Source of the DNA: Acidobacteriaceae bacterium
Lineage (GTDB): Bacteria; Acidobacteriota; Terriglobia; Terriglobales; Acidobacteriaceae
Direction: 5' to 3'
DNA length: 39,126 nt
NCBI GenBank assembly: GCA_030038195.1
Contig: JASHPJ010000131.1
Coordinates: 1-39,126 of the forward strand
Shown: positions 1-39,126 of the stretch, piece after piece
Position numbering within the stretch: the first letter of the stretch is position 1
How the letters are laid out: each line of letters opens with the position of its first letter
Notes under the pieces: model-generated
The model's input: only the letters and a program-made list of their open reading frames with translations
Databases searched by the model: none
Told to the model about the DNA's origin: nothing
Program-made: the position numbers and the translations under genes

Positions 1-1042
1 AAACGTCGAAGCCCCGCTGCAGGCGCGCGGCGTTCCGCCCGTCGAGCGCCGCACGCGCAGCATGAGGATGCTCGACACCGTCGGACTCGACGGCTTTGAG
101 GTGGCTTATCCCAAGGAACTCTCCGGTGGCATGCGCCAGCGCGTAGGCTTTGCCCGCGCGCTGGTCGTCGAGCCGGAAGTCCTCTTCATGGACGAGCCCT
201 TTTCCGCGCTCGACGTGCTCACCGCCGAGAACCTGCGCAGCGAGCTGCTCGAGTTGTGGGCCAAGAAGACCATGCCCACCCAGGCCGTCTTTATCGTTAC
301 CCACAATATTGAGGAAGCCGTGCTGCTGGCCGATCGCATCGTCGTCCTGGGTCGCAATCCGGGCCACATCCGCACGGACTTCCGCGTGCCGCTGGCCCAG
401 CCGCGCGACCGCAGATCCGAGGGGTTCACGCAGCTCGTCGATTACATCTATAAGGTGCTCACCCGGCCCGACGTGGCGCCCGCTGAAGCGCCCGGCCTGC
501 CGCGCGTCCGCGATCAGCGCCAGATGCGCTACCAGATGCTGCCGCACGCGCGCCCCGGCGGCGTGGCCGGCCTGCTTGAGCTGCTGCTGGACAAGGGCGG
601 CCGCGACGACATCTACCGGCTCGCCGACGATCTGGCCTTCGAGATCGACGACTTGCTGCCCATCGTGGACGCCGCCCAGCTTCTCGGCTTCCTCACCATC
701 GAAGAGGGCGACGCGGTCATCGCGCCCAGCGGTGCCGAGTTTGCCAACTCCGAGATTCTGCGCCAGAAGGAGCTCTTCCGCGACGCGGCGTTACAGAACG
801 TCCTGCTGCTGCGCCAGATTCGCCGCGCCATCGAGGCCAAGAGCGACCACACCGTGCCTGACGAGTTCTTCCTCGACATGCTCGACGAGCAGTTCAGCGA
901 AGAAGAGAGCCAGAGGCAGCTCGAAACCGCCGTGGCCTGGGGCCGCTACGCTGAGCTGTTCGACTTCGACTCTGCCCGCCGCCGCTTTGTGCTGCCCGAC
1001 GCGCTCGAAGAAGAGATTGCCCCGGACGAGGGGGACAAGTGA
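1..1042 (+). CDS. ABC transporter ATP-binding protein, anion type, with C-terminal AAA-associated domain (5' partial)
   Basis: This is the ATPase subunit of an ABC importer of the nitrate/sulfonate/bicarbonate type; it would couple ATP hydrolysis to the permease encoded next. The frame is open to the left window edge, so the Walker A region lies outside. Visible are the signature LSGGMRQ (nt 119-139), Walker B VLFMDEP (179-199) and the switch histidine in VTHN. The last ~170 residues go beyond a normal ATPase and resemble the AAA-associated C-terminal domain (Pfam AAA_assoc_C) found in this ABC subgroup. The stop overlaps the next start (GTGA, 1039-1042), so the two genes are probably translationally coupled. 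The transported ion cannot be told from sequence; nitrate, sulfonate or another anion would fit. No substrate-binding protein is in the window. Confidence 0.9.
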   Translation, partial: NVEAPLQARGVPPVERRTRSMRMLDTVGLDGFEVAYPKELSGGMRQRVGFARALVVEPEVLFMDEPFSALDVLTAENLRSELLELWAKKTMPTQAVFIVTHNIEEAVLLADRIVVLGRNPGHIRTDFRVPLAQPRDRRSEGFTQLVDYIYKVLTRPDVAPAEAPGLPRVRDQRQMRYQMLPHARPGGVAGLLELLLDKGGRDDIYRLADDLAFEIDDLLPIVDAAQLLGFLTIEEGDAVIAPSGAEFANSEILRQKELFRDAALQNVLLLRQIRRAIEAKSDHTVPDEFFLDMLDEQFSEEESQRQLETAVAWGRYAELFDFDSARRRFVLPDALEEEIAPDEGDK

Positions 1043-2781
1043 AGATCCAGCACCCCTTTGCGCGCTCTCTCGTCACCGTCCGCACCTGGCCATTCTTCAT
1101 CGATGTTGGAGTAGCCCTGTGCGCGCTGGCCGCGTTCTTTGCGCTGGTCAGCACCGGCGTCTACTGGCTGGGCAGGCCCATCCCGGTGGTGCCCATCTCC
1201 AACTCCATTCGTGCGCTGCCGCTCTATGCCTTTTACTCCATCGTGCGCATGTGCATTGCGTACCTGCTCAGCCTCACTTTCGCCATCTCTTACGGCTATA
1301 TCGCCGCGTACAATCCGCGCATCGAGCCATGGATGGTCGCGGTCCTCGACATCCTGCAGTCCATCCCCGTGCTCAGCTTTCTGCCGCCGGTGGTGCTGGC
1401 CATGGTAGCGCTCATTCCCGGCCATCAGCTCGGCATCGAGATGGGCGTCATCCTGCTCATCTTCACCGGCCAGGTGTGGAACCTCGCCTTCAGCTTCTAC
1501 TCTTCGCTCAAGACCATTCCACGCGAGATGATCGACGCTTCGCGCATCTACCGCTACTCCGCCTGGCAGCGCTTCTGGCAGCTCGAGCTGCCCTACGCGA
1601 CCATCGGCCTGGTGTGGAACTCGATCGTCTCCGTGGCTGGCGGCTGGTTTGCGCTCATCTTCTGTGAGACCTTTACCATGGGCGACCGCAACTTCCAGCT
1701 TCCCGGCTTGGGCAGCTTCATCCAGACGGCCACCTATGCCGGCGACGTAAAGGCGCTCTTGAGCGGCATCGCCGCCGTGATCCTCATCGTTGTCGCAACC
1801 GACCAGCTCGTCTGGCGTCCGCTCATTGCCTGGAGCGACAAGTTCAAGTTCGAGCAGGTTGAGTCCGCTGATCGCGCCAAGTCGCCCATCCTGGAGCTGC
1901 TGCGCCAATCCGCGCTTTTCAGCGAGCTGCCCGGCCGGCTCTTCGCGCGCATCGAAGAGCCCATCTACCGGCGCCTGTCGCGCACCCCCGAATGCCGCAT
2001 GATGCGCCCGCTGGATGCGAGGCCATCGAAGAACAGCTCGGCCGGCTTCTGGACACTGGCCGTCGCCGCCATAATCGCCGTCGTCTGGGCGGCAGCGCAG
2101 GCCATGTACATGCTCAGCACCATCACCTGGCCTGATCTCAGGCTGCTGCTCGAAGGCGCTGCCGCCACGTTCCTGCGCGTGAACGCCTCGCTGCTCATCT
2201 CCGCCGCCTGGACCATCCCCGTCGGCGTCGCCATCGGCCTCAATCCGCGCCTCGCCCGCGTCGTGCAACCCTTCGCGCAGATCATGGCGTCAGTGCCTGC
2301 AACGGCCGTCTTTCCCGTGCTGCTCATGGGACTGGTCCGCCTCGGCGGAGGCCTCGGCATCGGCTCCATCGCGCTCATGCTGCTGGGCACGCAGTGGTAC
2401 ATCCTCTTCAACGTCATCGCCGGAGCCATGTCCATCCCCAGCGACCTGCGCGAGGTGGCCACTCTCTACCACTTCACCCGCTGGCAGCGCTGGACGCGGC
2501 TGATCCTGCCGGGTATCTTCCCTTATCTCATCACCGGCATGGTCACCGCCTCTGGCGGCGCGTGGAATGCCTCGGTGATGGCCGAGTACTCGCACGTAAA
2601 GGACCGCACGCTGGAGACAATCGGCCTGGGCGCGCAGATTGACGCCGCCACCGACAGCGGCCGTTTCCCCATGCTGCTGCTCGCCACCATCCTGATCGCG
2701 CTGATGGTGGTAACCATGAACCGCCTGGTCTGGCGCAAGCTCTACCGCCTGGCCGAGACGCGCTACAAGCTCGAAGGCTAA
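1039..2781 (+). CDS. ABC transporter permease, duplicated (two permease domains in one chain)
   Basis: Membrane subunit of the same importer, 580 residues from a GTG start that overlaps the ATPase stop. Two binding-protein-dependent permease domains lie in tandem, about residues 55-260 and 350-575. They are joined by a ~90-residue polar linker. Each half has several hydrophobic segments and its own EAA-type coupling loop: YSAWQRFWQLELP near residues 171-183 and YHFTRWQRWTRLILP near 476-490. A single chain can thus supply both permease halves, as in the COG4986 group (anion ABC systems with duplicated permease). Followed by a 139-bp gap in which I see no clear terminator. Function is secure at family level; the substrate is unknown. 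Confidence 0.9.
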   Translation: MKIQHPFARSLVTVRTWPFFIDVGVALCALAAFFALVSTGVYWLGRPIPVVPISNSIRALPLYAFYSIVRMCIAYLLSLTFAISYGYIAAYNPRIEPWMVAVLDILQSIPVLSFLPPVVLAMVALIPGHQLGIEMGVILLIFTGQVWNLAFSFYSSLKTIPREMIDASRIYRYSAWQRFWQLELPYATIGLVWNSIVSVAGGWFALIFCETFTMGDRNFQLPGLGSFIQTATYAGDVKALLSGIAAVILIVVATDQLVWRPLIAWSDKFKFEQVESADRAKSPILELLRQSALFSELPGRLFARIEEPIYRRLSRTPECRMMRPLDARPSKNSSAGFWTLAVAAIIAVVWAAAQAMYMLSTITWPDLRLLLEGAAATFLRVNASLLISAAWTIPVGVAIGLNPRLARVVQPFAQIMASVPATAVFPVLLMGLVRLGGGLGIGSIALMLLGTQWYILFNVIAGAMSIPSDLREVATLYHFTRWQRWTRLILPGIFPYLITGMVTASGGAWNASVMAEYSHVKDRTLETIGLGAQIDAATDSGRFPMLLLATILIALMVVTMNRLVWRKLYRLAETRYKLEG

Positions 2782-2920
2782 GACCTGTGGCAGGTTGCAA
2801 GCTGCGTTTTCTCAAGGTGCGGAACCAGGGGGAAGTCGTGCGTAATCCGATGGCTGCGGCGCTCTTGACGATACGCAGAAAGCTACACTTTCCCTGGAAA
2901 TATCGTAAACTTCGAGAATT

Positions 2921-3409
2921 GTGACGCTCCAACCGCTGGCGCCCCTGATCGCACTTGCCGGAACACTGATTGTCGCACTGCTTGGCTTTTATCAGTGGAA
3001 GAGGCAGTACGCAAACCCGAATCGGGCGGCCAATGCCGCCGCTCGGCGCGAAGCCTATGCAACCCTCTGGCAAAAGCTGGAAGAGATCAATCTGGATCTT
3101 CGTGAACAGCGTGCCGGCAATCCGGGCCTCTTCGAGCGGTTAAGCGAGATAAACAAGTTTTTCCTCGCTCATTCTCTGTATTTTGAGGATCGCGATCAGG
3201 CGCTCATCAACGACTGCATCGCCGCCATGCATGTTCTGCGGGAGAAAATCTATGCCTCGGGCTCGGCAGAGGCCGTCAGCGCGTTTCGAATGACGATGAA
3301 TCCCTCTTTTCCCGCTTTGGAAGAGGAGATCAGGGAAGCTGTGGAGCGGGTGCAGGAACTTCGCGCCCGGCTCAAGAGAAAAGTGCAGCAGGTTGCCGCG
3401 GCCTCATGA
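2921..3409 (+). CDS. small membrane-anchored coiled-coil protein, unknown function
   Basis: Unrecognised protein of 162 residues from a GTG start. A hydrophobic segment at about residues 6-24 (LAPLIALAGTLIVALLGFY) followed by KRQ looks like an N-terminal membrane anchor with the rest in the cytoplasm. The remainder is charged and mostly helical, with a coiled-coil-like end (residues 125-155, rich in E, R, L). There is no obvious Shine-Dalgarno, so the start is uncertain. It lies between the ABC operon and the dehydrogenase gene on the same strand. Codon use matches its neighbours, which supports a real gene. No function is proposed. Confidence 0.7.
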   Translation: MTLQPLAPLIALAGTLIVALLGFYQWKRQYANPNRAANAAARREAYATLWQKLEEINLDLREQRAGNPGLFERLSEINKFFLAHSLYFEDRDQALINDCIAAMHVLREKIYASGSAEAVSAFRMTMNPSFPALEEEIREAVERVQELRARLKRKVQQVAAAS

Positions 3410-3461
3410 ACCGCCTTGCAATATGCTTGCCTGTCGAGCCGCCATTGGAGGGGGCTTTTTC

Positions 3462-4523
3462 ATGATTCGCGTTGGTCTGATCGGTTTCGGCCTGGGCGGC
3501 CGCGTCTTTCATGCGCCGCTCATCTCCTCGGTGGAAGGCATGGAACTGGCCGCCGTCCTGGAGCGCACCACCGGCAAAGCCGCTGCGCGCTATCCCGGCA
3601 TCGTCACCCACCGGTCACTGGATGCGATGCTTGCTGACGCATCGCTCGACCTCTTTGTCGTCTCCACGCCCAACGGAACCCACTTCGACCTCGCCCGGCA
3701 GATTCTCCAGGCCGGCCGGAATGTCGTCGTCGACAAGCCGGTGGCCGCCACATCCCCGGAAATCGCCGCCCTCATCCGCCTTGCGGCAAACAAGAACGTC
3801 TTCTTGATCCCATTTCATAACCGCCGCTGGGACAGCGATTTCCAGACAATCAAGAAAGTGCTGCATGAAGACCTGTTAGGCCGGCTCGTCTGCTTCGAAT
3901 CTCGCATCGACCGCTGGCGTCCGCTCATGCCCACGGACCGCATCTGGAAAGACGACCCCACCTCTGGCGGCGGCCTGCTGCTCGACCTCGGCACTCACAT
4001 CGCCGACCAGGCGCTCCTGCTCTTCGGCAAGCCCGAAGCGGTGAGCGCCGATCTCTATCGCGAGCGCGACGGCGCCAAGGCCAACGACTCCTTCACCGTG
4101 AGGCTGCGCTACCCCGGACTCACAATCGTCCTCGGCGCCAACTGCCTTTCGCTGCCGGCGAGCCCGCGCTTCCACCTGCGCGGGACCAGCGGCAACTATT
4201 GGAAATCCGGCGTCGATCCGCAGGAGGCTGCGCTCAACCAGGTCACCCGCATCGACGACCCCGCCTGGGGCCGCGAGCCGGCAGCCAACTGGGGCGTGCT
4301 TCACGTGGGCATTGACGGCGGCACGGTCACCCGGCCAGTCGAGCCCATCCCCGGCGACTACCGGCTTTACTACGCCGGCGTTCGTGACGCATTGCTCGGC
4401 AAAGCCGCTCCGCCCGTCGCGGCAATCGACGCGTGGCGCATCTGCCGCCTGCTCGAGTGGGCCGCCGAAAGCGCCGGCCAGCGCAAAGAGATCGTCTGCG
4501 ACTGGAGCCAGGAGCCGGAGTAA
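3462..4523 (+). CDS. Gfo/Idh/MocA-family NAD(P)-dependent oxidoreductase
   Basis: Predicted sugar or inositol dehydrogenase of 353 residues. The N-terminus MIRVGLIGFGLGGRVFHAP carries the Rossmann glycine pattern. DKP near residue 95 stands where the family has its EKP catalytic lysine motif. GGGLLLDLGTHIADQAL near residue 175 carries the usual conserved Asp and His. The overall look is closest to the YdgJ/IolW (scyllo-inositol dehydrogenase-like) branch, but the substrate cannot be fixed. The start chosen is the ATG preceded by GGAGGGGG (3447-3454); upstream in-frame codons add a 23-residue tail unlike the family. It appears to be transcribed alone; the gap after it holds two repeat elements. 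Confidence 0.88.
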   Translation: MIRVGLIGFGLGGRVFHAPLISSVEGMELAAVLERTTGKAAARYPGIVTHRSLDAMLADASLDLFVVSTPNGTHFDLARQILQAGRNVVVDKPVAATSPEIAALIRLAANKNVFLIPFHNRRWDSDFQTIKKVLHEDLLGRLVCFESRIDRWRPLMPTDRIWKDDPTSGGGLLLDLGTHIADQALLLFGKPEAVSADLYRERDGAKANDSFTVRLRYPGLTIVLGANCLSLPASPRFHLRGTSGNYWKSGVDPQEAALNQVTRIDDPAWGREPAANWGVLHVGIDGGTVTRPVEPIPGDYRLYYAGVRDALLGKAAPPVAAIDAWRICRLLEWAAESAGQRKEIVCDWSQEPE

Positions 4524-4650
4524 AGGGCATTCGACTACAAGCGATCGCACGCCTCCGGCCGGGTATCGCCGACCTTCAACAAAACGCGCCAGAGCTGATC
4601 GACTCAGCCGCGCTCCGCCTCTCTGATGTGGTAAAGCATTTCTCCTATTG

Positions 4651-4676
4651 CTATAGAAGAGGCCTATAGAAGAGGC
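4651..4676. repeat. tandem duplication of a 13-bp unit
   Basis: CTATAGAAGAGGC occurs twice head to tail with no mismatch (4651-4663 and 4664-4676), partly inside the left inverted repeat of the surrounding element. It looks like slippage or a local duplication. Confidence 0.8.
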
Positions 4677-4689
4677 CACAACTACCAAG

Positions 4690-4714
4690 TGGATTTTTCC
4701 TCAAGAAAAATCCA
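4690..4714. other. perfect 10-bp stem hairpin
   Basis: TGGATTTTTC (4690-4699) pairs perfectly with GAAAAATCCA (4705-4714) around the loop CTCAA. It lies ~165 bp past the dehydrogenase stop and could terminate transcription, but no T-tract follows on either strand. I treat it as part of the repeat element rather than a confident terminator. Confidence 0.5.
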
Positions 4715-4767
4715 TCCGCCGTGGCGGACACGCCATCAAGCCACTCTATAGAAATAGAAGAAATGCT

Positions 4768-4881
4768 CTATAGCATTTTCAGAGAGGATGTAATCCGAAG
4801 CCGAGAAGCCAAGTCGACGCGACCATCAGGGAGCGGCGACCTTGCACGATATGAAAAGGCCACACTCTCTCTGAATATGCC
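4768..4881 (+). repeat. dispersed ~115-bp repeat, copy 1 (short inverted ends)
   Basis: This stretch is almost identical to 20690-20805, in the same orientation. It starts CTATAGCATTTTCAGAGA and ends CTCTCTGAATATGCC, so the ends are imperfect inverted repeats (the partner copy has a perfect 13-bp pair). The central ~75 bases between the ends show no difference from copy 2 that I can see. It carries no ORF. It is probably a MITE-like mobile sequence or a conserved non-coding RNA cassette. Confidence 0.85.
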
Positions 4882-4985
4882 TTAAAAAGCGGTCTATGAT
4901 CGTCGATCATCCACGCTGCAATCCAACGGGCGTTCAAGTCAATAGAGAGACCGATGTCAGATTGCACATCAAGGCTTTACCGTAT

Positions 4986-7877
4986 TCAGTTCGCCGATTC
5001 ATGCAGAGGGGATGCGCCTGCAGCCTGTGGGGGCTGCTCTGCTGCAGCCCAAGCAATCAGATTCTCGACGAATTTGCCAAGAGGAGACCGAGTTGCCTCA
5101 GCACGAACCGGACCCATATCAGCCTGGGGCTCAATCGTCCACCGTCCAATTTGCGCAATCACCACTGTTCCACTGCCGTATCCTCTCTTCAGAAGCACCG
5201 GCACGCGGACTGAATCGATCAACGATGTCCACCGCGGGCCGAACGTGGGAAATGACACATAGAATTGCTTGTCGGAAATACTAGGCAGAACGGTGTAAGC
5301 GAGCATCTGCCAATCTTGCGAAGCCGATCGGATGTTACTCGACAGCCCGTTATCAAGCTCGAGGGTTGTACCGGCAAGGCCGTTGAGCAACTGGCTACCG
5401 TCCTCTTGAAAATACAACGATGTACTTGAGCCAAAGTTGGCTTGCTCGGCGAATTGGATGCCACTCAGCAGAGGGTCTCCGTCGGCATGGGCCATCGGAT
5501 CCCAGAACAGCACCTTCCCGCCGTTGCGTACCCACTGATCCAGTTGGGCTCGGTTCTTTACGTACTCCGGGGAATGAGCGTCGTACACCACAACCAGCCT
5601 GGCGTTTGAAAACAGAGTGGGCTGAAAATCATAGCTCTGCGCGGACAAGCGGGCAGATTTGCGAGCATCCTCAAGCAGCCAGTGGAATTCATTTGTCGCA
5701 TCGCTCATCGGGCCGTCAAGCCCGAGGTAGACGATATTAGCGCCGTGTTGCCCAATCGTGGCCTGCTCTTGATAAAAGGCCAGCTCTCGCTGAAAGTTCT
5801 CTAAAACCGTATGCCAATGATAGTAAGGAACTAGATCGGTAGGCTGGCGATAGGCTTTCGTCGCCGTCGTATCGAGACGGGAATAATCGGTTACGCTGCT
5901 GGCGAGAAGCTGCAGCATCCTGGTGTAATGCTGCGCGTCGTTCGTGCCGTCAAATAGCCCCTTCTCCGTAGCAGCTTCAATCTTCGAGCGATAAAACTGT
6001 GCCAGGTACAGGATGCATTGTGCATCCGTAATGAATCGGGAATACTCGTTTGCCTGCAAAGTGACGGAGTCGCGCGCCGATTCAAGGCCAGAGAGCGCCT
6101 GCTGCGCGAGATTCACGTTGACGGCAGCGAGTTTGGTCGGATCGATGGCCTCGGCTTTCTCGCCGCTTCGCTGAAATGCAACCCACTCCTTAACAGAAAG
6201 CGGCGGACGTTTTAGTGCGGTGTCGCTGAGCGGTCCAAATTCACTCTCGTATGCCGCGAGGCTTACGTCATCCAAGGGCCTGGCTTGATAGTCCCCCACT
6301 CCTTCCCATCGATCGGAATGCAAGATCCCGTTGAGCGTAGCGTCCTGGCCTACGGCCGTAGGGAAGAAATTCATGTTGAAAATATTTAAGACATTCTGGA
6401 TGTTAGGCAGGACCGGAGCGGTCTTAACGTAATAGTTATAAATTGCCTTTCCGGCCTGGGCGCTTCCGAATTGCCGTGACAATTTTTCTGTCCAGAAACG
6501 CTCTTCTTCGACCACGGGCCGGATTGGGTTCCAGCCGTAGCGGCCGAATTCCTCTATCCACATACGGTCGCGACTGATGGTGTTGAGGGGCGGATCGGCC
6601 CGGTCAAGCGACGTTGGCCACTGCCACGAAACCATTGGATAGACTTGGAATCCAGCTACACCCATCTCCTTCCACTGTTGCGTCATCTGCTGCACAAAAC
6701 GAGGAGAGGCCCAGCGGAAAGGCTTCACATCGGCATTCTCATGCACATTGATGATGTGACGGCCATAGGAGACCCAGGTCTTGTTCCGTGGGTCCGGATA
6801 GGGGCTTACGAGCATCTCGGTATTGTGCTTCATCATCGTGTACAAATTGTCGTATGCCGAGCGAATGATGTCCCGGTAGCGGATGGGATCGATTGTCCAC
6901 TGGCGCACAATCAATGGCGGGTTCTTGCCACTGTCCTTGAGACCCGGGATAATCGCGTCGCGAACGAACTCTTCCTTCCGGACCTGAAGCGATTCACCGG
7001 CGGTTATCATGATGCCGACATTCGAATACGCTTTAACAAATTCACTTATGCAATAGCGGGTATAAGCCTCCAGCAGCGGTGTAGATGCGGCGTTCTCTAT
7101 CTTTACTCCCTCACGCTCGTGAGCCTTTGCGAAATTGGGCGAAACATGGATGTTATAGAATTCCACTACTGTCCAGATGCCGCGGCGGTCTGCCTCCTCC
7201 GTGAACCATCTGAGTTGGTCCATATTCCGCTGAAGGTCAGCATCGTCGAGCATGCGAGCCTCGGGATATTTTGGCAGGGTGAGAAAATAGGGAAATGGGT
7301 GAGCATTCCAAAAAACAATCATGTTGTAGCGGTTCTCAGCCAACTCGTCGAGATATTGCAGCATGAGCTTCCGGTCGTAAAACCACGGAAAATTTGCTGG
7401 CGTCACTGGCCAGTTATACCAGCCGTTCCCATACTTCATCAGCAGAAGGCATGTTCCGCGGAGCTTAAAGGCTGGCTTGTCCGTCAGATCAATGACCGGC
7501 GGCAGAGCGTGAGCAGCTTGGATGCGGCGGGCGAGCTCAAGGCACCCGTATAATACTCCGGAAGAATCGCTGCCAATCACCAACCAGTCGTTCTCGGAAC
7601 GTTCAATATGGTAAGCCTCTGTTTCAGAGGGCAAAAATCGCGGCAATGCCGGCATAGAAACAAATAGGACGGAGGTGCGGATTCCCACAAGAATTTTCGC
7701 GCCGGGTGGAACTGCGCCTTCCAGATGCTCAGTCGCTTCCCGTAAACGCGAAATCCCGTATTGCTCGCGTGGTGTGGCGTTGGTGGAACTTATGATCGTG
7801 ATGGCCGCATGCGCGGGCCGAGACGCCATCATAAGGATAGCCCCGCAAAAGAGGGCCACTGCGGTCCTTAGGCTCAT
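4986..7877 (-). CDS. large secreted glycoside-hydrolase-like protein with C-terminal GATase-like domain
   Basis: Exported protein of 963 residues. The start chosen is the ATG at 7877, because GGGAAGG lies just upstream of it. An in-frame ATG at 7892 would add five residues. A signal peptide is clear (MSLRTAVALFCGAILMMASRPAHA, cut after AHA, residue 24), written here only as a motif. Residues ~30-130 resemble the small alpha/beta domain that precedes GH20/GH67-type barrels (note SGVLYGCLELARRIQ). Residues ~135-480 look like a TIM barrel with many aromatic residues. From ~710 a class-I-amidotransferase-like fold appears (NIVYLGLDGP, LVVVYDAHSPEYV, NGGKVLFWDP). An alpha-glucuronidase-like or other polysaccharide hydrolase role is an inference; I cannot name the family. 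Codon use is less GC-biased than the neighbours. Confidence 0.75.
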   Translation of the reverse strand: MSLRTAVALFCGAILMMASRPAHAAITIISSTNATPREQYGISRLREATEHLEGAVPPGAKILVGIRTSVLFVSMPALPRFLPSETEAYHIERSENDWLVIGSDSSGVLYGCLELARRIQAAHALPPVIDLTDKPAFKLRGTCLLLMKYGNGWYNWPVTPANFPWFYDRKLMLQYLDELAENRYNMIVFWNAHPFPYFLTLPKYPEARMLDDADLQRNMDQLRWFTEEADRRGIWTVVEFYNIHVSPNFAKAHEREGVKIENAASTPLLEAYTRYCISEFVKAYSNVGIMITAGESLQVRKEEFVRDAIIPGLKDSGKNPPLIVRQWTIDPIRYRDIIRSAYDNLYTMMKHNTEMLVSPYPDPRNKTWVSYGRHIINVHENADVKPFRWASPRFVQQMTQQWKEMGVAGFQVYPMVSWQWPTSLDRADPPLNTISRDRMWIEEFGRYGWNPIRPVVEEERFWTEKLSRQFGSAQAGKAIYNYYVKTAPVLPNIQNVLNIFNMNFFPTAVGQDATLNGILHSDRWEGVGDYQARPLDDVSLAAYESEFGPLSDTALKRPPLSVKEWVAFQRSGEKAEAIDPTKLAAVNVNLAQQALSGLESARDSVTLQANEYSRFITDAQCILYLAQFYRSKIEAATEKGLFDGTNDAQHYTRMLQLLASSVTDYSRLDTTATKAYRQPTDLVPYYHWHTVLENFQRELAFYQEQATIGQHGANIVYLGLDGPMSDATNEFHWLLEDARKSARLSAQSYDFQPTLFSNARLVVVYDAHSPEYVKNRAQLDQWVRNGGKVLFWDPMAHADGDPLLSGIQFAEQANFGSSTSLYFQEDGSQLLNGLAGTTLELDNGLSSNIRSASQDWQMLAYTVLPSISDKQFYVSFPTFGPRWTSLIDSVRVPVLLKRGYGSGTVVIAQIGRWTIEPQADMGPVRAEATRSPLGKFVENLIAWAAAEQPPQAAGASPLHESAN

Positions 7878-8074
7878 AACAAACCTTCCCATAAAGTAGC
7901 ACCCCTTTGGACAAGGTTTCCCGATCCAGCTTCCAGACCTGCAATAGGAATCCCCGCTATTCGGTAAAGTTCCTGATACCCATGCATGTTATAGTTGGCG
8001 AGAAGCCATACCTCAATCGTACCCTCCTCGAAATGCGGTTCATGCTCGTCTGGGGAGCCGCTAGGTGTTTCCAA
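7874..8074 (-). other. short open frame in front of the hydrolase gene, doubtful
   Basis: A 66-codon minus-strand frame ends with TGA overlapping the hydrolase ATG (ATGA, 7874-7877), which would suit translational coupling. Its residues (for example EGTIEVWLLANYNMHGYQE) look protein-like but I recognise no family. It partly overlaps the end of the PIN remnant. It may be a small gene, a second gene remnant or chance. Confidence 0.25.
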
Positions 8075-8169
8075 CGCCTATCACCGACCGAATTAAGCAG
8101 CCGATGCGAGGCGCCATGCTTCGATCGCATCGCGGCTACCAGAATATTCGTGTCTACGACAAATCTGAT
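8062..8169 (-). pseudogene. PIN-domain toxin gene remnant (N-terminal fragment)
   Basis: Read on the minus strand from 8169, the frame gives IRFVVDTNILVAAM, then RSKHGASHRLLNSVGDRRW. This is the start of PIN-family toxins (the DTN motif with the first acidic residue, then GAS-RLL-VGD), as in the putative toxin group COG1569. An ATG stands at 8173 but one extra base puts it out of frame, and a TAA precedes the PIN frame. The rest of the domain, with the other metal-binding acidic residues, is missing. The gene is therefore dead: frameshifted at the start and truncated after about 36 codons. It lies in the same lower-GC patch as the hydrolase. Confidence 0.65.
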
Positions 8170-8185
8170 ACATTAAATCGATTCC

Positions 8186-9682
8186 TTACCCAACGCTCCC
8201 CGGCTCCTTTTCCACCAGCGGCACCCAGAACCGGAACTTCGCCCCGCTCCCCGGCGCGCTCGTCGCCTCGATCCCGCCGCCATGCACAGTCAGGACCGCC
8301 CGCGTAATCGCCAGTCCCATCCCTGAGCCTTTGCGCACGCGCGCACTGCGCTTGCCGCGGTAAAACTTCTCGAAGATCAGCGGCAGGTCGCGCGCGTCGA
8401 TGCCCGGTCCGTTATCCTCCACGGCGAACTCCAGGCGATTGCCGGTGCGGCGGCTGCTCAGGGTCACGCGCGTGCCCGGCGGCGTATAGGCGGCCACGTT
8501 TTCCAGCAGATGCCGCAAAACCCGTCCCAGCAGGTGCGGATCGAACCAGGCCGGCTTATCCGGCTCATCCATGCCGATGCTTACCTTGTGCGAAGACAGA
8601 ATCTTGCGCGATTCCTCTACTGCATGCTCCAGCAGCTCGCGCGGATGATGCGGAGCCAGGCGCACCTGCACCACGTTGGCATCGATCTCCGCCATCTCCA
8701 CCGCGTCGCCAATCAGCAGATCGAGCCGCGCGGACTCTTCGTCGATGATCGACACCAAGTCGCGCCGTCCCGCCTCGTCCAACTCGCCGGCTTCGAGCAG
8801 CGTGGTCGATGCCGCGCGGATCGACGTGAGCGGCGTGCGCAGTTCGTGCGTCAGCGAGTCAATAAGCGCTGTGCGCAGCCGCTCGGCCTCGCGCGCGGCC
8901 TCGATGCGCGCCGAGGTCTCGATGGCGATCGACCGCGCCACGGCGATCGATACCTGCGCGGTTACTGCCGCAGCTACTTCACGCGAAAGCGTCTCGGGCT
9001 TCCACGCCAGCGCTCCCACCGGCCGCAGACCGAGCATGAGCACGGCCGACTGGTAGCCGGCAAACGAGTTCATCGCCGGATTCAGCTCCTGCGTCATGGC
9101 CTGCAGATTGGCCTGCACGCCGGCCGGCGTCTCTGCTGACGAGGCGAAGAACCGCTCGTGATCACAGACGTAAAGCGCCACGCCGCTCAGTGAGAAGATG
9201 CGCTCGATCACCCGCGGCAGCTCGCGGATAAGCCGGTCGGCGTCTTCAAAGAGCATCATCTCCTGGCTTAGCTCGTAGAGCCGCTCCACGTCGGCCTGCC
9301 GCTGCCGGGCTGCGAGCGTCTGCCGCTGCTCCCGCTCAGCCACGCGGTTCACCACCACGCAACTGGCCATAAAGCAGAGCATCACCACCCACTCCTGCGG
9401 ACCCTGCAGCAGGAACGTGTGATACGGCGGCAGAAAGAAGACATCGAAGAAGACGGCGCAGAGGCCGGCAATATAGAGTGAGAGCCACCTGCCCGCGCGG
9501 GTGGAACTCCACACCACCAGCACCAGAAAGATCATGCCGGCCATGGTGGAGTTGGCGTGCAGCCAGATCAGCGCCAGCGTGGCCGCAACCGCCAGCGCGG
9601 TGGCTCCGGCCGCGCCCAGCGCCGCTCCCTGAAAGCCGCGCGTCTCGCCCGCATCGTTCCCTTGCATCTCAACCGGAATCAT
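8186..9682 (-). CDS. kdpD: KdpD-type sensor histidine kinase lacking the N-terminal KdpD/Usp domains
   Basis: Membrane sensor kinase of 498 residues for potassium or osmotic control, paired with the divergent kdpE. Residues ~22-112 form four hydrophobic segments of the DUF4118 type that marks KdpD. Residues ~135-255 look GAF-like. The phospho-acceptor helix is LIDSLTHELRTPL with His279. The ATP-binding part shows DNGPGID and GSGMGLAI. Full-length KdpD proteins are near 900 residues and begin with a cytoplasmic KdpD domain with Walker motifs plus a universal-stress domain. Both are absent here and not found elsewhere in the window. The ATG at 9682 has no strong Shine-Dalgarno; ATG 9667 is an alternative. 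Only 47 bp separate it from kdpE, so the promoters overlap. Confidence 0.85.
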   Translation of the reverse strand: MIPVEMQGNDAGETRGFQGAALGAAGATALAVAATLALIWLHANSTMAGMIFLVLVVWSSTRAGRWLSLYIAGLCAVFFDVFFLPPYHTFLLQGPQEWVVMLCFMASCVVVNRVAEREQRQTLAARQRQADVERLYELSQEMMLFEDADRLIRELPRVIERIFSLSGVALYVCDHERFFASSAETPAGVQANLQAMTQELNPAMNSFAGYQSAVLMLGLRPVGALAWKPETLSREVAAAVTAQVSIAVARSIAIETSARIEAAREAERLRTALIDSLTHELRTPLTSIRAASTTLLEAGELDEAGRRDLVSIIDEESARLDLLIGDAVEMAEIDANVVQVRLAPHHPRELLEHAVEESRKILSSHKVSIGMDEPDKPAWFDPHLLGRVLRHLLENVAAYTPPGTRVTLSSRRTGNRLEFAVEDNGPGIDARDLPLIFEKFYRGKRSARVRKGSGMGLAITRAVLTVHGGGIEATSAPGSGAKFRFWVPLVEKEPGSVG

Positions 9683-9729
9683 ACCGGGTTGCCGGAATAA
9701 TGTAATCTTCGAATGGAAGCTTTGCGCGC

Positions 9730-10428
9730 ATGCCCGACCGAGTGCTAGTTATCGACGACGAACCCCAGATCACGCGCGTCCTGCGCGCCGGGCTCGCAGC
9801 CCAGGGCTACGACGTGCGCACCGCCAACGATCCCGAAGAAGCCCTGCAGGTTTTCCGCGACTGGCCGCCTGACCTGGTGATCACCGATCTCATGATGCCC
9901 GGCATGAGCGGCGTGGAAGTCTGCCGCGCCATTCGTTCGCGCTCGGCGGTTCCCGTGCTGGTGCTCTCCGTGCGCGACCACGAGCGCTCCAAGGTGGAAG
10001 CGCTGGATGCCGGCGCCGACGACTACGTGACCAAGCCCTTCGGCATTCAGGAACTGCTGGCCCGCGTGCGCGCCCATCTGCGCCGCGCTCCGGAGCGCGA
10101 AACCGCCGCGCTGGAAGTGGGCGACTTTGTCATGGACGCCAATGCCCACAGCATCACGCTGCAGGGCAAGCCCATTCACCTTACCCCCAAGGAGTTCGAC
10201 CTGCTGCTGCATCTGGCGCGTCATGCCGGCAGGGTGATCACGCATCGCGCGCTGCTCACCGCCGTGTGGGGCGCGCAGTCGGCGCACCAGCCCGAGTATC
10301 TGCGCGTCTTCGTGGGTCAGTTGCGCAAAAAGCTCGAAGCTGAAACCGGCAAGCAGTACATCCAGACCGAGCCGTGGGTCGGCTACCGCTTCGTCCCGGA
10401 AGGCTGGAGCAGCAACGAAGAGGAGTAA
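9730..10428 (+). CDS. kdpE: KdpE, potassium-responsive response regulator
   Basis: OmpR/PhoB-class response regulator of 232 residues that would activate the kdp operon downstream. The receiver domain (1-120) has the acidic pair D9-D10, phospho-acceptor D53 (TDLMMPG), S80 and K102 (TKPFG). The C-terminal winged helix (~130-228) shows HLTPKEFDLLLHL and ends WVGYRFVPEG, as in KdpE. It is the first gene of the rightward kdp cluster, 338 bp before the first structural ORF, and diverges from the kinase gene. Confidence 0.93.
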   Translation: MPDRVLVIDDEPQITRVLRAGLAAQGYDVRTANDPEEALQVFRDWPPDLVITDLMMPGMSGVEVCRAIRSRSAVPVLVLSVRDHERSKVEALDAGADDYVTKPFGIQELLARVRAHLRRAPERETAALEVGDFVMDANAHSITLQGKPIHLTPKEFDLLLHLARHAGRVITHRALLTAVWGAQSAHQPEYLRVFVGQLRKKLEAETGKQYIQTEPWVGYRFVPEGWSSNEEE

Positions 10429-10535
10429 GCGTCCCTGGCGCTCAGGAAGCTCTGATCCAGCCGCCGTCTTGAAAGGGCGCGGCCTTTCCAAGAAACCGTG
10501 AATCTTTCTTCAGCGAACTTCCACATCGCATCGCT

Positions 10536-10612
10536 AGGTTTCTGACCGCCTGATTTTGCACCATCCTGGGAAACCGGGATGCCTAGGTACGAATTCACGC
10601 GGTCAGAGACCT
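10536..10612 (+). promoter_or_regulatory. candidate structured RNA or operator upstream of kdpFABC
   Basis: AGGTTTCTGACCGC (10536-10549) and GCGGTCAGAGACCT (10599-10612) are inverted repeats matching at 13 of 14 positions, the odd pair being a possible G-U. Enclosed is CATCCTGG-GAAA-CCGGGATG (10562-10581), an 8-bp stem capped by a GNRA tetraloop. The shape is that of an RNA element in a kdp leader. It does not contain the conserved blocks I would expect of the ydaO/c-di-AMP riboswitch. A DNA operator is the alternative reading. Confidence 0.45.
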
Positions 10613-10694
10613 GGGATGCCGCGGCCCCGGCCCTTACGGTTTATTTAGAAAATCTTTTCGATACTCCAATTAGCCGCAAGCCAGAATGAAATGC

Positions 10695-10741
10695 GGGCCG
10701 GGAAAGCGCCGTGCTCGCCCGGCCCGGTTCCGGCTGGAACC
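10695..10741 (+). promoter_or_regulatory. two adjacent GC-rich hairpins in the kdp leader
   Basis: GGGCCGGG (10695-10702) pairs with CCCGGCCC (10718-10725). Directly after it GGTTCC (10726-10731) pairs with GGAACC (10736-10741) around GGCT. They end 12 bases before the GGAG that serves the first small ORF, so they could influence translation or mRNA stability. Confidence 0.5.
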
Positions 10742-10766
10742 GTGAGCCGGTGTGGAGATTGCCGAG

Positions 10767-10853
10767 ATGCAGGATCTGTTGATGTTGCTGTTCACCGCCG
10801 TTTTCTTCACCCTGGCGTTTCTTTACGTCAAGGCCTGCCAGAAGCTGAGGTAA
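10767..10853 (+). CDS. 28-residue membrane peptide preceding kdpF
   Basis: A small ORF: MQDLLMLLFTAVFFTLAF, then LYVKACQKLR and TAA. One hydrophobic segment (~residues 4-20) ends in a positively charged tail, as in single-span peptides. GGAG at 10754-10757 lies 9 bases ahead of the ATG. From memory, a peptide of this kind (acidic start, one span, then a short basic/Cys tail) precedes kdpF in several phyla but has no gene name. It is 4 bases from the kdpF GTG, so it belongs to the operon. It may be an accessory or a duplicated KdpF-like stabilising subunit. Confidence 0.7.
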   Translation: MQDLLMLLFTAVFFTLAFLYVKACQKLR

Positions 10854-10857
10854 TGCC

Positions 10858-10953
10858 GTGCCTATTGGTATCGTCGCGCTCATCGCTCTCGTGCTCTCTG
10901 TCCTGTTGCTGGGATACCTGACGGCCACTTTGTTATTCCCGGAGAAATTCTGA
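10858..10953 (+). CDS. kdpF: KdpF, small stabilising subunit of the potassium-transporting ATPase
   Basis: 31-residue single-span peptide: GTG start, hydrophobic residues 3-26, and the end LLFPEKF, which matches the typical P-E-K-F end of KdpF. KdpF is thought to stabilise the KdpABC complex in the membrane. It is too short for routine ORF calls. The stop is 2 bases before the kdpA ATG, and the kdpA Shine-Dalgarno (GGAGA, 10941-10945) lies within its last codons. Confidence 0.85.
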   Translation: MPIGIVALIALVLSVLLLGYLTATLLFPEKF

Positions 10954-10955
10954 AC

Positions 10956-12701
10956 ATGACCGCAAATGGATGGTTGCAATTTGCCGTCTACAGCATGGTT
11001 CTGCTCGCCACGGTCAAACCGGTCGGCGCCTACATGGCGCGCGTGCTTGAAGGCGAGAGCACGTGGCTCGATCCGGTGCTGCGCCCCTGCGAGCGGCTCA
11101 TCTACAAGCTCTCCGGCGTAAAGTCCGACAAGGAGATGAACTGGCGCGAGTACGCCGGGTCCCTGCTCGGCTTCTCGGCGGTGAGCCTGCTCTTCACCTA
11201 CGTCATTGAGCGTCTGCAGGCGTATCTGCCCTTCAACCCCCAGCATCTGGCCAACGTCGGTCCCGATCTCGCATGGAACACCGCCGCCAGCTTTACCACC
11301 AACACCAACTGGCAGTCGTACACGCCTGAGTCCACCATGAGCTATCTCACCGAGATGGCCGGCCTGGTGACTCACAACTTCTACTCGGCCACCATCGGCA
11401 TCGTCGTGGCTGTCGCGCTCATCCGCGGCATCAAGCGCACCAGGAGCGGCGTCATCGGCAACTTCTGGGTCGACGCCACGCGCACGCTGCTTTACATCCT
11501 TGTGCCTGCCTGCATCCTATACGCGCTTGCGCTCGTGGCCATGGGCGTTCCGCAGAATATGCACGCCTACACCGTCGCGCATCTGCTGGAACAACCGAAT
11601 CCGGCCCAGCCCGCGCTCACCCAGACCATCGGCCAGGGCCCGGTGGCCTCGCAGGAGGCCATCAAGATGCTGGGCACCAACGGCGGCGGATTCTTCAACG
11701 CCAACAGCGCGCATCCCTACGAGAATCCCACCCCGTTTTCGAACTTCCTTGAGATGCTTTCCATCTTCATCATTCCCGCGGGACTGACCTACACGCTAGG
11801 CCGCATGACCGGCTCTCCCGGCCATGGCTGGGCGGTGTTCGCAGCCATGTTCGTGCTCTTCACGGCAGGCTTCGCCGTCTGCTACTGGGCGGAATCGCAT
11901 CCCTACAACGCGATTCACGGCGCGGCGCAAGCCGGCAGCGCCACTGCGCCCGCAGGCAACATGGAAGGCAAGGAAGTCCGCTTCGGTATCGCCGGCTCTT
12001 CGCTCTTCGCCACCATCACTACCGACGCAAGCTGCGGCGCCGTAAACGCCATGCACGACAGCTTCACGCCGCTCGGCGGCATGGTTCCGCTGGCCAACAT
12101 CATGCTCGGTGAAGTGGTCTTCGGTGGTGTCGGCTCCGGCCTCTACGGCATGTTGATCTTCGTGGTGCTCTCGGTCTTCATCGCCGGGCTCATGGTGGGC
12201 CGCACGCCCGAGTATCTGGGCAAGAAGATCGAGTCTTTCGACGTGAAGATGTCCATGCTCTACTCGCTCATCTTTCCGTTCATCATCCTTTCGCTTACCG
12301 CCGCGTTTGTGCTTTCGCCCGGCATCGGGCTTTCCAGCCTCAACAACCCCGGCCCGCATGGCCTCTCGGAGATTCTCTACGCCTTCACCTCGGGCGCGGG
12401 CAACAACGGCTCGGCCTTTGCCGGCCTGAATGCCAACACCTGGTGGTACAACGTCATGCTCGGCTGGGACATGCTGATAGGCCGCTTTCTCATGATGATC
12501 CCCGTGCTGGCGCTCGCCGGCAACCTGGCGCAGAAAAAAAGTGTGCCGCCTTCGCCTGGAACCTTCCCGGTAAACACTGCGCTGTTTGCCGTGCTCCTGG
12601 TGGGAACGGTCCTCATTCTGGGCGCGCTCACGTTCTTCCCGGCGCTGAGCCTGGGACCGGTTCTCGAGCATTTGCTGCTCAAGGCCGGCCAGCTTTTCTA
12701 A
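10956..12701 (+). CDS. kdpA: KdpA, potassium-binding/translocating subunit
   Basis: Membrane K+ channel-like subunit of the high-affinity KdpFABC pump, 581 residues (E. coli KdpA has 557). The pore signatures are visible in order: TTNTNWQSY, then [19 protein letters not shown], then [21 protein letters not shown] written as separate motifs TTDASCGAV and FTPLGG, and [14 protein letters not shown]. Together they form the four filter-like loops. About ten hydrophobic segments alternate with these. The start ATG has GGAGA 11 bases upstream. The gene is co-transcribed with kdpF before it and kdpB 22 bp after it. Confidence 0.96.
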
Positions 12702-12723
12702 ATCGAGAGGCAAATGGATTGTC

Positions 12724-14757
<2,034 letters not shown>

Positions 14758-14776
14758 AGTCTCAAGGAGATCGATC

Positions 14777-15412
14777 GTGCACTCGACCGCTGTCATGAAT
14801 CCGGCTCAAAAAACGCAAGCGGAAGCCTCGGGCGATGTTTCGGCAGGGCACTCCGTCTGGGGAACGTCGATCCGCTTTACGATTGTCACCGTGCTGCTGC
14901 TCGGGCTGGGCTATCCGTTTCTGCTCACCGGCCTGGCGGAGCTCGTCTTCCCGCACCGGGCCAACGGAAGCCTGGTCGTGCGTAACGGCCGGGTGATCGG
15001 CTCTGAGCTGATTGCGCAGAGCTTCACCTCCGACCGCTATTTCCATCCGCGTCCTTCTGCCGCCGGCAACGGCTATGACGCAACATCGTCGGGCGGCTCG
15101 AACCTCGCGCAGTCCAATGCCAAGCTCGCGCAGCGCATCCAGGCCGACATCGACAAGCTGCAGCAGCAAAACCCCGGCAAATCCGTGCCCATCGACATGG
15201 TCACCACCTCCGGCTCCGGTCTCGACCCCGACATCACGCCCGACAATGCCTACTACCAGGCGTCGCGCGTAGCCAGGGCCCGCGGCCTTTCAGAAAACGC
15301 CGTGCGCGTGCTGATCGCCAGGCATATCGAAGACCGCACGCTGGGCCTGCTCGGCGAACCGCGCGTCAACGTCCTCGAACTCAATCTCGATCTCGACAAT
15401 CTGTCGAAGTAG
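14777..15412 (+). CDS. kdpC: KdpC, assembly/affinity subunit of the potassium ATPase
   Basis: Single-span periplasmic-facing subunit, 211 residues from the chosen GTG. AAGGAGA (14764-14770) sits 6 bases ahead of that GTG, so I prefer it to an in-frame start inside kdpB. The membrane span is ~residues 31-53. Family motifs are QSFTSDRYFHPRPSAAG, SGGSNLAQSN and SGSGLDPDITPDNAYYQ, written within length limits. The last two match the conserved KdpC blocks. The N-terminal ~28 residues before the span are longer than usual. The operon ends just after this gene at a strong hairpin. Confidence 0.95.
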   Translation: MHSTAVMNPAQKTQAEASGDVSAGHSVWGTSIRFTIVTVLLLGLGYPFLLTGLAELVFPHRANGSLVVRNGRVIGSELIAQSFTSDRYFHPRPSAAGNGYDATSSGGSNLAQSNAKLAQRIQADIDKLQQQNPGKSVPIDMVTTSGSGLDPDITPDNAYYQASRVARARGLSENAVRVLIARHIEDRTLGLLGEPRVNVLELNLDLDNLSK

Positions 15413-15444
15413 CGCAACAGGGTTATTTGCCCTGCCATGAGCAA

Positions 15445-15479
15445 AGCGGGAGAACGATGCTGCTCTCCCGCTCTTTTTG
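15445..15479 (+). terminator. rho-independent terminator of the kdp operon
   Basis: AGCGGGAG (15445-15452) pairs perfectly with CTCCCGCT (15465-15472), followed by CTTTTTG. It starts 32 bases after the kdpC stop. Confidence 0.85.
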
Positions 15480-15502
15480 TATTGAAGTGGGATCCGCACG
15501 AA

Positions 15503-15561
15503 ATGGGTGCCCCATCTTCGCCACGTCCGCCGCGGCGGATGCGGCGAAGATGGGAAAGCAC
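15503..15561. repeat. intergenic hairpin element, member A of a family
   Basis: CCCATCTTCGCC (15511-15522) and GGCGAAGATGGG (15543-15554) form a perfect 12-bp stem. The loop contains the 14-base palindrome TCCGCCGCGGCGGA (15526-15539). Outer GTGC and GCAC can also pair across a three-base bulge. It shares its outer ends with the hairpin at 20271-20313 while the inner arms differ. It lies between the convergent kdpC and recR ends. Confidence 0.7.
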
Positions 15562-15575
15562 GAATATCGCCCCGT

Positions 15576-16175
15576 CTAAATTTCGCGCCGTCCATCCAGC
15601 GCGCGCGCCATCGTGACTTCGTCGGCGTATTCGATATCGCTGCCGGCCGGCACGCCCGTTGCAATGCGCGTGATCTTCACAGGAAAACTGTGTAGCGCCG
15701 TCGCCAGCCAGTTGGCCGTGGCCTCACCTTCCAGGGTCGGGCTCGTCGCCAGGATCACCTCGTCCACATCGCCGCGTTCCACGCGCGCCACCAGGCCGTT
15801 GGCGCGCAGTTGCTCCGGCCCCACGCCGTGCAGCGGCGAGAGCGTTCCGTGCAGCACGTGATACACGCCCTGGTAGCTGCGCGTGCGCTCGATGGCCGCG
15901 ATACTCGTCGGCTCCTCTACCACGCACACCATCCGCTGATTGCGCGCCGGGCTCGCGCAGTACGCGCAGGGATCGATATCCGTGACATTGTTGCAGATGG
16001 AGCAGAGTCGCAGGCTGGCCTTGAGCCCGCGCACCGCCTCGGCCAGCGCCGCCGCGTCCTCGTCGCTCGAGCGCAGAATATGGAATGCGTAGCGCTGCGC
16101 GCTCTTGGTGCCCACGCCGGGCAGCTTCTTCAGTTCTTCAATGAGCCGGGCCATCGGCTCGGCATAGCGTGACAA
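15576..16175 (-). CDS. recR: RecR, recombination mediator
   Basis: Recombination protein of the RecFOR pathway, which helps load RecA at single-strand gaps. Near the N-terminus is the helix-hairpin-helix LKKLPGVGTKSAQR. The four-cysteine zinc finger is CSIC-CAYC, with the pairs 12 residues apart. The Toprim domain begins VCVVEEPTSIAAIE. It ends near 199 residues, normal for RecR. I take the TTG at 16175 as start because GGAGG lies 8 bases upstream and the resulting MSRYAEPMARL fits the family. A GTG at 16190 would add five residues. It is the last gene of dnaX-ebfC-recR, a widely conserved order. Confidence 0.95.
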   Translation of the reverse strand: MSRYAEPMARLIEELKKLPGVGTKSAQRYAFHILRSSDEDAAALAEAVRGLKASLRLCSICNNVTDIDPCAYCASPARNQRMVCVVEEPTSIAAIERTRSYQGVYHVLHGTLSPLHGVGPEQLRANGLVARVERGDVDEVILATSPTLEGEATANWLATALHSFPVKITRIATGVPAGSDIEYADEVTMARALDGRREI

Positions 16176-16248
16176 GGGAATCGCCTCCACTCAACTTCGA
16201 CTCTTCAATGCCCCCTTCGCCCCAGCACGAACCTGGGCAATCACCAAC

Positions 16249-16575
16249 CTACGTCAGCCCCGGAATCTTCAACCCGCCCAGCATACCTTGTACGCTCGAC
16301 TTGATGGCTTCGTCCGCCTTGCGTCCGGCCTCGTTCACCGCGCCAACAATCAAATCCTGCAGCATCTCCACATCGGCCTGGCCGCCGCTCAAGCTCGCCA
16401 CCGCCGAGGGATCGATCTGCAGCTTGAGCAGCTCCTTCTTGCCGTTCATCGTCGCCGTCACCGCGCCGCCACCGCTCGACGCTTCCACAATCGTCTCGCC
16501 CAGCTTGCGCTGCATCTCCTCCTGCATCTGGCCGGCCTGCGAAAGCATCTCGGAGATTTTGAGCGGATTGAACAT
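16249..16575 (-). CDS. ebfC: YbaB/EbfC family nucleoid-associated protein
   Basis: Small DNA-binding protein of 108 residues that works as a dimer on the nucleoid. The family pattern is complete: a helical N-terminus (MLSQAGQMQEEMQRKLGE), a beta section with VTATMNGKKELLKLQIDP, and a C-terminal helix VGAVNEAGRKADEAIK. The end is glycine-rich. GAGGAG lies 9 bases before the ATG. It sits 29 bp after dnaX and is followed after a 73-bp gap by the recR start chosen here. Confidence 0.95.
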   Translation of the reverse strand: MFNPLKISEMLSQAGQMQEEMQRKLGETIVEASSGGGAVTATMNGKKELLKLQIDPSAVASLSGGQADVEMLQDLIVGAVNEAGRKADEAIKSSVQGMLGGLKIPGLT

Positions 16576-16604
16576 AACGCCTGCTCCTCTTTTACGAACT
16601 CAAA

Positions 16605-18407
16605 TTATTTCTGGCGCAGATCCACCACGCTGCGCACTTCGGCGTGAAAGATCTCACGCGCACGCTGCACCAGCGGATGCGCCAGTGCCTCTTCGTGAAT
16701 GCTGCCGGCCATCGGCGCAGCCGCCGCCGCAGACGTGCCGCCGCCTGCGCCGGGAATCACGAGAAAACGTGCCGGCCCGCCTAGCCGCTGTAGCTCCTGC
16801 TTGATAATCTTTTCTGCCGCTGCGTTCACCGTGAGCGAGAGCATCTTCTTGCTCATCAGCGCCACTTCGATGCGCAGGTTGCTGCCGTCGACGGCCCACT
16901 CGCCGGAGCCGAGCAGTTGTGCAGCCGAACTGTGACCGGCCGCCGCCAGCGCCGCGCTGATGGCGGCGCGCAAGGCGGTCGTGTCCGCCGCGGCGGATAA
17001 GCCGGTCGTTGCCTGCGCTCCGCCGTTCAAGCTGCCTGCGCCATTCACCGGCAGAGCAGCGGACGCGGCCGAGTCCCCTGGTTTCGCAGTTGCCTCGGAA
17101 GTCCATGAGCCTGTGCTCGCGCCAAACGGCGAAATCGCCGGCGGGGCAGCGGGCCTGGATGCGGCCGCCGGCGTGGCCGGCGCGCGCGGAGCATTCGATG
17201 CGCTGCGGGCAGGCGCTGCCGGCGCAACACTGCGCGCGCCGCCACTACCCGCTGCGCCGCTGAGCAGCTCTTCAATCGGCAGCAGCCTCTGTGCGTGGAT
17301 CAGCTTGAGCAGGCCAAGCTCGAGATGGAAGCGCTGCTCCTGCCGGTAATTCAGATCGTCAAAGGTGCGCAAGACGATCTGCAGGTTGCGCGTGAGTTCT
17401 TCTTCGCTGAAGAGCATGGCCGTGCGCGCGGCGCGGGCGCGCTCGTCCGAGGAAATCTGCAGCAGCTCCGTCTGCTCGCCGCCGATCCTGGCCATGAGCG
17501 TGTTGCGCAGGTAGCGCACCATCTGCCGCGCCAGCGACGAAGGACTGTGCCCCGCGTTGAGCAGCCCGTTCAACTGCTCCATCAGCTCCGCGCTCTGGCC
17601 CGCGGCTACGGCCTCAAGCAGCCGCTCGAAAACCGCGTTGGGTACAGAGCCCATCAGATCGCGAATCTGCGTGGCCGCCAGCACCGGCCGGCCGTTCTCC
17701 AGCGGCGCCGAGGCAATGGCCTGGTCCATGATGGAGAGCGCGTCGCGCATCGAGCCGTCGCCAGCCTCGGCCAGCAGCGCCAGCGCAGCCTCTTCGGCGT
17801 CCACCTGCTCCCGCCCGGCAATGCTTTTTAGCTGCGCCAGGATATCGTCGAACCGGACGGCGTGAAAACTGAAGTGCTGGCAGCGCGAGCGGATGGTCTG
17901 CGGAATATTCTCGGGCTCGGTCGTGGCCATCATGAAGACCACGTGCGCCGGCGGCTCTTCGAGCGTCTTGAGCAGCGCGTTGAACGCGGCCTCGGTGATC
18001 TGGTGCGCTTCGTCCAGGATGTAGATCTTGTAGCGGTCGCGTGCCGGCGAGTAGCGGGCCGCGTCGCGCAGCTCGCGAATCTCGTCGATGCCCCGGTTGG
18101 TGGCCGCGTCGATCTCGATCACGTCCACGGCGTTGCCGGCGCGAATCTCCGTGCACGAGTCGCACGCGCCGCAGGGCTCCGGCGTGGGCCGCCCGGCGCT
18201 GCCAACCTCGGTGCGGCAGTTCAGCGCCTGTGCCAAAATGCGCGCAATCGTCGTTTTGCCAATGCCGCGATGGCCCGAGAAGATGTACCCGTGCGCGATG
18301 CGGTTCTGGCTGAGCGCGTTCAGCAGCGTGCGCGTCACGTGGTCCTGGCCGGCCACGTCGGCAAAGCGCTGCGGACGATATTTCCTGGCCAGAACCTGGT
18401 AACCCAT
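16605..18407 (-). CDS. dnaX: DnaX, DNA polymerase III subunit gamma/tau
   Basis: Clamp-loader ATPase, 600 residues. The N-terminus MGYQVLARKYRPQRF is typical. Walker A is GHRGIGKTT (45-53), and the zinc cysteines are C64, C79, C82 and C85. Walker B is LDEAH (131-135), and the arginine-finger region is IRSRCQHF. After residue ~385 comes an Ala/Pro/Ser-rich linker of about 100 residues and then a short C-terminal domain. There is no obvious A-run for a programmed frameshift, so I expect only one product. The ATG at 18407 has AGGGAG upstream; a TTG ten codons earlier is less likely. The palindrome TCCGCCGCGGCGGA also occurs inside the linker (16984-16997). Confidence 0.95.
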   Translation of the reverse strand: MGYQVLARKYRPQRFADVAGQDHVTRTLLNALSQNRIAHGYIFSGHRGIGKTTIARILAQALNCRTEVGSAGRPTPEPCGACDSCTEIRAGNAVDVIEIDAATNRGIDEIRELRDAARYSPARDRYKIYILDEAHQITEAAFNALLKTLEEPPAHVVFMMATTEPENIPQTIRSRCQHFSFHAVRFDDILAQLKSIAGREQVDAEEAALALLAEAGDGSMRDALSIMDQAIASAPLENGRPVLAATQIRDLMGSVPNAVFERLLEAVAAGQSAELMEQLNGLLNAGHSPSSLARQMVRYLRNTLMARIGGEQTELLQISSDERARAARTAMLFSEEELTRNLQIVLRTFDDLNYRQEQRFHLELGLLKLIHAQRLLPIEELLSGAAGSGGARSVAPAAPARSASNAPRAPATPAAASRPAAPPAISPFGASTGSWTSEATAKPGDSAASAALPVNGAGSLNGGAQATTGLSAAADTTALRAAISAALAAAGHSSAAQLLGSGEWAVDGSNLRIEVALMSKKMLSLTVNAAAEKIIKQELQRLGGPARFLVIPGAGGGTSAAAAAPMAGSIHEEALAHPLVQRAREIFHAEVRSVVDLRQK

Positions 18408-18514
18408 GCGCGCGAACACTCCCTGGCAACCGGTCAAAAAATAACCGGCCTGGAGGAGATTGTATCGGTTGGGGGTGGGGAAGCGCAGAGGTGGAAATCG
18501 CGGCCGCGCGCAGC

Positions 18515-18943
18515 CTACGGCGCGTCAAGATTCAGGCTGATGTCGTTGAGCCAGTCGGCGATGAGGTCTTCGTCGCCGGGATCGAGCGAGTAGGCGTCGT
18601 TCATCAACAGCACCGTGGCCCAGACCACCAGATCGCGCTCGCTGATGAGCTCGAAGCGCTTGCGTTCCAGGGCGTTCACGATGTGCGCGCGGGTGATCAC
18701 GATGCCCGGCTCAGGGACGCGGAAATGGGTCTTCGCCGTGCGCAAGAGCGAATCGCCCGCCGCTATCCGGGGTTCGAGCGCGAACTCAAAAACGCCGGCC
18801 AGCGCGCGGCGCATCTCGTCCACACCAATCTCGAACAGGGCAAACCTGCGCAGCGTTTCGAGCTGGTCAACGGTGAGGGCCGGCAGTTGCGACTCCTCCG
18901 TTAACCAGGTCCTACCCTTGCGATTTGCGCCTTTTGTCCGCAT
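18515..18943 (-). CDS. conserved-looking cytoplasmic protein of unknown function
   Basis: 142 residues that I cannot assign to a family. There is no signal peptide or membrane span. The composition is acidic and helical, with a well-formed C-terminus (DPGDEDLIADWLNDISLNLD). The start given overlaps the end of the SET-domain gene by 32 bases; no good Shine-Dalgarno precedes it. A later start is possible, because GGAGGAG occurs at codons 15-17 (18889-18901). The overlap with the SET gene suggests a shared transcript. Confidence 0.65.
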   Translation of the reverse strand: MRTKGANRKGRTWLTEESQLPALTVDQLETLRRFALFEIGVDEMRRALAGVFEFALEPRIAAGDSLLRTAKTHFRVPEPGIVITRAHIVNALERKRFELISERDLVVWATVLLMNDAYSLDPGDEDLIADWLNDISLNLDAP

Positions 18944-19409
18944 TGCCTGAAGACTTATTATTACGCTTTTTCGCGGCCTTGCGCGCGACGGCCTTGCGGC
19001 GCTTGATTTCCTCGGGCGAGTACATCGTGCCGCGGCACTTCTTTGCGCCGCAATTGCAGATGGCCTCGTCTTCGCCGCCGTCGTAAAGGCAGTAGTCGTA
19101 GGTGATCTCCTCGCCCGCCGCGATGTTGCACAGGGCCACGATATACACGCGGCCGTCGATCTCCTCGGTCTCGCAGTTGGCCGCGCAGCTATGGTTTACA
19201 AACATTGCAGCCGAGTGCCCGTCGATCACCGTCGTGCCGTCGCCCAGTCCAAACAGGTAGGTAACGGGCGAGTCCTCGTAGCCCTTATCGGCCTCGTCCT
19301 TGGTCATCCTGTAGCCGGTATACTCGGCCACGCGCACGCCCTTGCGGATGGGAGTGGTGGTGTAGCAGCCTGCGGCATGAATCGCGGAAGAACGGATCAT
19401 CAGTCCCAT
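18912..19409 (-). CDS. SET-domain protein-lysine methyltransferase with basic tail
   Basis: Predicted S-adenosylmethionine-dependent lysine methyltransferase, 165 residues. The key SET motifs are intact: NHSC at 72-75 and EITYDY at 101-106. A post-SET cysteine group follows (CNCGAKKCRGTM, with C118, C120 and C125). These cysteines, together with C75, would bind zinc and complete the active site. The last ~30 residues (136-165) are very rich in Lys and Arg, like a nucleic-acid-binding tail. The ATG at 19409 is preceded by GGAAG; in-frame TTG 19421 and ATG 19400 are alternatives. The target protein is unknown. The downstream unknown gene overlaps its 3' end. Confidence 0.88.
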   Translation of the reverse strand: MGLMIRSSAIHAAGCYTTTPIRKGVRVAEYTGYRMTKDEADKGYEDSPVTYLFGLGDGTTVIDGHSAAMFVNHSCAANCETEEIDGRVYIVALCNIAAGEEITYDYCLYDGGEDEAICNCGAKKCRGTMYSPEEIKRRKAVARKAAKKRNNKSSGNADKRRKSQG

Positions 19410-19507
19410 GGAAATATGCAATGCTTCCTTTGCCGGAATTTCGGAGTCAATGCAGTGTGCGGCCTTCTGGACCGCATCGTACCATTGAAGGGGTGAGGAA
19501 ATTCAAA

Positions 19508-20251
19508 ATGAAATCGGCTGTTCGCGTCGCGCTGCTTCTGGCCGGCTGCTTGGCCGCGGGGCCGCTGGCCTGCGCGCAGGCCCAGTCGGGCGGCAACGCG
19601 AACGCGTCCGCATCCTCTGCATCGGCCCAGAAGAAACCGGCCGGCAACGCGCAGCAGCCCGCTGACGCTAATCCCTTTCCTGAAGACGAGAGCACTGTCC
19701 CGGTGCTGCCGTCAAAGAATACCCCCGATCTGCCGCCGGGCAGCTTTGGCGGACCGGACGCCGGCCACCCCGCTCTGCCCGCCGGCGATATCGATCCCGT
19801 GGCCAGCCCGGACGACGCGGGTTCGAGCGGCTCGCAGCCGACCTCCGGCTTCAGTTCCAGTGACAGCGGCGTCGGCAGCCTGCTCCCCGGCCCCGGCGAC
19901 AGCGAGACCCAGGGCAAGCAGGGACAGATCGAGCCCGAACACCACGAGACTGCCAAGGAAGACGAGAGCGTGGGCAAGTACTATCTCGACAGCAAGGACT
20001 GGCGCGCGGCCCTGTCTCGCTATCAGTCCGCCATGGTGCTCGACCCCGAGAATCCTGATGTCTACTGGGGCCTTGCCGAAAGCGCGCACCACCTGGGCGA
20101 CTACGCCGACGCGCGCGCCTATTATCTGAAGGTGATGGAGTACGACCCCGGCAGCAAGCACGCCAAAGAGGCCGCCAAGGCCCTCAAGGAGCCGGAGCTT
20201 GCCAACGCCAAGGCCACGCCGCCCGCCAGGCCCGCGCCTGCGCCGCAATAA
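19508..20251 (+). CDS. exported TPR protein, probable lipoprotein
   Basis: 247 residues. The N-terminus MKSAVRVALLLAGCLAAG is a signal with LAGC at 11-14, which could be a lipobox. A GTG at 19493 would lengthen the signal to a more usual 18 residues, but GAGGA fits the ATG at 19508 better. Residues ~25-150 are low-complexity (Ala, Ser, Pro, Gly, Asp). Residues ~155-225 carry about two tetratricopeptide repeats (KDWRAALSRYQSAMVLDPE and GDYADARAYYLKVMEYDPG). The end is Ala/Pro-rich. It is a likely envelope protein-interaction module; no enzyme activity is expected. Confidence 0.8.
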   Translation: MKSAVRVALLLAGCLAAGPLACAQAQSGGNANASASSASAQKKPAGNAQQPADANPFPEDESTVPVLPSKNTPDLPPGSFGGPDAGHPALPAGDIDPVASPDDAGSSGSQPTSGFSSSDSGVGSLLPGPGDSETQGKQGQIEPEHHETAKEDESVGKYYLDSKDWRAALSRYQSAMVLDPENPDVYWGLAESAHHLGDYADARAYYLKVMEYDPGSKHAKEAAKALKEPELANAKATPPARPAPAPQ

Positions 20252-20270
20252 GCGCCGACCCTCGCTGGAT

Positions 20271-20313
20271 GCCCCATCCTTGAATCGTTCTGTGATTCAA
20301 GGATGGGAAACCA
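20271..20313. repeat. intergenic hairpin element, member B of a family
   Basis: CCCATCCTTGAATC (20273-20286) pairs perfectly over 14 bp with GATTCAAGGATGGG (20294-20307), loop GTTCTGT. It begins 20 bases past the TPR gene stop. Its ends (GCCCCATC and GATGGGAAA, then CCAC) match member A at 15503-15561, but the inner arms are different and still complementary. Confidence 0.7.
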
Positions 20314-20390
20314 CAAACCCCGCCTCCTTTACACAAAATTACATTCAATTCCTGCACTATCGCATCAGGACCACCTGTGTCCGCACAACC

Positions 20391-20639
20391 ATGCCCAATA
20401 TCACAGTTACTGTCAGCGAATCCGCCTACCGCCAGGCCCGCGTCTGGGCAGCGAAAAACAACACCTCCGTCTCCGCTGTCGTGCAATATTGCATCGAGCG
20501 TCTTCCGAACCTGCCGATAGCTCGTAAAGCAGCCGTCGCAACTGCCCGCAGAGTTACGCCGCCACCGGTAACCGATGTCTCTACGCTAGCGCAGGCACTC
20601 ATCAACGGGCTTTCCCCGTCTACACCAGGCGAAGAATGA
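20391..20639 (+). CDS. ribbon-helix-helix (antitoxin-like) protein
   Basis: 82 residues. The first 45 match the ribbon-helix-helix DNA-binding pattern: a beta strand (NITVTVSESAYRQAR) followed by two helices with NNTSVSAVVQYCIERL. This is typical of VapB/CopG-like antitoxins, which repress their own promoter and bind a toxin. Residues 46-82 would be the toxin-binding tail. No toxin gene follows; the ATG overlapping its stop opens only a 19-codon frame. It therefore looks like an orphan. The frame extends upstream to 20199 but that part overlaps the TPR gene and the hairpin, so I start at the ATG. Confidence 0.65.
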   Translation: MPNITVTVSESAYRQARVWAAKNNTSVSAVVQYCIERLPNLPIARKAAVATARRVTPPPVTDVSTLAQALINGLSPSTPGEE

Positions 20640-20689
20640 GTGCAAGCTGTGAAACTGTGAAAGCATGCCAGCCGAATGAAATCAATCGG

Positions 20690-20805
20690 CTATAGCATTT
20701 TCAGAGATAATGTAATCCGAAGCCGAGAAGCCAAGTCGACGCGACCATCAGGGAGCGGCGACCTTGCACGATATGAAAAGGCCACTCTCTCTCTCTGAAA
20801 ATGCC
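20690..20805 (+). repeat. dispersed ~115-bp repeat, copy 2 (13-bp inverted ends)
   Basis: Near-identical to 4768-4881 in the same orientation. Its ends GCATTTTCAGAGA and TCTCTGAAAATGC are perfect 13-bp inverted repeats. The differences from copy 1 that I see are confined to the ends, at about 20707-20709 and in the CT run near 20783-20801. It is itself flanked by a further imperfect inverted repeat (20648-20660 against 20821-20833, 12 of 13). No ORF is inside. Confidence 0.85.
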
Positions 20806-20859
20806 GTAGGAGAAAAATCCTCACAGTTCCACAGTTTCTGTGAAGCCGTGGAGCACAGC

Positions 20860-21747
20860 TCAAAATCCGCTCCACCGCAGGTAAGCGGCGATGATCGGCT
20901 GGCCCCACAGCACGCTGACGATGCCGCCGATGCCCAGGAACGCGCCAAGCGGCAGCCTCTGCAGCGCCCATTCCTCGCTGTCTGCGCGCGTCGCTGGCAG
21001 TGCCAGCACAATAAGCGCAACCACCGAGCCCAGCGCTACGCCGAGAAAGAAAGAGAGCAGCGCGCCTTCGAGGCCGAGCCAGGCAGCCAGCATGGCCATC
21101 AGCTTGGCGTCGCCCAGCCCGATGCCTTCGCGCTTGCGGATGAGCTTGTATATCCAGCGGATGAGGAGGATGAGGCCGGCGGCGGCGAGAATGCTCATCA
21201 GCGAAGCGATAGCTGCCTGCAGATGCACGTTGTGGCCGAATGAAAAGATGGCAAGTGTGCCGCCGAACGGCAAGGGAATGATGCTGTATATAAATCCAAT
21301 TGCCATTCCTGGCCACGTTAACCGGTCCGGCAGCCAAAGGTATTCAGCATCAAGCGCTGCAAGCGCCACTAAAAACCAACAGAAAGCCGCCTGTCCAATG
21401 GTCCTGGCAGATTCGCGCAGCAGGGCAGGTTCTGGTAGCGCAGAGAGCGTGGGCCAGTCCAGAAAGCGCCATGCAATGAATGCCCAGAGCCCTCCTAAGG
21501 CCATCTCCACCAGCGGATAGCGCCAGCCAATCCACGCCTTGCAGGTACGGCAGCGCCCGCGCAGCGCCAGCCAGCTCAGCAGCGGCACATTCTCCCACCA
21601 CGCCAGCGTCCGCCCGCAGCTCCTGCAATGCGACCGCGGCCTGATGATGCTTTCGTCCCCAGGCCAGCGGCTCAGGCACACGTTGAGGAAACTGCCGAAG
21701 GCGAGTCCGGCAAGCGCGGCAAAAGCGGTAGCGAGAATGCGGATCAC
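20860..21747 (-). CDS. type IV prepilin peptidase (A24 family)
   Basis: Membrane aspartic peptidase that cleaves and usually N-methylates type IV pilin-like leaders; 295 residues from the chosen GTG. The N-terminal methylase-type region has FGSFLNVCLSRWP and two zinc CxxC pairs (C41/C44, C66/C69). The two catalytic aspartates are expected at D133 (LDAEYLWLPD) and D213 (GLGDAKLM). About eight hydrophobic segments follow the usual layout. The frame is open for 61 codons further upstream, but those are unlike the family. No clear Shine-Dalgarno marks the start. No pilin genes are nearby. Confidence 0.9.
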   Translation of the reverse strand: MIRILATAFAALAGLAFGSFLNVCLSRWPGDESIIRPRSHCRSCGRTLAWWENVPLLSWLALRGRCRTCKAWIGWRYPLVEMALGGLWAFIAWRFLDWPTLSALPEPALLRESARTIGQAAFCWFLVALAALDAEYLWLPDRLTWPGMAIGFIYSIIPLPFGGTLAIFSFGHNVHLQAAIASLMSILAAAGLILLIRWIYKLIRKREGIGLGDAKLMAMLAAWLGLEGALLSFFLGVALGSVVALIVLALPATRADSEEWALQRLPLGAFLGIGGIVSVLWGQPIIAAYLRWSGF

Positions 21748-22241
21748 TGGAAAGATTGAGTATACGATTGAGCGTAGGGAGCAGTGGTCTTCAGGCCACT
21801 GAAGAAGGAAGGGCTGGAATGCAAGCGGCTTCGCAGACTGCGCATAAACAAAATACGGAGCGAGGTGGCGGTTTGAACCGCCGCATACAGTTCGCCCAAT
21901 CTGCGTGGACTTTCCAGGCTGCGGAAACACTCGGTTTTGTTGTCCAGCCCCAGACTTGCTTTGTATCAGGGCACGACTTCAGTCGTGCCGAAAAGCACAA
22001 AATCGATGAGGCCTTTTAGAACCTGGGGGATGGTTCTCAGGAAAATGAGCCGGATGGTCGGCGTTTTTTCAGCAGCCTCTTTAGCCGCGGTTTTTGTGTC
22101 CTGCTTCCACAATCCACGCGCCCCCCGGAATACGGTCAGTCGCGGTCGATCCAATGCCAAAGCATTTCAAATCGACCCGCGGCTGAAGCCGCTCGAATCG
22201 CGTGATCCTCCCGCAGCCGGCTCAAGGTAAACTGGAGGTGC
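21748..22241. other. gene-free gap with four short palindromes
   Basis: 494 bases between the divergent prepilin peptidase and mazG without a believable ORF. Four hairpins occur: 21782-21801, 21867-21882, 21970-21989 and 22179-22192. Each has a centre of the TTCA or TGAA type (for example GGCACGACTTCAGTCGTGCC and GCGGCTGAAGCCGC). They look like members of one dispersed intergenic palindrome family. The sequence between them resembles decayed DNA. Only the last ~10 bases, with GGAGG, clearly serve mazG. Confidence 0.6.
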
Positions 22242-23165
22242 ATGGACCTTCCGCCGGCAAGCTCCAATCGAAAGGACTCCACGCCGCAAACCATCACTGA
22301 TCCGGCGCGGGCGGCTGCGCTTTTTGAAGAGTCGGCAGCCATCATGGCCCGACTGCGCGCCCCCGGCGGCTGCCCGTGGGATCGCGAGCAGAGCTTCGAT
22401 ACCATTCGCAAGTACACATTGGAAGAGGTTTACGAGGTCTTCGACGCCATCGAGCGGCGCGACTTTCCGCATCTGGCTGAAGAGCTGGGCGACCTGCTGC
22501 TGCAGGTGCTCTTTTACGCGGAGATGGCGGCCAACGAGGGCCGGTTCACCCTTGCCGACGTGCTCGATCACCTGAACCGCAAGCTCGTCCGCCGCCATCC
22601 GCACGTGTTTGGCGACGAGGCCTCAAAGGCCGCGGGCAACCGCGCCGACGTGAATGCCGACGTGGAAGGCTCGTCCGCCGCCGTGCTGCGCAACTGGGAC
22701 GAGATCAAGGCTGCAGAAAAACGGGCAGCCGCGCAGAACGACGCCGGCGGAGCAGGGAGCCAGTCGCGCCTGGACAGCGTCCTGCGCTCGCTGCCGGCGC
22801 TGGCCGAAGCGGCCAAGCTGGGCGCGAAGGCGCAGAAGGCCGGCTTCGACTGGCCGCACTGGCGCGATCTGCTGCCCAAGATTACCGAAGAGACGACGGA
22901 GCTTGAAGCCGAAGCCGCCTCCGGCGATCCGGCGCGCAGGCCGGCCATCGAGGCCGAGCTGGGCGACCTGCTTTTCACCGTGGTCAATCTTGGCCGCCAC
23001 CTGGGCGTGGATGCGGAGATGGCCCTGCGCGGCTGCAACCTTCGTTTCCGCCGGCGATTCCGCGAGATGGAGTCGTCTGCTCCACGCCCGCTCGAAGAGC
23101 TTGCTCCCGCAGAGCTGGAAGCGCTGTGGACCGAGGCCAAGCGTAAACTGGCTGCCGAGCCTTAG
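22242..23165 (+). CDS. mazG: MazG, nucleoside triphosphate pyrophosphohydrolase
   Basis: Hydrolyses (d)NTPs to NMP and pyrophosphate, a house-cleaning role; 307 residues. The first MazG domain (~30-130) has GGCPWDREQS, then EEVYEVFDAIE and EELGDLLLQV, which supply the metal-binding acidic residues. The second domain (~190-290) has EETTELEAE and AELGDLLFTVVNLGRHL. A longer than usual, Ala-rich link joins the two. GGAGG lies 5 bases before the ATG. The next gene begins 11 bp after its stop. Confidence 0.94.
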   Translation: MDLPPASSNRKDSTPQTITDPARAAALFEESAAIMARLRAPGGCPWDREQSFDTIRKYTLEEVYEVFDAIERRDFPHLAEELGDLLLQVLFYAEMAANEGRFTLADVLDHLNRKLVRRHPHVFGDEASKAAGNRADVNADVEGSSAAVLRNWDEIKAAEKRAAAQNDAGGAGSQSRLDSVLRSLPALAEAAKLGAKAQKAGFDWPHWRDLLPKITEETTELEAEAASGDPARRPAIEAELGDLLFTVVNLGRHLGVDAEMALRGCNLRFRRRFREMESSAPRPLEELAPAELEALWTEAKRKLAAEP

Positions 23166-23176
23166 AAGGTGCAGCC

Positions 23177-24016
23177 ATGATCCAGATCCGCGCCTGCAAG
23201 GGTCTCGACGAGTTCGAGGCCTGCGTGCAGCTCCAGATCGAAACCTGGGGCTACGACGAGAGCGAGATGATCCCGCGTAAAACCTTTCTGCTGGCGCAGA
23301 AGATCGGCGGACAGGTGATAGGCGCCTTTGACGCCGACAGCGGAATCGGCCCCGCAGGCGAGCCGCGCAGCGCGCTGGTGGGTTTTGCCATGTCTTTGCC
23401 TGGAGTGAAGACCGGCAACGGCCAAGCGCGGCCTTATCTCCACTCCCACATGCTGGCCGTGCGCGAGGGCTACCGCAACCGTGGCCTGGGCTTCCGGCTC
23501 AAGCGCGAGCAGCAGCTCGAAGCCGTTTCCCGCGGCATTTTCCACATGGAGTGGACCTTTGATCCGCTTGAAATCAAAAATGCTTTCCTGAATATCCACA
23601 GGCTGGGCGCCATCGTTCGCGAGTATCGGCCGGATTTCTATGGTGTATCCTCTTCTCGACTGCAGGGTGGGCTCCCGACCGATCGCCTTCTGGCCGAGTG
23701 GCAGCTTCTGTCTCCCAGGGTTGAGGCAATCCTGGACGGACGCCCGGCAGCCGCGCACAGTATCGAGGAGCGGATTCTGGTTCCGGCCGCCATCTACCAG
23801 TGGAAGGCCAGCAGCGCGAACCGGAGCCGTGCGCTCGCCGTTCAGTTGGAGAACCGCAAGAAGTTTCAAGAGGCATTTTCCCGAGGGTTGACGGTGGTTG
23901 GCTACTCTCTGGATGCGGAAGGAAATGGAATCTTCGAGCTGACAAACCTTGGCCAGCCGGAGCAGGTCTTCACATCTCAGGAACGCGAATCTCAGGAACG
24001 CGAAGAAAATTTATGA
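23177..24016 (+). CDS. GNAT-family acyltransferase (COG3375-like)
   Basis: Predicted acyl-CoA-dependent N-acyltransferase of 279 residues. The N-terminal GNAT fold shows LHSHMLAVREGYRNRGLGFRL cut here to the acyl-CoA-binding core RNRGLGFRLK. WTFDPLEIKNAFLNIHRLG further on is typical of the COG3375 branch. AAGGTG stands 6 bases ahead of the ATG. Its stop overlaps the next gene by ATGA (24013-24016), so the two enzymes are probably made together; this suggests succinyl transfer to amino acids. The C-terminus carries a perfect duplication encoding SQERE twice. Confidence 0.85.
   Translation: MIQIRACKGLDEFEACVQLQIETWGYDESEMIPRKTFLLAQKIGGQVIGAFDADSGIGPAGEPRSALVGFAMSLPGVKTGNGQARPYLHSHMLAVREGYRNRGLGFRLKREQQLEAVSRGIFHMEWTFDPLEIKNAFLNIHRLGAIVREYRPDFYGVSSSRLQGGLPTDRLLAEWQLLSPRVEAILDGRPAAAHSIEERILVPAAIYQWKASSANRSRALAVQLENRKKFQEAFSRGLTVVGYSLDAEGNGIFELTNLGQPEQVFTSQERESQEREENL
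23974..24003 (+). repeat. 15-bp perfect tandem duplication in coding sequence
   Basis: ATCTCAGGAACGCGA occurs twice in a row (23974-23988, 23989-24003). It adds five residues in frame to the acyltransferase C-terminus and lies just upstream of the next start, where it doubles a possible AGGAA ribosome-binding sequence. Confidence 0.9.
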
Positions 24017-25137
24017 GAATCGATGCAATCATCCTGCGCGAACTGCACATGCCGCTGGTGCGTCCGTTCGAGACCAGCTTTGGCGTCACCCACGAGCGGA
24101 GAGTTCTGCTCGCTGAAATCCACTCCGAAGGCCTGATCGGCTGGGGCGAGTGCACGGCGGGCGAGCATCCGCGCTTTTCCGGCGAGTGGACTGACAGCGC
24201 CTGGCAGGCGATCACGCAGGAGCTCGGCCCGGCCCTGGCCGCTGAAAACCCTGAGCATGGCGGCGAGTGCCCGCGCATCTTCCGCCCGGTGCGCGACAAT
24301 CCCATGGCCAAGGCCACGCTTGAAAACGCCATCTGGGATATTGAGGCGCAGCGGGAAGGCATCTCGCTTTCACGGCTGCTGGGCGGCGTGCGCGAGACGA
24401 TTCCGTGCGGCGTGTCGCTCAGCATTCAGCCGTCGATTCCGGCGCTGATGGCGATGATCGAGAAGGAGCTGGCTGCCGGCTATCAGCGCATCAAGCTCAA
24501 GTGCAAACCCGGCTGGGACGTGAAGATCTTTGAGGCGGTGCGCCACCGCTGGCCAGAGATTACCCTGAGCTGCGACGCCAACTCCGCCTACCGCATGCGC
24601 GACATCGATCACCTGGTGAGCTTTGACCACTTCGACATGCTCATGATCGAGCAGCCGCTCTGGCATGACGACTTCTACTTCCACTCCACGCTGCAGAAAC
24701 GCCTCGAAACCCCCATCTGCCTCGATGAATCGATCCGCAACCGCCGCGACGCGCTGGCGGCCATCGAGATGGACTCCTGCCGTGTGATCAACATCAAGCT
24801 GGGCCGCGTGAGCGGCTTCTCCGAGGCTATTGCCGTGCACAACGCGGCCCTGGAGCGCGGCATTCCCGTCTGGTGCGGCGGCATGCTCGAGTCCGGCATC
24901 GGCCGCGCGCATAACATTGCGCTCTCCACGCTCGAAAACTTCTCGCTGCCCGGCGATGTGTCGGCGTCAGCCCGCTACTTCACTGAGGACATCATCGAGC
25001 CCGAGGTCACGGTGTCGCCGGCGGGCGAGATTGCCATTCCCGATACGCCGGGCCGCGGCTACGAGGTGCGCACCGATCTCATTGAGCGGCTTACCGTGCG
25101 CAAGGAGACGATCCGGGCCTTTGCGCTGGTGAGTTAA
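24013..25137 (+). CDS. menC: o-succinylbenzoate synthase / N-succinylamino acid racemase (enolase superfamily)
   Basis: 374-residue enolase-superfamily enzyme. The catalytic pair is K161 and K163 (IKLKCKPG). The metal ligands are D188, E213 (MIEQPL) and D238 (CLDES), and the opposite lysine is K262 (NIKLGR). All are present. The start is an ATG overlapping the stop of the GNAT gene. Members of this branch make o-succinylbenzoate for menaquinone, racemise N-succinyl amino acids, or do both. The coupled acyltransferase argues for racemase activity; no other men genes and no desuccinylase are in the window. The gene symbol is given for the family, not as a proven function. Confidence 0.88.
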   Translation: MRIDAIILRELHMPLVRPFETSFGVTHERRVLLAEIHSEGLIGWGECTAGEHPRFSGEWTDSAWQAITQELGPALAAENPEHGGECPRIFRPVRDNPMAKATLENAIWDIEAQREGISLSRLLGGVRETIPCGVSLSIQPSIPALMAMIEKELAAGYQRIKLKCKPGWDVKIFEAVRHRWPEITLSCDANSAYRMRDIDHLVSFDHFDMLMIEQPLWHDDFYFHSTLQKRLETPICLDESIRNRRDALAAIEMDSCRVINIKLGRVSGFSEAIAVHNAALERGIPVWCGGMLESGIGRAHNIALSTLENFSLPGDVSASARYFTEDIIEPEVTVSPAGEIAIPDTPGRGYEVRTDLIERLTVRKETIRAFALVS

Positions 25138-25141
25138 AGGC

Positions 25142-25260
25142 AGGGATCAGTGGTCAGTTGTCAGCTCTTTTCGCGGATGGCCCTCAATCAGCGGCCTCAA
25201 CAAATTGCACCGGCACGGACTAACTAATCCCTGACCCCTGATTTCTGATCCCTGACCACT
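25142..25260. repeat. inverted nine-mers in the gap after menC
   Basis: AGGGATCAG and AGTGGTCAG overlap at 25142-25157. Their complements CTGATCCCT (25245-25253) and CTGACCACT (25252-25260) occur at the far side in the same order. The two stems are therefore alternatives rather than one hairpin. CTGACCCCTGATT nearby repeats the theme. It lies between convergent genes. Confidence 0.45.
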
Positions 25261-25302
25261 GGGGTGGACCTTGTCGCCGATGCAACGGCGGCCTGCGATC
25301 GG

Positions 25303-27480
25303 TCATCGTTGCGCATCCACCACGCAGCGAAAGCCCACGCCGCCGGATCGGTCGTAGCCCGGCGCCATGAGCAGCAGCTTGCTGTGCTCGTCGTTGCGCA
25401 AGGCCTCGGGGAAATACCAGATGGAGCCCTGCGGGTGGTAGTACTCGCCGCCGCGCAGAATGGCCGCGCGCGTGTGCTCATCCGTAAACTCGTCGGTCCA
25501 CTGCCACACGTTGCCCACCATGTCCATCACGCCGTAAGGGCTTGCGCCCTGCGGATGCGCGTCCACCGGATCGGGTCCCGGCATCGTCCGTCCGGTGGCG
25601 GGCGTGGGCACATCGGCCGGCACCCACTGGTCGCCCCATGGATAGGCGCGGCCATCCGTGCCCTGCGCGGTAAGCTGCCACTCCCACTCGTGCGGCAGGC
25701 GCTTGCCGGCCCACGCAGCGTAGGCGCGCGCATCTTCGAGCGACACCCACGTCACCGGCCGGTTGTCCCAGCCCTGCGGATACGTACCATCCTTCCAGTC
25801 GCGTAAAAAGTGGATGGAATCGCGCGGCTCATAGTGCGTCGTATCCAGAAATTGCTTGAACTGCGCATTGGTCACGGGGAATTTGTCCATGTAGAACGGC
25901 GCCACCTGCATAGTCTTCTCATGGTAGCGTCGCGGCGAGTCCTCCCACGGGTACTGCACATCGACGCCCGGGTCGTCGCCGCCTTCAATCTCCGTTCCGC
26001 TCACCTTGAAGACAAAGGTGCCGCCGGGAATGCGGACCATGCCGGCGGGCGCTTCCGCCGCAGGCTTCGTTGGTGCAATCGGCGTCATCTGCTGGGACAG
26101 AATCGAGTGCTCGTGGGAATAGGCGGCCAGCGGCTTTGCGGTCATGGCCGCCATCTTCTGTATCAGCGCCTTCATGGCCTCACCGGGCTCGCCGGGCGTA
26201 GCCAGGATCGCGCCGTAGCCGCTCGCTTCCAGGTTGAAGCTCAGCACCGCCGTCCGGTCGCCCATCCGATCCTCGATCTCCGGCTTCAGCTCCACGCCGT
26301 GATACAGGTCGAAGTAGCGCATGCCCGGCGTGAACGGCACATCCATCTGTCGTCCGCCAAGGTCATAAAAGCCGCGATTCACGATGGTCCACACGGTTTC
26401 TTTGCCGAGCGGCCAGCGGCTCGCGTAGACACCGTAGGTGTGCATCGGGTAGAGCGGCTCCCAGCCGGGGCTCACCAGAAACGGCGCAATGCCGCGCTCC
26501 AGCGTAGCCACGCGCCGCGTCGCTTCGGCATCGCGCGGATTGATGTCGTTCCAGATGCCCCACACGTTCTCCCAGCTCTCCCAGCCCACACCGTTGAAGA
26601 AGGCGAATTGCAGATCGTTGGTCTTGTCCAGCGCCCAGCGGTCGCTGATGTTCACCATGTGGCGGGTCTCGAGCCACTTGTAGCGATCGACCATGGGAAT
26701 GAAGGGAAACGTGTACTGGCCCCAGGTCATCACGTTCCAGCTCAGCGCTTCGTCACTGGGGCTGGTTTCGGGCTCAAAGGCCAGCGGATGGCCGGCAGCC
26801 TCAGCCGCCAGCGAGAAGCCCAGCGGCACGCCGTCCTGCGTGTCGCCGTTGACGCCGTCGGCGTCGATCGCCTTCATCAGCTCAGCGATGGCCTGCGGCC
26901 ACGGCTTGCCCGGATCATGCGTGCCTTCATCCCACATCATCATGGGAAACAGCACACGCACCCCGCGGCGATGAAACTCCTCCACCATCTTGTGCACGCC
27001 TTCAATGCCGCCGGGCATGGACTCCACCATTTCAAGCTGATTGCGATCGTCGATGCCCATGTTCGGATACGTGGACCAGATGAGCACCGCGTCGATTCCG
27101 CCGTAGCGTTTCTCCAGGTCGTCCAGGTAGCGGTCAACCGTGTATTGACCGGTGGCGGGATCGTAGAAATAGCGGTCCTGCACCATCATCTGCGGCTGGA
27201 TGAAGCTGGACTGCGTCCACTTGAGCGCCGGCAGCTCGTAGCGCGCCGGATCGAACGTGGTGCGGATGCGCCGCTCGGCGCGCCAGTGCTCGATATCAGC
27301 AAGCCAGCGCTCGTGTACAAACGGTGGACAGCCCGGCTGCGCCACCTGCCAGGCGAAGTGCAGATTCATGCACTGCGGCGCGGGAATCTGCTGGCCGTGT
27401 GCTGGGTACTGCGTGTCCTGCGCCGGCGCGGCAAGCACCAGCGCCACGGCCAGAAAACCAAGGCAAAAAGTTCGCTGCAT
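25303..27480 (-). CDS. secreted two-domain protein: hydrolase-like N-terminal region plus SUMF1 (FGE-sulfatase-like) domain
   Basis: 725 residues from an ATG with GGAG 9 bases upstream. A signal peptide covers ~1-20 (MQRTFCLGFLAVALVLAAPA). Residues ~60-420 look like a barrel-type glycosidase-like region (IDAVLIWSTYPNMG, VRVLFPMMMWDEG, FFNGVGWESWENVWG), which I cannot name. From residue 481 a SUMF1 domain begins (MVRIPGGTFVF), continues with FPVTNAQFKQFLD, RLPHEWEWQLTAQG and GNVWQWTDEF, and ends SGGVGFRC. The cysteine pair used by true formylglycine-generating enzymes is missing: the segment reads RGGEYYHPQGSIWYF. Catalysis of sulfatase activation is therefore unlikely. It is the third gene of a sugar operon. 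Confidence 0.8.
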   Translation of the reverse strand: MQRTFCLGFLAVALVLAAPAQDTQYPAHGQQIPAPQCMNLHFAWQVAQPGCPPFVHERWLADIEHWRAERRIRTTFDPARYELPALKWTQSSFIQPQMMVQDRYFYDPATGQYTVDRYLDDLEKRYGGIDAVLIWSTYPNMGIDDRNQLEMVESMPGGIEGVHKMVEEFHRRGVRVLFPMMMWDEGTHDPGKPWPQAIAELMKAIDADGVNGDTQDGVPLGFSLAAEAAGHPLAFEPETSPSDEALSWNVMTWGQYTFPFIPMVDRYKWLETRHMVNISDRWALDKTNDLQFAFFNGVGWESWENVWGIWNDINPRDAEATRRVATLERGIAPFLVSPGWEPLYPMHTYGVYASRWPLGKETVWTIVNRGFYDLGGRQMDVPFTPGMRYFDLYHGVELKPEIEDRMGDRTAVLSFNLEASGYGAILATPGEPGEAMKALIQKMAAMTAKPLAAYSHEHSILSQQMTPIAPTKPAAEAPAGMVRIPGGTFVFKVSGTEIEGGDDPGVDVQYPWEDSPRRYHEKTMQVAPFYMDKFPVTNAQFKQFLDTTHYEPRDSIHFLRDWKDGTYPQGWDNRPVTWVSLEDARAYAAWAGKRLPHEWEWQLTAQGTDGRAYPWGDQWVPADVPTPATGRTMPGPDPVDAHPQGASPYGVMDMVGNVWQWTDEFTDEHTRAAILRGGEYYHPQGSIWYFPEALRNDEHSKLLLMAPGYDRSGGVGFRCVVDAQR

Positions 27481-27533
27481 CTCTCGATCTCCACCGGCTG
27501 GAAACTTGGCGCGGGGCGCCGAAGTGACAAAAC

Positions 27534-28454
27534 TCATGCATGCTCTGCGAGAAACTCGTCCACGTCGGCGCGCGCAGGCATAGAGGCCTGCGCGCCGCGC
27601 CGCGTAACGGCGATGGCCGCAGCCGCATTGGCAAACCGCGCCGCGGCCCACGGATCGTTGCCTTCGAGCAGCGCCACGGCAAATGCGCCGTTGAAGCAGT
27701 CGCCGGCAGCCACCGTATCGATGGCCTGCACTTGGAACGGCTTGACCCACTCGGCGCGGCCGCCGGCCACGGCCACGTAAGCGCCATCTGCGCCGCGCTT
27801 GAGCACGATGCCGCGCAGGCCCTTTTCGAGCAGGTGTTTCGCCATGTCTTCCGTGCCGGCTCCATCGCCGGCATAAAACGCGGCCTCGGTTTCGTTAGGC
27901 GTGAACCATGCCAGCCGGCTGAAGGCCTCCTCGGGCAGCGCGGCTGCCGGCGCAGGATCGAGCATCACCGGCACGGCTGCCTCGGCGCAAAGCGCGAGCG
28001 TGTAGCTCAGCGTGTCGATGGGAATCTCAAGCTGGCACAGCACCATGCCGGCGGAGCGGATCAACGCTGCCTGGCGGCCGACAGCCTCGCGGTCCATCTT
28101 GCCGTTGGCGCCGGGAATCACGACGATGCTATTCTCGCCGCTTTCGGCCACGAACATGGGCGCCAGGCCCGACGAGCCCTCGATCCGGGCCATGGCTCCT
28201 GTCTGCACGCCGGCGCGCTCCAGGTTGTCGAGCAGCGCCGCGCCGTAGACATCGGTTCCCACCTTGCCCACCATCGCCACCGGATAGCCGAGCCGGGCCG
28301 CGGCCACGGCCTGGTTGGCGCCCTTGCCGCCGGGCGTGGTCTCGAATCCCGTGCCGATCAGCGTCTGGCCAATGCGCGGAATCTGCGGGGTGCGTGTCAC
28401 CAGGTCCATGGTGATGCTGCCGACGACAACAATTGGCTTGCGAACTTCGCTCAT
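27534..28454 (-). CDS. rbsK: ribokinase (PfkB family)
   Basis: Phosphorylates ribose or a similar sugar at the expense of ATP; 306 residues from ATG 28454, which has GAGGTG upstream. Family signatures: NAD-free PfkB start VVVGSITMDLV, the sugar-binding GGKGANQA at 42-49, and the second signature DTVAAGDCF with the catalytic base D252. It starts 10 bp after the porter gene stop and is followed 53 bp later by the SUMF1-domain gene. This context supports import and phosphorylation of one sugar. Deoxyribose or another pentose cannot be excluded. Confidence 0.9.
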   Translation of the reverse strand: MSEVRKPIVVVGSITMDLVTRTPQIPRIGQTLIGTGFETTPGGKGANQAVAAARLGYPVAMVGKVGTDVYGAALLDNLERAGVQTGAMARIEGSSGLAPMFVAESGENSIVVIPGANGKMDREAVGRQAALIRSAGMVLCQLEIPIDTLSYTLALCAEAAVPVMLDPAPAAALPEEAFSRLAWFTPNETEAAFYAGDGAGTEDMAKHLLEKGLRGIVLKRGADGAYVAVAGGRAEWVKPFQVQAIDTVAAGDCFNGAFAVALLEGNDPWAAARFANAAAAIAVTRRGAQASMPARADVDEFLAEHA

Positions 28455-28464
28455 GCGCGGCACC

Positions 28465-29463
28465 TCAAAAGAGCGGAGCCAGCGCCACCGCGCCCAAGCC
28501 CAGCAGGAAGAATACGAACATCAGTGCAAGCAGACGCCTGGCCGCGGGCGGTGCGCCGGCAAACTCGCGCCACACAAAAACGCCCCAGCAGGCCGACACC
28601 ATGGTAGCGCCCTGGCCGATGGTGTACGAGACGGCCGGACCCACCAGGTGCGCGCCCGAAGCGACAAAGTTTGACACGCCACCCACACACCAGACAGCTC
28701 CGCCCAGCACCCCGGCCAGGTGCCAGTCGAGCGGCGCCGGCCAGTAGTCACTGCCTTTCACCGGCGGTTTGCCGTCCAGCGGCTTGGCCATCAGCAGCCA
28801 GTTGGCGGGAAACGTGGAGAGCAGCAGGCCGATGGCGAAGAAAACTGAAATTGCATACGGACCGGGCGCGGGCTCGCCGGGCAGGCCGTTGAGAGCGCGC
28901 GCAACAAAGGGATAAAAACAGCCCATCAGTACGCCGGCCACCAAGCTCAGCACGATGCCGCGCGTCGTTGCCGCCCGGGCCTTCTTTTCGCGCTTGCGGT
29001 AAGCGCGCGCATCCAGGATGATGGCCACGACCACCAGCGCCACGCCGCCAAACAGCAGCAGCGGATTGCCGACGGGCGTGATGATGTAGTTCGAGACGGC
29101 GCCGATGACCAGCGCCAGTCCGATGCCAACCGGGAAGGCCACGGCCAGCCCGGCCACGTCGATCGCCGCCACCAGCAGCAGGTTGGCTACGTTGAAGATG
29201 ACGCCGCCCAGCACCGCGTAGAAGATGAGCAGCGGCGCGGTCTGCACCATGTCCGGCACAAGCTGCGCCCCGGCGCTGCCGTGGCTGCCCGCCGTGAGTC
29301 CCAGCGCCAGCGCGCACAGCACCATGCCGATGGCATAGTCCCAGTAGAAGAGCTGAAACCGGTAGCGCGGGCAGAGCTTGACCGTATTGGCCCACGATCC
29401 CCAGCAGCACATGCTCAGGATCATGAGAGACAGTGCGGTCCCGTAGGTATGAGGAAGAAGCAT
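28465..29463 (-). CDS. GRP-family sugar transporter (DMT superfamily)
   Basis: 332-residue membrane protein with about ten hydrophobic segments. It begins with the typical MILSMCCWGSWANTVKL and carries GGVIFNVANLLLVAAID and FPVGIGLALVIG, as in glucose/ribose/ureide porters of the drug-metabolite superfamily. A charged loop around residues 150-168 divides the halves. GGAGG lies 6 bases before the ATG. It is the first gene of the porter-ribokinase-SUMF1 operon, so a pentose such as ribose is the likely cargo. The substrate is inferred from the neighbour only. Confidence 0.88.
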   Translation of the reverse strand: MLLPHTYGTALSLMILSMCCWGSWANTVKLCPRYRFQLFYWDYAIGMVLCALALGLTAGSHGSAGAQLVPDMVQTAPLLIFYAVLGGVIFNVANLLLVAAIDVAGLAVAFPVGIGLALVIGAVSNYIITPVGNPLLLFGGVALVVVAIILDARAYRKREKKARAATTRGIVLSLVAGVLMGCFYPFVARALNGLPGEPAPGPYAISVFFAIGLLLSTFPANWLLMAKPLDGKPPVKGSDYWPAPLDWHLAGVLGGAVWCVGGVSNFVASGAHLVGPAVSYTIGQGATMVSACWGVFVWREFAGAPPAARRLLALMFVFFLLGLGAVALAPLF

Positions 29464-29596
29464 GCGGTTCCTCCGATGCTGCTTTATGCATTAAAGAAGG
29501 AAAGATAACGCATCGCTCCCGCCGCTGTATATGGCACCAACGTCTCAAGGGGATGATCTTGAATAACAACGGTACTGGAAGCTGGAGATGCGGCTC

Positions 29597-30562
29597 CTAC
29601 TGCTTCGCCGCTTTCACCGCCTCGGTGAGCGCAGGCACCACTTCGAACAGATCGCCCACGATCCCGTAGTCGGCCACTTCGAAGATCGGCGCGTCGGGGT
29701 CTTTGTTAATGGCCACGATGCACTGTGAGCCCTTCATGCCCACCAGGTGCTGGATGGCCCCCGAGATGCCCACGGCGAGATAGAGCCGCGGCGCGACGGA
29801 CTGGCCCGAGCTGCCCACCTGCCGCTCCATGGGCAGCCAGCCGTTGTCGCAGATGGGGCGCGAGGCGGCCAGCTCTGCGCCGAGCGCGGTGGCCAGTTCC
29901 TGCACCAGCGGCAGGTTTTCCGCCTCGCGAATGCCGCGGCCTACGCTGACGATCCACTGCGCGGAGCCGAGGTCAACCGTCTGCGCGGAGCCGCGGAAGG
30001 GCTCGCCGGGCCTGGTGCGGATCTGCGCCGCGTCGATAGCCGGTGTGAATGTTTCGATCGGCGTTGCCGCGGCTGCATCGGGCAGCTCGGCGCGAAACGC
30101 GCCGGCCTGCACCGAGACAAAGCAAGGGCCATTGCCTGCGTGGCGATAGCTGCCGTTGAGCCGGCCCTGCATGAGCTGGCGCGTAAAAACGGGGCCGTCG
30201 GCAATTTCGATCACGTCGCCGATGAGCGCCTGTCCGCTACGGCAGGCCAGCGCGGGCGCGTAGTCGCGCACCTGGTAGGTGTGCGGGAACACCACTTGCG
30301 TGGGGCCTTCCTGTTGGATGAGCTGGTGGAGCGCTGCGCAATAGCCATCCGAAGTGTATGGGGCGAGCAGCGGATGCTCCACGCGTATTACTTTGCCGAA
30401 GGCTTTGGCGGCCGCCTCGGCCGCCGGCAATTCAGTCTGCGCGCCGATCACAACTGCGGTGATCTCCTGCATAGGAGCAAGGCGCAGAGCCGCCGTGGCT
30501 GCTTCCCAGCTTGTGCGGCTGATGTGCCCACCACGCTCCTCCAGGATCACAAGAACCCTCAT
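29597..30562 (-). CDS. etfA: electron transfer flavoprotein subunit alpha
   Basis: FAD-binding subunit of the soluble electron carrier that collects electrons from acyl-CoA dehydrogenases; 321 residues. The C-terminal FAD domain is clear: [19 protein letters not shown], then [20 protein letters not shown] and [12 protein letters not shown], each a hallmark of EtfA. Its ATG overlaps the etfB stop (ATGA, 30559-30562), so the subunits are translationally coupled. The next gene downstream is a separate sugar operon 133 bp away. Confidence 0.95.
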
Positions 30563-31344
30563 AAGACCCTCGCTTCGAACTTGAGTTTTTCCACCAGCGC
30601 GGCGGCGGCTTCTTCGGCGCTGCCATTGAGAATCTGCGTAGATTTTTGCTTTTTGGGCAGCGTGATGGCCTCAAGCGCGACGGCAGGCGCGGCGCTGACG
30701 CCGAGATCGGCCGCATGCACCGTGCGTACTTCCTTCGTCTTGGCGCGCTTGATGCCCATCAGCGTGGCGTAGCGCAGCTTGTTGCCGCCCGATTGGATCG
30801 TCAGCACCGCCGGGCTGGGCAGTTCGATGGACTGGAACCAGCCCTCTTCGAGCTCGCGCCTGGCTTTGATTTGAGCTTTGGAGCCTTCCTTGGCGATGAT
30901 TTCTACCTGCAAAATCAGCGAGGCGTGCGGCAGGCCGAGCAGCTCGGCGACGATGACGCCGGTCTGGCCCAGGCCAAGGTCTTCCGATTGCAGCCCGGTG
31001 AGAAGGAGATCGGGGCTTTCCGGCTGGATGGCCGCGGCAAGCAGGCGCGCTACGCCGAGCGCGTCGCGCGCGGCAAGATCGTCGCAGACCACGTGGATGG
31101 CGCGGTCCGCGCCCTTGGCGAGAGCTTCGCGGATGGTCTGGCTCACGCGCTCGGGGCCGGTGCTGATGACGATGACTTCACCGCCGGCTTTCTCCTTGAG
31201 CTGCAGCGCCTCTTCGAGCGCGTAGGCGTCGGGCTCGTTCATGGCGTACTGCAGATTGGCCTCCTCAATCCATTGACCGGAGGAGTCGATGTGCACCTGT
31301 GCATCGCGTTCCGGAACTTGTTTGATGGCGACGATGATTTTCAT
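30559..31344 (-). CDS. etfB: electron transfer flavoprotein subunit beta
   Basis: AMP-binding partner of EtfA, 261 residues. It starts MKIIVAIKQVPERDA and has NEPDAYALEEALQLKE, REALAKGADRAIHV and SEDLGLGQTGVIVAELLG, all typical of EtfB. A GGGAG sits 9 bases ahead of the ATG. It lies 66 bp after the membrane Fe-S oxidoreductase on the same strand, which is the expected electron acceptor. Confidence 0.95.
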   Translation of the reverse strand: MKIIVAIKQVPERDAQVHIDSSGQWIEEANLQYAMNEPDAYALEEALQLKEKAGGEVIVISTGPERVSQTIREALAKGADRAIHVVCDDLAARDALGVARLLAAAIQPESPDLLLTGLQSEDLGLGQTGVIVAELLGLPHASLILQVEIIAKEGSKAQIKARRELEEGWFQSIELPSPAVLTIQSGGNKLRYATLMGIKRAKTKEVRTVHAADLGVSAAPAVALEAITLPKKQKSTQILNGSAEEAAAALVEKLKFEARVL

Positions 31345-31410
31345 GCTGAAGCGCTCCCGCGCGGATTCGTTGCTGCCAGATTCTAAGGCCGGCGCTGCAA
31401 GAGTTCGGTG

Positions 31411-33297
31411 CTACGTTGAGTTGTCCTGGGGTAATGTGCGTGCGGCGAGCTGCGCGATGTCCAGTAACTGCGGCGCGCCGGCGCCCTGCGCGGCCAGCGC
31501 GTCCCGGAACATGGTATTGCAAAAGGGGCAGGCTGCGCCCACGATCGATGCGCCGGTCGAGGCCAGCTCCGCGGCGCGATTGTGGCTGACCCGCTCGCCG
31601 GTTTCCTCACCTAAAAACGCCAGTCCGCCGCCTGCGCCACAACAGAAGCTGCGCTCGCGATGGCGCGGCGCTTCGACCAACTTACCGGCTAGCGAAACAA
31701 CGGCGCGCGGCTCGTCATAGACATTGCGATAGCGGCCCAGGTAGCAGGGATCGTGAAAGACAATTTTTTCTCTGCTCTGCTGCTGCGGAAGCCTGTCTGC
31801 GTAGCGGGCCAGGAACTCGCTGTGATGCTCGATCTCAGGTGGCGTGCCATATTCTTTCCAGTCCTCCTGGATGGTGCGCACGCAGTGCGGGCAGATGGAA
31901 ATTATTTTTTTGGTTTTGGATTGCTTCAGTGCTTCCATGTTGCTTTCTGCCAGTTGCTGAAAGAGCAGATCGTTGCCCAAGCGGCGCACCGGGTCGCCGG
32001 TGCATTTTTCCTTGCGCAGCACGCCAAAGGTGACGCCAAGGTGCTGCATCACGCGCACCAGCGACAGGATGATCTCGCGGCCTTTGGGATCGTAGCCGCC
32101 CATGCAGCCGAGCCATAAACAATATTCTTGAGTCCCGTCGTAGAGTGGCAGCGCGTTCTTTTCGATGAACCTGTCGCGCTCGGCGAGGGGGAAGCCGAGC
32201 GCGTTGGAGCCGCGCTCGAGCGCGAGAAAGAGCTTGGCGCCGTGCGGATCGTCCCACGCGCCGGTGTTCACGGCGCCGCGACGCAGGCCCACCAGGATGG
32301 GCACGTGCTCGATGCCCACCGGGCACTGGAACTCGCACGCGCCGCACGTGGTGCATTCGAATACCGCCTGCTGCGAGTTGTACTTGCCCAGCAGCGGCTC
32401 ATCTGACGATGGCCCGAACTCATTGAGATAGCCGCGCAGGCCGAGCACAATCTGCTTGGGGTTGAGCCTTTTGCCGGTGTTGTTGGCGGGGCAGTGCTCG
32501 GTGCAGCGTCCGCACTCCACGCAGGAATAGGCCTGCAGGCTGACAAGCTGCGTCAGGTCCTTGCCGGCCACCAGGCCGAAGTCCTCGTCGCCGCTGAGCG
32601 GCGGAATACGGCTGAAGCCGCCGCGCGAGAGAAAAACTGTCACCGGGCTCAGCACCAGGTGCAGGTGCTTGGTGTGCGGAATGACCGGCAGAAAGGCGAG
32701 CAGGGTAAGCGTGTGCGCCCACCAGAGCGCTTTTGCGGCCGGGTTCTTATCGCTCACGAAGAACGCGGCCAGGTACGTGGCCATGAGCGCGAAGATGAGC
32801 AGCGCGATCAGGCCGGATTCCCAGGACAGCTTTTCGCCCAGCCACCTGGGCCGCGCCAGAAATCGCCGCACAAAAAGCCCCAGGATGCCCACCGCGCAGG
32901 CGAGCGCGAATACGGCGGCGAAGTAGAAATAGCAGCGGCCGGCGAAGCCATCGGGATCAAGAAAGCCGATGCCGAGAATCGTCGCGCAGTGGTTGAGCGT
33001 GACCAATGCGAAGGCGCAGAAGGCCCAGAAGACAAAGGCGTGGGCCAGCCCCGGCAGCGGGCGCTGGCGGATGACCTTGGCCTGGCACATTACTTCCCAT
33101 AAGAACTCCCGCCCGCGGCGGCCGATGGGGAAGAGATGAAAGCCGGCGTCCTTCTTTGCCTCCAGGATCTTTTCGAGCACCACGCCGAAGCGCCGCCAGA
33201 AACCCCAGACTGAGGCTGCAGCCAGCGCGAGGAAGAGCAACTTTTCTGCAAGGGAGAAATGCCGTGGCTCGGCCAGGGTTGGGAGGGCGAAGATCAT
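31411..33297 (-). CDS. membrane iron-sulfur oxidoreductase, probable ETF:menaquinone oxidoreductase
   Basis: 628 residues. The N-terminal ~235 residues hold about six membrane spans of the NarI type with possible haem-ligand histidines. Next come two ferredoxin-like four-cysteine motifs (CVECGRCTEHCP near 259 and CTTCGACEFQCP near 315). Then come two CCG-type domains, one starting CLWLGCMGG and one HDPCYLGRYRN with FCCGAGGG near 550. This layout matches the HdrD/FadF-like proteins that pass electrons from EtfAB to menaquinone. The ATG at 33297 is chosen because upstream codons are unlike the family. It leads the etfB-etfA operon and diverges from ilvE. Confidence 0.88.
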   Translation of the reverse strand: MIFALPTLAEPRHFSLAEKLLFLALAAASVWGFWRRFGVVLEKILEAKKDAGFHLFPIGRRGREFLWEVMCQAKVIRQRPLPGLAHAFVFWAFCAFALVTLNHCATILGIGFLDPDGFAGRCYFYFAAVFALACAVGILGLFVRRFLARPRWLGEKLSWESGLIALLIFALMATYLAAFFVSDKNPAAKALWWAHTLTLLAFLPVIPHTKHLHLVLSPVTVFLSRGGFSRIPPLSGDEDFGLVAGKDLTQLVSLQAYSCVECGRCTEHCPANNTGKRLNPKQIVLGLRGYLNEFGPSSDEPLLGKYNSQQAVFECTTCGACEFQCPVGIEHVPILVGLRRGAVNTGAWDDPHGAKLFLALERGSNALGFPLAERDRFIEKNALPLYDGTQEYCLWLGCMGGYDPKGREIILSLVRVMQHLGVTFGVLRKEKCTGDPVRRLGNDLLFQQLAESNMEALKQSKTKKIISICPHCVRTIQEDWKEYGTPPEIEHHSEFLARYADRLPQQQSREKIVFHDPCYLGRYRNVYDEPRAVVSLAGKLVEAPRHRERSFCCGAGGGLAFLGEETGERVSHNRAAELASTGASIVGAACPFCNTMFRDALAAQGAGAPQLLDIAQLAARTLPQDNST

Positions 33298-33496
33298 AGC
33301 GCCGACCCCACCACGATACAGGATCGGGCTCCGCTCCGTCGCGCGGCTGCGGCAGTTCCCCTCGGGCGCGCCGGGAGTGGCGAAGGATAGACAGCGGTGC
33401 GGCGCGTCCACAACCCTGCCGTGACAGGCAGCGCGGATTCGCGATACCCTCTAAGTGTGCGCTTCTCTGGCGCGCGAAGGAGTTCGCTGACTCGTC

Positions 33497-34438
33497 ATGC
33501 CCATCCAAACGACCGCAAAGATCTGGCACAACGGCAACCTGATTCCCTGGGAGCAGGCCACCATCCACGTGATGAGCCACGTGATCCACTACGGCTCCAG
33601 CGTGTTCGAAGGGATTCGCTGCTACGGACAGCCGCAGGGCTCGGCCGTCTTCCGTCTTCCGGAGCACATGCAGCGGCTGCTGGACTCGGCCAGGATCTAC
33701 CGGATGGAAATTCCGTTCTCGCTCGAAGAACTTTGTGCCGGCGTCGTGGACCTGATCGAGGCCAACGAGGTGGCGCCGTGCTACATCCGGCCCATCGCGC
33801 TGCGCGGCTACGGCGAGATGGGCGTAAGCCCGAAGGGTTGCCCGATTGAGGTCTACATCGCCAACTATGCGTGGGGCAAGTACATTGCCGGCCACGGCGG
33901 CGCGGATGTTTGCGTGTCGAGCTGGAACCGGCTGGCGCCCAACACCATGCCCGCGCTGGCCAAGGCCGGCGCCAACTACATGAACTCGCAGCTCATCCGC
34001 ATGGAGGCTGAGACCAACGGCTACCAGGAGGGCATCGCGCTCGACACCGGCGGCCTGGTGAGCGAGGGCTCGGGCGAGAACATCTTCGTGGTGCGCAACG
34101 GCGTTATTTTTACGCCGCCGCTGGCCAACTCGGCGCTGTCGGGCATTACGCGCGACTCGGTGCTGACCATCGCGCGGCACCTGGGCCTCACCGTGACCGA
34201 GCAGCCCATTCCGCGCGAGCTGCTGTACATTGCCGACGAGGTGTTCTTCACCGGAACGGCGGCCGAAGTGCAGCCCATCCGCTCGATCGATCGCGTGGTT
34301 GTGGCTGACGGCAAGACCGGCGAGATCACCAGGAAGATCGCCGACGAGTTCTTCGGCATCGCCAACGGACTGAAGCCCGACCGCTTCGGCTGGCTCACGC
34401 CGGTGAAGGTGAATTCAAGCGAGCCGGTAACGGCGTAG
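33497..34438 (+). CDS. ilvE: branched-chain amino acid aminotransferase
   Basis: PLP enzyme for the last step of valine, leucine and isoleucine synthesis and the first step of their breakdown; 313 residues. The PLP lysine is K156 (ALAKAGANYMNSQL). Other family motifs are HYGSSVFEGIRCY, RPIALRGYGEMG, VSEGSGENIFVV and FFTGTAAEVQPI. AAGGAG occurs 14 bases before the ATG, a long spacing. A possible promoter is GTGACA (33421-33426), 18 bases, TACCCT, but this is weak. It converges with the phosphatase gene with only two bases between stops. Confidence 0.94.
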   Translation: MPIQTTAKIWHNGNLIPWEQATIHVMSHVIHYGSSVFEGIRCYGQPQGSAVFRLPEHMQRLLDSARIYRMEIPFSLEELCAGVVDLIEANEVAPCYIRPIALRGYGEMGVSPKGCPIEVYIANYAWGKYIAGHGGADVCVSSWNRLAPNTMPALAKAGANYMNSQLIRMEAETNGYQEGIALDTGGLVSEGSGENIFVVRNGVIFTPPLANSALSGITRDSVLTIARHLGLTVTEQPIPRELLYIADEVFFTGTAAEVQPIRSIDRVVVADGKTGEITRKIADEFFGIANGLKPDRFGWLTPVKVNSSEPVTA

Positions 34439-34440
34439 AG

Positions 34441-36153
34441 TTACAAGGACTGCGAGCGATCGGCCGGTACCGGCGTCCGGTAGCGGACCAGCAGCAGCGT
34501 GATGTCGTCCGACTGCTCCGCGCCCTCGGTAAACTTCTCCACCGCGCCGAGGATTCCGGCCTGAATCGCATCCAGCGAGCAGTCGGAGTGCTGGGCCAGG
34601 GCTTCTGTCAGGCGCGTCCCCTCAAAGAGGTTGCGGTCTATATCCTCGGCTTCCGTCACGCCATCGGTAAACAGCAGCAGCGTATCGCCGGGTTCAAGCT
34701 GAACCCGTGCCGCGGTAAAAGAAGCTTCCTCCAGCAATCCAATAGGAAACGAGCCTTCATCATAGAGCTCGCTCACGCTCCCGCGCCGCAGCAGCAGCGG
34801 CGACGGATGGCCGGCGCGAACGAACTCCAGCGTGCCATCGGGCGCCAGGAGCCCGAAAAACATGGTTACGTAACGGCCCACGACCGCGCGGTTACAGAGA
34901 AACCGGTTGAGATGCTCGAAGACCTTCACCGGCTCGCCGCCGAAGGTCAATCCGGAGAGCGCTCCCTGCAGCATGGTGGTCAGCAGTGCCGCGCCCAATC
35001 CCTTTCCGGCCACGTCCGCAATCAGGACGGCAGCGCGGCCGTCGGGCAGCGGAAACACGTCGAAGTAATCGCCGCCCACCTCGTGACACGGATGATGAAT
35101 CCCGGTGATGGCCAGGTGCGGATAGTCCTGCAATCCCTGCGGCACCAGCGCCTGCTGGATCTGGCGCGCAATGCTCAGCTCCTGTTCGAGCCGCTGGCGC
35201 TCCCGCTCGTGCTGCATCAGGCGGGTGTTGTCCAGGATGCTGGCTGCCTGCGCTCCAAGGGCATCCAGAATCTGCCGGTCCAGCGTGGAGAATGCGGAAG
35301 CCAGCTTCGAATCGAGATAAAGGGCTCCAAGCAGCTCGGCGCGGGCCAGGCCCTGGGCCGCGGCAGCGCCTGCGCGGGAGACGTTGTAGAGCGGAATCAC
35401 CACCGCCGAGCGCAGGAACTGCGCAACGACGCTGTGCGCGGTCTGCACATTCAAGTCAGCCAGCGCGAGGTCTTCATTGATTACTGCCGCGCGCTGTTCG
35501 ATGGCTTGTCCAAGCAGAGTGCGGCTCGGGTCCATCGCTTCCGGCTCAAGATGCCTGTTCTCGCGGCTGCGCGCCACCTTCACCTGCAGTGCCCCGCAGG
35601 CGTCCGGTTCCAGCAGCATGCCGCGGTCCGCGCGCGTGATGGAAATGGCATGATCCAGCATGGTGGCGAAGATTGACTCGAGCGGAAGCTCCGAGTGCAG
35701 CAGCGAAGTGGCTTCGAGCAGCAGGCTCAGGCGGTTAAGCTCGTGATGAGAGTCGCCGGGCCGCCCGCTGCCCAGGCTGCTCAGCCTGGCCAGGCCATCG
35801 TCGCGCTGCTGCGGATGCGGCAGTGACCGGAATACCAGTTGGCACTGGTCGTCGCCGCCGACCCGTATATGATCGCCGTCGCGCAGAATTTTTCCCTCGG
35901 TGACCTGGCGCCGGTTGACGAAGATGCCGCCGGCTTGGCCGCGGTCTTCGATCCGGAATCCCTCGGGCACGGCGGAGATGACCAGGCACCTGCGCGAGAC
36001 GCGCAGGTCGTCCAGTGCCAGATGATTTCCGTTTTCGCTGCCGCGTCCGATGAAGAATGGCAGTTCGCTGATGGGAACCACCTGCCGTGGCCGTTGCGAA
36101 AACGCAACCTCGATATGGGCGGAGGCGCCAGGCATGGCAATGGGTGCCTGCAT
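34441..36153 (-). CDS. FHA-GAF-PP2C (SpoIIE-type) protein phosphatase
   Basis: Cytoplasmic signalling protein of 570 residues from ATG 36153. An FHA domain lies at ~15-110 with IGRG (35-38), SRRC (53-56) in place of the usual SRxH, and N80. A GAF domain covers ~140-310 (ESIFATMLDHAISITRADRGML). A helical linker ends LEQELSIARQIQQALVP. The PP2C/RsbU phosphatase (~340-560) has VGGDYFDVF, IADVAGKGLGAAL, FTDGVTEAED and SDDITLLLV, the metal-binding acidic residues. It probably dephosphorylates an anti-anti-sigma factor. No partner genes are adjacent. An upstream ATG at 36204 is an alternative; neither start has a good Shine-Dalgarno. Confidence 0.9.
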   Translation of the reverse strand: MQAPIAMPGASAHIEVAFSQRPRQVVPISELPFFIGRGSENGNHLALDDLRVSRRCLVISAVPEGFRIEDRGQAGGIFVNRRQVTEGKILRDGDHIRVGGDDQCQLVFRSLPHPQQRDDGLARLSSLGSGRPGDSHHELNRLSLLLEATSLLHSELPLESIFATMLDHAISITRADRGMLLEPDACGALQVKVARSRENRHLEPEAMDPSRTLLGQAIEQRAAVINEDLALADLNVQTAHSVVAQFLRSAVVIPLYNVSRAGAAAAQGLARAELLGALYLDSKLASAFSTLDRQILDALGAQAASILDNTRLMQHERERQRLEQELSIARQIQQALVPQGLQDYPHLAITGIHHPCHEVGGDYFDVFPLPDGRAAVLIADVAGKGLGAALLTTMLQGALSGLTFGGEPVKVFEHLNRFLCNRAVVGRYVTMFFGLLAPDGTLEFVRAGHPSPLLLRRGSVSELYDEGSFPIGLLEEASFTAARVQLEPGDTLLLFTDGVTEAEDIDRNLFEGTRLTEALAQHSDCSLDAIQAGILGAVEKFTEGAEQSDDITLLLVRYRTPVPADRSQSL

Positions 36154-36336
36154 TCTATCACTTGCATTGCGTCCGGAGATTGCGGCAACCTTCTGTGCCG
36201 GCATGAAGCGCCGCTTCGCCGTGCTTGGATCGTATTTGCCTCTCGACCGGCAACCTGGGCGAGTATCATGAACTGGACGTCCTGGCGGATGCGGAAAGCA
36301 AGTGGAGGAGGGAAGTTTCCGGCGGTGAAACCTGAT

Positions 36337-37251
36337 ATGAAAGTTTCGCTGGCCGGGATCGAGCTGGCGAATCCCGTGATCGCCGCCAGCGGCACCTTCG
36401 GTTACGGCATCGAGTTCGAGGAGATTGTCTCGCTCGAGCGGCTGGGTGGGTTTGTCACCAAGGGAATCTCGCTGGAGCCGATGGCCGGTCACCCTCCGCC
36501 GCGGCTTATCCACACGGCGGCCGGCATGCTCAACGCCATCGGGCTCCAGAATGTGGGCGTGAAGGATTACCTTGAAAAAAAACTGCCGCCCATGAAGCGG
36601 TACCCACAGTGCAAGGTGATCGTGAACGTCTTCGGCTACACGGTCAGCGAGTACCTGGGCGTCATCGGGCAGCTCAACCAGGCCGAAGGCATCGCGGCCT
36701 ACGAGCTGAACGTCTCCTGTCCCAACGTGCATGCAGGCGGAATGGCCTTCGGCGCGGATCCCAGCTGCCTCGAAGACCTGGTTGCGCAGGCCAAGGCTGC
36801 GTCCAGGCGTCCGCTGATCGTCAAGCTCTCGCCCAACGTGACCTCGATTGCGGAGATGGCGCAGGTGGCGGCGCATGCGGGCGCCGACGCGCTCAGCCTG
36901 GTAAACACGTTTCTCGCCATGGCCATCGACGTGGAGGAGCGCAAGCCGAAGCTCACCAACGTGACCGGCGGACTCTCGGGCCCGGCCATCAAGCCCATTG
37001 CGCTGCGCATGGTTTACGAAGCGGCCAGGGCGGTGAGCATTCCTGTCCTGGGCATGGGCGGCATCGTCACCGCGCAGGATGCGGTCGAGTTCCTGCTCGC
37101 CGGCGCGACCGCGGTGCAGGTGGGCACGGCCAGCTATGCCGATCCGCGCGCCACCGAGCGGCTGGTGCGCGAGCTTGAGCAATGGTGCAAAAGCCGCCAG
37201 GTGGAGCGTGTGGCCAGCCTCACCGGCGCGCTTGAGGCTCCGCGCGCCTGA
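36337..37251 (+). CDS. pyrD: dihydroorotate dehydrogenase, class 1B catalytic subunit
   Basis: FMN enzyme of pyrimidine synthesis, oxidising dihydroorotate to orotate; 304 residues. The active base is C128 in NVSCPNVHAGG, which marks class 1 enzymes. ANPVIAASGTFGYG, NAIGLQNVGV and GMGGIVTAQDAVEFLLAGA complete the FMN barrel and suit class 1B. That class normally pairs with PyrK, which is not in the window. The start is the ATG at 36337; GTG 36325, with GGAGGAGGG 12 bases ahead, is a real alternative. It diverges from the phosphatase gene and is followed by the reductase leader. Confidence 0.92.
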   Translation: MKVSLAGIELANPVIAASGTFGYGIEFEEIVSLERLGGFVTKGISLEPMAGHPPPRLIHTAAGMLNAIGLQNVGVKDYLEKKLPPMKRYPQCKVIVNVFGYTVSEYLGVIGQLNQAEGIAAYELNVSCPNVHAGGMAFGADPSCLEDLVAQAKAASRRPLIVKLSPNVTSIAEMAQVAAHAGADALSLVNTFLAMAIDVEERKPKLTNVTGGLSGPAIKPIALRMVYEAARAVSIPVLGMGGIVTAQDAVEFLLAGATAVQVGTASYADPRATERLVRELEQWCKSRQVERVASLTGALEAPRA

Positions 37252-37269
37252 TCCGCGTTCAGCAGAAGG

Positions 37270-37304
37270 TTGCGTTTCTGCTCGCCGCAGTCTATCATCT
37301 ACTC
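37270..37304 (+). promoter_or_regulatory. putative sigma-70-type promoter giving a leaderless start
   Basis: TTGCGT (37270-37275) and TATCAT (37293-37298) are separated by exactly 17 bases. A start seven bases past the -10 box would fall on 37305, the A of the leader-peptide ATG. It lies 18 bases past the pyrD stop. Confidence 0.5.
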
Positions 37305-37358
37305 ATGACTTTGATTGCCTGTTGTCGCTGCTGTCCCCGTACTCGCGCGCACAGGTGA
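37305..37358 (+). CDS. cysteine-rich leader peptide, probable attenuator
   Basis: A 17-residue ORF, MTLIACCRCCPRTRAHR, ending TGA. Four of five consecutive codons (37320-37334) are Cys. No Shine-Dalgarno precedes it, but a well-spaced promoter predicts transcription from its own ATG, so it may be translated leaderless. Cysteine-rich, often leaderless, upstream peptides are known in actinobacteria to attenuate sulfur-assimilation genes according to cysteine supply. Here the peptide stands 100 bases before a siroheme reductase. Its role is inferred from position and codon content; the ORF is short enough that chance must be considered. Confidence 0.6.
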   Translation: MTLIACCRCCPRTRAHR

Positions 37359-37453
37359 CGTGGACCAGAACCCCAGAAGCACAAAACCACGATTTCCGAA
37401 TGCCCGCGCACCAGCTTAGCTGCCGCGGGTTTTCCGTTTCTACCGGGAAAAGG
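37359..37453 (+). promoter_or_regulatory. possible attenuation region between leader peptide and reductase
   Basis: Three short helices compete here. CGTGG (37359-37363) can pair with CCACG (37387-37391). AAAACC (37383-37388) can pair with GGTTTT (37428-37433). TTTTCC (37430-37435) can pair with GGAAAA (37446-37451), which would cover part of the AAAAGG ribosome-binding region. Neighbouring helices share bases, so they are mutually exclusive. The stems are short, and which state is on or off cannot be settled by eye. Confidence 0.4.
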
Positions 37454-37458
37454 CAGAC

Positions 37459-39126
37459 ATGAGTGAAGCTGTTGCTGTAAAAGAGACCAAAGCTCAGCGC
37501 ATGGAGCGCCTGAAGCAGGAAAAGAACCCCTGGGAGGCCTTTGACGAGGTGCGCGCCTTCGCGCGCGCGGGGCGTTCGAGTGTGGTGCCTGAGTGGGCCT
37601 CGGCCTACTTCAAGTGGTGGGGCATCTACACCCAGGGCGACGGCGTGGGCGCCACCGGCGGCAAGGGCGGCGAAGGCCTGGCTTCCGAGTGGTTCATGCT
37701 GCGCATCGGCATCCCCAACGGGGTTGTCTCGGCGAGCCAACTGCGCACCATCGGCCAGATTGCCCGCAAGTACGCGCGCAACCTGGCCGATATTACGACG
37801 CGCCAGAATATCCAGCTTCACTGGCTCACTATTGAGTCGCTGCCGGAGGTGGTGGATGCGCTGAGCGCAATTGGCCTCTCGCCCAAGGGTGCCTGCGGCG
37901 ACGTGGTGCGCAACGTGACCGGCTGTCCGCTGGCCGGCGTAGCTGCCGACGAGCTGATCGATGCCTCGCCGATTGCGCGCGGCATCGCCCGGCTGCTGAC
38001 CGCCAATCCCGCTTTCTACAATCTGCCGCGCAAGTTCAAGATCTCTGCGTCTGGCTGCACCTCGTGGTGCAATTATCCGGAGGTCAACGACGTTGCGCTG
38101 ACGGCCGTGCGGCGCGGCGACGAAGTGGGCTACTCGCTGCGCGTGGGTGGAGGCCTGTCGAATGAGCCGCATCTGGCGGTGAGACTGGATGCGTTTGTCC
38201 GGCCCGACCAGGCCATCGACGTGGCGCGGACGGTGGCGGAGATCTTCCGCGATCAGCAGGCGCTGCGCGAGCATCGCGAACGGGCGCGGTTGAAGTACCT
38301 GTTCACCAAGGAGGGCTGGACGCCCGCAGACTTTCTCGATGAGCTGAACAGCAGGCTGGGCTATAAGCTCGATCCCGGCGTGCCTGAGAATGTGCCGAAT
38401 GAGATTCTGCGCGATCACGTGGGCATTCATCCGCAGCGGCAGCCGGGGCTGTGCTACGTGGGCGCTTCCGTGCTGCGGGGGCGGGTGACCGGCGAGCAGT
38501 TTGAGGCGGCGGCGGAGCTGGCCGAGCGATTCGGCAGCGGGGCGCTGCGCTGTACTATTTCGCAGAACCTGGTGATCGTGGATGTGCCCAGGGCGAAGAC
38601 TGCCGAGCTGGCACGCGAGCTTGGCCAGATCGGGCTGCATGTGGAAGGCTCGATATTCTGGCGGGGCGCGATTGCCTGCACTGGCACCGAGTTCTGCAAG
38701 CTCGCGATCACGGAAACCAAGGGCTTTACGCGCTGGCTGGTGGGCGAGCTCGAAGAGCGGCTGCCGCAGTTCGACCAGCAGCTCAAGCTGCACGTGACCG
38801 GATGCCCCAATGGCTGCGGCCAGCACTGGATCGCCGACATCGGCCTGGAAGGCAAGAAGGTCAAGCAGGAAGGCAAGCTGGTGGATGCCTACTACTTTTG
38901 CCTGGGCGGCGCGGTGGGCCAGCACGCAGGCGTGGCGCGGCCGGTGGGTTATCGCTGCGCGGCGACGCAGGTGCCTGAAGCGATCGAGCGGCTGCTGCGC
39001 CAATATCTGGCCGGGCGCGCGGAAAATGAGAACCTGCGTGCCTGGTTTGCGCGCCACTCCAACAATGAGCTGCGCGCGCAGCTTGCCGGCGAGGCGCTTG
39101 CCGCCGTGGAGCGCGACAAGCCGGCG
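37459..39126 (+). CDS. ferredoxin-type nitrite/sulfite reductase, siroheme and 4Fe-4S (3' partial)
   Basis: Assimilatory reductase; 556 codons are present and the frame runs off the window. Residues ~40-130 hold the first ferredoxin-like half-domain (FKWWGIYTQ, then RQNIQLHW). The siroheme/Fe-S ligands are C407-x5-C413 (ACTGTEFCKLA) and C449-x3-C453 (TGCPNGCGQH). Tyr57 (YTQ) and Cys146 (ACGD) are spaced much like the Tyr-Cys pair of mycobacterial NirA, which is a sulfite reductase. With the Cys-rich leader upstream I favour sulfite as substrate, but nitrite cannot be excluded. AAAAGG lies a few bases before the ATG. Few residues should be missing, as the family is near 560-600 long. Confidence 0.9.
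   Translation, partial: MSEAVAVKETKAQRMERLKQEKNPWEAFDEVRAFARAGRSSVVPEWASAYFKWWGIYTQGDGVGATGGKGGEGLASEWFMLRIGIPNGVVSASQLRTIGQIARKYARNLADITTRQNIQLHWLTIESLPEVVDALSAIGLSPKGACGDVVRNVTGCPLAGVAADELIDASPIARGIARLLTANPAFYNLPRKFKISASGCTSWCNYPEVNDVALTAVRRGDEVGYSLRVGGGLSNEPHLAVRLDAFVRPDQAIDVARTVAEIFRDQQALREHRERARLKYLFTKEGWTPADFLDELNSRLGYKLDPGVPENVPNEILRDHVGIHPQRQPGLCYVGASVLRGRVTGEQFEAAAELAERFGSGALRCTISQNLVIVDVPRAKTAELARELGQIGLHVEGSIFWRGAIACTGTEFCKLAITETKGFTRWLVGELEERLPQFDQQLKLHVTGCPNGCGQHWIADIGLEGKKVKQEGKLVDAYYFCLGGAVGQHAGVARPVGYRCAATQVPEAIERLLRQYLAGRAENENLRAWFARHSNNELRAQLAGEALAAVERDKPA

Follow-up and report, generated by a model that had tools for sequence, protein, structure and literature searches.

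What does a short Cys-rich open reading frame (ORF) do immediately ahead of a siroheme reductase gene in an Acidobacteriaceae bacterium? The window, i.e., the whole stretch of 39,126 nt that was analysed, ends within that reductase, and a first-pass annotation had proposed that the ORF is a leaderless peptide acting as a cysteine-sensing attenuator of the gene. The elements behind that proposal (a TTGCGT-17-TATCAT promoter, the ATG, the Cys codons and the reductase 100 nt on) were all found in the sequence where it had placed them (Table 1). The ORF comprises 17 codons, of which codons 6, 7, 9 and 10 are Cys, and stops at a TGA (37356-37358) that lies 100 nt before the reductase ATG. Only 6 nt separate the TATCAT box from the leader ATG at 37305, and the predicted transcription start is expected to be that ATG or an adjoining base. 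To these elements the present analysis adds a terminator and an antiterminator, both absent from the earlier account; leader, terminator and competing hairpin together would make up a complete trp-type attenuator. From this arrangement, the main reading put forward is a ribosome-mediated attenuator of transcription, sensing charged tRNA-Cys and controlling the sulfite reductase gene, with a probability of roughly 0.86.

Table 1. Features of the leader region and the reductase gene in the window.
Feature	Positions	Strand	Basis
Promoter: TTGCGT 37270-37275, 17-nt spacer, TATCAT 37293-37298	37270..37298	+	sequence
Leader ORF MTLIACCRCCPRTRAHR, stop included	37305..37358	+	sequence; Cys-rich leaders kept in orthologues
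Possible protector helix (tentative): Cys-codon stretch 37318-37326 with 37357-37364	37318..37364	+	RNAalifold, pair counts in relatives
Antiterminator hairpin: 37344-37363 with 37387-37408	37344..37408	+	folds, pair positions, structure-fitted covariation
Intrinsic terminator: GCCCGCG 37402-37408 / CGCGGGT 37424-37430, tail TTTTCCGTTT 37430-37439	37402..37439	+	sequence, pair counts, orthologues
Siroheme reductase (NIR_SIR), PRKFK motif, runs off contig end	37459..39126	+	Pfam, PDB sequence search, motif comparison

The reductase and the conservation of its leader

In a PDB sequence search, the solved chain nearest to the reductase is 1zj8 (E 4e-94), by its title NirA from M. tuberculosis, which we take to be a sulfite reductase. 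The last residue of the motif PRKxK/N, Lys or Asn, presumably marks the substrate, and the window has the Lys of the siroheme sulfite reductases (SirA-like), reading PRKFK where 1zj8 reads PRKYK and the nitrite reductase 3b0l reads PRKWN. The same division runs through the relatives, with PRK[FLY]K in 136 of 136 reductases (the three sets described below) and PRKFN in 17 of 17 paralogues, and on these motifs the identification of the window's gene as a nitrite reductase was rejected. The paralogue of the same genome (L194, G000:C148:7867-9429), which carries PRKFN and has no Cys leader, is probably the nitrite reductase. In NCBIfam, the reductase matches 11 families, none of them at its cut-off. 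Among the relatives, siroheme synthase and tetrapyrrole methylase domains are encoded downstream of the reductase in two loci (L101, L117) and a PAPS-reductase family gene in another (L163), and the gene directly upstream in L110 resembles cysH by eye. As nitrite and sulfite reductases both require siroheme, it is the PRKFK motif and the links to cysD and cysH, before which similar leaders were found, that carry the weight, and with them the earlier assignment of the reductase to sulfur assimilation is supported.

A search of 398 genomes of the family found homologues of the reductase (E <= 0.001, with paralogues counted) in 340, the best named relatives being Acidobacteriaceae MAGs (87%), a Terracidiphilus MAG (84%) and Occallatibacter savannae (79%). 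Upstream regions were scored for a leader (an ORF of 8-40 aa with at least three Cys, including CC), for a terminator-like hairpin at most 130 nt from the ORF stop and for a promoter-like TANNNT at most 14 nt from the start. Leaders, leaders with a terminator and leaders with both terminator and promoter numbered 28, 27 and 22 in the near set (29 relatives, L003-L031, with upstream DNA from the homologue search), 68, 65 and 50 in the genome-contig set of 80 loci, and 23, 23 and 22 in a third set, which came from a phylum search, yet whose 27 loci all belong to the same family; the three sets share genomes within one family and are not independent. The same three counts fell to 34, 3 and 2 among 534 control ORFs of at least 250 aa from the same loci, and to 20, 0 and 0 among 395 mononucleotide shuffles. 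None of the nitrite-type paralogues from 17 genomes, the window's own included, has a leader, and the more distant homologues of the phylum gave 3, 1 and 0 of 14. The comparison of orthologous upstream regions thus places a Cys-rich leader at the equivalent position in most family members, and its combination with a terminator-like hairpin (65 of 79-80 reductase orthologues vs 3/534 other ORFs and 0/395 shuffles) bears out the ORF as a real feature.

The leaders present in 28 of the 29 near relatives are typically of the form M-x4-CCRxC with 17 codons, and across the family the sequence around the Cys codons varies widely while the in-frame Cys-richness persists. The candidate attenuator also occurs in the cultured genera Edaphobacter, Granulicella and Occallatibacter. 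Where the script chose the equivalent start codon, the terminator starts about 91-114 nt past the leader start. A model built on the near group recovers one strong site in the own genome, the window leader itself (115.8 bits; next 17.1), and, at E <= 0.01, has matches in 29 of the 150 genomes from the family. The leaders of four relatives matched no NCBIfam family, and a plasmid BLAST returned no match.

By these criteria, 11 of 79 genome-contig loci have no leader. Three of them have a poorer one, with CxC only (L123) or with two Cys (L133, L143), and in L135 the leader stands before a YeiH-like gene that precedes the reductase. L112 (5842-5989) retains the RNA element and the terminator, its leader being interrupted by an early stop and lacking a Cys run, which is either a natural loss or an assembly error. 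The reductase lies directly behind another gene in L110 and L120, bases are masked upstream in L158, and reading the loci L149, L165 and L166 revealed no leader. Of the four misses of the third set, the three that were read (L173, L176 and L177, L179 being left out) have no leader, and in the last two the reductase again directly follows another gene. In the near set, the contig of L024 ends 90 nt upstream and shows no leader there, and L023 has a leader followed by a T-run under the terminator threshold.

Leaderless start, RNA folding and the alternatives

For the analysis of translation signals, the loci with both leader and terminator, 116 with the window counted, were reduced to 100 by removing those with identical first 150 nt. 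TANNNT occurs within 60 nt upstream of 94 of these 100 leaders, and for 56 of the 94 the distance from the end of the best match to the start is 6-7 nt; a Shine-Dalgarno (SD)-like tetramer precedes 8 of the 100 leaders vs 70 of the 100 reductases. With a -10-like box usually at leaderless distance and no SD in most relatives, the peptide is most simply read as leaderless, as had been proposed. Leaderless genes are reported for 3 of 3 acidobacterial genomes, at an average of 13.3%, in Table 2 of PMC3160421. TGY codons are concentrated in the frame of the leader (496/2304 vs 166/2204 and 72/2204 in the two alternative frames), an excess that is partly built in because the ORFs were selected for Cys; moreover, for some leaders (e.g., L026, L027, L104) the script placed the start at an in-frame codon further upstream than the likely one, which blurs both this count and the TANNNT distances. 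Leaders also prefer TGT over TGC (330:166, 67% TGT), in contrast to the reductases (85:943, 8%), and although other codon pairs in the leaders lean to T-ending codons too (387:592), they do so less than Cys (Fisher p 8e-23, relatedness uncorrected). As a separate observation, seven of the 100 leaders (L003, L004, L010, L014, L030, L109, L167) have a palindrome-like GGACCA...TGGTC, complete or in part, in the 60 nt ahead of them; it is absent from the window and is perhaps the operator of some regulator.

How would such a leader control the reductase? Transcription would begin at or beside the leader ATG, and a ribosome would load on the 5' AUG. If Cys-tRNA is short, the ribosome would stall at codons 6-7 and leave the RNA free from nt 40 onwards (37344 on), so that the antiterminator could form before the 3' arm of the terminator is made and the polymerase would read into the sulfite reductase gene. 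If cysteine is plentiful, the ribosome would proceed to the stop codon (nt 52-54) and cover the 5' strand of the antiterminator; with the latter blocked, the terminator hairpin would form and transcription would end. The structures involved are present in the window. Its terminator hairpin (37402-37430) is followed by TTTT, and 28 nt separate its end from the reductase; of the 136 reductase loci (three overlapping sets), 115 have a GC-rich hairpin with a T-rich tail. In 88 of 100 loci, no more than 60 nt lie between the end of the hairpin and the reductase, which leaves little room for a second promoter, and the nearest upstream ORF (longest-ORF heuristic) is divergent in 45 of 93, where the hairpin cannot end an upstream gene; both facts indicate that the terminator acts on the reductase transcript. 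The 5' strand of the antiterminator comprises the end of the ORF and the bases just after it, and its 3' strand includes the 5' arm of the terminator (37344-37350 pair with 37402-37408, and inner pairs join 37351-37363 with 37387-37401), making the two hairpins mutually exclusive.

The support for the antiterminator depends on how it is sought. One long imperfect hairpin from the last codons of the ORF to the 5' arm of the terminator was counted by eye in 26 of the 28 near leaders folded. In a structure-fitted alignment of 48 leaders, which favours the structure by construction, 85.4% of the antiterminator cells pair, both sides have changed in 25 cells and 9 of 18 pairs (at most 19 cells and 8 pairs in slid structures), and the covariation score is 0.179 vs 0.139 (sd 0.007) for shuffles and at most 0.100 for slid structures. 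In a plain MAFFT alignment of 29, the covariation of the antiterminator was not above that of shuffles, and RNAalifold on the near set selected the terminator together with the protector helix and passed over the antiterminator. The protector helix pairs in 92.5% of cases in relatives, with changes on both sides of 4 of its 7 pairs in single sequences, and it has a probability of 0.00 in the window RNA alone, where 37318/37364 is a C-A pair. The whole leader RNA of the window (154 nt) folds no better than shuffles (z 0.05); the segment that a stalled ribosome would free has a mean z of -1.3 in the set of 100 leaders, which spans all subtypes, with 55 of them below -1 and 25 below -2. In the same 100 leaders, the terminator arm is paired at 0.63 vs 0.46 in dinucleotide shuffles, and it is poorly paired in many leaders outside the near group.

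The effect of the ribosome position was modelled on the window RNA with the transcript ending at the 5' arm of the terminator. The antiterminator has a probability of 0.96 when the A site holds Cys6 or Cys7, 0.48 when it holds Cys10 and 0.00 with the ribosome at the stop codon, and it also forms early without a ribosome (0.77, rising to 0.97). In the complete RNA, the terminator prevails in every ribosome state (0.99-1.00); the choice between the hairpins must consequently be a kinetic one that requires translation to be coupled.

Could the Cys-rich ORF instead control the translation of the reductase, the hairpin being a mere RNA structure near its start, as in the mycobacterial type of attenuation? 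The leaderless poly-Cys ORFs of mycobacteria, the nearest functional parallel, are described as translational (PMC9031893, PMC13236596), and the cysD leader of the own genome has no clear terminator. Nevertheless, the GC-rich hairpin with its T-rich tail in 115/136 loci, the 100 nt between the ORF stop and the reductase start and the SD-like motif of 70/100 reductases make this explanation improbable. Somewhat less probable still is that the leader RNA answers another signal, through a ligand-binding RNA or a regulatory protein, the Cys-rich ORF being incidental. It would account for near orthologues keeping the Cys stretch even at wobble positions, where pairing with the stop region is possible, and for L112, which retains the RNA without an intact ORF; against it, the sequence around the Cys codons changes across the family while the in-frame Cys-richness stays, the TGT preference is strongest for Cys, and the Rfam 15 covariance models gave no match to 37200-37520 up to E 5 (a tRNA in L025 being the sole match in the relatives' loci). 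Finally, a chance ORF ahead of the terminator of the upstream gene hardly deserves credit, even though the window's upstream gene, whose end is at 37251, has the same orientation, since the control frequencies (3/534, 0/395, 0/17) reject the former and the divergent upstream ORFs of 45/93 loci the latter.

Similar leaders before other sulfur genes

The transcription attenuator favoured for the reductase may have counterparts elsewhere. Among the hits of the near-group model that were followed up are second sites before cysD in four genomes, before cysH in one and before a YeiH-like gene in one (cysD and cysH were named by eye, two being confirmed as PF01507). By the criteria given above, leaders, leaders with terminator and leaders with both numbered 23, 10 and 2 at 30 cysD loci, where some of the 23 may be spurious (the scripted L228 row differs from the leader read by eye), and 8, 7 and 5 at 12 loci of the YeiH-like gene. 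The two control ORFs that satisfied every criterion, a PF03601 (YeiH-like) gene in L135 and a PF00291 PLP-enzyme gene in L160, look from their upstream sequence like targets of further attenuators. The latter (L160:9618-10889, minus strand), with its Cys-rich leader and terminator ahead, has JAMM-like and ThiF-like genes about 1.7 kb away on the opposite strand (by eye).

In the own genome, CCTGTTGTCGC occurs three times: in the reductase leader, in the cysD leader and at a third site inside a long ORF region, the last taken as chance. The cysD leader (L228), read by eye as MMSASQRRSCCRLSNIFDGCMR, has no clear terminator. Leaders of the type ...SCC[CR]LSNIFDGC... precede cysD in L085 (1179-1247, G000:C94, own genome), L229, L231, L232 and L233 (diverged), and this form, in which no clear terminator is seen, is possibly a second attenuator design. 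Two further loci lie outside the family by label or lineage. On a contig labelled as an Opitutia MAG (L096:4272-4710), two divergent leaders of the reductase type lie before the reductase and before a gene that is YeiH-like by eye, for which mis-binning or transfer is possible; and in another family of the phylum (L219, G420:C178), a Cys-rich ORF, MNMYDFRTLRCCCSCPC..., is followed by a strong terminator and a distant homologue, its geometry not being leaderless.

Might the family govern its sulfate-to-cysteine route (sulfite reductase, CysD, CysH, the YeiH-like transporter and the PLP-enzyme gene) largely by leaderless Cys-codon attenuators sensing tRNA-Cys charging? This wider idea, which comprises a terminator-based design and a terminator-less one (CC...SNIFDGC, at cysD) and in which terminated leader RNAs might act in trans like rnTrpL, is tentative, its odds falling slightly short of even.

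Comparison with known attenuators

Two properties expected of leader-peptide transcription attenuators, a short upstream ORF rich in codons for the end product and a terminator between ORF and gene, are present in the sequence. The leader is a family-wide attenuator candidate with a clear signal, mechanism and target set. It also offers an aid to annotation: in the sets examined, it accompanies the PRK[FLY]K sulfite-type reductases, and 17 PRKFN paralogues are without it. A literature search, with most subscription papers outside its reach, retrieved no cysteine attenuator described in Acidobacteriota.

The first-pass annotation had drawn a parallel with actinobacteria, which holds for function and not for mechanism. 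Mycobacteria have leaderless polycysteine ORFs before sulfur genes (Shell 2015, PMC4633059), and the likeness described there extends to the short ORF with clustered Cys codons, the cysteine and sulfur genes downstream and cysteine as the proposed signal. However, the mycobacterial control is described as translational (Canestrari 2020 as cited; PMC9031893, PMC13236596), and conserved terminator hairpins were not found in those leader regions, according to PMC1262725, so the likeness is functional only: the acidobacterial leader, of another phylum and another sequence, is the one with a terminator and a competing hairpin. By analogy, it would work like the mycobacterial polycysteine attenuators, sharing with them the leaderless Cys-rich ORF before sulfur genes and departing from them in having a terminator, yet it is not classed as one.

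Closer in mechanism is the Rhodobacterales uORFC-8-2 before cysS, for which ribosome-mediated attenuation by a Cys-codon uORF with a terminator has been proposed (PMC8632094). As described there, it has tandem Cys codons and an intrinsic terminator as well, but differs in lineage, in the position of Cys (codons 14-15), in its two-stem layout and in its target, a tRNA synthetase gene; it is described as lying exclusively upstream of cysS, and the gene downstream here is a NIR_SIR gene. For the leaderless start, the trp attenuator rnTrpL of S. meliloti is a precedent, since its RNA is reported to begin at the ATG of the leader ORF (PMC7298713); it too is a transcription attenuator, although it senses Trp and is unrelated in sequence and target. 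The kind of attenuator is already known, and the combination of cysteine, a leaderless start and an intrinsic terminator, in Acidobacteriota and before several sulfur genes, is what distinguishes this variant.
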